Shown: positions 1 through 64,000 of the stretch, piece by piece
Numbering within the stretch: the stretch's first letter is position 1
Layout of the letters: the number at the start of each line of letters is the position of its first letter
Source: an uncultured cyanobacterium
GTDB lineage: Bacteria > Cyanobacteriota > Cyanobacteriia > Cyanobacteriales > Geitlerinemataceae
DNA length: 64,000 nucleotides
Reading direction: 5' to 3'
Assembly: GCA_937899645.1 (NCBI GenBank)
Contig: CALCCD010000050.1
Span: 62,001 to 126,000, forward strand
Program-made: the position numbers and the translations under genes
The notes under the pieces: model-generated
Told to the model about the DNA's origin: nothing
The model's database searches: none
What the model saw: the letters and a program-made list of their open reading frames with translations, nothing else

Positions 1-1
1 C

Positions 2-973
2 GTGCGGACGATCTCTACCGGGCTCGCGCCCCAGGACGTCGATCGCAGCTTGTCGAAAGTCGGCGAATTTCCCCGTATTTTCGGTCGCGAGATCGTCGGC
101 AAAATCGCTGAGGTCGGCGAGGGCGTCGAAGACTGGCAGGTCGGCCAGCGCGTAGCCGTTCGCTCGCGCGTGCCCTGTTTGCAGTGCGACGACTGCATCG
201 ATCGGCGCTTTTCCGCCTGCACCAGCTACCGCCGCCACACCACCACGGCGGGCTTTTTCCCTGCGGGCGGCGGCTTTGCCGAATTCGTACGCGTGCCGCG
301 ATACCTGGTCGAGCGTGGCGGGCTCTGGGCGATTCCCAGTTCGGTGAGCTGGGAGCAGGCGCTATTTCTCGATCCGGTGCAGCGCTGCTTGGGCGCGATC
401 GATCGCGCGAACCTACATCCCGGTCAAATTGTCTGGATCCTCGGCGCGGGCTCGCTGGGCTCAATTCTGGCGCTCGTCCTCAAGCACTTCGGCATTCGTA
501 CGGCGATCACCGACCTCAACCCCGATCGGCTCGATCGCGCCCGCGACCTCAACGCCGGAGCCGTTATCCCCAGCGTTTATGACGATATGCACACGAAGAT
601 CCAGGCGTTTACAGATGGTAGGGGCAGCGACGCCGCAATTCTGACGTTCCCCACCCGCTACAGCATCCATCACGCGATCGACGGGACGCGGCGGGGCGGC
701 CAGCTCGCGCTGATCTGCGACGATCCGTTCGATCGCATGCAGACGATCGACCCCTGCCTGTTTTCCCGGCGCGAGCTGAGCCTGACGGCAGGCTTCACGC
801 TCGACGTGCGCCAGCGCAGTCTCGCCGAAGAGCTGATTTGCAGTCGGCACTTGCCCTTCGAGCAATCGATCTCTCACCGCTACAGTCTCGAGGATTTGCC
901 GATCGCGATCGAGCGCGCCTCCTCCGAAGAAGCCGACACGGTTAAGATTGCCATCTACCCGCAGTCCGAGTGA
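2..973 (+). CDS. Zinc-dependent alcohol dehydrogenase-like (MDR superfamily) protein; 5' end cut by window edge
   Basis: GREIVGKIAEVGEGV...VGQRV and CLQCDDCIDRRFSAC zinc-binding-like segment, GAGSLGSILA nucleotide-binding motif; ORF runs from base 2. Confidence 0.75.
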   Translation: MRTISTGLAPQDVDRSLSKVGEFPRIFGREIVGKIAEVGEGVEDWQVGQRVAVRSRVPCLQCDDCIDRRFSACTSYRRHTTTAGFFPAGGGFAEFVRVPRYLVERGGLWAIPSSVSWEQALFLDPVQRCLGAIDRANLHPGQIVWILGAGSLGSILALVLKHFGIRTAITDLNPDRLDRARDLNAGAVIPSVYDDMHTKIQAFTDGRGSDAAILTFPTRYSIHHAIDGTRRGGQLALICDDPFDRMQTIDPCLFSRRELSLTAGFTLDVRQRSLAEELICSRHLPFEQSISHRYSLEDLPIAIERASSEEADTVKIAIYPQSE

Positions 974-983
974 GCTGCGCGCT

Positions 984-1982
984 TTACTTCACCCAGCGCT
1001 TGAGCTTTGCCGACAGCTTCAGCCACTGGGGCAGCGGCAACAGCGGATCTCCCGCAAATTGCCCGCCCGCTTTGATATCTCGACGCACCACCGATCGCCC
1101 CGCCACGACGCTACCCGCCGCGATCGTCACGCCATCGACCACGCCCACCTGACCGGCCAGCACGCTAAAGTCGCCGACCGTAACGCCGCCCGCCAGCCCG
1201 ACCTGGCCGCAAAGCAAACAATGCTCGCCGATCGTGCAGCCGTGGCCGACCTGCACTAAGTTATCGAGCTTTGTGCCCATGCCGATGCGCGTCGCACCCA
1301 CTGCCGGACGGTCGATCGCGCTATTTGCGCCGATTTCCACAAAGTCGCCAATCTCTACAATTCCCGACTGGGGCATCTTCTCCCAGCCCTGGGGCGTCTG
1401 CACGAAGCCAAAGCCGTCCGCCCCGATCGCGACGCCCGCGTGAACAACGCAGCCCTGGCCGATTCGCGTGCCGGGATAGAGCGTCACGCCCGCGTGGATC
1501 GTCGTATCGGCCCCAATCGTCACGTCGGGATACACCGTTACGTTCGGCATCAGGCAAACGCGATCGCCGATCGTCGCGCCAGAATAAATCGTCGCGCCCG
1601 CTGCGATCGAGATGTCTTGGCCGAGGGCTGCGTCCGGTGCGATCGCAGCGCGGTCGTCAATGCTGGGTGAGAGGCGGAAGGCTTGGTAAAACTGCCCGAT
1701 CGTTCGTGCGAAGGCTAGACGCGGTTCCGGCGTCGTCAGCCAGCAGAGGCCGCGATCGAGCGCCATCCCTTTCGCAACCTCTACCAGCTCCGGCAGCTCC
1801 GGCAAGATGACCGCTCCGGCTCCGGTTTTGCCCAGCGCCTTGCGGTACTTCGCGCTCATTACAAAGCTGACCGTCTCGGGCGTCGCAGCCGTAATCGCAG
1901 CCGCGCCGCTCAGCTCGCAGTCAGTGTCGCTGCAAGTCGTCACGAGGTTGCCGAGGTGGGTCGCCAGGTCGCTAAATTTCAC
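984..1982 (-). CDS. lpxD: UDP-3-O-(3-hydroxyacyl)glucosamine N-acyltransferase (LpxD)
   Basis: Left-handed beta-helix hexapeptide repeats, GADGFGFVQTPQGWEKMPQSGIVEIGDFVEIGANSAIDR signature. Confidence 0.93.
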   Translation of the reverse strand: MKFSDLATHLGNLVTTCSDTDCELSGAAAITAATPETVSFVMSAKYRKALGKTGAGAVILPELPELVEVAKGMALDRGLCWLTTPEPRLAFARTIGQFYQAFRLSPSIDDRAAIAPDAALGQDISIAAGATIYSGATIGDRVCLMPNVTVYPDVTIGADTTIHAGVTLYPGTRIGQGCVVHAGVAIGADGFGFVQTPQGWEKMPQSGIVEIGDFVEIGANSAIDRPAVGATRIGMGTKLDNLVQVGHGCTIGEHCLLCGQVGLAGGVTVGDFSVLAGQVGVVDGVTIAAGSVVAGRSVVRRDIKAGGQFAGDPLLPLPQWLKLSAKLKRWVK

Positions 1983-2298
1983 GTTCGGGGTCGGTGGCCG
2001 AGTCTGAGTTTGGGGCTGAATCTAGTTCGAGTAGTGGCGTCTGGCCGCTGGGGAAACGCTCGCGTAGGCGATCGCGCAGCGCCTCCGGGTCAGTGTAAAT
2101 CGCTTCTAGCGCATCTTCCGGCGTTATTCCAAGCTGCCGCGCGTAAAACCCAACCTCGCCCATTACCCGACTCTCCGACTGGCGCAGGTACATCGACAAA
2201 CAGTGCAGCGCCTGTCGCTCCACGTCGCGCCCCGTCCGAAAAAAGGCGAGGGCGTGGAGCAATCGATCTTCAAATGGCGCGAGCGGTTCGAGTTTCAA
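1972..2298 (-). CDS. Conserved hypothetical protein, overlaps lpxD start
   Basis: 108-aa ORF, 11-bp overlap with lpxD, coding-like composition. Confidence 0.6.
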   Translation of the reverse strand: MKLEPLAPFEDRLLHALAFFRTGRDVERQALHCLSMYLRQSESRVMGEVGFYARQLGITPEDALEAIYTDPEALRDRLRERFPSGQTPLLELDSAPNSDSATDPEREI

Positions 2299-2416
2299 AG
2301 TCGCGGGTGGTGTGGTTCAGAGAGGCTTGGGGCACAGCGGCAGCTTGCCGGTAAGCTAATACAATCTTCGGCTGTCTCATCGGAGTCGCCGCAACCGTCT
2401 TATACCATCGGAACCC

Positions 2417-2641
2417 ATGAACGCAAAACTCAAGTGGTACATCACCGCGCAGGTCGGTGTTCTCATGTTTCCTCTCGGGCTGTGCCTGTTCGGCGAGTCG
2501 GTGACGCGCCGAATTAACGGCGACCCCTGGTTTTGGTGGGGCACGGTGAGCTTGATTGTCATCAATGCGGGCATCGGTCTGATGATCGAGAGTGGCCTGA
2601 TCGGCGGCTTCCCGCGCGATCGCCAGGACGGCGACGCCTAG
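2417..2641 (+). CDS. Small membrane protein, hypothetical
   Basis: 74 aa, two hydrophobic segments. Confidence 0.5.
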   Translation: MNAKLKWYITAQVGVLMFPLGLCLFGESVTRRINGDPWFWWGTVSLIVINAGIGLMIESGLIGGFPRDRQDGDA

Positions 2642-2710
2642 GGGCTGTCATCGATTAGATCTACAGCCCTCGCCCCATCAGGGTTTCAGCCCCCTTTTAC
2701 ATTTTTGTTG

Positions 2711-2757
2711 GGTCTGGCGTTTAACTGCTTGCCCCGCAAGGGGTCTGGCGTTAATTG
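2711..2757. repeat. 47-bp dispersed hairpin repeat, copy A
   Basis: GGTCTGGCGTTTAACTGCTTGCCCCGCAAGGGGTCTGGCGTTAATTG; related copies at 20683 and 23129. Confidence 0.7.
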
Positions 2758-3684
2758 ATGACACGCACTAGCTCGTTTCCTGCCACCACCTGCCAAACTG
2801 TGCCAAACGTGCCCAAACCCAAATTCCAACTCGGTTGCGCCGTCTGGTCGTTTCCCGGCTGGGTCGGCGACTTCTACCCCAAAGGCAGCAACAGCAAAAA
2901 CTTCCTCGACCTATACGGTCAGCGCTTCACTACCGTCGAGGGCAACACGACCTTCTACTCCGTTCCCGGCCTCGACACGATCGCCCGCTGGGTCGATCGC
3001 ACGCCGGACGAGTTTGAATTCTGCCTGAAGTTGCACCGCGACATCACCCACAGTGGCCTGCTCGTGCCGCAAATCCCGCTGGCGCAGCAGTTTTACCGCG
3101 TGGTGTCTGGCCTGGGCGATCGTCTTGGAACCAGCTTCCTGCAACTGCCGCCGCGCTACGGCCCTGCCTCTCTGCGCGACCTGACTCAGTTCCTCGAAGC
3201 GTGGCCGCGCGATCGCGCCCCGATCGCGGTGGAAGTCCGCCACCCCGCCTGGTTTCAGGATGCCCGCGCCGCTGACCTCAACGCCATGCTGACGGACCTC
3301 GGCGTCGGTCGCGTCCTGCTCGACACTCGCCCGATCTACAGCACTGACGACGACCCGCAAAAGCACTCCCAGCGCAAAAAGCCGAAACTGCCGCTCCAGC
3401 CGATCGCGATCGGCGACACTGCTTTCGTGCGCTTTATCAGCCACCCCGACCCGACGGTGAACCTGCCCTATCTGGAAGAGTGGGTCGATCGCGTCGGAGC
3501 GTGGCTGGCGGACGGGCTGCGGGTGTACTTTTTCGTGCATTGCCCGCTGGAGGAGCGATCGCCTCACACCGCGCGGCAGTTTCACGAAATGCTCGTCGAG
3601 GCGGGCGCGGAGATTCCAGCGCTGAACTGGCCTGCGATCGCGCCGCCGGAACCAAAGCCGTCGCAGCTCAGTTTGTTTGGATGA
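2758..3684 (+). CDS. DUF72 (YecE-like) family protein
   Basis: QLGCAVWSFPGWVGDFYP...FTTVEGNTTFYSVP...FEFCLKLHRDITH family pattern. Confidence 0.88.
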   Translation: MTRTSSFPATTCQTVPNVPKPKFQLGCAVWSFPGWVGDFYPKGSNSKNFLDLYGQRFTTVEGNTTFYSVPGLDTIARWVDRTPDEFEFCLKLHRDITHSGLLVPQIPLAQQFYRVVSGLGDRLGTSFLQLPPRYGPASLRDLTQFLEAWPRDRAPIAVEVRHPAWFQDARAADLNAMLTDLGVGRVLLDTRPIYSTDDDPQKHSQRKKPKLPLQPIAIGDTAFVRFISHPDPTVNLPYLEEWVDRVGAWLADGLRVYFFVHCPLEERSPHTARQFHEMLVEAGAEIPALNWPAIAPPEPKPSQLSLFG

Positions 3685-3696
3685 GCAAGCGCCTAA

Positions 3697-3812
3697 GAGC
3701 ACTGAGCGCAGTCGAAGTGCGATCTTGGAGAACTGGCTGACCGTGCCAGCCTATTTCATTCAGCACGATCGCCTCTAGCGCAAGACGCGCTTTGACTACG
3801 CTCAGCGCTCAT
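3697..3812. repeat. Inverted-repeat pair of GAGCRCTGAGCGNAGTCGAAGYGCG family
   Basis: Left arm gagcactgagcgcagtcgaagtgcg; right arm cgcgctttgactacgctcagcgctc. Confidence 0.65.
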
Positions 3813-3832
3813 TGAGCTTATCGAACATCCTA

Positions 3833-3965
3833 AGGGCACTCCACAAATATATTTGTCCAGAAGCCGCCAATGAAGGCTGAGCTTGTCGAAGCCTGGGGGT
3901 GACGCACTTCGACAAGCTCAGTGCTCGAATTCTGAATACTGGACATTTATTTCCGTGGAGTACTC
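3833..3965. mobile_element. 133-bp MITE-like element, copy 1, flanked by TA
   Basis: Imperfect ~26-bp terminal inverted repeats, internal palindrome gagcttgtcgaag/cttcgacaagctc; near-identical copy at 49445-49577. Confidence 0.8.
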
Positions 3966-3972
3966 TAAGTGC

Positions 3973-5112
3973 TTAAACCGTATACCCCACGCGACTGACC
4001 CGCGACTCCGTCAACCGCGTCAGCCAGCCCTCGAAATACTCTCGATTCTCCGCCAACTGCTGCGGATCGTCCGTCGTTAACGGATTCGGTGCGAGACCCC
4101 AAATCGCCGCCGTCGTCACGCAGAACATCGATTTCTGGAAGCTCTCGCAGATCTTGATTAGCAGATCGCCGCGCCCACGCGTGCCGCCGTCGTACAACTC
4201 GCTCAAATAGTTGGGTAGATGGCGCGCCATATCCTGCATGAGCTGCGTCGGCGGAATGCCCGCACCGCCCACCGGAAGCGGGTCGGCGTAGAGCGCCCCG
4301 TAGGCGAACTCACCGGGATTTGAGGAAATCTGGAATGCCTGGGCGTTGTACGACACCGTCCCCAGGAACGGAGTCCCCCGAAAGAAAATTGCCTCGACAT
4401 ACGGCACGCCTGCATCCATCAGGAAGCCGAAGCCCTTGGATTTGGGAACCAGATCGTAATCCTCGCCGCGAATCGAGAGGGTGTAGTAAATCGGGTCGGC
4501 GGCGGCGTCTTGCAGACCGGCTAGGACGAATTCGGAGACCTGCGTGGCGGAGCTAATCTCGCCTGCATCGTACTCATCACTGAGCTTGAGGAAAATGTCG
4601 CTCATCACCGTCCAGAACTGGCCGAGGTTGCGGTAGTACGCTTGCTGTCGGGCTTGCTCGAGGAACATCTCGGGCGCGATCGCGTGGATCGCGCGCATCA
4701 GCGGATTACTGCGAAACCAGGCGCGAATGGCGCGATCGGCATTGGCCGCGAACTCATCCGAATCGACGTACTTCCCGAAGTCCGTTTCGCTGCCGTGCCA
4801 GAGCATCGACTTCATGCAGTACTCGGCGTACTCGAAGTTAATGCGATCGTGGATGATGTGCCGCCACAGCTGAGCGGGCTTGACGCTGCCCTCGAAGAAT
4901 TTGAACACTGGGAACGGCGAGACGAACTGCCGCGCGGCGATGTCTTTGAGGACGCGGGAATACTCGCCCAGAACGATGCCGTAGCTCTTCAACACGCCGA
5001 TAACTTCCATCAGGTTCGTACCGCCCTCGGCGAGCAGCGCTTGGCCGCGTTCGAGCCGGTGGACGAGTTCGGCGTGGGGGTGGGCAGAGGGCGAGATGGG
5101 GGAGAGAACCAT
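3973..5112 (-). CDS. CO2 hydration protein of specialised NDH-1 complex (CupB/ChpX-type)
   Basis: ChpX/ChpY family pattern (GTNLMEVIGVLKSYGIVLGEYSRVLKDIAARQFVSPFPVFKFFEG...); start placed at internal ATG 5112. Confidence 0.88.
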   Translation of the reverse strand: MVLSPISPSAHPHAELVHRLERGQALLAEGGTNLMEVIGVLKSYGIVLGEYSRVLKDIAARQFVSPFPVFKFFEGSVKPAQLWRHIIHDRINFEYAEYCMKSMLWHGSETDFGKYVDSDEFAANADRAIRAWFRSNPLMRAIHAIAPEMFLEQARQQAYYRNLGQFWTVMSDIFLKLSDEYDAGEISSATQVSEFVLAGLQDAAADPIYYTLSIRGEDYDLVPKSKGFGFLMDAGVPYVEAIFFRGTPFLGTVSYNAQAFQISSNPGEFAYGALYADPLPVGGAGIPPTQLMQDMARHLPNYLSELYDGGTRGRGDLLIKICESFQKSMFCVTTAAIWGLAPNPLTTDDPQQLAENREYFEGWLTRLTESRVSRVGYTV

Positions 5113-5252
5113 GATGCGCGGGGCGATCGGGGCGAGTAGAGGAAGAGCGGAGAAAGTTCGGCGGGCTTGGCAGGATGCGAGAGGCTCGATTTCTGGTCGC
5201 GCTCCGGTTGAGGGCGATCGTTTCGTTGAGAAATCGGACTTCTGACGGAATG

Positions 5253-6767
5253 CTAGAGGTCTGACTGGTTGGGCGATATCGCAACGGGCACGATGACTTC
5301 CTGGGGCGCGATGACGCGGGGCACGAGCGTCGAGATTTGCGCCTGACTCCAGTCGAGAAATAGCGACGGCATCAGGCCGTAAACCACCAGTAGCGACGCG
5401 ATCGCCATCGACGAGATCGTCTCGTGCCACTGCACCGGCGGCAGGTTACCAAAGCGATCGGGCAGGCGACCGAAAAAGACGCGGTTAATCATCAGCAGGA
5501 AGTAGACCGCCGTCAGGCCCGTTCCGACGATGCAGGCCAAAGTTTGCAGCGGATACACCGAGAAGCTGCCGCGAAACACCATAAATTCGGCTACGAAGCC
5601 CATCAATCCGGGCAGGCCGGAGCTGGCCATCACGCCCAGGACGATGAGCGAGCCGACGATCGGCAGACCTCGCTGGGGATTGAGTAAGCCGCGCAGCACG
5701 TTCAGGTCGCGCGTACCGGTTTTCTTGGCGACGATGCCGACCAGCAAAAAGAGCAGCGCCGAAATCAGGCCGTGGGCGACCATCTGCGCGATCGCCGCTA
5801 GGATGCCCAGTTCTGTACCCGCCGCTGCCGCCAGCAGAATGTAGCCCATATGGGCGATCGAGGAGTACGCGACCATCTTTTTCATGTCTTGCTGAGCGAT
5901 CGCCGCAAACGCGCCGTATAGGGCGCTAATTGCCGCTAGTGTCGCCAGGACGGGCGCGATCTCCAGCCACGCTTCGGGGAAGAGGCCGATGCCGAAACGC
6001 AGCAGGCCGTAGGTTCCCAACTTCAGCAGCACGCCCGCTAGCAGCACCGACACCGGCGTCGAAGCTTCCACGTGGGCATCGGGGAGCCAGGTGTGCAGCG
6101 GCACGATCGGAATCTTGATCGCCAGCCCGAACAGCAGCGTCGCGAGCAGGACGATCTGCGGCTCGATCGCCAGCGAAGACCCGAGCCCGACGCTGTAGCT
6201 AAAGTCCGGCGCGCCGCTCAGCCAGACGACCCCGAGGAACGCCGACAAAATCGCCACGCCGGAGATGGCGGTGTAGAGCAAAAATTTCGTCGCCGCGTAG
6301 CTGCGTCGCGCGCCGCCCCAGATGGCGATCAGGAAGTACAGCGGAATTAGTTCCAGCTCGTAGAACAGGAAGAACAAAATCAAATCCTGCGCGACGAATG
6401 CACCGACGACGCCTGCATTCAGCAGCCAGAGCATGCAGTAGTAGAGACGCGGGCGCTCCAGGGTTGGAGAAGTGCAGCCGATCGCCACCAATGTCAAAAA
6501 TCCATTCAGTACCAGCAGCGGCAGCGAGAGGCCATCGACGCCGAGGGAATAGCTCACGCCGAGCAGCTCGAGCCAGGGTCGGCGCTCGACGAGCTGCATC
6601 GCGCCGCTGGCCGCGTCGAACTGCCACGCTACGGCCAATGCCAGCGCGAACAGCACGCTGGAGGCGACGAGCATCGCCACCCGCAGGCCGCGTGCCGTGA
6701 CGCGTTCCGGCACGAGGCCGACCGCAACGGCCAGCAGCAGCGGGATAAAGATAAGGGCAGAGAGCAT
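5253..6767 (-). CDS. NAD(P)H-quinone oxidoreductase chain 4, NdhD3/D4-type (CO2 uptake NDH-1)
   Basis: YSLGVDGLSLPLLVLNGFL, FLFYELELIPLYFLIAIWGG; next to CO2 hydration protein; start at ATG 6767. Confidence 0.9.
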   Translation of the reverse strand: MLSALIFIPLLLAVAVGLVPERVTARGLRVAMLVASSVLFALALAVAWQFDAASGAMQLVERRPWLELLGVSYSLGVDGLSLPLLVLNGFLTLVAIGCTSPTLERPRLYYCMLWLLNAGVVGAFVAQDLILFFLFYELELIPLYFLIAIWGGARRSYAATKFLLYTAISGVAILSAFLGVVWLSGAPDFSYSVGLGSSLAIEPQIVLLATLLFGLAIKIPIVPLHTWLPDAHVEASTPVSVLLAGVLLKLGTYGLLRFGIGLFPEAWLEIAPVLATLAAISALYGAFAAIAQQDMKKMVAYSSIAHMGYILLAAAAGTELGILAAIAQMVAHGLISALLFLLVGIVAKKTGTRDLNVLRGLLNPQRGLPIVGSLIVLGVMASSGLPGLMGFVAEFMVFRGSFSVYPLQTLACIVGTGLTAVYFLLMINRVFFGRLPDRFGNLPPVQWHETISSMAIASLLVVYGLMPSLFLDWSQAQISTLVPRVIAPQEVIVPVAISPNQSDL

Positions 6768-6919
6768 GGACGATCGGTGAAGCGCAGGAGACGGCGATCG
6801 CATGTCGGAGGCGTCATCGCGAACGTAACGAAAATCTTAAAGCGCCGATAGCGCAACCTCGAGAAACTAACGCTCAAAATTAACAATGTCGGGAGCGGTC
6901 TCGCCCGCCATTTGTAAAC

Positions 6920-8776
6920 TCAGAACGGCCAACTCACCGCCAAAAACACCAGCAGTCCCGTCCCGACTAAAATTGTCAGCACGTAGGTTTGGGACTGACC
7001 CGAAGAGCTGTAGCGCAGCGCCTGCCCGCTCAGCAGCGTCGCCAATCCCGTGGCGTTGACGAGTCCATCGACGATATAGCGATCGAACATCACCGACAGC
7101 CGCGACACCTGCGCCACCGCCCAGACCACCGTGACGCGATAGAATCGCTCGATATAAAAACCATCGGCCAGCAGGTCTTGGCAGAAGCGCAGCACGGGTT
7201 GTAGCGATCGGGCTCCGGTGCGCGTCAGCGGCAGCACCAGCCCGAGGCCGAAGCCGATCGCGCCGGATAGCAGCAGCAGTGCCGCGCCGAATTGGGCGGC
7301 GATCGGGCTGGCGTTGGCGGCGATTGCCAGTGGTGCGAAGGCCAGCAAATCCCAGTGCCAAAAGGCCACCGGCATCAGCAGCGTCAGCAGCGTCAGCGAC
7401 ACGAGCGGCACCGCCATCAGCCAGTTCACCTCCGGCGCGCGGCGCGTTTTTATCTGCACCGGCCCGAGGAAGACCAGTCGGAACAGGCGCGTCAGGCTCA
7501 GCGCCGCCAGCAAGTTCACCACCAGCAGCACGCCGAGCGGCGAGATATCCCGAGCCTCCTCGATCCAGTGGCGGAAGGTCAGAAAGACCCCCGACGGCAG
7601 CAGACAAGTCGAGCCCGCCGCCCCGACAACGAAGGCTAGTGCCGTAACGGGCATCCGCGCGCCGAGGCCGCCCAGCTCGGTTAGGTTTTGGCTGCTCGTG
7701 TTGAGAATAATGCCGCCGATGCTCATAAACAGCAGGGCCTTTGCCATTGCGTGGGCGAACAGCAGCAGCAGTGCGATATCGACCTGGCCGCAGCCGACCG
7801 CCACGAACACCAGACCCATAAAGGCACTCGTGGAGTACGACAGCGCGCGCTTGATATCGATTTGCGCCAGGGTCATTAGCGACGTACCGATCGCCGTTAC
7901 CGTGCCGATCGCCACCAGCACGTCCGCCGCGATCGGCGAAAGCCCGAACACCGGCTCCAAGCGAATCAACACGTACGCCCCTGCTGATACCACCACCGAG
8001 TTACGCAAAATCGAGGCCGGGTTCGGCCCCTCCATCGACTCATCGAGCCACAGGTGCAGCGGGAACTGGGCGCATTTACCCACCGGCCCCGCAATCAGCG
8101 ACAGCCCGAGCAGCGTCGCCACCCCACCCGAAACCGGCGACGCTGCCGCCCAAGCTTCCAGCTCGCTGAACGTCAGCCCGGAGCCGTAACTCGAAAGCGC
8201 CACGATACCCATCAGCAGGATGATGTCGCCGACTCGCTTCGTTAAAAATGCATCCCGCGCCGCCGTCACCACCAGCGGCTGCGCGTACCAAAATCCCACC
8301 AGCAGATACGTCGAAAGCGTCAGCAACTCCAGCAGGCCGTAGCTGAGCAGCAGCGAGTCGCTGAGCGCAATGCCCACCAACGCCGCTTGAAACAGCCCCA
8401 TCAGGCCGTAGAACCGACCGAGAGATGCTTCTTTCTCTAGGTATCCCAAGCCGAACACCTGGGCTAGCAGGCAGAGCAGCGCTACGAGGGTTGCCCCGCC
8501 AAGGGCGACCGGCGACACGTCGATCGCCACGGACAAATCCAGATCTGCCACTCGCAGCCAGGGAACGACGATGCGGTACGCCTCGCGCCCCACGATCGCC
8601 TGCGATGCCAGCACGCCATGCACCAGCACCAAAACCGTCATCAGGATATTGACGTACGCCGCCGGACGCTGACCCGTCTTCCGGATGAGACCCGACGACC
8701 AGGGCAGAGTCAGCAGCGCTCCGACGACACCGTAGAGCGGCAGGAACCAGCAGGCGTGCAGGAAAAAATCTGCCAT
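6920..8776 (-). CDS. NAD(P)H-quinone oxidoreductase chain 5, NdhF3/F4-type
   Basis: NuoL/NdhF-type multi-TM protein, GPVGKCAQFPLHLWLDESMEGPNPASILRNSVVVSAGAYVLIRL; start at ATG 8776. Confidence 0.9.
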   Translation of the reverse strand: MADFFLHACWFLPLYGVVGALLTLPWSSGLIRKTGQRPAAYVNILMTVLVLVHGVLASQAIVGREAYRIVVPWLRVADLDLSVAIDVSPVALGGATLVALLCLLAQVFGLGYLEKEASLGRFYGLMGLFQAALVGIALSDSLLLSYGLLELLTLSTYLLVGFWYAQPLVVTAARDAFLTKRVGDIILLMGIVALSSYGSGLTFSELEAWAAASPVSGGVATLLGLSLIAGPVGKCAQFPLHLWLDESMEGPNPASILRNSVVVSAGAYVLIRLEPVFGLSPIAADVLVAIGTVTAIGTSLMTLAQIDIKRALSYSTSAFMGLVFVAVGCGQVDIALLLLFAHAMAKALLFMSIGGIILNTSSQNLTELGGLGARMPVTALAFVVGAAGSTCLLPSGVFLTFRHWIEEARDISPLGVLLVVNLLAALSLTRLFRLVFLGPVQIKTRRAPEVNWLMAVPLVSLTLLTLLMPVAFWHWDLLAFAPLAIAANASPIAAQFGAALLLLSGAIGFGLGLVLPLTRTGARSLQPVLRFCQDLLADGFYIERFYRVTVVWAVAQVSRLSVMFDRYIVDGLVNATGLATLLSGQALRYSSSGQSQTYVLTILVGTGLLVFLAVSWPF

Positions 8777-9356
8777 AGCGACCCTTGAGAAATGTGTGGG
8801 AAGAAATGCGTGAGAACGTAAGCAGGAAATGTCGGCTGCGCTTTGAGACCAAATGGTATCGACCTTGTCGTCCGTGTGGGGTGGGGCCGCCCGTTGGAAC
8901 ACTTGCGCCTGCAAGAGCTCGGTGCAGCGAGCGCCTGAAGTGCGCGCTACAGAGCCTCAGCCGGTTTAAGCCTCAGTACGCATGGTTTGTCGCACCATCG
9001 TATTAGAGATCTTTAACGATTGCTAGCAACAATCATCATCGGTTCCTATGTTGCCAAACGGTACAAAGTTGCATAGTCTCTATATCGGGCATACAAATTT
9101 TGGATCGTCTTTTCGATCTCAGCATTCTTGCTAGGCCAGCACCGAACATCGCCTTTTTGAGGTCGTGTCGAGCACCTAATTGACAGCGCTTATTTCCGGG
9201 AAGCTAGTGGTAATCGTTCCGGATGAGTTTACTGAGGTGTCTCGTGGTTTCGGGTTTGTCATTGCGTTCACACGGGCTCGCGCGACGCGCGGAGCCTGCG
9301 GACTTGTCACGACTTGACACAGTCCTCACTTTTTAAAGGAAACAGTACAGGAACTT

Positions 9357-9668
9357 ATGTCTATTGCAGTTGGAATGGTGGAAACGCTCGGTTTCCCCGC
9401 TGTCGTGGAAGCCGCTGACTCTATGGTCAAAGCAGCCCGCGTCACGCTGGTCGGCTACGAGAAAATCGGCTCCGGTCGCGTCACCGTCATCGTTCGTGGC
9501 GACGTTTCGGAGGTTCAAGCCTCCGTCTCAGCGGGAACCGATGCGGCTAACCGCGTCAACGGCGGCCAAGTCCTCTCGACCCACATCATCGCTCGTCCCC
9601 ACGAGAATCTCGAGTACGTGCTTCCGATTCGCTACACCGAAGAAGTCGATCAGTTCCGTACTTACTAG
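9357..9668 (+). CDS. ccmK2: Beta-carboxysome shell hexamer CcmK2-type (BMC domain)
   Basis: [60 protein letters not shown] domain. Confidence 0.93.
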
Positions 9669-9695
9669 CGTTAGCGACCGCACGTGTCAGCCGGT

Positions 9696-9720
9696 TGCGC
9701 CCGCTTGCGAGCGGGTGCGC
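9696..9720 (+). promoter_or_regulatory. GC-rich hairpin between ccmK2 and ccmK1
   Basis: tgcgcccgcttgcgagcgggtgcgc inverted repeat, no U-tract. Confidence 0.45.
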
Positions 9721-9835
9721 TTCCGCATTCGTGCGTTGAGGCGGTTGCGATCGGCGATTTTCGCTCGGTTTTCGCTTTGGCGCGCGGGCTTTATTGGAAC
9801 ATTTTAATCAACCTCACTCAGGCTAGGAGATAGCG

Positions 9836-10177
9836 ATGTCAATTGCAGTTGGAATGATTGAGACCCTGGGCTTTCCCGCCGTTGTAGAAGCGGCAGATGC
9901 CATGGTCAAGGCCGCCCGTGTAACGCTGGTCGGCTATGAGAAAATTGGTACGGGTCGCGTAACGGTTATCGTGCGTGGCGACGTTTCGGAAGTGCAAGCA
10001 TCAGTGAATGCGGGCACGGAGAATGTCAAGCGCGTCAACGGTGGCGAAGTTCTCTCGACGCACATCATCGCGCGCCCTCACGAGAACCTCGAGTACGTCC
10101 TGCCGATTCGCTACACCGAGGCGGTGGAGCAGTTCCGCGAGAGCATCGGCGCACCGCGTACGATCGGTCGCCCGTAA
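9836..10177 (+). CDS. ccmK1: Beta-carboxysome shell hexamer CcmK1-type
   Basis: BMC domain closely similar to preceding gene, C-terminal extension [14 protein letters not shown]-like. Confidence 0.92.
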
Positions 10178-10183
10178 TCGTCT

Positions 10184-10471
10184 ATGCAGTTGGCAAGAGT
10201 TCGCGGCACGGTGGTGTGCACTCAGAAACTGACGAGCTTGCGCGGTTCCAAGCTGCTCGTTCTCGAATTGCTCGACGAGTCGGGCGCGCCTTTGCCGCAG
10301 TACGAGGTCGCAGTCGATCTCGTTGGGGCGGGGCGAGATGAGTGGGTTTTGGTCAGTCGCGGCAGCGCCGCGCGCGTTGAGCCCGGACAGGAGAGCAATC
10401 CCATCGATGCGATGGTCATTGGCATTATCGACACGGTGACTATCGGTTCTCAGCAGGTTTACAACCACTAG
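10184..10471 (+). CDS. ccmL: Carboxysome pentameric vertex protein CcmL
   Basis: MQLARVRGTVVCTQKLTSLRGSKLLVLELLDE...AARVEP..SNPIDAMVIGIID. Confidence 0.95.
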   Translation: MQLARVRGTVVCTQKLTSLRGSKLLVLELLDESGAPLPQYEVAVDLVGAGRDEWVLVSRGSAARVEPGQESNPIDAMVIGIIDTVTIGSQQVYNH

Positions 10472-10618
10472 TCGGCCCCTCGTGCTCTTCTGGAGCGGCG
10501 TTTCGGCTGGCACACGCCGTCGCTCTTCTCGAGGTTTCGCTATTGACCCAGCGCTATCTGGAGTGTTGTCAGAGCCGCCACTCGAAATCGCCCCCGATGT
10601 CAGGACTAAACGAGCACA

Positions 10619-12613
10619 ATGGTTGTCCGTAAGCGAGCCGCTTCTTTCCCTTCTCGATCGCCGAATTTAGCCGAACCTCAGATTGACGATTCGGCCTACG
10701 TTCATTCGTTCTCGAACATCATCGGTGACGTGCGTGTCGGGCGAGGTACGACGATCGCGCCGGGAACCTCGATTCGTGCAGATGAGGGATTTCCGTTCTT
10801 TATCGGCGATCGGGCCAACATCCAGAACGGCGCTGCCGTACATGGCCTCGAGGACGCTCGAGTCATCGGCGACGATGGCGAATCGTATTCCGTGTGGATC
10901 GGCAGCGGCACTTGCATCGCCCATATGGCGCTAGTTCACGGGCCTGCCTACATTGGCGACGATTGCTTTATCGGGTTCCGCTCGACGGTCTTCAACGCCA
11001 GAATCGGCGACGGCTGCGCGATTATGGGGCACGTCTTAATTCAGGATGTGGCGATTCCTGACGGTAAGTACGTTCCTTCTGGCACGGTCGTGACGAGCCA
11101 GGAACAGGCCGATCGCCTTCCGGACGCCCGCGCGTCCGATTTCGACTTCGCGAACCGCGTCGTCCGAGTCAACGAAGCGCTGCTCGCGAATCCCAAAAGC
11201 GCCCAGCGTGGGGCAAGCAGCCCAAAGAATTCTGCCCTTCAGCGTGAGAGTCACGATAGTGGACGCCCTGCTGGCTCGTCTGTATCTAGTTACACCCCCC
11301 CAGAAACCATGAGTGCGAATTTAGAAGTGCGCGAGCAAGTCCGCTCGCTCCTCAATCAAGGCTATCAAGTGAGCGTCGAGCGAGCGAACAAGCGTCGCTA
11401 CAAAACTAGTTCCTGGCTGGGCGCTGGACGCTTGCAGTCGAGCAGCCCCGATCGCGCCGTCTCCGAACTCGAAGCGACGATCGCCCAGTTCCCCGACGAG
11501 TACGTGCGGATCATCGGCGTCGATACTGCTGCCAAGCGCCGCGTTCTCGAAGCCGTCATCCACCGTCCGGGCGAATCGACTTCGATTCCGGCCTCGTCGA
11601 ACGGTTCGGCCAGTGCTGCCTATGGAGCGTCGTCTTACAACGGTTCCGCTCGCCCGTCGTCAACACCGGCGATCGCCGATGGCGACGCGAGCGCCCAGCT
11701 CGCCTCTCTGGTGCGTAACGGCTATAAAATCACCCTCGAGCACGCGACGCCGCGCCGCTTTAAGACCAGCTCTTGGCTGACCGGGCCTACGGTGAGTGCC
11801 ACCCGCGAGCCTGCGGTGATGTCCGAGATCCAGTCTTTTTGCGCCCAGCACGCAGGCGAGTACGTCCGCGCGATCGGCGTTGATAAAGCTGCCAAGCGCC
11901 GCGTTCTGGAACTCATCGTCCAGCGCCCGGATGGCAAGGCTTTGAATGGTAACAGTCGCGCCTCCTATGGCGGTTCCTACGGTGTTTCCAGCGCGCCGGT
12001 CGGCTCCGGTCGGCTGTCTCCCGAGGCGATCGAGCAAGTGCGATCGCTGCTGGCCCAGGGCTACAAGATCGGCACCGAGCACGCGACGACGCGCCGCTTC
12101 CGCACCGGCTCCTGGAAAACTTGCAAGCCGATTCAGGCGACCCAAGAAGGCGCTGTGATTTCGGCTCTCGAAGGCTGCATGGCCGACCACCACGGCGAGT
12201 ACGTCCGCGTGATCGGCATCGACGCAGCAGCGAAGCGTCGCGTCCTCGAAACGATCGTCCAGCGCCCCGATGGCTCCGCGAAACCGACCGCTAGCTACAG
12301 CAACGGCAACGGCGCAGCGGCCAGCTACAGCAACGGCAGCGCGGCGTCGGGTGCGATCGACAGCGACACCCTCAGCCAAATACGCAGCCTGCTCGGCCAG
12401 GGCTACAAGATCGGCGTCGAGCACGCCAGCAAGCGCCGCTTCCGCACCGGTTCCTGGCAGACTGCCGGTTCGATCGCCGGTTCGAGCGATCGCGAGGTGA
12501 TTCCCGCCCTCGAGGCCAGCCTCGCCAACTACCGCGACGAGTACGTGCGCGTTATCGGCATCGATCCGAAGGCCAAACGCCGCGTCCTCGAAGCGATCGT
12601 CCAGCGCCCCTAG
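10619..12613 (+). CDS. ccmM: Carboxysome assembly protein CcmM: N-terminal gamma-carbonic anhydrase domain plus four RbcS-like modules
   Basis: Left-handed beta-helix with VHG, IAH, LVHG zinc-type His; four SSUL repeats ending EYVRxIGxDxxAKRRVLE. Confidence 0.96.
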
Positions 12614-12855
12614 GGCATCGCCATCGATGCGCGTCAGATTTTCTGACCCGGCAAGCACTTGCCCACCTGGCCCAGTTGGCCTAACGGGTGTCGTCCTTTC
12701 CGGGTCGGTGCTGCGGCTTTAGATGGCGACCGCCAATCGATGAGCCTGGTTTGATGACAGTCTCCAGTCATTGTTTTTCGTCGCGCTTTCGAGGAGCGTT
12801 GGTCTCCCGAGCGCGCTACCCCGAGAGGGTTTTTCGTCTTTTTTGAAAACGATTT

Positions 12856-13536
12856 ATGCCCGGCCGCCCATCCGATAATCGGCTCGAAAATCCGCCCGAC
12901 CGCGTCTGCGTTCACGCTACGGCGACGGTCTCGCCCTCTGCGGTTCTCCAAGCCGAACTCGAGTACTCGATTGAAATCGGCGCGGGCGCTTCCGTGGGTG
13001 AAGGCTGCTGGCTACACGCCTATAGCGGCGACATCAAAATCGAGTCCGGCGTCGTTCTCGGCTCGGGGGTCTTGATCGTCGGCTGGAGCGAAGTGGGGGA
13101 ACTCTCGACGGTGGGTGCATCGACGACACTCTTCGAGACGGCGATCGCGGCGGGGTCAGCGATCTCGGCCCACAGCGTTCTCGGTGTGCCCGAACGCCCC
13201 ATTGCCCTCGTACCTGCGGCTGCAGATTTCTCAGACGAGGTCGATAATCTCCCCGATCCGTGGAGCGAACGACCGGCCAGCCCGATCGAGCCAGCGCCTC
13301 CACCAATCTCTAAGCCCGTCCCCCCGACGACGTCGGGCTTTGCAGCGGAAGGCACCGATCGCGACGAGAGCGATTTGGAGTCTTCGACAGGGTCAGGCGA
13401 ACAGCCTGCATCTCCGGCAGAAGCCGCCGAAACTTCTGCCCGCGAGGCTCCAGCCGCCTCGCCCAGTCCTGAGGTTTACGGACGCCAGCACGTTACGCGC
13501 ATCATCGACAGCATTCTCAATCGAGATTCTCCGTAG
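12856..13536 (+). CDS. ccmN: Carboxysome assembly protein CcmN
   Basis: Hexapeptide-repeat N-terminus, Pro/Ser/Glu-rich linker, C-terminal amphipathic encapsulation peptide VYGRQHVTRIIDSILN. Confidence 0.92.
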   Translation: MPGRPSDNRLENPPDRVCVHATATVSPSAVLQAELEYSIEIGAGASVGEGCWLHAYSGDIKIESGVVLGSGVLIVGWSEVGELSTVGASTTLFETAIAAGSAISAHSVLGVPERPIALVPAAADFSDEVDNLPDPWSERPASPIEPAPPPISKPVPPTTSGFAAEGTDRDESDLESSTGSGEQPASPAEAAETSAREAPAASPSPEVYGRQHVTRIIDSILNRDSP

Positions 13537-14579
13537 GTTGCATCGCCGATTTGCGCCAGGGCTTCCACGAGACTCGCGATCGAAACCCGACCGGTTTGTG
13601 ACCGAGAGAAAACCTCCGTCGAATAAGGAACGGATTTAGCTGACGGCACTCCTTTGTTTAACGCGTTGCCAGGTGACTCGGGTCGCGTTTTAGTGCCGCT
13701 TCTTGGAAGTTCGACAAAGATCGACAGTTCTCGTGAGTCTAATTACTCAATAAAGCCGTTGCTATTGCACCAAAATATTAAATAGACGTCTCAATGCAGA
13801 AGAGATGCTAGAAAATATTAATCTTTTATTAAGTGATGTTTGTTTGTGTTTAAGCTTTGCGTTTGCGATATCGGGCGGCGGTCGGGCGGGCTCAACCCTT
13901 TCCTTAAAACGAATGCGATGAAAGATCGACTTAGGGCTCGCTTTGAATTGCGCTCGCAATCTGTGTGAATCGTAGGCAATTGCACTGGTTACAAAGAGAA
14001 GTGTCTCGATTGCGGCACGATGCAATGTTGTTGGGGAACGTTCTAGCAGCGGCGATCTTAGGCTGCGAGTCTCTCCGGTGCAGCACTTATTAGCTGGCCT
14101 GATAGGGCGATCGAACTATCGCGATTTGTTTTTCGTGCTTCTCGTTTTTTTAGAGCAATTTAACGATCGTCAGCGTGGTAGTATACCTCAAGCAAGAAGC
14201 CCGATAAGCCACTAGCACGAATAGCGCCCATCCGAGCTAAGTTTCGTCCGCGTTTGTTTGCTTGGTTTGCCAACTTCAAACGTTGATTTGTTTCTGAGCT
14301 CGCGCCCCAGGCGGTGTTTCCTTCTTTTCGAGAAAGCACCGTTCGAGATGGCGCGCTATCACTAAATTTTGCCGCTTTCTTTCGCCAGACGACGCTCGAG
14401 ATCTAGTCTCGTACTGCGATCTTGAAGATCGTCCTCACATTGAGATTACTCGACGCTTTCGGTTGAAAGCCATCACTGACGCGCAATTGTTTCTCATTGT
14501 GTTTCGGTCTGGTGTGCAGTGCGAAAACGGCGATGTGTTACGAGAGATTCCTGACAGAAATAAGGAGATACATAGAGGG

Positions 14580-15995
14580 ATGGTTCAGACCAAATCCGCT
14601 GGATTCAAGGCGGGTGTACAGGACTACGCGCTGACGTACTACACCCCCGACTACACGCCCAAAGATACCGACCTGCTGGCTTGCTTCCGCATGACGCCCC
14701 AACCTGGCGTTCCTCCGGAAGAAGCTGCTGCTGCTGTGGCCGCTGAATCGTCGACCGGTACGTGGACGACGGTTTGGACTGATGGTCTGACCGACCTCGA
14801 TCGCTACAAGGGTCGCTGCTACGATGTCGAAGCCGTTCCCGGCGAAGACAACCAGTACTTCTGCTTCGTTGCTTACCCGCTCGACCTGTTCGAGGAAGGT
14901 TCGGTGACGAACATCCTGACCTCGCTGGTCGGTAATGTCTTTGGTTTCAAAGCCCTAAAAGCCCTGCGTCTGGAAGATATCCGCTTCCCGGTCGCACTGG
15001 TGAAAACCTTCCAAGGTCCGCCGCACGGTATTTCCGTCGAGCGCGACCACCTCAACAAGTACGGTCGTCCGCTCCTCGGTTGCACCATCAAACCGAAGCT
15101 GGGCCTCTCGGCGAAAAACTACGGTCGTGCGGTTTACGAGTGCCTTCGCGGCGGTCTCGACTTCACGAAAGATGACGAGAACATCAACTCGCAGCCGTTC
15201 ATGCGCTGGCGCGATCGCTTCCTGTTCGTTCAAGAAGCCATCGAAAAATCTCAGGTCGAGACCAACGAAGTTAAAGGTCACTACCTGAACGTCACCGCTT
15301 CGACTTGCGAAGAGATGATGAAACGTGCCGAATTCGCGAAAGAAATCGGCACGCCGATCATCATGCACGACTTCCTGACGGGTGGCTTCACGGCGAACAC
15401 CACCCTGGCGAAGTGGTGTCGCGACAACGGCGTCCTGTTGCACATTCACCGGGCAATGCACGCGGTTATCGACCGTCAGCGCAACCACGGTATCCACTTC
15501 CGCGTCCTTGCGAAGTGCCTCCGCCTCTCCGGCGGCGACCACCTGCACTCGGGTACGGTCGTCGGTAAGCTCGAAGGTGAAAAAGGCATCACGATGGGCT
15601 TCGTCGATTTGATGCGCGAAGACTACGTGGAAGAAGATCGCTCGCGCGGTATTTTCTTTACCCAAGACTGGGCGTCGCTGCCTGGCGTTATGCCGGTCGC
15701 TTCCGGTGGTATTCACGTGTGGCACATGCCCGCACTGGTGGAAATCTTCGGCGACGACTCCTGCCTGCAGTTCGGCGGTGGTACGCTGGGTCACCCCTGG
15801 GGTAACGCGCCGGGTGCAACGGCAAACCGCGTCGCGCTCGAAGCTTGCGTCCAAGCGCGCAACGAAGGCCGCGATCTCATGCGCGAAGGTGGCGACATCA
15901 TCCGCGAAGCTTGCAAATGGAGCCCCGAGCTGGCCGTTGCTTGCGAACTGTGGAAAGAAATCAAGTTTGAATTCGAGGCTGTCGATACGCTCTAG
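14580..15995 (+). CDS. rbcL: RuBisCO large subunit, form IB
   Basis: [42 protein letters not shown] active site; SD-like aaggaga about 11 nt upstream of ATG 14580. Confidence 0.98.
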
Positions 15996-16057
15996 GCGAT
16001 CGCAACAGGCTCGGATTCAACTGAAGCCGGTACCGTTCGGGACGGAGGCTCGCGATC

Positions 16058-16474
16058 GTGGATTCCAAGCGCCTCGCGCGCGAAGCCGCCAAAACGTTGC
16101 AAACTTACGTGACGTTTCAAGCGGTCAAACTCATCCTCGAGCAGCTTAGCGAGACCAACCCGTCCCAGGCGATTTGGCTGCGGCAATACGTGCTGGACAA
16201 CCCTATCCGAGACGATGGGGAGTTCCTGGAAGGCTTGATTCGCGATCGCAAAGATCTGGTGTTTCGCGTTTTGACCGTCCGCGCCGAAATTGCCGATACG
16301 GTACTGGAATTTCTTCCCGAACTGGTGTGCTCGAACATCACGGAAGCGAACGTAAAGCTTCGCCGTTCGATGCTCGAGCGCCTCACCCAAACCTCTAATA
16401 TCCCGTCTGACTCTGATGGGGCGCTGCCCCATCCCGAGTTGGATGTTCCACCCGAACGAGACTCACAGGAGTAA
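16058..16474 (+). CDS. rbcX: RuBisCO assembly chaperone RbcX
   Basis: RLAREAAKTLQTYVTFQAVKLILEQLSETNPSQAIWLRQY. Confidence 0.95.
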   Translation: MDSKRLAREAAKTLQTYVTFQAVKLILEQLSETNPSQAIWLRQYVLDNPIRDDGEFLEGLIRDRKDLVFRVLTVRAEIADTVLEFLPELVCSNITEANVKLRRSMLERLTQTSNIPSDSDGALPHPELDVPPERDSQE

Positions 16475-16480
16475 GGATTT

Positions 16481-16822
16481 ATGAAAACGCTGCCAAAAGA
16501 GCGTCGTTACGAAACGCTGTCGTTCCTTCCCCCGCTGAGCGACCAGCAAATCGTCCGTCAAATCGACTACATGCTCGCTCAGGGCTTTATCCCCGCGATC
16601 GAGTTTGAAGAAGATCCGACCCCGGATTGCCACCACTGGACGCTGTGGAAACTGCCTCTCTTTGATGCACGCACCTCCAACGACGTACTGGCTGAAGTTC
16701 GCGAGTGCCGCCAAGAGTACTCCAACTGCTATATCCGCGTCATCGGTTTTGACAACATCAAGCAGTGCCAAACTGTTAGCTTTATCGTCTATAAGCCCGG
16801 TACGGGCACGATGCGCTACTAA
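16481..16822 (+). CDS. rbcS: RuBisCO small subunit
   Basis: [44 protein letters not shown]. Confidence 0.98.
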
Positions 16823-16861
16823 GCGGTTTTTCTAGCTGTGTCGCATAGATAAGCTAGTCCG

Positions 16862-16896
16862 AATGCCGGTTCGATCGCGAGATCGTCCGGCATTTT
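16862..16896 (+). terminator. Rho-independent terminator after rbcS
   Basis: aatgccggttcgatcgcgagatcgtccggcattttt, stem with T-run. Confidence 0.8.
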
Positions 16897-16921
16897 TGCG
16901 ATTTTTTCTTACCCAATAACG

Positions 16922-17434
16922 ATGGACATTACCAAAATCAAGCCGCAACCCGAGCCGGGTCTGGTGAACGTTCTGATCGAAATTCCGGGCGGCAGCAAAA
17001 ATAAATACGAGTTCGACAAAGACCTCGGCTGCATGATGCTCGATCGCGTGCTGTTTTCTTCGGTTCAGTATCCCGGCGACTACGGCTTTATTCCTAACAC
17101 GTTGGCCGACGACGGTGACCCGCTCGACGGTATGGTGCTGATGGATCAGCCGACTTTCCCCGGCTGCCTGATCGCGGCGCGTCCGATCGGTATGCTCGAG
17201 ATGATCGACGGCGGCGATCGTGATGAGAAGCTACTGTGCGTTCCGGCGGAAGACCCACGCTACGCTCAGTACACCTCGCTGGCGAATGTCGAACAGCACC
17301 GCCTCGATGAGATTGCTGAGTTCTTCGATTCCTATAAGAATCTGGAGAAAAAAGAGGTCGAAATCCTCGGCTGGAAAGATGTTGATGCTGTCTTGCCGCT
17401 GGTGGAAGAGTGTATCAAGGCTTACGGTGCGTAA
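16922..17434 (+). CDS. ppa: Inorganic pyrophosphatase
   Basis: [55 protein letters not shown]. Confidence 0.95.
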
Positions 17435-17622
17435 GATCTTTAGCGATTTGAAATGCTCGTTCGACTAGAGGGAAAAGGAGTTTTTTTCCTCGATCGATTT
17501 GAGCTGATGTAATGCGTGTTGCAGTTCTAGAGAGCGGCAGCACGTATTTTGTTAGCGGCGTTATATCACGCTGGATTCACCGCTTTCCGATAAAGTATGG
17601 GTATAGCCATCGGGTCGTTCTC

Positions 17623-18048
17623 ATGAAACGTTCGCTACTGTTTGCCAAGCTCCACAACTGCACGCTGACGGGTGCGAATTTGGAATATATGGGGAGCGTG
17701 AGTATCGATCGGGCGCTGCTGGATGCGGCGGGAATCGTGCCGTACGAGCAGGTGCAAATCGTCAATATTGCCAATGGGTCGCGGCTGATGACCTACGCGA
17801 TCGAAGCGCCGGAGCAGTCGGGAATCATCGAGCTGAATGGTGCGGCGGCGCGACTGGGAGCACCGGGCGATCGCGTCATCATCATGGCCTATGCGGAGCT
17901 GGACGCGAGCGAGATCGAGTCGCACCGACCGACGGTGGTAATGGTCGGGCAGGGAAACACCATTACGGAAGTGGTGGACTATCAGAATTTACCGACGCGG
18001 TTCGATCGCGCTAGCAGTCCAGAGGTGCGCGCCGAAGTGACTGCATGA
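17623..18048 (+). CDS. panD: Aspartate 1-decarboxylase
   Basis: [38 protein letters not shown]...[17 protein letters not shown]; internal ATG chosen. Confidence 0.93.
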
Positions 18049-19070
18049 GCGATCGTGCGGATGCCGAGCGGCAGATAAGCGATCTTGGCGAGGCGGGGCT
18101 GCTGACACTCGTGAAAGGATTTTGTCCGCCGGAGCTGGTGGGCGATGATGCGGCGGTGTGCGCGGTGCGGGATGGGCACGCGCTGGTGGTGACGGCGGAT
18201 ATGCTGGTTGACGGAGTGCATTTTAGCGATCGCACGACCTCGGCTTACGATGCGGGCTGGCGGTCGATCGCGGCAAATTTATCGGACGTTGCGGCGATGG
18301 CGGCGACGCCGATCGGCGTGACGGTGAGTTTGGGGTTGCCGCCGGAGACGCCTGTGGTCTGGGTGGAGGCGCTGTATCGCGGGGCGACGGACTGTTTGCA
18401 GATGGGCGGTTTTGCTGTGCCGATTGTTGGCGGGGACGTGTGTAGCTCGCCGGTGCGGACGGTGTCGGTGTCGGCGTTTGGTGAAGTGAAACCGGGATTG
18501 GAGGTTCGGCGCGGTGGAGCCCGTGCGGGGGATGCGATCGTGGTGACGGGCGAGCATGGCCTGTCGCGGTTGGGGTTGGCGCTGTTGCTGGAGCCGGAAC
18601 GGGACGATTTACGGGCGATCGGCGCGGCGGATCGGGAACGGGCGATCGCGGCGCACCAGCGGCCTCGGCCTCGGTTAGACCTGGCGATCGAGCTGCAAGC
18701 GCTGCGGGCGGATGGTGCGGAGATCGCGGGGATGGATAGCAGCGACGGTTTGGCGGACGCGATCGAGCAAATCTGCGAGGCGAGCGGGGTGGGTGCGGTT
18801 GTCTGGGCGGAGGCGATCGGGGGGCTGGCGGCGCGGGGCGTGCCGGAGCAGATCGCGCTGGACTGGACGCTGTACGGCGGGGAAGATTTCGAGCTGGTGT
18901 TGTGTTTGCGTCGGGAGTTGGCGGAGCGGCTGCGGGTGTCGGGGGGGGCGATCGTCGGGCAGGTGACGGCGGAGCGGGAGATCGTGGTGCGCGATCGGGC
19001 TGGGCGGTTGGCTCCGGTGCAGTTGAGTCGGAGTTGGGGGTTTCAGCATTTCGATCGGGCGAATTCTTGA
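18045..19070 (+). CDS. thiL: Thiamine-monophosphate kinase
   Basis: [36 protein letters not shown]; overlaps panD stop by 4 bp. Confidence 0.92.
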
Positions 19071-19073
19071 CGT

Positions 19074-19282
19074 AACGTGAGTTCGGGATAAGAAAATCCG
19101 CTCAAATAACGGTATGCAGAGCATTCTGGTCGATGCAAAGCTCCTAGATTCTGGCTGATTGCCCGAATTTCGTGCAAATCGAGCCGATTGCTAGACCGAC
19201 GGCACACCGTTGCTCTAGCCACTGCGCCAAAAACAACGGTTTTTCGAGACTTTCAGCCGATTCCTTATCCCGAACTCACGTT
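19074..19282. mobile_element. 209-bp MITE-like element with TIRs and 5-bp target-site duplication
   Basis: Ends AACGTGAGTTCGGGATAAG...CTTATCCCGAACTCACGTT, flanked both sides by GACGT (19069-19073 and 19283-19287). Confidence 0.82.
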
Positions 19283-19289
19283 GACGTAG

Positions 19290-19323
19290 AAAAGCCCGCC
19301 TCAGCTTTAGCCGAGCGGGCCTT
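19290..19323 (-). terminator. Hairpin beside the element; T-tract favours minus strand
   Basis: aaagcccgcctcagctttagccgagcgggcctt. Confidence 0.5.
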
Positions 19324-19330
19324 GCTCCGA

Positions 19331-19430
19331 TAATTCCGCTTCTAGGAAGCGTTGGAGCACTCTCTTCGGTTCTGGAGGAAACGACCTCATCTTCGGTTTC
19401 CAGTAATTCCGCTTCTAGGAAGCGTTGGAG
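19331..19430. repeat. Two 27-bp direct repeats 73 bp apart
   Basis: taattccgcttctaggaagcgttggag at 19331-19357 and 19404-19430. Confidence 0.85.
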
Positions 19431-19657
19431 AGCACCGATTTGAAACCCGTGCTCTGGCTGGATTGTAGACCCCACGATCCGGGGGGGGTCGCAAAACCGC
19501 AGCAAATCTTCACTCGATCGCCTTAAAAAACGCTCGATCGAGCCGCTGAAACCCTTGTCTCGTAAGCGAAGGGCGGCAGTCCACGAGAAACCGTGCATTT
19601 CAGCGATCGGCTAGCCCCGCCGGATCGATAACGCAAATCCGAAAAGCATAAGCCCCA

Positions 19658-20635
19658 CTAATCACTCCCCGACGATCGAGCGCTCTCACCTTCCAGAAAC
19701 ACGCCAATTTGCCGAAACTTCTCGTAGCGCAGCTCGCGGCGCTGCTCTGGAGATAGCGCGCTCAGCACCTCGATTTCTTCGAGCAAGGCCCGCTTGAGGA
19801 TTTCGGCGGCTTCGACCGGCGCGGAATGTACGCCGCCGCTAGGTTCGGGCAACAGTCGATCGAGGATGCCCAGATTCTTCAGGTCTTCTGCCGTAATCTT
19901 CAGCGCCTCCGCCGCCTGAGGCCCCTTCGCCGCATCCTTCCAAAGAATCGCCGCGCAGGCTTCCGGCGTCGCGACCGTGTAGACGGCGTGCTCGAACATC
20001 ATGATGCGATCGCCGACACCGATGCCCAGCGCGCCGCCCGAGCCGCCCTCGCCGATGACGGTGCAGACGATCGGCACGTCGAGGCTAAACATCTCGCGCA
20101 GGTTGTAGGCGATCGCTTCGCCTTGCCCCAGGTGCTCGGCTTCAATGCCCGCCCAGGCTCCGGGCGTGTCGATAAACGTGACGATCGGCATCCCGAAGCG
20201 GTTGGCGTGCTCCATCAGACGCATCGCCTTGCGGTAGCCGCCGGGGGAGGCCATGCCGAAGTTGCGGCGGACGTTGTCTTTGGTGTCGCGACCTTTTTGG
20301 TGGCCGAGCATAACCACGGGACGACCGCCGAGGCGCGCCACGCCGCCGATTAGCGCTGGGTCGTCGGAGCCGCCGCGATCGCCGTGCAGCTCTAGCCACT
20401 CGTCGGTCATCGCCTGGATGTAGTCCAGGGTACTTGGGCGCTGGGGGTGGCGGGCGAGCTGGAGGCGCTGGGACGGCGACAGGCGCGAGAAAATCTCCTG
20501 GCGAAGCTGCGACGATCGCGCCTCGAGCTGGCGAATTTCGTCGCTGACATCAACGTCGGTCTCGCTGGCGATTTTGCGGATTTGTTCGATACGTTCTTCG
20601 AGTTCGACGAGGGGCTTCTCGAAATCTAGCAGCAT
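19658..20635 (-). CDS. accA: Acetyl-CoA carboxylase carboxyltransferase subunit alpha
   Basis: [52 protein letters not shown]. Confidence 0.96.
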
Positions 20636-20682
20636 GGTGAAGGCGACGACGAAGGACGTGCGAAAAGATAGCGTATCAACTG

Positions 20683-20729
20683 GGTCGGGCGTGTAATCGC
20701 TTATCCCGTAAAGGGCCTGGCGCTAATTG
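20683..20729. repeat. 47-bp dispersed hairpin repeat, copy B
   Basis: GGTCGGGCGTGTAATCGCTTATCCCGTAAAGGGCCTGGCGCTAATTG. Confidence 0.68.
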
Positions 20730-20739
20730 GTCACAGGCC

Positions 20740-21780
20740 CTAAGCACCGATGCCGGTCAGGATGGGCTTAAAGCCGTGCTTGACCGACACATCGCCGATT
20801 TTCTCCATTTTCTCGACGGTGATTTGGTTGCGACCCCAGGAAAAGTTCGTGTGCCACTTCTCAAACTCGAGCAGCATCGACTCGGCGAAGCAGGCGAAGA
20901 GCTGACGACCGGGCACGTCCATCTGCACGAGCTGCATCAGCGGCCAGTCGATGTCGAGGGAGTGTTCGACGATGCCGCCTTTGAGGACGTGGATTCCCGG
21001 CGCTTTCACCTTGGTGTCGAGGTTTTTCGGGTAACCGCCGTCGATCAGCAGGCAGGGCTTTTTCAGCGAGTCGGAGTCGATCTCGACGCCTTTGGGCATA
21101 CTGGCGACCCAGACGACGATGTCGGCCTGGGGCAGGGCTTCGTCGAGGCCGAGGATGCGACCGCGACCCAGCTCGGTTTGCAGGGCGTCGAGCCGTTCGC
21201 GATCGCGGGCGATTAGCAGCAAATCCTGCACGTCGGTGCGCGCGTTCAGCCAACGGCAGACGGCGCTGCCGATATCGCCGGTCGCACCGCAGACGGCGAC
21301 GGTCGATTTCGAGAGATCCATGCCGAGCTTGGCGCTAGCCTGCTCGACCTGGCGGCAAATGATGTAGGCCGTGTGAGTATTGCCGGTGGTGAAGCGCTGG
21401 AATTCGAGGCGAATGTTGCGAATGCGCTCGATTTGCTTGAGGTTGAAGTTTTCAAAGACGATCGACGAGAAACCGCCCAGCGCCGTGATATCGATTCCGT
21501 GCTTCTGGGCGTGGGCCATTGCGTTGACGATCTTGCGCGTGGCGGCCTTGATGCGGCGGGTGGCGAGCATCTCCGGCAGGAAGCACGATTCGACGTAGCG
21601 ACCTTCGATCGTCTGACCCGTCAGGCTCTTGACTGTAATCTTGCGATCGAGCATTAGTGGCGGAGCCGAGCACCAAAAATCGAGACCTTCATCTGCATAC
21701 TCGGGGTAACCCATATCTCGAGCTGCTGCCTGGGCGTGCTCGAGGCTAGTGAGGTGACCGATCAAACCAAACATGGGCAA
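20740..21780 (-). CDS. aar: Long-chain acyl-[acyl-carrier-protein] reductase
   Basis: [53 protein letters not shown]. Confidence 0.96.
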
Positions 21781-21968
21781 CTCCGAAACAACCGCGTCCG
21801 CTGAATAATCGTTACCGAGCTGGAGTCAGCTCTTTCGCGATTGGTTAACAAACTGTGAACGAATTTTCACCGTACTACAGGTCTGACCTTCCCTCAACTG
21901 CAAACCCCGCCAAAGGCGCGATCGAGCTGGGAACGGGCCGAGAGCGGGCCTTCACGACGCTAAAACGC

Positions 21969-22008
21969 AAACTCCGCCGCCGAAACAGACGATCGGCAGC
22001 GGAGTTTG
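21969..22008 (-). terminator. Terminator-like hairpin downstream of ado
   Basis: aaactccgccgccgaaacagacgatcggcagcggagttt. Confidence 0.65.
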
Positions 22009-22068
22009 GATAAAAAACTGTGCGCCCGCACCGACAAGCGGAGGGCGACAGTTGTGCGGAATGTGACC

Positions 22069-22776
22069 CTAGCCGCGCAGGCCGTGGGAGGACATGCGCA
22101 TGATTTCGCGGGTAGAGAAGCCGATGTTCGCCAGGGCTTCACCGTAGGCGATCATAAAGTCCTCGACGAGGGCTTCTTTTTCCATTTCCAGAGTCGCGGC
22201 GTCGTCTTCGACCTGGTTGAGCATCTTCCAGATGATCGGCAGGTTAACGGCGTTAGCGGCTTCGACGCCTGCTTTTTGCTCCTCGAAGTTGGCTTTGAGC
22301 CACTCTTCGCCGAAGTTTAGGTGCATGTACTCGTCTTTGACAACGCCTTCAGTGATCTTACGGGCGAAGGGGTCGGCAACCGGAATATAGATGTTGTAGG
22401 CCGCGATCGCGAAGCATTCGATGATTAGCGACTGGATGACCAGGCAGGTGGCGATGTCGCCTTCTTCTGCGGCTGTTTTGAAGTTGCCGTGCAGTTCGGA
22501 GAAGTACTCGGTGGCGAACTGCATGTCGGGGGCAACGCTGAGGTTGCGCCCGCAGGCTTGAAATCCTTTCTTGTGTTTGTTCTCCATGCGCGAGAGCTTG
22601 ACGAGTTCGTCTTTGTGTTCGGGCAGGAGTTCGCCCAGGGCGAGGTAGTTATCGTAGGCTTCTTGTTCGCCTTCGATTACGATCGCATTAATGCGGCTGT
22701 AGGCGTCCTTATAAGCTTCGGATTGAAAGTCCGTTCCTTGGGGGGCCGTTTTTTGGGGGGCTTCTAGCTGCGGCAT
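22069..22776 (-). CDS. ado: Aldehyde deformylating oxygenase (alkane biosynthesis)
   Basis: Di-iron ligands [36 protein letters not shown]. Confidence 0.96.
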
Positions 22777-23128
22777 AGGTTTCCTATCTCCTCAACCTCT
22801 TGTCGAGATGGAATGGTACGTGGGTGGATTTCCGGACGATTCGGCGGAGCGAACCGCAGAACCGGGGACAATCCAATCAGTGCGAACATTTCCACTGCGA
22901 GTGCAAGTAGAACTTCGCCTGAGTCGCTGACTTCGGATAGGTCAGAACGATGCTCGATCGCGGCGATGCACGCCAATTGCCATTGAACATTGCACCTTCG
23001 TACTTAACTTTACAGGCTTTAACGAAATGTTGGCCAGGGACTCGCTTTGCGAGAGTGCTAGAAGCTGTCTTCGATCGGGCATGTCGCGCGGCCCGGGCGA
23101 GGGCGATCCCCCCCTCACACGGTCGATT

Positions 23129-23176
23129 GGTTCGGGCGCGTAATCGCTTAACCGATCGAGGTTCTGGCGTTAGCGA
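23129..23176. repeat. 47-48-bp dispersed hairpin repeat, diverged copy C
   Basis: GGTTCGGGCGCGTAATCGCTTAACCGATCGAGGTTCTGGCGTTAGCG alignable to copies A and B. Confidence 0.5.
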
Positions 23177-23318
23177 ACGGCACACTTCAAAGCCGCTGCT
23201 ACCCTGAGCTTTCGGCAATTTTCAATCTCGGGCAAATATCCGGAGTTTCACTGTCGCCAGCCGGAGATAAAGCAGGTACGATTCGCCTTGCGTGGATACA
23301 GCCTGAGGGCTGACCGCA

Positions 23319-24215
23319 GTGCAACCTGCGCCGCGCACGTGCCATCGACCATCTACTACTCCGTCGACGAATATGCTGAATGACGCCGCCAATCCTGCGA
23401 CGCCCCGGACGCGCTTTTCCCAAAAGCGAGTCTTCGCCTGGACGCTGACCTTCGCCGGGGCGATCGTGATGCTGTTGCCGCTGGCGATCGTTGCGGGGAT
23501 TTCGTTTTACGAGTCGGGCTCGACGTTCGACCTGAGTGGAAACCTGACGCTGAGCAATTACGCGCGCGCTTGGAGTCAAGGTCGTTTGGGACTGGCGTTT
23601 CTAAACTCGGCCTTCGTGGCGATCGCCGTGACGTTAATTCAGGCGCTCACCTCGGCGATGGCGGCCTACGCGCTGGCGCGGCTGCGCTTTCGTGGGCGGC
23701 GAGGAATTTTGCTGCTATTTCTGGCGACGCTGGCGATTCCGCTTCAGCTCTTGGTCGTGCCGGTATTTATGGTGCTGAAGTGGGGTGGGGCGATCGACAC
23801 CTACGGCGCGCTGATTTTACCGACGGCGGTCAATGGCTTTGGGATTTTCCTGCTGCGGCAGCACTTCTCGACGATTCCGATCGAGCTGGAGGAGGCGGCG
23901 ATGCTGGACGGGGCCGATCGCTGGCAGGTGCTGTGGCGCGTGATTTTGCCGCTCTCGAAGCCCGCGCTGGTGGCGCTGTGTTTGTTTTCGTTCGTGGGCG
24001 AGTGGAACGATGTAATCAAGCCGCTGGTATTCACGACGCGCCCGGAGCTGCAAACGGTTCAGCTCGCGCTGGCGAATTTCCAGGAGCAGTTTACGAACGA
24101 CTGGCCGCTGCTGATGGCGGGCGTCACGATTTCGACGATTCCGATCGCGGTGCTGTTTATCGCGGCGCAGCGACAGTTCGTGCGCGGGCTGGCGACGACG
24201 GGAACGAAGATGTAG
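23319..24215 (+). CDS. Carbohydrate ABC transporter permease (MalG/UgpE-like)
   Basis: EEAAMLDGADRWQVLWRVILPLSKPALVA permease EAA loop, six TM-like segments; start may be ATG 23373. Confidence 0.85.
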   Translation: MQPAPRTCHRPSTTPSTNMLNDAANPATPRTRFSQKRVFAWTLTFAGAIVMLLPLAIVAGISFYESGSTFDLSGNLTLSNYARAWSQGRLGLAFLNSAFVAIAVTLIQALTSAMAAYALARLRFRGRRGILLLFLATLAIPLQLLVVPVFMVLKWGGAIDTYGALILPTAVNGFGIFLLRQHFSTIPIELEEAAMLDGADRWQVLWRVILPLSKPALVALCLFSFVGEWNDVIKPLVFTTRPELQTVQLALANFQEQFTNDWPLLMAGVTISTIPIAVLFIAAQRQFVRGLATTGTKM

Positions 24216-24288
24216 CGCTCTGTGCCGCGTGACTCGACGCAGAGCGTCTACCAAGGCATTCCAACGCAGAGCGTTGGAACGATGGAGG
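24215..24288. repeat. CGCAGAGCG palindromic repeat, copy 1
   Basis: gcgctctgtgccgcgtgactcgacgcagagcgtctaccaaggcattccaacgcagagcgttggaacgatgg. Confidence 0.7.
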
Positions 24289-24314
24289 TTGCCGCGATCG
24301 GTTTCGCGTGGCTC

Positions 24315-24360
24315 GATGCAGAGCGTCTACCGGGGCGTCCCGACGCAGAGCGCCGGAACG
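24315..24360. repeat. CGCAGAGCG palindromic repeat, copy 2
   Basis: gatgcagagcgtctaccggggcgtcccgacgcagagcgccggaacg. Confidence 0.65.
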
Positions 24361-24394
24361 GCAATCTAACGATGATTTCCGGAAGGTTTGGCGG

Positions 24395-24577
24395 TTAGCT
24401 TTTCAGCAGACCGAGCCGATCGCAGATCAGTGCGACGGTGGCGGCGAAGACGGTAATGCCCATTGCGACCCAGGGGCTTTGGCCGCGCGCGACGGCGAAC
24501 GAGGTGGCCGCGCCTGCGCCGACGAGGGCGGTGACGACAGCGCCAACAGGATCGCGATCGGAATGTTTCTGATACAT
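24395..24577 (-). CDS. Small membrane protein, hypothetical
   Basis: 60 aa, two hydrophobic segments. Confidence 0.45.
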   Translation of the reverse strand: MYQKHSDRDPVGAVVTALVGAGAATSFAVARGQSPWVAMGITVFAATVALICDRLGLLKS

Positions 24578-24794
24578 GATTTTAAAGTTTTAGAATCGAG
24601 CGGAGCTTAAGTTCGGGCGGTGACGCCAGCAGAAATGCAGCCTATAAAGTGAAGCCAGCTGCAAGCGATTTTTGATATGAGATGCTTAAGGGTGGCATTA
24701 ACGGTAACACTGGGATATGTGCCGACCTGAGGCCCTGGGCCCGATCGACATCAACCGTCAATCTCCGTTGGGTTTCGTGATGTAGTTTTGTGAA

Positions 24795-26138
24795 GTGTTC
24801 GGCGTTCGCGATCGAGGTGTAGTGGGCGAAGTGGCAGATGGAATCGGAGGGCGCGAGGCGAGCGGAAAGCTGCGCGTTGGTGTCGTCGGCGGCGGGGCAG
24901 CGGGCTTTTTCGGAGCGATCGCCTGTGCCGAAGCGAGTCCGAGCGCCGACGTGACCCTGTTCGAGGCGGCGCGCGAACCTTTGGGAAAAGTGCGGGTCTC
25001 GGGCGGCGGGCGCTGCAACGTGACGCACCACTGCTTCGAGCCGCGCGAGCTGGTGGGGCATTACCCTAGGGGCGGCAAGGCGCTGCGGGGGCCGCTGACC
25101 AAATTTCAGCCCCGCGATACGATCGACTGGTTCGCCGATCGCGATGTGGCGCTCAAGGTCGAGGCGGACGGGCGCATGTTTCCGACGACGGACGACTCCG
25201 AGACGATCGTGGCCTGTCTAATGCGGGCGGCAAAGCGATCGGGCGTGCGGCTGCTGACTCGCACGCCGGTGAAGAATATTCGCCGCGACCCCGAAGAAGC
25301 CGACAAAATCGACAAGACTGGCGAAATGGGGTTGGGGCAATTTGTCGTAACGACGCGCGACGGGACTCAAACTTTCGATCGCCTGTTGCTCGCGACTGGC
25401 AGCAGCCGCAAAGGTTACACCTGGGCGCAGCAGCTCGGCCAGACGATCGCGGAGCCCGTACCGTCGCTGTTTACGTTCCAGATCGACGATCGCGCCCTGC
25501 ACGAGCTGGCTGGGATTTCCGTGGCTGAGGCGATCGTTTCGGTTCCCGAAACCAAGCCCCACCAGAACCTGACGCAGGCGGGGCCGCTGCTGATTTCCCA
25601 CTGGGGACTGAGCGGGCCTGCGGTACTCAAGACTTCGGCGTGGGGCGCGCGCTTCCTGCACGATCGCGGCTACCGCACCGAGATTCGCGTCAACTGGTTG
25701 CCAGACTGGAAACCGGAGGCGCTGCGATCGAAGCTGCAAGATCTGCGCCAGCGCGAGGCGCGCAAGACGATCGCGACATTTTCGCCGTTTGGGTTTTCGC
25801 GGCGGCTGTGGCTGTATCTGCTCGATCGCGCCGATCTCGACCCGAAGCTTCAGTGGGCGCAGCTTCCGAAGGCCAAGCTAAATCGCCTGGTCGATCGGCT
25901 TTCGCGCTGCGAGTTTCAGGTCACGGGCAAGGGTCAATTTAAGGACGAGTTCGTCACCTGTGGCGGCGTCCGGCTGAAGGAGGTGAACTTCAAAACGATG
26001 GAGAGCCGTGTCTGTCCGGGGCTGTTTTTCGCGGGGGAAATCCTGGATGTGGACGGCGTGACGGGCGGCTTTAACTTTCAGAATGCCTGGACGACGGGCT
26101 GGCTCGCCGGTCGCGCGATGGCGAAGTCGATCTCCTGA
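24795..26138 (+). CDS. NAD(P)/FAD-dependent oxidoreductase (HI0933/BaiN-like family)
   Basis: VGVVGGGAAGFFGAIACAE, KVRVSGGGRCNVTHHC, FFAGEILDVDGVTGGFNFQNAWTTGWLAGRAM. Confidence 0.9.
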   Translation: MFGVRDRGVVGEVADGIGGREASGKLRVGVVGGGAAGFFGAIACAEASPSADVTLFEAAREPLGKVRVSGGGRCNVTHHCFEPRELVGHYPRGGKALRGPLTKFQPRDTIDWFADRDVALKVEADGRMFPTTDDSETIVACLMRAAKRSGVRLLTRTPVKNIRRDPEEADKIDKTGEMGLGQFVVTTRDGTQTFDRLLLATGSSRKGYTWAQQLGQTIAEPVPSLFTFQIDDRALHELAGISVAEAIVSVPETKPHQNLTQAGPLLISHWGLSGPAVLKTSAWGARFLHDRGYRTEIRVNWLPDWKPEALRSKLQDLRQREARKTIATFSPFGFSRRLWLYLLDRADLDPKLQWAQLPKAKLNRLVDRLSRCEFQVTGKGQFKDEFVTCGGVRLKEVNFKTMESRVCPGLFFAGEILDVDGVTGGFNFQNAWTTGWLAGRAMAKSIS

Positions 26139-26278
26139 GGTTGCGCTTGCTAGCCGTAGACCCGTCCGCCGGGATTCCGTTAAGGTTAAGAAAAGTGAAG
26201 CGAAGCCGAAGACTTCGGGATTCGCGCGGCGCTTTTATCAATCGGGCAATCATCGAGCGGGCAATCATCGAGCGGGCA

Positions 26279-26689
26279 ATGAGCGAAAAATACGAGTCTT
26301 CTAAGGAGCAGGTGGCGGCGATCGAGTCCAATGCGGAGGCGATCTCGCTGGCGGCCTATCGAGGCTTTATGGAGTTCGGTGAGAAGGGAACGGTCGTCTT
26401 GCTGCGCCAGAACGAAAACGACGACAAAGAGCTTGCCACCTGGCAGATTCGCTACAAGCCGCTGGGGCAGATCGAGTCGATGCTCTCGGACTGGCGCGAG
26501 TCGGGTTTGCAGGAGATGCTGGTGCGCTACAACCCGATGACTTCGGTGGTTTGCACGTTTCTGTATCCTGACGGCAAGCACTCGAGCTTTCACTTCGCGC
26601 CGGAGCCGTCGCCGGAGTCGATCTACGCTTCGCTGGGCAACCCGCAGAATGGCAAGAGCCTCGAGGACGAGCTTGAGGACGAGCCGTAG
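26279..26689 (+). CDS. Conserved hypothetical protein
   Basis: 136 aa from ATG 26279, acidic C-terminus. Confidence 0.6.
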   Translation: MSEKYESSKEQVAAIESNAEAISLAAYRGFMEFGEKGTVVLLRQNENDDKELATWQIRYKPLGQIESMLSDWRESGLQEMLVRYNPMTSVVCTFLYPDGKHSSFHFAPEPSPESIYASLGNPQNGKSLEDELEDEP

Positions 26690-26751
26690 CTGTTTTGCAG
26701 CGGAATCCGATTCAACTGTTTTGTCGTTTTTGACTGTAGATTTTTTGACCG

Positions 26752-26906
26752 TGGCAACTTCTGACACCCAATTGACGGCGATCGAGGCCGATCGCGAAGA
26801 CAACACCAAAGCTGAGGAAGAGAAAATCCTTTGTCCTCACTGCAAGCGCACGGCCACCAACGGCATCAAGTGCAAAGGCATCTGCGTCGCGAATGACGAT
26901 TATTGA
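26752..26906 (+). CDS. Short zinc-ribbon-like protein, probable GTG start
   Basis: ILCPHCKRTATNGIKCKGIC Cys motif. Confidence 0.5.
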
Positions 26907-26963
26907 ACTCTGGTCGCGGCTGCGCGCCGTTCGGAGTGCCTTACGAAACCAGGAGCGCGCTCC

Positions 26964-28253
26964 CTAATTGGCCGCGCGATCGAACTCGAGCACTTCCGCC
27001 TGCCGGTTTTCGCGCGCGACCCGCACCAGCAGCGCCGCAATCGCCAGACTCGACACCATCGAACTGCCGCCGTAGCTGAACATCGGCAGCGGCAAACCCG
27101 TCGTCGGGAGCGCGCCGGTGACGACGCCGATATTGACTGACGCTTGGCCGACCAGAGCGACGAGCGCCCCGATCGCGACGAGCTGATGGCTCAGGCGCGG
27201 CGCGGCGGCGGCGACCCACCAGGCGAGGCCGCCGTAGATCGTCAAAAAGACGATCGCGAGGCTACAGCCCACAAATCCGAACTCCTCCGCGAAGACCGCG
27301 AAAATAAAGTCGCTGTACTGAATCGGCAGCGCGTAGAGCTTCTGCTGCGAGAGGCCGAAGCCCTGCCCCCAGAGCCCGCCGGATGCCACGGCCAGCAGAC
27401 TTTGCACGAGCTGATAGCCGTCGCCGTCGGCCACGTCCCAGGGATCGAGAAACGAGAGGATGCGTCGCCGCTGGTAGTCCTGGAGTGCGAGGCTCAGCGC
27501 CGCCAGCGTGCCGCCGCCCACCGCCGTCATCCCCAGCAGCGACCAGGATAGGCCCGCCGCGATCGCCATCAGCCAGAGGATAATGCCGCACATCAGCGTC
27601 GTACTCAGGTTCGGCTGGAGCAGGATGGCGGTGAGAATTGCTCCGGCTAGGGCAAACCAGGTGATGCGATCGCGCGGCGAAATACGGTTCCAGCGCCCGA
27701 AGATAAATGCTGCCTGCAAAATCAGGCAGGGCTTCATCGGCTCGGAGGGCTGAATCGGAACGATGCCGACTTCGATCCAGCGGGTCGCGCCGTTGACGGT
27801 CGTCCCGAGGCCGGGGATGAGCGTCAGGACGAGCAAGATCAAGACGGCGAGCAACACGAGGCGCGATCGCGCTAGCAGGTATTTCAGCGGAATGCGAACG
27901 ATCGCGTTGAAGAAGCCGAGCCCGATCAGCGTCCAGACGATCTGCCGCTTGAAGTAGTAGAGCCCGTCGCCGGTGGTGCGGACGGCTTCGACGTAGGAGG
28001 CGGAAAACAGGGTCAGCAGGCCGATCGCAACCCAAATCAGCGTCATCCAGCGCAGCAGCCTCGCTTCCCAGCCCCAGTTTTGGGCGTCGGGGTCGTAGAC
28101 GGGGAAGAGGAATTGTAGCGGGAGCGATCGAAAGTTAAGAGTCGGGTTCACGCGATCGGCTGGGCGTCTGAAATCTTGCAACTCCGAGCTTAAACCACTG
28201 GTGGTAACGCGAGGAAAAACGCTGTCTTCACCGATGGGTAAGACCCGAGCCAT
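26964..28253 (-). CDS. ftsW: FtsW/RodA/SpoVE family cell-cycle protein
   Basis: GATRWIEVGIVPIQPSEPMKPCLIL; LPTTGLPLPMFSYGGSSMVSSLAIAALLVRV. Confidence 0.9.
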   Translation of the reverse strand: MARVLPIGEDSVFPRVTTSGLSSELQDFRRPADRVNPTLNFRSLPLQFLFPVYDPDAQNWGWEARLLRWMTLIWVAIGLLTLFSASYVEAVRTTGDGLYYFKRQIVWTLIGLGFFNAIVRIPLKYLLARSRLVLLAVLILLVLTLIPGLGTTVNGATRWIEVGIVPIQPSEPMKPCLILQAAFIFGRWNRISPRDRITWFALAGAILTAILLQPNLSTTLMCGIILWLMAIAAGLSWSLLGMTAVGGGTLAALSLALQDYQRRRILSFLDPWDVADGDGYQLVQSLLAVASGGLWGQGFGLSQQKLYALPIQYSDFIFAVFAEEFGFVGCSLAIVFLTIYGGLAWWVAAAAPRLSHQLVAIGALVALVGQASVNIGVVTGALPTTGLPLPMFSYGGSSMVSSLAIAALLVRVARENRQAEVLEFDRAAN

Positions 28254-28746
28254 CTAGCCGCAATCGATCGATTAACTCCGAACTCGTCTGATTTGCGGTA
28301 TCGAACGTCACGCGGGCAACCGACCAAGGCTCGTATTCACGCGCAATGACATCTTGCCAGCTCGGTAACTTCAGCGTGGCGATGTCCGATCGGCGAGATT
28401 CAATGCGACGGCGATGCTCGGCCGGATCGGAGCAGACGACCTCAATATTGACAAACCTCGTTTTGCAGTCGATCGCGACCTGCTCCCACTCCCTCCGAGT
28501 GAGAGCGATCGGGTTACAAGAGTCTGCCACGACACACTGCCCCAGACGCAGGTTGTCTGCCGCGAGGCGATATGCCAGACGGTATCCTTCTCCCTCTACG
28601 ACGAGATTACAGAGATCGCGCAGTGCCTGTTCGATGGTGTCGATGCGCAAATGAGTCGCTCCCCATGCTGCCGCGAGCGCCCGCGCGAGGGTTGTCTTCC
28701 CCGTACCGGGCAACCCTGAGAGGATGAATAAAACCGGCTGTGCCAT
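28228..28746 (-). CDS. P-loop AAA-type kinase (zeta-toxin/AAA_33-like)
   Basis: LSGLPGTGKTTLARAL Walker A; start ATG 28746, ORF extends to 28812. Confidence 0.8.
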   Translation of the reverse strand: MAQPVLFILSGLPGTGKTTLARALAAAWGATHLRIDTIEQALRDLCNLVVEGEGYRLAYRLAADNLRLGQCVVADSCNPIALTRREWEQVAIDCKTRFVNIEVVCSDPAEHRRRIESRRSDIATLKLPSWQDVIAREYEPWSVARVTFDTANQTSSELIDRLRLDGSGLTHR

Positions 28747-28913
28747 AGCTCTGCGGGACGGGGGGACGAAGGATTTCTCGAGGATAGCTTGCGGGCCAGC
28801 GTCGATTCGCATTTGCTTACCACACCTGCAAGCGTGTTTCCCAAACCCGCTAAGATAGCTCTGCGATTTTTGTGTTGATTTCCAGATTTTTAAAGCGAAG
28901 GAGCAGGCGGGCG

Positions 28914-29849
28914 ATGCGAATTTTGATGATGGGCGGGACGCGGTTTGTGGGGGTGTACCTGACGAAGGTGTTGCTGGCGCAAGGCCACGACGTGGTGCTG
29001 TTCAATCGGGGCAATAAGCCCGCACCGGAGGGCGTAACGCAAATCCACGGCGATCGCACCGACCCCGAACAAATTCGCAGCAAGCTGGTCGGCGAGAGCT
29101 TCGATGCGATTTTCGATAACAATGGCCGCAAGCTGGAAGATACCCAGCCTTTGGCCGATTTATTTGCCTATCGCGTCGAGCATTTTGTTTATATGAGTTC
29201 GGCGGGCGTCTACCTCAAGTCTGATGAGATGCCCCATATCGAAGGCGACGCCGTCAATCCCGAAAGCCGTCACAAGGGCAAGTTCGAGACCGAAGTTTAT
29301 CTAGAAAAGCGCGGCGTGCCGTTTACCTCGATTCGCCCGGTCTATATCTACGGCCCGCAGAACTACAACCCGATCGAGGGCTGGTTTTTCGATCGCCTGT
29401 CGCGCGATCGCCCGATTCCCGTGCCGGGTAGCGGCATGCAGCTCACGCAGCTCGGCCACTGCGGCGATCTGGCGGCGGCGATGGCGGCGGTGCTGGGCAA
29501 TAAGGTCGCGATCGGCGAGATTTACAACATCTCCGGCACGCGCGCCGTCAGCTTCGATGGTCTCGCTCGCGCCTGCGCTGCCGCGATGGGCAAAGATCCG
29601 AACGGCGTCCGGATCGTCCACTACGACCCGAAGCAGTTCGACTTCGGCAAGCGCAAAGCCTTCCCGATGCGATCGCAGCACTTCTTCGCCGATGTCAGTA
29701 AGGCGCAGGCGCAGCTCGACTGGACGCCGCAATTCGAGCTGGTGGCGGGCCTGAAGGACTCTTACGAGAACGATTTCCTCGCCAGCGGTCGGGATAAGGC
29801 CGAGGTGGATTTCGCGATCGACGATGAGATTATCAAGGCCGTCGGATAG
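28914..29849 (+). CDS. NAD-dependent epimerase/dehydratase, CSP41-like
   Basis: MRILMMGGTRFVGVYLTKVLLAQGHDVVLFNRG; VYMSSAGVYLKSDEMPH. Confidence 0.88.
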   Translation: MRILMMGGTRFVGVYLTKVLLAQGHDVVLFNRGNKPAPEGVTQIHGDRTDPEQIRSKLVGESFDAIFDNNGRKLEDTQPLADLFAYRVEHFVYMSSAGVYLKSDEMPHIEGDAVNPESRHKGKFETEVYLEKRGVPFTSIRPVYIYGPQNYNPIEGWFFDRLSRDRPIPVPGSGMQLTQLGHCGDLAAAMAAVLGNKVAIGEIYNISGTRAVSFDGLARACAAAMGKDPNGVRIVHYDPKQFDFGKRKAFPMRSQHFFADVSKAQAQLDWTPQFELVAGLKDSYENDFLASGRDKAEVDFAIDDEIIKAVG

Positions 29850-29893
29850 ATATACAGCTCCAGGCTTACGGTTCGGCGCATTGCCATGCGCCG

Positions 29894-31999
29894 CTACAGG
29901 CGCTTCATGACCTCCGCCGAGATCGGTCCGGACATCATCTTAAAGGCGCGGTTTTGGGCGTCGAGGCCGATGCGATCGTGCAGGGCGCGGACGACGGTCG
30001 TTAGCGCTTCGAGGATGCTATCGGTACGTGGCGCGTCAGTGCTGTAGCCTTCGAGCGCTCGCAGATAGCTAGCCACAGCTCGCTCGTAGCAGTGTTGGCG
30101 CTCGGGCGCGTCGTCCGTTCGCGCCAGGCAGTTGCCGAGGCGCGCGTAGGCCATGCCGAGGTGGTCGTCGGTGGCGCTGGGGTCAAAGCTCAGGGCCCGT
30201 CCGGCATCGTTGTCCGCTGCTGCGACGATTTCTAGTGCTGTTTCGTAGGCGGCGATCGCCTGACGCAGGCTGGAGATCGAGGCTTCGCGATCGGCTTCGG
30301 GCTCGAAGGTTTGCATCAAATCCCAGTAGGCCGTGCCGAGGTTGTTATGGGTGGACGCGCAGCCCAGCGGGTGGTTTTCCACCGTGCGATACACCAGTGC
30401 CGCGCGGTAGCAGCCGATCGCGAACTCCAGGCGATCGCGGGCCCGGCCGTAGCGCGCTAAGTTCCAGGCTGCCGTGCCCAGGTTGGTTTGCAGCATGGCG
30501 TAGTTGAGCGGGTCGCGATCGGCGGTGAAGTAGTGCAGCGCGGCTTCGTAGGCGGCGATCGCCCGTTCCAGGTAGGCCACTGGCTCGCAGACTTGGGCCA
30601 GGTTCCAGCAGGCTGTTCCCAGGTTGCTGTGGAGCGTGGCAAATTGGGGCGGATCGAGTTCGGCGATCGCGTCGTGCAGCGCGGCTTCGTAGGCGGCGAT
30701 CGCTCCTTGCCACGCCGCGATCGCCGCTTGGGTTCCCGCGTCGTGCGTCCCGGCTAGCTCGCTGCATAGCGACCCGAGCCGGTCTTGGATCGCCGCGCGG
30801 GCATAGGGCTGCTCGGTGGCGCTCAGATACGACAGCGCGTAGCGGTAGGCCGCTTCGGCGTGCTGGAGACAGAGCTGGCGATCGCCGGTTTCCGCCGCCA
30901 GGTCGGCCATCATCCAGTACAGCGCGCCGATGTCGTTGCCGAGGGCGGGCAGTTGCCGCTCGCGAATATCTTCGACGTCTGCGTAGCGCTGCCAACCGGC
31001 GAGGGCGCACTCGAAGGCTTGGGTGGCGATCTTGACGCAGCGCAGGTCGGGGTTTTCGGCGTCGAGGCGATCGCGGTAGATCGTGCCGAGCTGCTGGTAG
31101 GTGGCGGCCAGCTCGGCGGTGCTCGCCCGCGATCGCTGGAGCTCGAACAGCCGCACGAGCAGGTGCTGCGGATCGGCCTCGGGCGAAGCGACCAGATGAA
31201 AAGTTTCGCGAACGTCGGCCACGAGCTGCGGGTCGAGGGTGCGCGACAGCTCGCCGAAGTTAAGCGTCTGACGATCGCCGTCTCCCAGCACCAGCGGAGC
31301 CTGGCGCTCCCGGTGCGGCGCAACAAAACCGGCGGGACGCGCGTCCGGTTGCGTAAGGCAGCGCTGGCCTGAGTCCGAACGCGCGCTGGCCTGGGCGATC
31401 GAGATCGTCGCCACCCGGCGGGGGGCGGGCTCGCCGTTGAATTCAAACGTCTCGGCGCAGCAGCGCCAAAATTCCGGCGTCGAGCGGGCGATCGTATAGC
31501 GCCAGGGCCGCGACATCCAGAACAAAATGCTGGAGTCTAGCGTGTCGAGGTGCTCCGGCAGCCGCCGCAGGTTCTCCAAAAACGCCCACTGTACGGTGGC
31601 CGACTCGCGCGTCAGGCTCTCCGCACCGAGGATCTGAAACCCCGGCACCGATGCCGTCAAATTGCGTCTCGTTGCTGCTGGGTGGCCGAGGGTCTGGGCC
31701 GTGCGCTCGTCGAGCCATTGTTGGATCTGGGCGAGCGGGTCTGGGTTGGCGACGTGCAGGTTAAGGCTGACGAGGCGGGGGCCGCGTCCGACGTGGGGGG
31801 CGAGCTCCGACTGCAAGCGCGCGGCCAGCGCGTCCGTCTGCGTCCAGTCGTCGCAGACCGCCACCAGGATTTGGCGCTTCATCCCCAGCTCGAATTTGAA
31901 TTTGAGCCGATCGTAGGTTTGTTGGTTCCAAGCGGACGTCTGCGGTGCGAAACCGTCAGCCATCGACCGAACGCGACTGGAAGACGCGGCAAGCTGCAC
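29894..31999 (-). CDS. Large TPR-repeat protein
   Basis: Repeated AIAAYEAALHYFTADRDPLNYAMLQTNLGTAAWNLA-type units; start may be ATG 31963. Confidence 0.8.
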   Translation of the reverse strand: MQLAASSSRVRSMADGFAPQTSAWNQQTYDRLKFKFELGMKRQILVAVCDDWTQTDALAARLQSELAPHVGRGPRLVSLNLHVANPDPLAQIQQWLDERTAQTLGHPAATRRNLTASVPGFQILGAESLTRESATVQWAFLENLRRLPEHLDTLDSSILFWMSRPWRYTIARSTPEFWRCCAETFEFNGEPAPRRVATISIAQASARSDSGQRCLTQPDARPAGFVAPHRERQAPLVLGDGDRQTLNFGELSRTLDPQLVADVRETFHLVASPEADPQHLLVRLFELQRSRASTAELAATYQQLGTIYRDRLDAENPDLRCVKIATQAFECALAGWQRYADVEDIRERQLPALGNDIGALYWMMADLAAETGDRQLCLQHAEAAYRYALSYLSATEQPYARAAIQDRLGSLCSELAGTHDAGTQAAIAAWQGAIAAYEAALHDAIAELDPPQFATLHSNLGTACWNLAQVCEPVAYLERAIAAYEAALHYFTADRDPLNYAMLQTNLGTAAWNLARYGRARDRLEFAIGCYRAALVYRTVENHPLGCASTHNNLGTAYWDLMQTFEPEADREASISSLRQAIAAYETALEIVAAADNDAGRALSFDPSATDDHLGMAYARLGNCLARTDDAPERQHCYERAVASYLRALEGYSTDAPRTDSILEALTTVVRALHDRIGLDAQNRAFKMMSGPISAEVMKRL

Positions 32000-32946
32000 G
32001 GGAAATCCTCTGTATCGATAAAAAGAAGGTCGTTCGCCGCGCCAAAAACGCGATCGACCGTTCGAGACGCGATCGCGCCCGGATGCTTTGCGGCGATCGC
32101 GGTGTCACACCGGACGGAGCGGAGGGCGATCGCGCTTTTCGTGCACCAAACTTACTCCGTTCTTCGAGATTTGCGATCGGGTATCAGGATGCTGGCGGCA
32201 GCGGCTCGAGCGAACGGGACGGGAATATTCCCCACCGATGGCGGGTCAGATCGTCGCCCATCGTGAATTTTGCGGAGAAACAGACGTTATTTTTACTTTC
32301 GATAACTTACTGAACTTACGTACGTATTAGTACCGATCTAGCCTTCGTGCTCGATCGTAGGCGTTAATGGCCCGCTCCTCGCTCTTTTTCGGGCGCGAGA
32401 TTTTTTAATACAAACGATTCTGGCTCGATTCCCGATTGTTTTTAGAGCGATCGCGACAACTTTTACGAGGGCTCGCATTTCACCAAATTCGCGATGCTGT
32501 AACCAATGCCCGATCGTGGCAAATGGAAACAAATCAACTTAAAGCTGAGATCTAGAACGCGATCGCTCCTCATCAAGTAGCTCGAGCAAGGAAATGAGTT
32601 TTTTTGAGAAGAGGTTCACGGCAGGGCGAGGGTTTCGCATCACTGACCTGACAAAATAACCTCGATGATTGGCTTGTCCTGCTGATAAATCAATCTGACC
32701 TGTCAGGCTCGGGAGAGATTTTGGAAAATTCTCGCCACCAAAAAGTTTTAGTTGCTACAAACTACTCTGTAATTTTGCGGATATCAAAACTTTTTGAGTC
32801 TTGAAATTCTCCCGATGCGACTTTGGATTTATTGTGAAATTTATAGCGATTTTGAGAAGCCCTAGGGGCGCAACCCCTTTGACGGTTTTGACTGGAACGA
32901 TTTATAAAAAGATTAGAGATTTTTTCATGACTGAGGTGCATCAAAA

Positions 32947-33153
32947 ATGAAAGGGAAAACGGCTCTTTGCAGCACGCTGCTATTGGGATTGTCGGTCGGT
33001 CTGGTGGCCCCTTCAGTCGGCAGTCGGGCCGCGATTGGTGCATCAGCGCGATCGGCGCACCTGCACGCGCAGCTGCTCGCTTCGGAAGGTGGCTTCCTCT
33101 CGCCGGACGACACGGAAGAAGACCGTCCGAACAGTACGGTTGGGATCGGTTAG
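32947..33153 (+). CDS. Small putative secreted protein
   Basis: 68 aa, signal-peptide-like N-terminus MKGKTALCSTLLLGLSVGLVAP. Confidence 0.45.
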   Translation: MKGKTALCSTLLLGLSVGLVAPSVGSRAAIGASARSAHLHAQLLASEGGFLSPDDTEEDRPNSTVGIG

Positions 33154-33180
33154 AGCCGTCTGTCAGGCTGGAAGCAGCGA

Positions 33181-34437
33181 CTAGCCGATGTCCTGGGCCG
33201 CTCCGCAGGTCTCGCAATACGGCAAATACTTGTGGGTGAGCGCGTGGCAGCTCGGGCATTCGCGATACTGGCCGTAGCCGCAGTGGGGACAGTAGGTCGC
33301 GTTGGCCGGTAGCTTGGCGGCGCACTGAATGCAGCGAGACCGCTGGATGCGATTTCTAGCCTGTCTTTTGGGGTTGAAGACGAAGCGCTGAAAGAGCTTG
33401 ATGAGCCCGAAGCCGACAATCGGGATCAGGAAGATGTAGATGTAGCTGACGAGGAATAGCAGCGAGCCGAACAGCACGCGCACTAGGTCGGCAAATAGCG
33501 AAAATACAGCCCCGATTTGCAAAAACTCAAAGAGTTTGAAAACCAGAGGAATCGAGAAAATAATCAGCAGGTGCCAGCTCATCAGCGCGATCGTGCCGTG
33601 TCGGGCGCGCTGGGCTTGTTGGTGGACGACGTAGGCGACGAACAGCAGTGGCAGCAGGAAGAGCGCTTGGAGTGAGAGCTGGATGCTGGGATACCAGAAG
33701 GTGGCGCGTCGGTAGCCGCGATCGACTTGGGTGAAGGTCGGCTGGCGATTGAGGAGTTCGAGGAAGGCGCGGCTCTCAGGCCGAGCGATGAGGGCGGACT
33801 TGAGGTCGGCGATCTCGGCTTCGAGGCGGGCGATCTGGGCGTCGTTGCGATCGAGAGTTTGCTTGGCGTCGGCGGCGTCAACATCGACGATCGAGCGGTC
33901 TCGGGGCTGGTTGGCGATTTCCTCGAGTAGGGAAGAGTCGTACTGCTCGCGGATCGTGGCGCTCTCCCGACGCAGGGTCTCGACCTCGAGTTCTTTATCG
34001 CCGATTTCGGTCAGAGTGGCGGTGTTGTCGGTAGTCCGAACCGCGTCGCCGACTTCGGCATATTGCAGGCAGATGCTGGAAACGCGGCCGAGGCGATCGC
34101 TCGGGGCGTACTGTTCGGCAAAGGGAGCGCGATCGAGGTCGGCGGCGCGGCGCACGGCGGCAAAGTCGCGATCGAGCGCGTTACTGTTGTCGGCGCTGTC
34201 GGTACTATTGGCGCTGTCGGCGCGGCGGTATTCGCGCCAGTTTTGGTGGCAAGGGTGGGCTTCGTTGGGAGCTAGATGCCAGCTCGAGATGTCATTGAGA
34301 CCTGAGAAGACGTTGGCCAGGATGAACAGGTCGATCAGGAGAATGATGGTGATGCTGACTCTGTTGAGCGGCTCGTCATCGATCGTCCGCGTGCGGCGCA
34401 CCGATCGCTGAAAAAATCGCTTGAGTCGTGGCCACAT
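33181..34437 (-). CDS. Membrane protein with coiled coil and C-terminal double zinc ribbon
   Basis: TM segments; CIQCAAKLPANATYCPHCGYGQYRECPSCHALTHKYLPYCETCGAA. Confidence 0.75.
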   Translation of the reverse strand: MWPRLKRFFQRSVRRTRTIDDEPLNRVSITIILLIDLFILANVFSGLNDISSWHLAPNEAHPCHQNWREYRRADSANSTDSADNSNALDRDFAAVRRAADLDRAPFAEQYAPSDRLGRVSSICLQYAEVGDAVRTTDNTATLTEIGDKELEVETLRRESATIREQYDSSLLEEIANQPRDRSIVDVDAADAKQTLDRNDAQIARLEAEIADLKSALIARPESRAFLELLNRQPTFTQVDRGYRRATFWYPSIQLSLQALFLLPLLFVAYVVHQQAQRARHGTIALMSWHLLIIFSIPLVFKLFEFLQIGAVFSLFADLVRVLFGSLLFLVSYIYIFLIPIVGFGLIKLFQRFVFNPKRQARNRIQRSRCIQCAAKLPANATYCPHCGYGQYRECPSCHALTHKYLPYCETCGAAQDIG

Positions 34438-34637
34438 GGTTCCGCTCCCGCCGCTCGCTCGCAACAGCCGTAACAACTGTCCCCATCATCGATCGCGGTT
34501 TTCGGTCGTGCGGGCGGAGGCGAACGAAAATTAACAAGCCCTGCCGTCCGTCGGCGGCTCTGCGGTTGCCCTTTCTCGGAGCGGTTCGATACGATCGCAG
34601 GCGTACGCTCTCCAGGCCGCTCCCGGCGACTTAACCG

Positions 34638-35276
34638 ATGACGATCGCGACCGACGCTCCTTCCGCCACCGACACCCTGGACTGGGTCGTGACCGACGAC
34701 GCCCAGCTCGAAGCGCTGACGCCCGAGCCCAAAGGCCGCCTGCGCGAGCCCTATCGCCTCTACCGCCTGCTGGCCGATATCGACGATATTCTGGCCGCGA
34801 CGGACGACGATCGCCAGCGTCTGGCGCAAATTGCGCCCTGCGTGCGCCACTTTTTGACGAACTGCGACTGGCTCGGCGCGCACTACGTCCCGCCCGACCC
34901 GAAGCGCGGCTGGTCGGTCTCGAAGCTCTACGACGAGCCGGACTATCCGCTGACGGTGCAGCTGGTGGCCTGGTCGCCGGGCAGCGTCTCGAAGATCCAC
35001 AACCACGCGGCCTGGGGCTTGGTGGCAATGATCGAGGGCGAGGAAAAGAACACGATCTGGCAGCGCGATCCGAGCCCAGGGTATCCGGGGCGTCTCAAGA
35101 AGGTAAGCGATCGGACCTTTGAGAGCGGCGAGATTATTACGTTTATGCCGGAGGCGATCCACTGTGTCGAGGCGCTCTCCGACGAGCCAACGGTGTCGTT
35201 TAACCTCTATGGCAAGACAAACTACCGCAAGCGCTATCGCTATGACGTGGAGGCGCATACGGCGGCGCTGTTTTAG
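34638..35276 (+). CDS. Cysteine dioxygenase-like cupin
   Basis: WSPGSVSKIHNHAAWGLVAMIEGEEKNTIW cupin motif. Confidence 0.82.
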   Translation: MTIATDAPSATDTLDWVVTDDAQLEALTPEPKGRLREPYRLYRLLADIDDILAATDDDRQRLAQIAPCVRHFLTNCDWLGAHYVPPDPKRGWSVSKLYDEPDYPLTVQLVAWSPGSVSKIHNHAAWGLVAMIEGEEKNTIWQRDPSPGYPGRLKKVSDRTFESGEIITFMPEAIHCVEALSDEPTVSFNLYGKTNYRKRYRYDVEAHTAALF

Positions 35277-35337
35277 CAATTTTGACGGGCTTGCGCCGAC
35301 ACGAGACCTCAGAGTTCTTGTCTTTTCAGCAACCGGG

Positions 35338-35928
35338 CTAGATCTTGCCGAGCGAGACGGCGGTGACGATCGCCCAGCTATCGAGCAGCAGTAGCGCGAG
35401 CGTAAAGCCCAGCAAAATCAGGTACATCCAGGGCTGCGCCAGCGGCTTAACGGCGGTGGTGTCGATCGCGGTTTTTGCCTCGACGTAGTTCACCAGGCGC
35501 GCAAACCCGACCACGCGCATCGGCAGCAGATAGGCGCGATCGCGCTCCGGCGTCACGAAGTAGTACACCAGGCCGCCCTGCCCGGTGCTGCGCGGCTTGA
35601 GGGCGGCGATCTGCGACCAGGGCAGCGACCAGCCCGACCGGAACCAGCTCGGAACCCAGCCCGGATAGCCCACAGCGATCCCTTCGCCGTCAACCGTGAC
35701 GCGCTCGGCCAGCGCCCCAAGCAAGATGACAAGGCCGAAGACGAGCCCGATCGCCAGCGCCACGGGCGGAACCGGCGCGTCGGTGACCTGCGCCAGGAAC
35801 GGCAGCGGCACAGTCAGGCCGATGTAGAGACCCACCAGGGTCAGGCGCACGAGGGGCGAAGTCTGAAAGGCGTCGGAGTCGGGCAGCGCTTCGGTGCTCG
35901 GAGGGGCGGGGCGGGTTGGCGATGTCAT
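35338..35928 (-). CDS. Conserved membrane protein
   Basis: 196 aa, N-terminal and C-terminal TM segments around soluble domain. Confidence 0.65.
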   Translation of the reverse strand: MTSPTRPAPPSTEALPDSDAFQTSPLVRLTLVGLYIGLTVPLPFLAQVTDAPVPPVALAIGLVFGLVILLGALAERVTVDGEGIAVGYPGWVPSWFRSGWSLPWSQIAALKPRSTGQGGLVYYFVTPERDRAYLLPMRVVGFARLVNYVEAKTAIDTTAVKPLAQPWMYLILLGFTLALLLLDSWAIVTAVSLGKI

Positions 35929-36144
35929 AGTCTGCGGTCTGGCGGTGGGCGTACGGGCCGAGCAGTGGGCCGGTCGTTAGGCGTATTGTACGTCGGGTTT
36001 TCCTGGCGGGAGTGTTCGGCGTGGGTTTGGGAAGGCGGCGCGAGGTTCTTATAATCGACGGTAGTTTGGCGGGGCGATCGCAATTTGGGCGATCGCCGCC
36101 CTGCTGCCCGCCTCCCCGCCCGAATCGCTCGATTCGCTGCCGTC

Positions 36145-39100
36145 ATGGTTTTCGACCGTCTGACGCGACGCCGACCGCCCCTGCCACTCCGGTCTATTCT
36201 GATCGTCCCCTTCGTGTTTCAGATCGTTGGGGCGGTGACGCTGACGGCGTGGCTTTCCTCGCGCAGCAGCCAGCAGGCCGTCAGCGAGGCGATCGAAGAA
36301 CTCGCCACCCAGGTCAACGACAAAATCGAGGGCCATATCGAAGACTACCTGCGCATCCCGCACCTGATTTTGCAGGCGAACGGCATTGCCTTCGAGGCGG
36401 GCGTGTTGGACGTGGAGAACTTTCCGGGGCTCGAGGAACACTTCTTTTCGCAGCTTCAGTTCTACACCGCCGTTAACTACCTGTATTTCGGCGGGCCGGA
36501 CGGTCGGTTTATCGGCGTCCAAAATCTCGATACTGGATTCGTGACGAAGGTTCGCGACGAGACGACGGGAGAGCTGCGGGCCATTTACCCGCTCGACAGT
36601 GAGGGGCGGCGTCAGCCTCAGGAAAGCGCGGCGAAGTACGACCCGCGCGAGCGCCCGTGGTACACGACGGCAATCCGACGCGGACGCCCGACCTGGAGCC
36701 CGATTTACACCTCGAAGCATTTGGGCGTGCTGCAAATCGCGCCGACGGTTCCGCTCTACGACGCGGACGATCGCCCGATCGGCGTGCTGGCCTCGAACCT
36801 GTGGCTCTCGAAGATCGGCCAGTTTCTCGACGAGCTGAAAATCGGTAAAAGCGGTCTGGCGTTTATCGTCGAGCCGTCGGGGGAACTGGTGGCCGTCTCG
36901 ACCGGTGGGGGCGTGACGAACGACGCAGGCGATCGCATTGCGGCGGCGGACAGCGGCAACCGGATTATTGCCACCGTGTCCGCGCGGCTCGAGAGGGAGT
37001 TCGGCGGCTTCGAGCGCATCCGCGCCCCCGAGAGTCCGACCTATGCGGTGGCGGGCGATCGGCTCCACGTGCGCGTCACGCCGTTTCGCGACGGGCGCGG
37101 GCTGAACTGGACGGTGGTGACGGTCGTGCCGGAGTCGGACTTTATGGCAGAGATCGAGGCCGGGCGACGATCGACGATCGCGCTCTGTGCGGTGGCGGCG
37201 ATCGGGGCGATCGGCTTCGGGCTGCTGGTGGTGCGCTGGGTGGTCGCGCCGATCGGCCAGCTCAGTTGGGTAGCGCAGCGGTTGGCGCGCGGCGAGTGGG
37301 ACGCGCCTCAGGTTCCGCACGCGCGATCGCGCGAGGTGGCGCTGCTCGCCGACAGCTTCGCCCAGATGTCCACCCAGCTCCAGGGCTCGTTCCGCACCCT
37401 CGAGCAGAAAAGCGCGGAAACCGCTGCGCTTAACGAAGAACTCAAGCAGCTCGATCGCCTCAAGGATGAGTTTCTGGCCAACACGTCTCACGAGCTGCGT
37501 ACCCCGCTCAACGGCACGATCGGCATTGCCGAGTCGATGCTGGACGGCGCGGCGGGCGAGCTGACGCCGGTGCAGCGCCAAAACCTCGATCTGATCGTTC
37601 GCAGCAACTACCGCCTCGCCACGCTGGTCAACGATATTCTCGACTTCTCGAAGCTGCGCCATAACGAAATTCAGCTGCGATCGCAGGTCGTCGGCATTCG
37701 CGAGGCGGTGCAGGTGGTGTTCGCTTTCTGCGCGCCGCTGCTTAAAGGCAAGGCGATCGAGACGATCGAGGCGATCTCGCCTCAGATTCCACCCGTCTGC
37801 GCCGACGAAAATCGCCTCCAGCAGATCCTCTACAACTTGGTGGGCAACGCGATTAAATTCACCGAAACGGGCTTTATTGGCGTGACGGCCAAAATCGTCC
37901 CGGCGGAAGCTGCCGCCACGGATGAAACGCCTGATAAAACGACTGGCGAAGCCCCTGGTGAAGGGCTCGCCCCGCCCCGCCTCGCCATTACGATCGTCGA
38001 TACCGGCATCGGCATTGCCGCCGATCGCCAAAAGGACATCTTCGAGTATTTCGAGCAGGCCGACGGTTCGACGGCTCGCGAGTATGGCGGTACGGGCCTC
38101 GGCCTCTCCCTAGCTAAAGAGTTCGTAGAGCTGCATGGCGGCCGGCTCGAGGTGCGCTCGGTTCCCGGCAGCGGCTCGCAGTTTTGCTTTACGCTGCCGA
38201 TCGCCGATGCCGAAACGAGCGCCGCCACCAAAACCGCTAACGCGCCGCCGATTCTGGCCGACGCGCCTACGGACTACGAGCTGGCGATCGGCCAAGACGA
38301 GCTTGACGGCAAGGTGGCCCCGAGCGATCGCGACTTGGCTAAGCGCCTCCATCTGCTCGTGGTCGATGACGAGCCGATCAACCAGCAGGTGCTGCTCAAC
38401 TATCTGTCGGCGGAGGGCTACCGGATCGCCACGGCGGCCAACGGGCGCGAGGCGATCGACGCGATCGATCCCAGCGACCCGCCCGATCTGGTCTTGCTCG
38501 ACGTGATGATGCCGAAGCTGACGGGCTACGAGGTCTGTGAAATTCTGCGCGAAACTTACTCGCCGACCAACCTGCCGATCGTGCTGGTCACGGCCAAAAA
38601 CCAGGTCGAAGATGTCGTCAAGGGTCTCGAAGCTGGGGCTAACGACTTCCTAACTAAGCCGATCCGCAAGCGCGAGCTACTCGCCCGCATCAACACCCAC
38701 TTGAATCTGTCGAAAATCGGCTCGGCCTACGGGCGCTTCGTGCCGCGCGAGTTCCTGCGCTTTCTGAAAAAACAGAGCATCGTCGAAGTCGAGCTGGGCG
38801 ACAGCGTCGCGCGGGAAATGACGGTTCTATTCGCCGATATTCGCGGCTTTACGCGCCTGAGCGAGCAGATGACCCCGGAGGAGAATTTCCGCTTTATCAA
38901 CGACTATCTGTCACAAATGGAGCCCGCCATCTCCAAGTACGACGGCTTTATCGACAAGTACATCGGCGATGCGATTATGGCGCTGTTTCCCCACTGCGCT
39001 GACGACGCGATTCAGGCCGCGATCGCCATGCTCGGTCGCCTCGAGGACTACAACCGTCTCAACCGCGCGCCGAAAGGTTTAGAGCCGATCGCGATCGGTA

Positions 39101-39567
39101 TCGGCCTCAATGCGGGGCCGCTGATGCTGGGGACGGTGGGCGGCAGCCTGCGGATGGACAGCACCGTGGTCGGCGATACGGTGAACCTGACTTCGCGCCT
39201 GGAGGGGCTGACGAAGGTGTACGGTACTCCGCTACTGGTGACGCATAACGTCGTCGTGCGCTTGCAGGATGCGGCGATTTACTGCCTGCGGACGATCGAT
39301 CGCGTGACGGTGCGCGGCAAGTCCGAGTCGGTGTCGATTTTTGAGGTGTTCGATGGCGACCCGTCGGAGCTGCGATCGTGCAAATACAAGATGAAGCCGA
39401 CGTTCGAGCAGGCGGTGCTGGACTTTCATCTGTCGAACTTCGAGGCGGCGCAAGCCGGGTTTGAAGCGTGTTTGACGGAGGCTCCGGAGGATGTAGCGGC
39501 GCAAATTTATCGCGATCGTTGCATTACTTCGGCGCGGGCAGCGGCGCTGTCGGGGGCGGTGGATTGA
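36145..39567 (+). CDS. Hybrid sensor histidine kinase: extracytoplasmic sensor, HAMP, HisKA, HATPase, receiver and class III adenylate/guanylate cyclase
   Basis: FLANTSHELRTPLNGTIG; GGTGLGLSLAKEFVELHGG; LVLLDVMMPKLTGYEV; VLFADIRGFTRLSE...DKYIGDAIMALFP. Confidence 0.92.
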   Translation: MVFDRLTRRRPPLPLRSILIVPFVFQIVGAVTLTAWLSSRSSQQAVSEAIEELATQVNDKIEGHIEDYLRIPHLILQANGIAFEAGVLDVENFPGLEEHFFSQLQFYTAVNYLYFGGPDGRFIGVQNLDTGFVTKVRDETTGELRAIYPLDSEGRRQPQESAAKYDPRERPWYTTAIRRGRPTWSPIYTSKHLGVLQIAPTVPLYDADDRPIGVLASNLWLSKIGQFLDELKIGKSGLAFIVEPSGELVAVSTGGGVTNDAGDRIAAADSGNRIIATVSARLEREFGGFERIRAPESPTYAVAGDRLHVRVTPFRDGRGLNWTVVTVVPESDFMAEIEAGRRSTIALCAVAAIGAIGFGLLVVRWVVAPIGQLSWVAQRLARGEWDAPQVPHARSREVALLADSFAQMSTQLQGSFRTLEQKSAETAALNEELKQLDRLKDEFLANTSHELRTPLNGTIGIAESMLDGAAGELTPVQRQNLDLIVRSNYRLATLVNDILDFSKLRHNEIQLRSQVVGIREAVQVVFAFCAPLLKGKAIETIEAISPQIPPVCADENRLQQILYNLVGNAIKFTETGFIGVTAKIVPAEAAATDETPDKTTGEAPGEGLAPPRLAITIVDTGIGIAADRQKDIFEYFEQADGSTAREYGGTGLGLSLAKEFVELHGGRLEVRSVPGSGSQFCFTLPIADAETSAATKTANAPPILADAPTDYELAIGQDELDGKVAPSDRDLAKRLHLLVVDDEPINQQVLLNYLSAEGYRIATAANGREAIDAIDPSDPPDLVLLDVMMPKLTGYEVCEILRETYSPTNLPIVLVTAKNQVEDVVKGLEAGANDFLTKPIRKRELLARINTHLNLSKIGSAYGRFVPREFLRFLKKQSIVEVELGDSVAREMTVLFADIRGFTRLSEQMTPEENFRFINDYLSQMEPAISKYDGFIDKYIGDAIMALFPHCADDAIQAAIAMLGRLEDYNRLNRAPKGLEPIAIGIGLNAGPLMLGTVGGSLRMDSTVVGDTVNLTSRLEGLTKVYGTPLLVTHNVVVRLQDAAIYCLRTIDRVTVRGKSESVSIFEVFDGDPSELRSCKYKMKPTFEQAVLDFHLSNFEAAQAGFEACLTEAPEDVAAQIYRDRCITSARAAALSGAVD

Positions 39568-39588
39568 CCCGCGCGACGACCCGGAGCC

Positions 39589-39680
39589 GCTGAGACGGCT
39601 GCGCGATAAAAATTCCCGGCTCTATCGACGTTGACCGAATTTTTCCGATCGTGGCGCTGTCGTCTCGCCAGCTTCAGAAA
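39589..39680. repeat. Diverged GCCGAGACGGCT...GGCATCTCGCCA-type dispersed repeat, copy 1
   Basis: gccgctgagacggctgcgcgataaaaatt...gatcgtggcgctgtcgtctcgccagcttc. Confidence 0.4.
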
Positions 39681-40318
39681 CTCTCCGCCTCGATCGCTTC
39701 GACAGCATCGCCCGGTTCTGAGCCGGGTTCCGCGCCGGGTTCTACGTCAGGCTGCGTTTCCACGGGCGGCGGCGGCGTGATGCACGATCGCCCTGCCATC
39801 TCGCCGAAGTTATTGAACGCCACGATCGCCACCTGGCCGGTTTCGCGGTCTGCCCACTGCCACGCGAGCCCCACCGGCAGTCCGTCTTCCCCGACGATTT
39901 GTTCGCCGTTCGAGCCCAGCGCTTGCTGTACCTGGGCCAGGTCCATGTCCATTTCGATACGCTCGCAGAGGACGTGGGGCTCGCCCGTTGGCGTGGTGGT
40001 ATCGCTAATGAGCCCCGACTGGCAGGTGATGCGATCGACGCGATCGCCGTTGAGCGTCACCGAGAGGAACGCCAGGCCCTCCATCCACTGCATCTCGTTC
40101 AGGAGGCTGCTGATGCGCCGCTCTTCGGGCACGATGCCCAGCTCGTCGAGGCGATCGCGCAGGTCTGTAGCGGTCTCGGCTTCGGCAAGGGCTCGGCAGT
40201 CGGCTTCGGTGAGGCTCGGCGCGTCGCCTTGGGCGGCGGCGATCGCGGCGGGGAGCGGCGCAACGGCGAGGGCGATCGCGCAGAGCGGGGCGAGAAATCC
40301 GAGGGTGCGAAGGGCCAT
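39674..40318 (-). CDS. Secreted hypothetical protein
   Basis: Signal peptide MALRTLGFLAPLCAIALAVAPLPAAIAAAQ; Pro/Glu-rich tail; start ATG 40318. Confidence 0.6.
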   Translation of the reverse strand: MALRTLGFLAPLCAIALAVAPLPAAIAAAQGDAPSLTEADCRALAEAETATDLRDRLDELGIVPEERRISSLLNEMQWMEGLAFLSVTLNGDRVDRITCQSGLISDTTTPTGEPHVLCERIEMDMDLAQVQQALGSNGEQIVGEDGLPVGLAWQWADRETGQVAIVAFNNFGEMAGRSCITPPPPVETQPDVEPGAEPGSEPGDAVEAIEAESF

Positions 40319-40452
40319 AGCATCAGAGGAAGGCGGGCTGCACTCAATCTTATACCCGCAGAACTGACGTGGCTCTCTGGCGCGAGGCTCTGGCTCGAGT
40401 TCGGGGCAAAAGCCTACGCAATTTTCGGGCGCTGCTCGGGCGTGCAGTGACC

Positions 40453-40528
40453 GGCGCTCTGCGTCTTGCGATCTCGTGACGCAGAGCGTCTGTGGAGGCA
40501 TTCCAACGCGGAGCGTTGGAACGATGTG
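40453..40528. repeat. CGCAGAGCG palindromic repeat, copy 3
   Basis: gcgctctgcgtcttgcgatctcgtgacgcagagcgtctgtggaggcattccaacgcggagcgttggaacgatg. Confidence 0.7.
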
Positions 40529-40556
40529 GCCGATCGTCAGCTCGATCGCGATCGCT

Positions 40557-43091
40557 CTAGCCGCCGAGGGTTTCAGTGATGCCGCCCTGGTACTGCTCGA
40601 CGAACTTCTGGATGCGGGCGCGGTAAGTCTGGAGCTGCTCGTCTACCCAGGTGCGGTCTTCGCTGTTAGCAAAGATATGTACCACCGGCTCGCCCGCGTC
40701 GGGCAACACCAGCACCCAGTTGTCCGACTGCGGTTCGCAGACCTTGACGCCATCGACGAGCTGGAGCGTCTCGGCGGGGTGGGTTTCGACCATATGGCGC
40801 ATCAGCGCACCTTTGGCCGCCCAGGGGCAGCGCGCGGTTTGGCGACGGTGGTAGACGCGGGGCAGCTCGGAGCGTAGCTGGCCGAGCGATCGACCTTGCA
40901 GCATCTCCATTTCGATCAGCTTGGCGATGCAGAACATGGCATCGAAGCCGGGATGGAGCTGCGGGAAGATAAAGCCCATCTCGCTGCTGCCGCCGAGGGA
41001 GACGTTGGGGTTGGCGTGGCAGGCTTCCATCAGCGCCGTCGGGTTGGCCTTGGTGCGGATGACTTTGGCGTCGTGGCGGCGGGCGATTTGTTCGACCGCG
41101 CTCGAGGCATGTACCGGCACGACGACGGTGCTGCGCGGCTGAGCGGTCAAGGTCATGCTGACCATCAGCGCCGTGAGCATCTCGCCGCGAATCGGCGTGC
41201 CGGATTCGTCCATCAGTACGAGCTGCTCGCCGTTGGCCGAGACTTGCGCGCCAAAGTTGGCCCGCAGCGCTTCGACTACCTGGCCGAGCTGGGTCAGCAG
41301 CGTTTCGCGCTCTTCGGTGGAGATGGCGAGCTGGTTGAGGCTGGCGTTTAAGACGACGGCATCGCAACCGAATTTCGCCAGGAGCTGCGGCAAGATCGCG
41401 CCGGAGACGGCGTAGGCGTAATCGATTACGACCTTGGCGTTGCTGTTGCGGATGGCCTCGATATTAAGATGCTCGGCGAAATTTTTGCTGTAGATTTCGA
41501 TCGCCTGTTTCGGGTAAACCATATCGCCGATTTCGTCGATTTTGGCGCGGCGCAGGTCTTCTTTGAAGTAGGCTCCTTCGATTTTTTTCTCTTTAGACTT
41601 TTTGATGTTGATGCCGTTGGCGTCGAAGCACTCGATCAAGATGCGATCGGCGCGGTTCGGGTGGACGCGAACGTGCAGGCCACCGACGACGTTGAGGGTG
41701 GGCGCGACCGAGCGCGACAGCGGAATCGCCGTGGCCTCGAGGTTTTCGACATCGACGCCGACGGACATAATGCCCGCAATCAGCGATCGCGACACCATCC
41801 GCGAGATGCTGCGCTGGTCGCGCGAGAACACCACCCGCGAGCCGAGCGCCAACGTCGAGCCGTAGGCCGCGCCGAACTTGACAGCAAATTCCGGCGTAAT
41901 GTCGATATTTGCCAGCCCGGAGACGCCGCGCTGGCCGAATAGATTGCGTTTTGCCACCTGACCCCAAATCAGATTCATGTTGAGAATTGCGCCGGACTCG
42001 ACTTTTTTCGACGGCCAGACGCGGACGGTGGGGCTGATCTGCGCCTCTTCGCCAACGGACGAGAGTGCCCCGACCACGGCCCCTTCGAGAACGTGCGCGC
42101 GCCGATCGATGCGCGTGCCGCGACAGATCGTGCAGGCGCGCAAATGGGCTTCGTCGCCGACGATCGAGCCGTTCCAGACGATCGGGCGCTTGAGGTCGGC
42201 GTCAGCTCCGATCGTAACGTTGTCGCCGATTACCGTTCCGCCTTCGATGCGCGCGCGGGCTCCGATGCGGCTGTTGCTGCCGATTAGGGCGGGCGTTTCG
42301 ATCTGGGCGCTGTCATCGATGTAAGTATTTTCGCCGACCCAGAGGCCGGGGCGCACTTCGTCGTAAGCGTATTCGATATCGACCTTGGCTGCGAGGGCGT
42401 CGTACTGCGCCTCGCGGTAGGCTTCCAGGTGGCCGACATCGCACCAGTAACCCTCGGCGATGTAGCCGTACATCGGCTCGTCTTTTTCGAGTAGCAGCGG
42501 GAACAGGTCTTTCGAGAAGTCGCACTCGCGATCGCGCGGCAGATATTGCAGCACCTCCGGCTCGAGGATATAGGTGCCAGTATTGACCGTATCGGAGAAG
42601 ATTTCCGAGGCGGATGGCTTTTCGAGGAAGCGAACGATGCGGCCAGCTTCGTCGGTAATGACGACGCCGAACTCGATCGGGTTGGGGATATGGGTCAGGA
42701 CGAGGGTCGCCTTCGAGCCTTTTTTCTTGTGGTAGGCGATCGCGGCGCTGAGGTCGAAGTCGGTGATGCCGTCGCCGCTGATGACCAGGAACGTCTCGTC
42801 GAGCAGCTCTTCGACATTTTTGACGCAGCCTGCCGTCCCGAGGGGCTGGTCTTCTTCCACGGCGTAGGTCATCTGGACGCCGAACTCGCGTCCGTCCTGG
42901 AAGTAGTCGCGCATCACGTCCGGCAGGTAGTGGACGGTCGCAATGACTTCGGTGATGTTGTGGCGCTTGAGGAGATTGATAATGTGCTCGGCGATAGGCC
43001 GGTTGAGCACGGGAACCATCGGTTTCGGCAGGTCGCAGGTGAGGGGGCGGAGTCGCGTCCCGGAACCACCAGCCATCAAGACTGCACGCAT
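40557..43091 (-). CDS. Mannose-1-phosphate guanylyltransferase fused to phosphoglucomutase/phosphomannomutase-like domain
   Basis: MRAVLMAGGSGTRLRPLTCDLPKPMVPVLNRP nucleotidyltransferase; hexapeptide section; mutase-like C-terminal half. Confidence 0.9.
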   Translation of the reverse strand: MRAVLMAGGSGTRLRPLTCDLPKPMVPVLNRPIAEHIINLLKRHNITEVIATVHYLPDVMRDYFQDGREFGVQMTYAVEEDQPLGTAGCVKNVEELLDETFLVISGDGITDFDLSAAIAYHKKKGSKATLVLTHIPNPIEFGVVITDEAGRIVRFLEKPSASEIFSDTVNTGTYILEPEVLQYLPRDRECDFSKDLFPLLLEKDEPMYGYIAEGYWCDVGHLEAYREAQYDALAAKVDIEYAYDEVRPGLWVGENTYIDDSAQIETPALIGSNSRIGARARIEGGTVIGDNVTIGADADLKRPIVWNGSIVGDEAHLRACTICRGTRIDRRAHVLEGAVVGALSSVGEEAQISPTVRVWPSKKVESGAILNMNLIWGQVAKRNLFGQRGVSGLANIDITPEFAVKFGAAYGSTLALGSRVVFSRDQRSISRMVSRSLIAGIMSVGVDVENLEATAIPLSRSVAPTLNVVGGLHVRVHPNRADRILIECFDANGINIKKSKEKKIEGAYFKEDLRRAKIDEIGDMVYPKQAIEIYSKNFAEHLNIEAIRNSNAKVVIDYAYAVSGAILPQLLAKFGCDAVVLNASLNQLAISTEERETLLTQLGQVVEALRANFGAQVSANGEQLVLMDESGTPIRGEMLTALMVSMTLTAQPRSTVVVPVHASSAVEQIARRHDAKVIRTKANPTALMEACHANPNVSLGGSSEMGFIFPQLHPGFDAMFCIAKLIEMEMLQGRSLGQLRSELPRVYHRRQTARCPWAAKGALMRHMVETHPAETLQLVDGVKVCEPQSDNWVLVLPDAGEPVVHIFANSEDRTWVDEQLQTYRARIQKFVEQYQGGITETLGG

Positions 43092-43621
43092 AGTTTTTTC
43101 TCTTAACTATCTCGATCTTAGGGTTTGCGCTCGCGGATGTCTCGTCTGTTCGCGCCTGACAGTTTGCGATTCGACCGCGAAGCGACGAATGGCCCCCAAA
43201 ACGCAGATAAGCCCGATCGGGGTCGATCGAGCCTATCTGGCGACAGTACGTGAGGTGTTCGAGGAAGTCGCTCTAGCGGTAGAGCGCGGGAATCGAGGAC
43301 AGAAAAAAGCAAATAAAGGTGGACGAGACGACATCTCCCGAAGCGGCGGGCGACCTGCAAAGCGAGATCGAGACGCGAACGGCAAGCGCTGCGGTGACGC
43401 GGCGGGCGAGCTGAGATAACGTTCGTGCGACATCCCAACGTGATATCTCCAAGGGGTTGCGAAGGGGTTAGGCGCTCCCTTCTGGATGTCTGCCGAAACC
43501 TTATCATCTTGAAAACTTATGTGTCTGATTAGTTTATCGAACTTAACGATCGACGGTTTCGAGGTGCGACGACAGGGGGTGGTCTGTTAAGCTAGCGAAG
43601 CGCTCAACGCGAGCGACATAC

Positions 43622-43695
43622 GGCTCGGTAGCTCAGTTGGTTAGAGCAGGGGACTCATAAGCCCAAGGTCGCGTGTTCAAGTCACGCTCGAGCCA
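43622..43695 (+). tRNA. trnM: tRNA-Met (CAU), probably elongator
   Basis: 74-nt cloverleaf; acceptor GGCTCGG/TCGAGCC, anticodon CAT in ggactCATaagccc, T-arm gcgtgttcaagtcacgc; 3' CCA not encoded. Confidence 0.9.
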
Positions 43696-43936
43696 TTTGT
43701 AATTAAACGTAGAGCGAACGGAGCGAGTCACGGACTTTGTCGCCTGCTTTTTGGTATTTGTGTGGCGTTCTCGCTGCGCGGTTGCGACAGCTTCGTTCGG
43801 CCCGTATGCAACACTAGAACGTGGAACGGGGGCGTCGGCGACTGGGTGATGTTCTATCACTCTGGTGACGTCCGATCCGGTTTTTTAGATGCGCGGGCGA
43901 TCGAGCTGCCGAACAACAACTTAAGAGTCACACACT

Positions 43937-44545
43937 ATGGAAGGATGTTTGCGCGTCGGCCAAGCGGCTCCTGATTTTAGCGCGACGGCGGTGGTCGATC
44001 GCGAGTTCACCACGGTTAAGCTCTCGGATTATCAGGGTCAGTACGTCGTGCTGTTCTTTTATCCGCTGGACTTCACCTTCGTGTGTCCGACGGAGGTGAC
44101 GGCGTTTAGCGATCGCTACGCTGAGTTCAGCAAGATCGATACGGAGATTCTCGGCGTTTCAGTTGATAGCGAGTTTTCGCATTTGACCTGGATCGAAACC
44201 GATCGCAAGTCCGGTGGCGTCGGCGATCTGAACTACCCCCTGGTGTCGGATATTAAGAAGACGATTAGCGCCGACTACAACGTTCTCGATCCGGACGTGG
44301 GCGTGGCGTTGCGCGGGCTATTTATCATCGATCGCGAGGGTATGCTCCAGCACAGCACGACGAACAATCTGGCTTTCGGGCGCAATGTCGATGAGGCCCT
44401 GCGAACCCTGCAAGCGATCCAGTACGTGCAGGAGAATCCCGAGCGGGTTTGCCCCGTGGGCTGGACGCCGGGAGACAAGACGGTGAAGGCCGATCCGGTC
44501 GGCTCGAAGGAGTATTTTTCGTCGTTGGGTGCGGGTTCCGATTAA
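43937..44545 (+). CDS. 2-Cys peroxiredoxin
   Basis: [35 protein letters not shown]. Confidence 0.95.
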
Positions 44546-44592
44546 GTTTTCCAGCTAGATTTTCCAGCTAGGTTTTTTAGCTAGATTTTTTA
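44546..44592. repeat. Short tandem repeat between the peroxiredoxin genes
   Basis: ttttccagctagattttccagctaggttttttagctagatttttt, about 15-bp period. Confidence 0.7.
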
Positions 44593-44641
44593 TTCTGGCT
44601 CTTCGTCTCGCCATTGCGCGTCTTTTTTCGAGCGCTCTGCC

Positions 44642-45781
44642 ATGTCCCTTTCTTTTCAGCTCACGTCTACGGACTTTCGCGGTGTCGTCAACCGGCGTTT
44701 TTGGGCGAATTTTTTGCCGTTCCCGGCGACAAATCAGTTTTATTTCGAGGTGGGGACGCCGAATTTCAAGCTGTCGGACGTGACTCACGATCGCGAGGTG
44801 GAGCTGCGGGAGTATCGTGAGAAGATGCCGGTAATCGTGGCGTTTACGCGGATTTTTACCGAGAAGCAGTACTGCCCGTTTTGCTATCCGCATTTGCTGG
44901 AGCTGAGCGATCGCTACGAGGAGTTCCGGGCGATCGGCTTTGAAGTTCTGCTGGTGACGAGCACCGATCGCGCGGCGAGCCAGCAGGTGGCGCGGGATCT
45001 GAATCTGAAAATGCCGCTGCTGAGCGATCCGAGTTGCAAGGTGTTTCGGACGTACGAGGTAGGACAGGCGTTGGGCGCGCCGTTGCCCGCCCAGTTTGTG
45101 CTCGATCGAGACGGCAAGCTGCGCTATCGGCACTTGTTTTCATTCCTAGAGCCGAACGCGCCGCTCGATCGGCTTTTGGAGATCGCGAAACCCTGGGGAA
45201 CGCAGCCGAAGGCGTCTGCGCTGGAGAAGTCCGCGATCGAGACCGAGACGGCCACATTGAAAGCGCTGAAACCTGCCGTGGAGTTGCCTGCTCCTGAAGA
45301 GCCCGACTCTGCGAAGCTCGACTCTGCGAAGCTCGACTTTGAGAAGCCCAGTTCTCAAAAGATGAATCCTGAAAAGGTGGGAGGAGCTGAGGGCACCACG
45401 GAGTCGGTTTCTTCGGAGCCGGTAGCGCCGCCAACTTCTGAAGCGGGTGAGTCGAAAGCGTCCGATACGAACGGGGCCGGTGGATTAGCCGCAGCTTCCG
45501 CTGAGCCACGGGAAGAGGTGGTCGAGCCGCAGGTGGAGCCCATGCCGCCGCTGTTGCCGGAGGGAGTATTTGCGGCGGGTGCGATCGACGCGCGCAACCT
45601 GGAGACGGTCGTTCCGAAGGTCGAGCCTGCGCCGTCGGAAGTTCGGGCGATCGTGCCGCTGAAGCGTCGTCAGCCTTGGTTGGATGAGGAGACTGAGGCG
45701 ATCGATGGGGAGATCGTTCGCGATCGCCGCGATCGGCCTCGGCAAAAGCGTCTGCCGCAATCGCGCCAGAAGCGCGGCTGA
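44642..45781 (+). CDS. Peroxiredoxin-like (AhpC/TSA) protein with long low-complexity C-terminal tail
   Basis: EKQYCPFCYPHLLELSDRYEEF; tail rich in Ser/Glu/Pro/Ala. Confidence 0.85.
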   Translation: MSLSFQLTSTDFRGVVNRRFWANFLPFPATNQFYFEVGTPNFKLSDVTHDREVELREYREKMPVIVAFTRIFTEKQYCPFCYPHLLELSDRYEEFRAIGFEVLLVTSTDRAASQQVARDLNLKMPLLSDPSCKVFRTYEVGQALGAPLPAQFVLDRDGKLRYRHLFSFLEPNAPLDRLLEIAKPWGTQPKASALEKSAIETETATLKALKPAVELPAPEEPDSAKLDSAKLDFEKPSSQKMNPEKVGGAEGTTESVSSEPVAPPTSEAGESKASDTNGAGGLAAASAEPREEVVEPQVEPMPPLLPEGVFAAGAIDARNLETVVPKVEPAPSEVRAIVPLKRRQPWLDEETEAIDGEIVRDRRDRPRQKRLPQSRQKRG

Positions 45782-45805
45782 ATCGAACACCAAAAACATA
45801 CAAAA

Positions 45806-45868
45806 ACCGGGCTTCTACACATCGCTGACGCAGACTGCGAGCGAACTAGGGAAGCCCAGTTTTTCAGG
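45806..45868. terminator. Long-loop hairpin between convergent genes
   Basis: aaaaaccgggcttct ... ggaagcccagttttt. Confidence 0.5.
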
Positions 45869-45898
45869 AATTATTTTTAACGGCGTTTTGACGGCAAG

Positions 45899-46576
45899 CT
45901 ACGCCGATACGTCTACGGCTTCGAGGCCATCGAGCGACAGCACCGCCGCGCGCGAGACCTGCGGGTGGGCGTCTTTCGAGAGGTAGCCCAGTGCTGCGCG
46001 GCTCTTGGGCGTGTCCAGTTTGCCGAGGGCTTCGGCGAGGCGCTGGCGCACGAGCCAGTCTTCGGAGCGGGCGAAGGTGAGAATCTTATCGACGGCGTCG
46101 ATCGCGCCGATTTCGCCCAGCGCTGCGATCGCCGCCTGTTGCAGCACCACTTCCGGCGCATCGAGGGCTGTCATCAGCACTTGGTAGGCTTCTGGGTTGC
46201 CGAGGTTACCGAGAGAGACCGCCGCGCTGAAGCGCACGAGCCAGTCGGTTTCTTCTAGAAATGCGCGCACCAGCGGCTCGAAGGCGCGCGGGTCTTGCAG
46301 GTAGCCCAGCGCTCCGGCGGCGTCGGCGCGGATGGCGTAGTCGTCTTCGTTTTGGAGAATGTCGATCAGCAGGCCGTAGCACTCGTCCGTTTGCTTGATG
46401 CCCAGAGAAAAAACGGCCATCGATCGCAACGGGATGTGCTCGTCTTTGAGGACTTTTTTAATCAGCGGTACGGCGTCGGCGGCGGGCACGTCACGCAGGG
46501 AAACCAGCGCCAGCAGGCGATCGCGCGCGTTCGGGCTTTCGAGTCGAGCAGAAACGGACGCAAGATCGACAGACAT
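45899..46576 (-). CDS. HEAT-repeat protein (PBS-lyase-like, NblB-related)
   Basis: Repeated ALGYLQDPRAFEPLVRAF / AVSLGNLGNPEAYQVL HEAT units. Confidence 0.8.
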   Translation of the reverse strand: MSVDLASVSARLESPNARDRLLALVSLRDVPAADAVPLIKKVLKDEHIPLRSMAVFSLGIKQTDECYGLLIDILQNEDDYAIRADAAGALGYLQDPRAFEPLVRAFLEETDWLVRFSAAVSLGNLGNPEAYQVLMTALDAPEVVLQQAAIAALGEIGAIDAVDKILTFARSEDWLVRQRLAEALGKLDTPKSRAALGYLSKDAHPQVSRAAVLSLDGLEAVDVSA

Positions 46577-46718
46577 AGGGCTTTCCCAACGACGTAAGAT
46601 TTGTAACCAATTGTAACAACTCGTGCGAGCGGCTTGAGGCCGGAGTTCCGTACCTTTCGCGGTTTGGGATGTGGCGATCGCGACCCGTCAGAAGCCGGGT
46701 TTCTCGAGATGTCAGCGA

Positions 46719-47534
46719 TTAAGCAGCGGCGCGAGCAGCTTTGAGTCGATCGAGGCCGTCGATCGCGATCGCGTTGGCCTTGGGGTAGCGGGCCGGTTTA
46801 CCGGGAGCTGGGCCGTGGTAGTCCGTGCCGCCCGTAGCGAGCAGGCCATGCGCGTCGCAGAGTTCTTGTAGGAGCGCGCGCTGCTTTTTGCCTTGGTTGG
46901 GGTGCGCGACTTCGAGGCCCATCAGGCCCGCTTCCAGCAGCTCGGGGAAGACTTCGCCCACCGCGCCGCCACGGAACAGAAACGGGTGTGCCCAGACGGG
47001 GATGCCGCCGCAGTCGCGGATCAGAGCGATGCCGTCGCGGGCGGAGAATTTCGGGTAGTGGATGTAGGCGGGGCGATCGTCGGCCAGGAAGCGATCGAAG
47101 GCTTCGCGGCTGCTGCGGACATGTCCGGCGGCGACCATCGCGCTGGCGATATGGGGGCGGCTGGGGGAGACGCCTTCGCCGAGGGCGGGCAGCGAGATCG
47201 GATAGCCGAGTTCGGCGAGGCGATCGACGATCGCCCAAGCGCGCTGTTTGCGGCCTTCGCGGCGGACGCTCAGAGGCGCGTCGAGCTTGCTTGGATCGGG
47301 GTAGAAGCCGAGGATGTGGAGCGATCGCCCGTTGTGTACGGTACTGAGTTCGACGGCGGGGACGATCTCGACGCCGCACTCGTCGCCCGCCGCGATCGCC
47401 TCGTCCCAGCCGGAGATCGTGTCGTGGTCGGAGATTGCCAGGGCGCGGACGCCGGAGCTGGCGACGGTTTCGACGAGCTGCCGGGGCGAGAGCGTACCGT
47501 CGGAGTAGGTGGTGTGGCTGTGAAGGTCTAGCAT
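46719..47534 (-). CDS. PHP-domain phosphoesterase
   Basis: MLDLHSHTTYSDGTLSPRQLVETVASSGVRALAISDHDTISG. Confidence 0.92.
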   Translation of the reverse strand: MLDLHSHTTYSDGTLSPRQLVETVASSGVRALAISDHDTISGWDEAIAAGDECGVEIVPAVELSTVHNGRSLHILGFYPDPSKLDAPLSVRREGRKQRAWAIVDRLAELGYPISLPALGEGVSPSRPHIASAMVAAGHVRSSREAFDRFLADDRPAYIHYPKFSARDGIALIRDCGGIPVWAHPFLFRGGAVGEVFPELLEAGLMGLEVAHPNQGKKQRALLQELCDAHGLLATGGTDYHGPAPGKPARYPKANAIAIDGLDRLKAARAAA

Positions 47535-47659
47535 GGGTTGGGACGCGCGCCGAGTTGAAGTTGCGCTTGCGGTATTTTCGATCGTAGTACCAATTTCCCC
47601 AAGGCTCGATCGAAACCCAAGCCTTCGCTGCCAGAAGCTCGGCTTCTACGGCATTTCTG

Positions 47660-48391
47660 GTGAAAGCTGTGATCGAATTCCAGAAATCCGGTTTCTCATC
47701 ACCTGCGCCACCACCCGACCCCGCATCCGCTTCACTCGTGAGTATATTGCCTGTGACTTCAGCCAATTCCTCGCTATCTCTAATTTCGCCTGACTTACCA
47801 CCCGCGCCGCCCAGCAATGCCACCCCGGCCAAAATTGGCGTTCTAGCTTCGGGTAACGGCTCCAACTTCGAGGCGCTGATCCAGGCAATCGCCGACGGTC
47901 AGATCCGTGCGGAAATCCCGATCGTCATCTACAACAATCCCGATGCTGCCGTCGCCGCCCGCGCTCAACGTTGGGGCATCCCCGCCGTACTGCTCGACCA
48001 CCGGCAGTACCAGAGCCGGGAGGCGTTTGACTTCGATGTGGTGCAGGCGCTGGTGCAGGCCGGATCGGAGTGGATCGTCATGGCGGGCTGGATGCGCCGG
48101 GTGACGGACGTGCTGATCGATCGCTTCCCCAAGCGCGCCATCAACATTCACCCGAGCCTGTTGCCGAGCTTTCCCGGTATTCGGGCGATCGATCGGGCGC
48201 TGGCGGCAGGGGTCAAGATTACGGGCTGCACGGTGCATTTCGTGACGCTGGAGGTCGATGCGGGACCGATCCTCATGCAGTCCGCCGTGCCGATTCTGGC
48301 GGGGGATACGTCGGAGACGCTGCACGCGCGGGTTCAGGTGCAGGAGCATGCGATTTTGCCTCGGGCGGTGCGGTTGGCGATCGGGCAGTAG
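47660..48391 (+). CDS. purN: Phosphoribosylglycinamide formyltransferase; start uncertain
   Basis: KIGVLASGNGSNFEALIQ; AINIHPSLLPSFPGIRAIDRALAAGVKITGCTVHFV. Confidence 0.92.
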   Translation: MKAVIEFQKSGFSSPAPPPDPASASLVSILPVTSANSSLSLISPDLPPAPPSNATPAKIGVLASGNGSNFEALIQAIADGQIRAEIPIVIYNNPDAAVAARAQRWGIPAVLLDHRQYQSREAFDFDVVQALVQAGSEWIVMAGWMRRVTDVLIDRFPKRAINIHPSLLPSFPGIRAIDRALAAGVKITGCTVHFVTLEVDAGPILMQSAVPILAGDTSETLHARVQVQEHAILPRAVRLAIGQ

Positions 48392-48401
48392 TCCGGTCGA
48401 T

Positions 48402-48540
48402 GAGCGCTGAGCGGAGTCGAAGCGCGGTCTTCGCTAAAGCACAACTATTGTAAGGACTCGTCAATTAAGAGTTCAAACAGAAAGCCTCTGACTCTATCTC
48501 TCTTTCCCCAAAGCCGCACTTCGACTCCGCTCAGTGCTCG
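48402..48540. repeat. 139-bp stretch bounded by inverted GAGCGCTGAGCGGAGTCGAAGCGCGG arms
   Basis: gagcgctgagcggagtcgaagcgcgg ... ccgcacttcgactccgctcagtgctc. Confidence 0.7.
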
Positions 48541-48583
48541 TTGACTTTTTTGTCGGTCGTTCGAGAAACAACACACGAAAGCT

Positions 48584-49423
48584 ATGGAAAAGCGCCTTGT
48601 TTGCGTAACGGGTTTGCCCCGTGCCGGTTCGACCCTGCTGTGTCAGCTCCTCGCGGAGCATTCCGAGATTTATAGCGACGGGATGAGTTCGGCGCTGTTC
48701 GGCGCAATCCAGATGCTGCGGGCGCGGCTGAGCGACAGTGATTTTATGCTGGCGCAGCTCGATAACGAGTTCGATCGCGCCTATGCTCGCTTGCGCCGTT
48801 CGTGTCGCGCTTTCGCCAAAGCTTGGTGGGACGAGACGGACTGCCCGTTGGTGGTGGATAAAAATCGCGGCTGGCTGAATCAAATCGAGCTGGCGGAAGA
48901 GGTCGATCCGGAGGTGCGGATGGTGGTTTGCATTCGCGAGCTGGGGCAGGTGTTCGGCTCGATCGAGGCGCAGCATGCCAAGACGGTCTGGCTCGACTTT
49001 CCCGACGATCTGGCGAGCCGGTCGGCGTTTGGACGCTCCGAAGCGCTGTTTGCGCCGAAAGGCGTGGTCGGTGCACCACTGATGTCGCTGCGGGCGGTGC
49101 AGGATCGATCGCGCGCGCAGCAGGAGCGTCTGTTTTTCGTCATTTTCGAGCATCTGATGGCCGAGCCGCAGCAGGTGATGGGCGCTCTATACCAGTGGCT
49201 GGGCGTCGCGCCCCACGCGCTCGATCTGGAGAACCTGACGGTGCGGCCCCACGAGTCGGACAGCTACTACCGCTTTAAGTACCGCCATGCGACGAAGCCG
49301 AAGCTGTTGCCGCCGCGCCGCCACGAGATCCCGACGCGGATCGATCGCGAACTCCAGCACCGCCACCGCTGGTTTTACGAGATGTTTTATCCCGGCATCC
49401 TCGAGCGCAATGCACCGAAGTAG
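48584..49423 (+). CDS. Sulfotransferase family protein
   Basis: CVTGLPRAGSTLLCQLLAEH PAPS-binding-type motif. Confidence 0.85.
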   Translation: MEKRLVCVTGLPRAGSTLLCQLLAEHSEIYSDGMSSALFGAIQMLRARLSDSDFMLAQLDNEFDRAYARLRRSCRAFAKAWWDETDCPLVVDKNRGWLNQIELAEEVDPEVRMVVCIRELGQVFGSIEAQHAKTVWLDFPDDLASRSAFGRSEALFAPKGVVGAPLMSLRAVQDRSRAQQERLFFVIFEHLMAEPQQVMGALYQWLGVAPHALDLENLTVRPHESDSYYRFKYRHATKPKLLPPRRHEIPTRIDRELQHRHRWFYEMFYPGILERNAPK

Positions 49424-49444
49424 GTGCGTGCCGAGCTTGCTGTA

Positions 49445-49577
49445 AGAGTACTCCACAAATATATTTGTCCAGAAGCCGCCAATGAAGGCTGAGCTTGTCG
49501 AAGCCTGGGTGTGACGCACTTCGACAAGCTCAGTGCTCGAATCCTGAATACTGGACATTTATTTCCGTGGAGTACTC
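49445..49577. mobile_element. 133-bp MITE-like element, copy 2, flanked by TA
   Basis: Near-identical to 3833-3965, four mismatches by eye; ends agagtactccac...gtggagtactc. Confidence 0.82.
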
Positions 49578-49597
49578 TAAGAGCGCTGGGCCAGAGA

Positions 49598-50839
49598 TCA
49601 GGGGCGCAGAAACAAGGTGGCCGTTTGCAGCAGGCCGATAACGATGCCGAGGACACCGCCGAGGTTGACGATCGACTGTAGTTCCGTCTTGACGATGCCT
49701 TCGGTGGCGCGCTCTAGATTTTCGGCGGAGGTGGCGTTGACGCGATCGATAATGACGCGATCGAGTGCCAAAATCGGAATCGTGCGGGCGACGAGGCGCT
49801 CGAGGTCTTCTTCTAGGTAGCGATCGAGGATTTGGGCCAGCTCTTCGCTAACGGCTTCGAGGGGGCCGTCGAGCAGTTCCGACGATCGCAGCCGTCCCAG
49901 CAGCGAGGCGGTGATGCGATCGATATCCACTGACTCGCCGAGGCTGCCGATTAGCTCCGCGCCTTCGTTTTGGACGTAGCGACGGACGCTGCGGCGCAGG
50001 GTGCGACGGAGTTGGCGCACCGTGGAGAGGGCGAGGTTTTGCAGCGAAAGGTTTTGCAGCTCTTCGCAGAGGCGATCGCGCAGCTCCAGGGCTTCGATGG
50101 TTTCGCCGAGGCGGATATTGGCCTCCTGGCGGTTGTCGAGGCAGAACGTCCGCAGGCGGATTAGTAGCGCCCGCAGTCCGACAATATTGGCGACGAGCCA
50201 GTACGTGCCGCTGCTGCCTTGGCGAAAGCTGGCGTCGATCGCGTTAATGGTGCGATCGGTGAGGAAATCGACGAGGAACAGGCGCACGGAGTTGGGCGAG
50301 AGGATCGTCGAGAGCATCCAGTCGGTCAGCTGCTCGGCCTGGGTTTGGCTGAGGCGGTACTCGAGCAGGAAGCGATCGAAGATGCGATCGCTTTGGGCGG
50401 CGAGGAACTCCGGGTTGCGCGACCAGACGCGCAGCAGGCGCGGCAGCGACTCCGAGAGCAGGTCGCGGAGTATGGCGGAGACGACGCGGACGGCCTTGGA
50501 GTCGGGGTCGTCAATTTTGAGGCGATCGCGGGCGCTTTGCAGCAGCCAGAGGATCGCCGCCTGCACGCGCTCGATCGCCAGGAGACGGCGGGTCAGTTTT
50601 TGCAGTTCTTCGGGCGTCAGCAGCGAGGTGACGATCGTGTCGGCGACGCGCTGGGCGAGGCGGTTCTGGTTGCGCGGAATCAGGCCGGGCGTAAAGGGAA
50701 TCCGGAAGCTGCCGATGTAGTAGGCGCGGTACGGGCGAAACAGCATCTTGATGGCGATGTCGTTCGTGCCGTAGCCGATCAGCCCTCCGGCGACCGGCGG
50801 CAGAAAGTAGATCCAAATTTCGGCCCAGTTGAGGTTCAA
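49598..50839 (-). CDS. DUF445 family membrane protein
   Basis: GGLIGYGTNDIAIKMLFRPYRAYYIGSFRIPFTPGLIPRNQNRLAQRVADTI. Confidence 0.9.
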   Translation of the reverse strand: MNLNWAEIWIYFLPPVAGGLIGYGTNDIAIKMLFRPYRAYYIGSFRIPFTPGLIPRNQNRLAQRVADTIVTSLLTPEELQKLTRRLLAIERVQAAILWLLQSARDRLKIDDPDSKAVRVVSAILRDLLSESLPRLLRVWSRNPEFLAAQSDRIFDRFLLEYRLSQTQAEQLTDWMLSTILSPNSVRLFLVDFLTDRTINAIDASFRQGSSGTYWLVANIVGLRALLIRLRTFCLDNRQEANIRLGETIEALELRDRLCEELQNLSLQNLALSTVRQLRRTLRRSVRRYVQNEGAELIGSLGESVDIDRITASLLGRLRSSELLDGPLEAVSEELAQILDRYLEEDLERLVARTIPILALDRVIIDRVNATSAENLERATEGIVKTELQSIVNLGGVLGIVIGLLQTATLFLRP

Positions 50840-50882
50840 GTGAGATCCGGGCGCGACTGCCGGTTGGTTGCTAGAACGCCCC

Positions 50883-51395
50883 TCATTCTAACGTTTCGGG
50901 CTGCTTCTCCCCGTCGAAACAGCGGCGGAGTGCGGCGGGAATCGGGCGGCGCTGGCGGGTCTGGCGATCGATGCAGACGTGTCGGGTTTGGGCGCGGGCG
51001 GCGGTTCGGTCGGCGAGGTAGACGGTGTAGGCGATCGTAAATTCGCTGGGCTCGCGGGTGGTGTCGCGGTTTGGGTCGGGTGGGAGGTGCGGCTGCCAGT
51101 CGATCGCGATCGCGATCTCGTCGCCGCAGTGGAGCGGGTGTCGAAAGTCGATTTCGGCGTGGGCGATCGGGATGGCGATCGGGGCGGCGGATTTGCTGGT
51201 GTTTTCGGTGGTGGTATTGCCGGATTTATTGCCGGGTTTGTCGCGGAAGTTGCCGCTAAAAAAGCTCGCTAAATCTATGCTTGTTCTGGCGATCGCATCT
51301 TCATAGGCTTCGTGGCAAATCGAGAGCAGCGTCGCGAAGTACACCACTCCGGCGGCGTCGGTGTCGGCGAAGCGGATCGTGCGGTGGTAGATCAT
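50883..51395 (-). CDS. Hotdog-fold acyl-CoA thioesterase (possibly DHNA-CoA thioesterase)
   Basis: MIYHRTIRFADTDAAGVVYFATLLSICHEAYEDAI; start ATG 51395. Confidence 0.82.
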   Translation of the reverse strand: MIYHRTIRFADTDAAGVVYFATLLSICHEAYEDAIARTSIDLASFFSGNFRDKPGNKSGNTTTENTSKSAAPIAIPIAHAEIDFRHPLHCGDEIAIAIDWQPHLPPDPNRDTTREPSEFTIAYTVYLADRTAARAQTRHVCIDRQTRQRRPIPAALRRCFDGEKQPETLE

Positions 51396-51928
51396 GCGGA
51401 GTCTGCGGTGGTGGCGAGGGGCTTGCGATAGACGCGATCGCAGCGGGCAGTTTCGACACCGGTGGCGGGCTCGTAGCCTGCGGATTCGTAGAGCTGCACC
51501 GCTTCGGCGAGTACGGAAGCCGTCTCGACCCAAGCTTCGCAGTAGCCGCGATCGCGCGCGCGCTCCTCTAACCATGCGAGCAGTTGGCGTCCGAGGCCGC
51601 GACCGCGCAGGTCGGCGCGCAGGTACATTTTGCGGATTTCGGCTGCGCTGCTGTTGGCTTCTGCGCTGCGCTCGATCGCGTAGAACGCTCCCGTGCCCAC
51701 GATTTCGCTCGCGCGCTCGACGATCCAAAATTCGCCGCTGTCGTAGTGGGCTTCGACTTCGAGAACGTCGCGGTCTGCGCCGTCCGGCTCCCAGCCGAGG
51801 CCGTATTCTGCGAGGACGTTGCCGATCAGGGTGGCGGCGATTTGACGATCGCGCGGTTCCCAGGGACGCAGCTCGACGAACTCGGGGGCAGAGCTACCGT
51901 CTAGCGGTTTGAGTTCGAGGTATATCAC
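51392..51928 (-). CDS. GNAT family N-acetyltransferase
   Basis: IRKMYLRADLRGRGLGRQLLAWLEERARDRGY acetyl-CoA motif. Confidence 0.9.
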   Translation of the reverse strand: MIYLELKPLDGSSAPEFVELRPWEPRDRQIAATLIGNVLAEYGLGWEPDGADRDVLEVEAHYDSGEFWIVERASEIVGTGAFYAIERSAEANSSAAEIRKMYLRADLRGRGLGRQLLAWLEERARDRGYCEAWVETASVLAEAVQLYESAGYEPATGVETARCDRVYRKPLATTADSA

Positions 51929-52060
51929 GGGGTGTTGGTATGACTGGAAATCTTGCGGCTATCGCTCGTGGGGACTGAAACCCGGCATCGATCGCTTCTG
52001 CCCCGCACTATTCGCTGCGCAAAGGCTTCGCCAACGACAGGCTTCGTGCTCGTTGAGAGT

Positions 52061-52615
52061 TCACGCGATCGCGCCTGCGACAGGGCGTGTGGTGGTGGCG
52101 ATAACGCGATTTTCGGAGATGAAGGTGGTGGTGGTGCGATCGCTGGCGAGCTTGGGTTTGGAGACGAAGACCTGGAGGCGCAGGTTGGGTGTTGCGAACC
52201 AGATCTTTTCCTCGACGATTGTGGTGGGGTGTTCGGTGGTCAGCACCAGCGTACCGTCGAGGTTGAAGTGATATTTGCCGATCGCGATCGGGGCGCTGCT
52301 GTTGCGGTGCGACTGGATGATGCGACCGTAGTTGGCGTTGTCGGGGTTGGGGATGGGAACGAAGATGCTGAGGTCGTCGGCGCTGGTGCTGGCGCGGTCG
52401 ATCGATGTCCAGGCGACTTGGAACGGGAAGGTCGCGGTGTCGGGGTCGAGGTCGCACTGGCGGCAGGCGTGCGCGACGGCTTCGTCATCGAGGGCGAGGG
52501 GAGCGATGTCGAGGAGCATATCCAGCTCGGAGGTTTCGCAGCGATCCCAGGCGTGGCCGGTGCGCTGCGATCGCCATTGACCGTGCGAGAGGCGCAAAAA
52601 TTTGGAAATATTCAT
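52061..52615 (-). CDS. Phycobiliprotein chromophore lyase, CpcS/CpeS family
   Basis: MNISKFLRLSHGQWRSQRTGH...SELDMLLD; EEKIWFATPNLRLQVFV. Confidence 0.82.
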   Translation of the reverse strand: MNISKFLRLSHGQWRSQRTGHAWDRCETSELDMLLDIAPLALDDEAVAHACRQCDLDPDTATFPFQVAWTSIDRASTSADDLSIFVPIPNPDNANYGRIIQSHRNSSAPIAIGKYHFNLDGTLVLTTEHPTTIVEEKIWFATPNLRLQVFVSKPKLASDRTTTTFISENRVIATTTRPVAGAIA

Positions 52616-52649
52616 CGCGGGCGTCCCAGGCGCGATCGAACTCAACAAC

Positions 52650-52687
52650 AAACGAGGCCGCCCGAAATCTCGCTGCGGCCTCGTTAT
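52650..52687 (-). terminator. Terminator downstream of COP23-like gene
   Basis: aacgaggccgcccgaaatctcgctgcggcctcgtt; T-rich on minus strand. Confidence 0.7.
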
Positions 52688-52759
52688 TGTCGCACTCGCG
52701 GGAACGTTCCGCAGTGCGGTTTGGGGGAATTTCGTCGCTTGGCGCTGGGATCTTGCGAC

Positions 52760-53557
52760 TTAGCGGAAGCCGTCGGGATTCAGGCGGTTGGAGCCAGAGG
52801 AGGGACGTGCGCCGCCGTCGATCGAGAGCGAACGACCGGGCGAGAGCATCGCGCCGGAGCCGCCGTCCGCCGGATCGAGGAACGGACGCAGGTCGATGCG
52901 ATCGCTGCTGTCCGTGATGCGAAGCGTGCTGCCCGCCTGGGAGCCGCCGAGGATGTCGCCGACGATCGCGAGGTCGTCGCCGTCCGCGGGGTCGAGACTC
53001 AGATCGCCGAGGCCGAAGTCGCCGACACCGCCGCCGCCGCCCCAGCTACCGTTGCCGGTCAGGGCGCTCACGGGCTGGGTCTGCGTGCCGCTGTCGGCGA
53101 CGACGATATTTTGGAAGGTGCGATCGCGAGTGATTTGCGGGTCTTGTCCGGGCGGTACGGTCAGGACGATGCGGCAGGACGAGTCGAGTTCGGTGGTAAC
53201 GCAGACAGTGTCGTAGCCGTTCTCGAAGCCGTTGGCCAGCTCCAGCAGGCCGTCAGGACGGTAGGACTCTAGGCGGCGGGCAATTTCGCGGCAGCGGCGA
53301 TCGCTGCTCCAGTTGCTACCCATCGACGACGGCGTCACCCAGGCGTAAGTCTCGCCGGGCTGGCTTTCGGGGTAGTACATGACCGTATCTCGGCCGTTGA
53401 CGCGCTCGCAAGAGAAGCGCACGTCTTCGGCGCGGTCTCCATCGCTAGGGCGCTCGGTCGGTTGCGGTTCATCGCCGGGGATGTTGGGGATATTCGCCAG
53501 GGCTGACGGCGCGAGCAGCAGCCAGCTAGCGATCGTCAGGGTTAAAGAGCGTTTCAT
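52760..53557 (-). CDS. COP23-domain secreted protein
   Basis: Signal peptide; VRFSCERVNGRDTVMYYPESQPGETYAWVTPSSMGSNWSSDRRCREIARRLESYRPDGLLELANG. Confidence 0.82.
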   Translation of the reverse strand: MKRSLTLTIASWLLLAPSALANIPNIPGDEPQPTERPSDGDRAEDVRFSCERVNGRDTVMYYPESQPGETYAWVTPSSMGSNWSSDRRCREIARRLESYRPDGLLELANGFENGYDTVCVTTELDSSCRIVLTVPPGQDPQITRDRTFQNIVVADSGTQTQPVSALTGNGSWGGGGGVGDFGLGDLSLDPADGDDLAIVGDILGGSQAGSTLRITDSSDRIDLRPFLDPADGGSGAMLSPGRSLSIDGGARPSSGSNRLNPDGFR

Positions 53558-53851
53558 GGCATCGGTGGTGAGGAGACGACAGAAATCTGGGGGCGGCGGA
53601 GTGCGGGCAATGATGGGAGCGGCGTGGAGACGATCCTCAAGCGGTTTTCAGACAGCCCAGCCGCGATCTGGCGATCGCGAGTCGGTTGAGGAATCACGTG
53701 TAACGTTCGATACACCCAGACGCGGACGAGCTGCCAGGGGTTCCCCGACGCGCTTCGAGCGTTACGGTTTGACACCGTTCGGCACCACTCGAAACGATCC
53801 TCGGCGGGCTTTGGCACAATGGACGTCCTACGTGATTCAAAATCTAGAGCA

Positions 53852-53930
53852 GCCGAGACGGCTGTACTACGGAAAATTTGGATTTTTCACTTCGTAGCGC
53901 TGGCATCTCGCCAACTTCAGCGGCGTTGTT
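53852..53930. repeat. GCCGAGACGGCT...GGCATCTCGCCA-type dispersed repeat, copy 2
   Basis: gccgagacggctgtactacggaaaatt...cgtagcgctggcatctcgccaacttc. Confidence 0.45.
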
Positions 53931-54028
53931 TTCAGCAGCGTTTTGGCAATTCGTTCGAGAGGCCGAACTGGGCCAGCGACTCTCCTCGTCCGACTTCCTG
54001 CTCGACCCCGGTTTGACGCCACCCTGAA

Positions 54029-54088
54029 ACCTCAAGCTCGCTAACTTCAAGCTAACCAACTTCAAGCTAACTAACTTCAAACTCGCCA
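54029..54088. repeat. 15-bp tandem repeat upstream of zinc-ribbon gene
   Basis: aacttcaagctaacc aacttcaagctaact aacttcaaactcgcc plus a degenerate first unit. Confidence 0.85.
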
Positions 54089-54104
54089 TACAGGGGCTAA
54101 CCTC

Positions 54105-54518
54105 ATGTCTGACTCGTGGAATCTCAACTGGACGCAGACAGACGGAACGAGCATCACGATCGAGCGTTCTGGCGGCTATACGATCGCCTCGGTCGAACGC
54201 AGCGTTCCCGGGCAGTTCGAGCAGACGCAAAACACCACTGAGTCGGGCGAGTGGCTAGAGCCGCCCCAGCTCGAGCAGGACGGCAACCGCAGCATCGTAA
54301 CGATCGTGGCGGTACACGGTCGCTTCGAGATCGAAATTGACGGCCTGAACGTAGAAGTCCACATCGACGACAGCGCGCCGCCGTCGCCGCTGCCGCTGAC
54401 GGCGACGCCGCTTTTCCCGATTCCGGTGGTGCCGCCGTCGGACTTGACCTGCGGGCAGTGCGGCTGCGCAGTCGGGCGTGGCGATCGGTTTTGTTCGCAG
54501 TGCGGCGCGCCGCTTTAG
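54105..54518 (+). CDS. Hypothetical protein with C-terminal zinc ribbon
   Basis: LTCGQCGCAVGRGDRFCSQCGAPL. Confidence 0.7.
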   Translation: MSDSWNLNWTQTDGTSITIERSGGYTIASVERSVPGQFEQTQNTTESGEWLEPPQLEQDGNRSIVTIVAVHGRFEIEIDGLNVEVHIDDSAPPSPLPLTATPLFPIPVVPPSDLTCGQCGCAVGRGDRFCSQCGAPL

Positions 54519-54714
54519 GTTGCAGCGACGGGATTTCTTCGCGGTGGCCGAAAAGTGTGGCTTTCTCGATCGTGTCGGAGCTGCACGCTCGTTAGCCTTT
54601 CTTTGTATCCCTGACGGGCAGAGGGATTTCGGCGATTTAACACTGTTATTTAAGTAGATCCCATAACTGGAGTTATCGGTATTAGAAGCGCCAGGCACGA
54701 CTCCACACCACAAT

Positions 54715-54855
54715 TAGACTTGTTGCGAAATAGCTTCCAAAATCACTGAAACCCTTACTAAGTAGAGCTTTCAGGGGGTGTGAGCTCGAGATCGCCAAAA
54801 GCCATATACAGCCAGGGTTTGAGCTATTTTTGAACCGTAATTCACAACAAGCCTA
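54715..54855. mobile_element. MITE-like or degraded IS-end element with long imperfect terminal inverted repeats
   Basis: tagacttgttgcgaaatagcttccaaaatcactgaaaccctta versus reverse complement of right end taggcttgttgtgaattacggttcaaaaatagctcaaaccctgg. Confidence 0.6.
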
Positions 54856-54949
54856 TTGGTTGTAGGCCGTGAGTGATGGGTGATGCGGTGGTGTCGATTT
54901 GCACGCTTCAGATTGGTTTGGCGTAACGGTACGACTCGCGCACGATCGC

Positions 54950-55438
54950 TCACTTCAAAAAACGCCGCACTAGCGGAATCACCAGCTTGATAATCGGCAA
55001 CACCGCCTTCCCCGGTTTAAACGGCGGCTCCACCACATCCCGCGCGAAGCACAGCTTGCCGCTGCCTTCTGAAATTCTGTAGAAGCTCGCCCCGCGCGAA
55101 TTCGGAAACGCGATGCCGCCCAGCTCCAGATGCCACATGACGCCAACTGCTCGATCGTCCCCCGCCAGCTCGTCGATCGCGAACGTCAAGTCCTCCGGCA
55201 TTCCCTCGCAAAATTCTGCAAACAGACCCCGCACCGCCTCGCGCCCGACAAACGGCTCGGGGAAGTTGAGATCTTCGTAGCGGCAGTCTTCGTCAACGCA
55301 GGCGATCGCGCCGTCCAGATCGCGGCGGTTGATGGCGTCGTACATCGTACGGATGAGGCGGCAGGCGCGCGGTTCGCGATCGGCGATCGGGTCGAGAGCC
55401 GGGTCGGTGGAGTCGGTAGGGCCGGTGGGGTCAGACAT
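54950..55438 (-). CDS. SnoaL/NTF2-like protein
   Basis: IRTMYDAINRRDLDGAIACVDEDCRYEDLNFPEPFVGREAVRGLFAEF. Confidence 0.82.
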   Translation of the reverse strand: MSDPTGPTDSTDPALDPIADREPRACRLIRTMYDAINRRDLDGAIACVDEDCRYEDLNFPEPFVGREAVRGLFAEFCEGMPEDLTFAIDELAGDDRAVGVMWHLELGGIAFPNSRGASFYRISEGSGKLCFARDVVEPPFKPGKAVLPIIKLVIPLVRRFLK

Positions 55439-55729
55439 AAGGACGATCGCGGCAGGTTAACGTCGAGTTGGCGAGGATCTGCTGGCAGCATACAAAAATT
55501 CAGCACCGCGAGAGCGAAAGCCCGGACGTCGGCAAGCCGGGGGATCGGACGATACAATCGCAATCTCGTCCGTCACGCGGGCCGCACTTTTTCAGACGCG
55601 GGTGCTAAAATACAAAACCTACAATTTCCGTAATCCCGACCGAAAAACCGGGGATCGAATTATTCGATCGCGTTAAAGCCTTACGGAATGAGGATCTCGT
55701 CTCTTATCGCTACTTTCTCGTTTGCCCCG

Positions 55730-57619
55730 ATGACTACCACTACGAAAACTCGCTCCAAGCTCGAAGATATCAAGGAGGCCAGTAACTTCCTACGCGAGCC
55801 CGTCGCGACGGAAATTTTGCAAGATACGACGCATTTTTCCCAAGATGCGGTGCAGATCCTCAAGTTCCACGGGTCGTATCAGCAAGACAACCGCGAAAAT
55901 CGCGTCCTGGGCCAAGAAAAGGATTATCGAATGATGATCCGCACCAGTAATCCAGGGGGCTTTATTCCGCCGCAGCTCTACAAAGCGCTCGACAAGCTCT
56001 CGTCGGACTACGGCAACGATACCCTGCGCGTCACCACCCGCCAAGGCTTCCAGCTCCACGGCATCCTCAAGAAAAACCTCAAAGCCACGGTCGCCACGAT
56101 CGTCCGGAACCTCGGCTCGACCCTCGGCGCGTGCGGAGACCTCAACCGCAACGTCATGGCCCCGCCCGCCCCGTTTAAAGACCGCCCCGAGTACCAGCTC
56201 GCCTGGGAATACGCCGACAATATCGCTCACTTGCTGCGTCCTCAGTCCGGTGCGTACTACGAAATCTGGCTCGACGGCGAAAAAGCCATCTCCGGCGAGA
56301 AGCCGCCCCAGGCTGTCACCGACGCCCTTCGCCGCAACGGCAACGGTACGATCGTCCACGAAGGCGAAGAGCCGCTCTACGGCGATCGCTATATGCCGCG
56401 CAAGTTTAAATCCAGCGTGACGGTCGTCGGCGACAACTCCGTCGATCTGTTCTCACAGGATCTCTCGCTGGTGGTGATTACCGACGAAGCGGGCAACCTG
56501 CTGGGCTTCAACATCTACGCCGGAGGCGGCCTCGCGCGCACGCACCGCAAAGAAGAAACCTTCCCCCGCCTGGCCGACGCGATTTGCTACGTCGATAAAG
56601 ACGACGTGTACGACATGGTGAAGGCGATCGTTGCCGTGCAGCGCGACTACGGCGATCGCGTCAACCGCCGCCACGCCCGCCTGAAGTACCTCCTCTTCGA
56701 TTGGGGCGTCGAGAAGTTCCGCACCGAGTTGGCGGGCTACTTTGGCAAGCCGCTCGTGATGCCCCGCGAGCTGCCGCCGTTTCAGTACGAAGACTTCCTC
56801 GGCTGGCACGACCAGGGCGACAGCAAACTATTCCTCGGCCTCGCGGTGCAAAATGGCCGCGTCCAGGACAAGGGCTCCTGGAAGCTGCGCTCGGCGCTGC
56901 GTGAAATCGTCGATCGCTTCGATCTGCCGATGCGCCTGACGCCCCACCAAAACATTCTGTTCTACGACATCGAACCGGGCGATCGCGCCGAAATCGAGTC
57001 CATACTCGAGCGCTGCAAAGTCAAGCCCGTCGAAGCGATCGACACCCTCGAGCGCCTGTCGATGGCCTGCCCCGCCATGCCCCTCTGCGGTCTGGCAATT
57101 ACCGAAGCCGAGCGCGCCCTGCCGGGAATCCTGTCGCGCCTGCGCAAACAGCTCAAGCGCATCGGCCTCGGCCACGAGTCGTTCGTAACGCGGATGACCG
57201 GCTGCCCCAACGGCTGCGCGCGTCCGTACATGGCCGAACTGGGCTTCGTCGGCCAAGGCCCTGACGCCTATCAGATCTGGGTCGGAGCCGATCCGCACCA
57301 AACTCGTTTGGCCCAGCCGCTGTTCGAGCGCGTCAAGGACGAAGACATCGAAACGACCCTCGAGCCGATTTTCGTGAGCTTCAAGCGCGATCGCCACCTC
57401 GGCGAGAGCTTCGGCGACTACTGCAACCGCGCCGGTCTCGCGGCCCTGCGCGAGTTCGCCGCCAGCTACACGCCGCCCAAGCGTCACGAGCGTCGACGCG
57501 TCCGCATCGAAGACGAAGTCTACGTCCGCCTAAAAGCCGCCTCCGATCGCTCCGGCACGCCCATGCTCGATATGGCCACCGAGGCACTAGCGCAATACCT
57601 CGAGCGCCTCGAGTCTTAA
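55730..57619 (+). CDS. sir: Ferredoxin-sulfite reductase with basic C-terminal extension
   Basis: [53 protein letters not shown]. Confidence 0.93.
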
Positions 57620-57636
57620 GCGCTCTCCACCACTTC

Positions 57637-57723
57637 AGACCTCTGAGTTTTCCAAAGCTTCAGCTTCCAAAGCCTCAGAGGTCTCGCGAAATCCCCCTTT
57701 CTCTCCGCAGAAAGGGGGATTTT
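57637..57723 (+). terminator. Two consecutive hairpins after sir; second is a strong terminator
   Basis: agacctctgag...ctcagaggtct, then aaatccccctttctctccgcagaaagggggatttt. Confidence 0.8.
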
Positions 57724-57954
57724 CGATCTTTACCGTCAGAGTCTTTACCGCTAGAAATCGCGCTATCCGATCGCCCCAAAGCCATCCAGCCTCAAAACTC
57801 AGCCTCAAAATCCAGCCGTAGAAATCTCGACCTTTCGTAACGATCGCCAACCTCTCTCAAGCTCGGTTCATTCACCTTTGTAAAAGTTTGCGCCCGCACT
57901 CGCGAACCTGAAGCTAATCCAAAAAAGCTCCATGAATTCTCGGGATCGATTTAG

Positions 57955-59172
<1,218 letters not shown>

Positions 59173-59207
59173 CGCACGCAAGCTCTACACTTTTAAACTC
59201 GAATCAA

Positions 59208-59245
59208 CAGCAGGAGTGGTACGTAAAAGCCACCCCTGCTTTTTT
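59208..59245 (+). terminator. Rho-independent terminator after gap1
   Basis: agcaggagtggtacgtaaaagccacccctgctttttt. Confidence 0.8.
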
Positions 59246-59249
59246 CGGA

Positions 59250-61394
59250 TTAAAACCCGAGATCGAGCTGCCAGCGCCGCAACGTACCCACATCACCCGC
59301 TGCTCGATCGACCACTCGCAACATCCAGATTCCCTCACCCGGACTGCTGACAAAGCGATACAGCGCCGGAGTTGTTTGCAGCGTATAAGTCTGCACCACA
59401 CTTCTAGATTGTCCCAACGTCCGCCCCTGAAGCTGCACCGTCATCGTATTCGGTGCGATTAAAAATATTTCCAGATCGCTCGGAAACTCGTGCTCGATCT
59501 CCACCGTGACCGAAATATCTCGGAGCGATCGCGTCTCCAGCACCCGAATCGGACTGTTCGCACCACCCGGCTTATCGTCCGGAATCGCCATTACGCGCTC
59601 GTTCGCGCCGCGCACTCGCTTACTCGAGCCCGCATTTAGGTCGCTTTGTAACATTTGCTTGGCGATGCGCACCGCTTCTCCGGCGTTGACTTTACCGTGA
59701 CCGAACCACAAAGAGTGGCCGTCCTTGTCGTAAGTTCCGTAGCGAAAACCGAGCTGCGGATCGGGACTGGGATCCTCGATCTTGTCGGCAGTGTCTTGCA
59801 AAACTTGCTTGACCTGTGCCGCAGTTAAACGAGGATTGATGGATAGTACCAGGGCCGCAACGCCCGCCACCACCGGACAAGCACTGGACGTGCCGCCAAA
59901 GGTATCTGTAAAACCACCACTGGAGTAGCCCGCCGCCCCCAGGCGATCGGTTGTAAATACACCGAGACCAGGCAGGCTCTCGCGGATCGCCGGGGCAGTT
60001 TGTAAGTAGCCATCCTGGGGGAACCACATCCCTGGTGGAGCGTTGTTGCTCGGCGCGCAGAGGCTGATGTGCTTGCCCCAGTTGCTGTAGGCGGCCTTGC
60101 GATTGAGGCTCGTGGACGCGCCAACGACGATAGCGTCCGGGTGGGTCGCGTAGCCTGCCAGCCACTGGGTCGGCCCCGACAGCGTCCCCTTCGTCCAGCC
60201 GCGTTCGTCGATCGTGCCCTGGGTGGGACGGTTGGCATTGCCCGCCGCGAATACCACCACGCAGCCGCGCCCGTTGCGGCCCAGCGTGGCCGCGCGAGAG
60301 ATCGCCGCGCGCTGGCGCATCGACAGCGGAAACGACACCGCACTCGCCCCCCAGCTACAGGACACCACCGCTGCCCCGCGCGCGATCGCCCAGTCGAACA
60401 AATCCTCGATCGACCGATCGTCCAGATAGCCCGTCGTGCGGATCGGCATCATGGCGCACTTCGGCGCGACCCCGACGACCCCGTCGCCTGTCTCCTCGGC
60501 AAGGCAAACTCCCGCGCAGGCCGTACCGTGGTTGTCGGTTTCCTTATCGGGCAGCGGTAGAAAATCCCGACCGGCCAGATCCTTCGGCGCGACGATCTTG
60601 CCCAGCCCCTGAAAGTCCGGGTGGTCGAGCTCGATCGCATCGTCCGTAATCGCCACCACCACCGAGCGATCGCCCCGCGTGGTGTTCCAAGCGGCTTCAA
60701 TATTGATATGAGAGTTGCTCGCAAGCTGCGATCCGCCGCTGTGATTGAGATACCACTGGCGCGAATAGAGCGAGTCGCTGGGCCGGTAGGACGGCGTCGC
60801 GGGAATCACGACATTGGCCTCGGCGTCGATCGCCTCGGGCAGAGTATCGAGGGCGTTGGCCAGCTTGATCGGGTTGGCGGTCGCCTCGGCGGTCACGCGA
60901 TAGGTAAACGCATCCGCGAGTCCGACGATCGGCGTCACCAGCTCCAGCCCAAAAGCGCCCGTCAGAGCAGCACGGCGATCGGCGGTCAAACCGGCCTGAA
61001 ACATAATCGAGATCTCGTCAGTGAGGTAAACCCGCGACCCGATCGACTCGGCGATCGAATAGACGTGACTCACAAAGGCCACCCCATCTAGCCCTCGCGC
61101 TGCCGACATCGCTGCCTCCAGCTCGCCCGTCGCGCTAAAGTCGAGCAACTTGAGAGCGCGACTAGAGCCCACCGACACCTCGCCGCAGTAGGTCGCGCGC
61201 TCGGCCTCCGACCCCGCATCGACGATTGCCGTAACGACTGCCGCCTCGTCCGCCCCAGCCGCCAGCCGCAGCGAAAAGCGATCGGCATGCTTGACCAGCG
61301 GCAGCACCTCGCCTCCGCGATGCAGGTCGATCGGCGCGGCAGGAGAGGCCGAACTGCGGGGCTCTGCGGAATCCGAAGCAGAATAAGAAGTCAT
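59250..61394 (-). CDS. Subtilisin-family (S8) serine protease with C-terminal P-like domain
   Basis: VVVAITDDAIELDHPDFQG (Asp), DNHGTACAGV (His), GGTSSACPVVAGVAAL (Ser); C-terminal SVTVEIEHEFPSDLEIFLIAPNTMTVQL. Confidence 0.9.
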   Translation of the reverse strand: MTSYSASDSAEPRSSASPAAPIDLHRGGEVLPLVKHADRFSLRLAAGADEAAVVTAIVDAGSEAERATYCGEVSVGSSRALKLLDFSATGELEAAMSAARGLDGVAFVSHVYSIAESIGSRVYLTDEISIMFQAGLTADRRAALTGAFGLELVTPIVGLADAFTYRVTAEATANPIKLANALDTLPEAIDAEANVVIPATPSYRPSDSLYSRQWYLNHSGGSQLASNSHINIEAAWNTTRGDRSVVVAITDDAIELDHPDFQGLGKIVAPKDLAGRDFLPLPDKETDNHGTACAGVCLAEETGDGVVGVAPKCAMMPIRTTGYLDDRSIEDLFDWAIARGAAVVSCSWGASAVSFPLSMRQRAAISRAATLGRNGRGCVVVFAAGNANRPTQGTIDERGWTKGTLSGPTQWLAGYATHPDAIVVGASTSLNRKAAYSNWGKHISLCAPSNNAPPGMWFPQDGYLQTAPAIRESLPGLGVFTTDRLGAAGYSSGGFTDTFGGTSSACPVVAGVAALVLSINPRLTAAQVKQVLQDTADKIEDPSPDPQLGFRYGTYDKDGHSLWFGHGKVNAGEAVRIAKQMLQSDLNAGSSKRVRGANERVMAIPDDKPGGANSPIRVLETRSLRDISVTVEIEHEFPSDLEIFLIAPNTMTVQLQGRTLGQSRSVVQTYTLQTTPALYRFVSSPGEGIWMLRVVDRAAGDVGTLRRWQLDLGF

Positions 61395-61470
61395 AGCGTC
61401 GGGGAAAACGAGGGACGATCGGCGCGGTGGCACGTACGAGATCGATAAACATCGATCCCGACTTAGTCTA

Positions 61471-61555
61471 GATTCGAGCCGAATTTCTACCCGGTTCGGG
61501 CCAAATCTCAGCCGAACCTCGGCCAAATCCAAACCGGGCTCGGGCCAGATCCGGA
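61471..61555. repeat. Imperfect ~21-23-bp tandem repeat upstream of protease
   Basis: gattcgagccgaatttct acccggttcgggccaaatctc agccgaacctcggccaaatcc aaaccgggctcgggccagatccgg. Confidence 0.6.
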
Positions 61556-61885
61556 AGAGGATTCGAGCGCTGGAGCCGCCGACAAGAGGGCGTCAGCGAG
61601 GTGCTAATATACGCCTTGAATTCTCGCGCCAGCGGTCGCGGCTCGCTCTTCTACTCGCGCCACTCCCGCGCCTGGGCTATTTCGATAATACCGAAGCGCT
61701 CGTCCTGGCGAACACCTTCCGATCGAGGCTCCGTCCGGATCGCCGCTGAATTAGCCAACGCCGCCCCTAACGCCGAGCGCGCCCCCCGGGCTCCGAGCGC
61801 TCCAACTGCCCGAATCTGTCTCGCGCGCGTCTGCCGCTCGTTCCGCCGTTTCGCCTCCATCGCCTCTCACTCGACGCCGTTCACC

Positions 61886-63010
61886 ATGACCGTTCACTTT
61901 TTTAAATCCCTCACCCTCGCCGCGTTCTTCGCCGCCGCCCCGTTCGGGTTTGCCGAACCCGCGATCGCCCAGGCCGAACCCGCGACGCCCGAGGAAAGCC
62001 CCGAAGCCGTCGAGGACAGCGAAGATAGCGAAGACACCCGCGAGATCGTTCCCCTCGACCCACGCACCCTGCGCCCCCTCGTTAGCGACAGCGTCTTTAG
62101 CATCGCCGGACTCGAACGCTCGATCGCCCAGGCTGAAGCCGACATCGCCGCCGAACGCTACGACGACGCCTACGACACCCTGATCGCCGCCCGCGAAACC
62201 AGCAATGCCCTCGCCGGACACTACCAAAAACTCTCCGGCCAGTTCTCCGGCATCGACAACCGCATTTACGAAGAGCACCGCCGCCGCGCCCTCGCTGCTG
62301 CCCAACTGCGCGACGCCGCCACCTACCGCCTCGCCATCGTCCACCAAGGCCGCAACAGCGCCGAGCTAGCCGTACCGCTGCTGCTTCAGGTCATCTCTTC
62401 CCAGAGCCCGACTCGCGATCTGGGCCGTGACTCCTACAACTTGCTCTACGAACTGGGCTTCGTCGATACTCCCTACCTGCTCGAGGTCGCAGCCGTTCCC
62501 AACCCCGACGCCGACCCAAGCGCGATCGCTGCTGAACTAACCGACACCGCCCCACCCAACAGCGCCGAAGTCGCGGCCACCAGTGACGCCCGCCCCCTCT
62601 CCGATAGCATCCTGACGACGAGCGGCCTGAGTCGCTTGATCCTCGACGCCGATACTGCCGTCACCAGCGGCGATAACGAAACGGCGATTCGCAAGCTGCG
62701 AGAAGCTCGCCAGCTCGCCAACGAACTCTCTGGCTTCCACCAACAGCTCACTGATAGTTTCTCGGGCATCGACACCGACATCTACCAAACCCACCGCACC
62801 AATGCGATCGAAACCGCCCAGGTGCGCGACGAAGCCACCTATAAGCTGGCACTGATGTTTCGCGCTGCCGATCGCCCCGAACTGGCCGTCCCCCTCCTTA
62901 TGGAAGTCATCACGTCCCAGAGTCCGACCCGCGACCTGGGCAAGCAAGCCTACCGCCAGCTTTACGAACTCGGCTTCGTCGATACGAACTACCCGCGCGG
63001 TCAGGTATAG
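61886..63010 (+). CDS. Secreted protein with internal tandem duplication
   Basis: Signal peptide MTVHFFKSLTLAAFFAAAPFGFAEPAIAQ; two copies of FSGID..IY..HR......AQ.RD.ATY.LA...SQSPTRDLG...LYELGFVDT.Y. Confidence 0.8.
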   Translation: MTVHFFKSLTLAAFFAAAPFGFAEPAIAQAEPATPEESPEAVEDSEDSEDTREIVPLDPRTLRPLVSDSVFSIAGLERSIAQAEADIAAERYDDAYDTLIAARETSNALAGHYQKLSGQFSGIDNRIYEEHRRRALAAAQLRDAATYRLAIVHQGRNSAELAVPLLLQVISSQSPTRDLGRDSYNLLYELGFVDTPYLLEVAAVPNPDADPSAIAAELTDTAPPNSAEVAATSDARPLSDSILTTSGLSRLILDADTAVTSGDNETAIRKLREARQLANELSGFHQQLTDSFSGIDTDIYQTHRTNAIETAQVRDEATYKLALMFRAADRPELAVPLLMEVITSQSPTRDLGKQAYRQLYELGFVDTNYPRGQV

Positions 63011-63083
63011 CGTCGATCGTTGCTACCTCTCGCGATTAGCCCTCCCGTCTGTCTCCCGTCTGTCGCTCTTCTGAGGTAATGCC

Positions 63084-63662
63084 ATGCTTGTTTTCGTCAT
63101 CGCGACGCTCGTTGTCGTCGCCGTTGCATTCTTCGCGTTGCAGCGCGGCCAGTCGCTGAGCGGAACATCCGTTCCGGAACTGCCCTCGCTCGATCGCAAC
63201 GTCTTCACCCTGCAAGTCGGCGATATCGTCCAGTACGACATGCGCGACTGGATGGTCGAAGGCAAGCTGACCTACACCGAAGACGGCTTCTCCTGGTTTG
63301 AGTACATGCTCCAGGACAACGACGATATCCGCTGGCTGTCAGCCTCCGAAGACGACACCGTCGAAGTCTCCTGGCTGGAAACGGTCAACGATCTAGACAT
63401 CAGCGGCACGCCGCCAGACGAAATCGACTATAACGGCGTCACCTACGAACAAGAAGACGACGGCTGGGCCACCATGCAGCGATCGGGCACGATCCAGCGC
63501 CGCAGCGCCGAGTCGTGCCGTTACTACGACTACGAAGGGCCGGGCCGAGCGGTACTATCGATCGAAAACTGGGACGGCGATATTGAAGTTTCTGTCGGCC
63601 AGTCGATCCGCCCCTCGGAGCTAGTGCTGCTGCCCGGTTCCGGCGAAACGGTCTACCGCTAG
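63084..63662 (+). CDS. DUF4178-like protein with N-terminal TM segment
   Basis: FTLQVGDIVQYDMRDWMVEGKLTYTEDGFSWFEYMLQD. Confidence 0.72.
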   Translation: MLVFVIATLVVVAVAFFALQRGQSLSGTSVPELPSLDRNVFTLQVGDIVQYDMRDWMVEGKLTYTEDGFSWFEYMLQDNDDIRWLSASEDDTVEVSWLETVNDLDISGTPPDEIDYNGVTYEQEDDGWATMQRSGTIQRRSAESCRYYDYEGPGRAVLSIENWDGDIEVSVGQSIRPSELVLLPGSGETVYR

Positions 63663-63766
63663 CTACGGCTCGAAAAGTCTTCCAACTGAATAAGCGTTCT
63701 AAATTTTGATTCCGTAGGTTCGTCATCCAGAATGCGTTGCAAGTAATCGCTAGGCGAAGGTGACAT
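63658..63766 (-). pseudogene. Possible truncated HEPN-type toxin N-terminus
   Basis: MSPSPSDYLQRILDDE then unrelated-looking residues and stop at about 35 aa; ATG overlaps end of upstream MNT-like gene. Confidence 0.45.
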
Positions 63767-64000
63767 ATTCCACCTCTCGCAGAATCTTGTGTCCGAAGTG
63801 GGGACTTAGAGAGTCGGGCGTGACGAGATCGACTTTGCGGCCAAAGAGATCTTCGAGGAAGAAGCCAAGCTGCATAAAGTTTCGGAAAGTCTCGCGATCG
63901 AGGTCGAAGACAACCAGCACGTCTACGTCGCTGTTTTCGTTGGCTTCTTCGCACTGGAAGGAGCCGAAAATGCCCAAGCGATCGACGCCTTAGTGTTGCA
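63750..64000 (-). pseudogene. MNT-type nucleotidyltransferase antitoxin with in-frame stop before the GSX10DXD motif; runs off window
   Basis: QH*GVDRLGIFGSFQCEEANENSDVDVLVVFD in one frame. Confidence 0.6.

Follow-up and report, generated by a model that had tools for sequence, protein, structure and literature searches.

A 132-bp non-autonomous transposable element (MITE) that has multiplied recently has a hairpin core shared by three MITE types in one genus; two copies of this element lie in the window, i.e. the whole 64,000-nucleotide stretch of DNA analysed. The types differ in the terminal inverted repeats (TIRs) and target duplications that frame the core. Frame 0 has GAG[T/C]ACTCCAC-type ends (GAGTACTCCA) and a TNA duplication, frame 1 has CAGGGCAAACGCA ends and 10-bp duplications, and frame 2 has AGACCTCTTGCA ends and ANT duplications. 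The presence of the core inside two unrelated MITE types besides the 132-bp element suggests that it can change its mobile ends. We consider it probable that the MITEs described here are modular, with hairpin cores that exchange TIR frames, and that the frame-0 form is inserted at TNA sites by an IS5-superfamily (IS1031-like) transposase acting in trans.

The 132-bp element and its copies

The features of the element in the window are presented in Table 1. The source genome is a cyanobacterial draft of 4.55 Mb in 134 contigs, in which a whole-genome search found 31 near full-length copies (90–100% identity) and about ten partial ones, several of which are truncated at contig ends. The initial annotation had described two copies of equal length with four differing positions and imperfect TIRs of about 26 bp; both points hold, with the size corrected to 132 bp and with 22 of the 27 TIR positions matching. 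Two subfamilies are seen, A (about 96–99% identical to the query) and B (about 92%), and the same genome also contains longer, older elements of about 176–190 bp with the ends of the 132-bp form. The element is short, non-coding, bounded by TIRs and dispersed in many copies. The 132-nt transcript has a predicted fold of -63.2 kcal/mol (z = -8.3); given this z and the 31 near full-length copies, copies and ends are far beyond chance. The palindrome GAGCTTGTCGAAG/CTTCGACAAGCTC noted earlier is present in the core, and the middle of the element is a palindromic hairpin module, not a decayed transposase gene. An Rfam scan of the window found one tRNA and nothing else.

Table 1. Coordinates of the MITE copies and associated features in the window.
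Feature	Position	Strand	Description	
MITE copy 2, subfamily A	49446..49577	+	132 bp, GAG...CTC	
MITE copy 1, subfamily A	3834..3965	+	132 bp; 4 mismatches vs copy 2	
Copy 2, left target duplication	49443..49445	.	TAA	
Copy 2, right target duplication	49578..49580	.	TAA	
Copy 1, target duplications	3831..3833 and 3966..3968		TAA	
Copy 2, left TIR	49446..49472	+	GAGTACTCCACAAATATATTTGTCCAG	
Copy 2, right TIR	49551..49577	-	minus strand reads GAGTACTCCACGGAAATAAATGTCCAG	
Copy 2, hairpin core	49484..49541	+	GAAGGCTGAGC...GCTCAGTGCTCGAA, 58 bp; common to MITEs with other ends	
IS982-type MITE without insert	19074..19282	.	related empty site for copy L021, which lies elsewhere in the genome	

Among 59 genomes the full element is present in this genome only, and two low-completeness congeners have matches to the core alone. 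Based on one window protein, the nearest named genomes, both cyanobacterial, are PH2015_06S_54_30 (73%) and RL_1_1 (71%).

Target duplication and mobility

Comparison of the flanks showed identical 3-bp TNA repeats around 26 of the 29 complete copies: TAA in 15, TTA in eight, TGA in two and TCA in one. The flanks of the other three are not identical (CAA/TAA twice, TAA/TAG once). The usual context is C-TNA-G, the outward neighbour being C in 16/28 copies on the left and G in 20/28 on the right. The element had initially been assigned to IS630/Tc1-mariner-type transposition on the grounds that TA stands at both ends. This is true of the two window copies, where TA is merely part of the TAA duplication, and it is the only point that speaks for a TA target: 11 of the 29 copies duplicate TTA, TGA or TCA, and those with TGA and TCA contain no TA, which excludes TA insertion. 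An IS630/Tc1-mariner MITE is thus a highly improbable reading, and the assignment was wrong. In the ISfinder scheme, TNA duplications characterise the IS1031 group of IS5 elements; the duplication seen here instead points to an IS1031-like system of the IS5 superfamily.

When the flanks of copy L021 are joined, the resulting sequence matches locus L168 and window positions 19065-19237 at about 69%, with the alignment running through the junction. The latter are part of the IS982-type MITE of Table 1, in which a single TTA is found and the insert is absent. An empty site, proposed earlier as a check, thus exists in a related form, once and in the same window. With about 30 dispersed near-identical copies and the target duplications, it bears out the view of a mobile MITE family. 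A gene neighbouring copy 1 is conserved in L083 to about 20 bp from the position of the element, with no MITE there; as the other flank of copy 1 does not align, this locus is only suggestive of an unfilled counterpart. Each of the neighbouring window segments 9357-9659 and 9836-10138 aligns twice, to the same two stretches, in L083 and L084; by their alignments they look like tandem paralogues.

A hairpin core shared by three frames

The core was compared through a family-wide search and 60 extracted regions; the genus sample consists of three genomes, two of them incomplete. The core GAAGGCTGAGC...GCTCAGTGCTCGAA is found in frames 0, 1 and 2 in this genome and in frames 1 and 2 in the congener G002, and one frame-2 copy is also present in G001 (L182). 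In G002, repeats with the same core have the ends CAGGGCAAACGCA...TGCGTTTGCCCTG, and others have AGACCTCTTGCATGAA ends. The frame-1 duplications of 10 bp are perfect in 9/20 elements and have one mismatch in five more, and the ANT duplications of frame 2 are identical in 13/16. The borders of the core are sharp in all three frames. Among elements picked by their likeness to the core, core identity between frames is 0.87–0.90 against 0.71 in shuffled sequences, whereas flank identity (0.68–0.73 against 0.68–0.70 shuffled) is at background. The letters common to the frames reach through the loop and the borders (GCCTGGGTG, GTGGCCGCAC, GTGCTCGAA). Elements of frames 1 and 2 vary in their content of two arm segments (each about 24 bp), which occur or are lacking in several combinations. 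With kinship ignored, variable bases match between the arms in 52/64 elements against 26 in shuffles, and in 23/35 against 15 when the young frame-0 copies are left out.

The reverse arrangement is seen outside the genus. When 391 genomes of the order were searched by pattern, similar ends with TNA turned up mainly in one other family (f33). In the elements that were read out, the frame-0-like ends enclose a different hairpin, GTCATTGCGAG...CTCGCAATGAC; a degenerate relative is located on a plasmid of Calothrix PCC 6303. Taking the frame comparison and the f33 hairpin together, three frames share one core, and two cores are found within one type of frame. The IS982-type MITE of the window (209 bp, complete, with perfect 19-bp ends AACGTGAGTTCGGGATAAG) shares its ends with the IS982-type IS at G000:C102 (L125) and lacks this core, which is therefore not a general feature of MITEs in this genome. 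A search of the open-access literature for the letters of the core or of the other hairpin gave no relevant match.

Candidate partner and donor transposases

The absence of a visible transposase with these ends from the window, as initially reported, extends to the draft genome: a search for TNA sites with the ends, for IS5-type domains and for inverted repeats around these domains found no IS with frame-0 ends, and none was found in the loci fetched from other genomes. The full-length IS that had been expected to share the ends of the element, and with it an IS1031-group transposase, was therefore not found in either set. It is possible that the partner was lost through an assembly gap or collapse. 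Several candidates were rejected. The IS5 at C123, the IS982 at C102 and the DDE_Tnp_1 gene at C13 have other ends or no frame-0 ends nearby. The DDE_Tnp_4 genes adjoining GAGTGATCC ends in G348 (L250, L253) belong to an IS in which a small MITE is nested, and such nesting is no proof of a partner. The ends beside the transposase gene of a Calothrix plasmid (L283) are those of a short MITE next to the gene, with no IS around it, and the hits L220, L223, L224 and L237 were judged to be chance.

For the other two frames, related transposases are seen. Concerning frame 1, an ISAs1-like transposase remnant adjoins the end CAGGGTAAACGCA in this genome (33 bits; ISAs1 is our own label, the Pfam match itself being DDE_Tnp_1). 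Concerning frame 2, two 901-bp copies of an IS with the ends of this frame and a DDE_Tnp_4 match are found in G343, from another family of the order, with AAT/AAT or ATT/ATT duplications.

Gene context

Gene context was taken from simple codon-based script calls, with the intergenic bases of the window as background. Copies between convergent genes are in excess (13 of 26 classified copies, against 19% of window intergenic bases; p = 0.0004), and those between divergent genes are few (2/26 against 34%; p = 0.002). This fits promoter avoidance and tolerance at 3' ends, both of which are reported for REPs (PMC3733652), and does not imply a function. The strong hairpin, located mostly between convergent genes (such as the window pair 48584-49423/49598-50839) or tandem ones, is probably tolerated at transcript 3' ends or acts on them. 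Several copies abut stop codons; preferential insertion into these was rejected (3/22 observed, 2.6 expected).

Proposed exchange of ends and alternative explanations

Two elements combine parts of two frames: L170 has half a core between an end of frame 1 and one of frame 2, and in L192 a frame-2 end is joined to subterminal sequence similar to that of frame 1. L170 could also have arisen by nested insertion and a later deletion. Between subfamilies A and B, 11 of 74 flank positions differ but none of the 58 core positions does (Fisher p = 0.0024), a conservation of the core that could also come from selection. The flanks closest to those of A and B are found in L074 and L070, respectively, both long-core elements, by small margins; as a trace of exchange this likeness in sequence is suggestive only.

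In the mechanism that we propose, an IS5-superfamily (IS1031-like) transposase would recognise the GAG[T/C]ACTCCAC ends in trans and insert the element at TNA sites, mostly C-TNA-G, with duplication of TNA. The core would pass between TIR frames by recombination or by replication template switching at the inverted arms, and several unrelated transposases, including ISAs1-type and DDE_Tnp_4/ISL2-like ones, would thereby spread one core lineage. We infer the mechanism of exchange, its direction and the frame-0 transposase. More tentatively, a selfish core may last by changing its mobile ends, with at least three unrelated DDE systems in one genus joined to it via the inverted arms.

The main rival to recombination or template switching at the arms, which we favour, is that the core inserts as one piece: being itself mobile and palindromic, either REPIN-like or akin to the cyanobacterial small dispersed repeats, it would have entered three kinds of MITE independently and would then have been spread by them. 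The sharp core borders in every frame agree with this, as do inverted arm pairs with other loops outside the frames (two of them in the window, at 3695-3830 and 48399-48545) and the precise insertion of SDR5-like small repeats into other repeats described in PMC4390886. The arrangement of REPINs, two short repeats in inverted orientation forming one unit, is seen both in the core arms and in these pairs. However, no precise core-less frame with a core-specific duplication was seen, and L170 and L192 join parts of two frames. The only Y1 transposase (RAYT-like) gene of the genome, at C103:98968, has no core arms in the 2.4-kb locus checked, so a RAYT partner is unsupported. We regard independent insertion as rather unlikely. 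It is more improbable still that the element simply derives from an IS by deletion and has one stable interior, the similar cores resulting from hairpin selection (e.g. at a transcript end) and a recurring palindrome. The bias towards convergent genes, the strong fold and the occurrence of such arm motifs in unrelated bacteria would all suit this explanation, but the letters common to loop and borders exceed the needs of pairing.

If ends can be swapped, as in the exchange that we propose, a repeat can do without its own transposase, which gives a testable route for the spread of palindromic repeats that have none. The finding of one core in three frames is also a caution against using interiors to classify MITEs.

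Relation to known repeats

MITEPsy1 of Pseudomonas syringae (PMC3189936) and BrickBuilt/MITEPgRS of Porphyromonas gingivalis (PMC4596501) are likewise short, TIR-ended and geneless with target duplications of a few bases, but they have other ends and 4-bp duplications in place of TNA. Nearly identical TIRs around unrelated interiors, so that a single frame holds different cores, are described for P. gingivalis in PMC4596501; one interior across the frames of different transposase systems is not reported for these elements in the excerpts of PMC3189936 and PMC4596501. An IS with matching ends is lacking for many bacterial MITEs. The type II MITEs of Anabaena sp. 90, which by definition are without a matching IS, resemble the present element by description, as they are cyanobacterial, mostly intergenic and hairpin-forming (PMC3542288). 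Nezha (Zhou et al. 2008, as cited in PMC10969869) is also a cyanobacterial MITE.

Like the core, REPINs of the REP–RAYT systems are inverted pairs of short repeats that form hairpins in intergenic positions near 3' ends (PMC3116915, PMC3733652). In contrast to REPINs, the core lies within DDE-type TIRs flanked by target duplications, and no core arms are found near the sole RAYT-like gene. To our knowledge, cyanobacterial small dispersed repeats such as SDR5 have neither TIRs nor a DDE-type duplication. SDR5-type repeats (Elhai et al. 2008, via PMC4390886) are small modules that other repeats may or may not contain, comparable to the arm segments of about 24 bp.

Other occurrences of core arms and nested elements

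The likeness of the core to stand-alone repeats, the most informative lead of the initial annotation, is correct. The two arm pairs of the window (TGAGCGNAGTCGAAG) stand alone, REPIN-like, around unrelated loops, and the pair at 3695-3830 sits just before copy 1. In G004, of the same family, runs of TGAGCTTGTCGAA with 14-bp spacing are found on contig C4 and others; here a single core arm has been multiplied in tandem at many places. Short, weak matches to the core arms (E 0.1 to 4) are also found in Sphingobium, Novosphingobium, Variovorax, Gloeothece and Anabaena plasmids, so the arm motif may occur widely in different phyla. In L163 (G000:C69:29600-31100), the core of a frame-2 MITE is split at CAGTG by a further short element, whose ends are AGACTTGTTGCGAAATAGC-like and which has an AGT repeat on either side, a case of nesting within the core. 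A 147-bp element at L160 673-819 (G000:C37) has frame-1 ends around another hairpin interior (AGCAGGCGAAGACGCCTGCGCTACGG...) and directly adjoins a frame-2 MITE.
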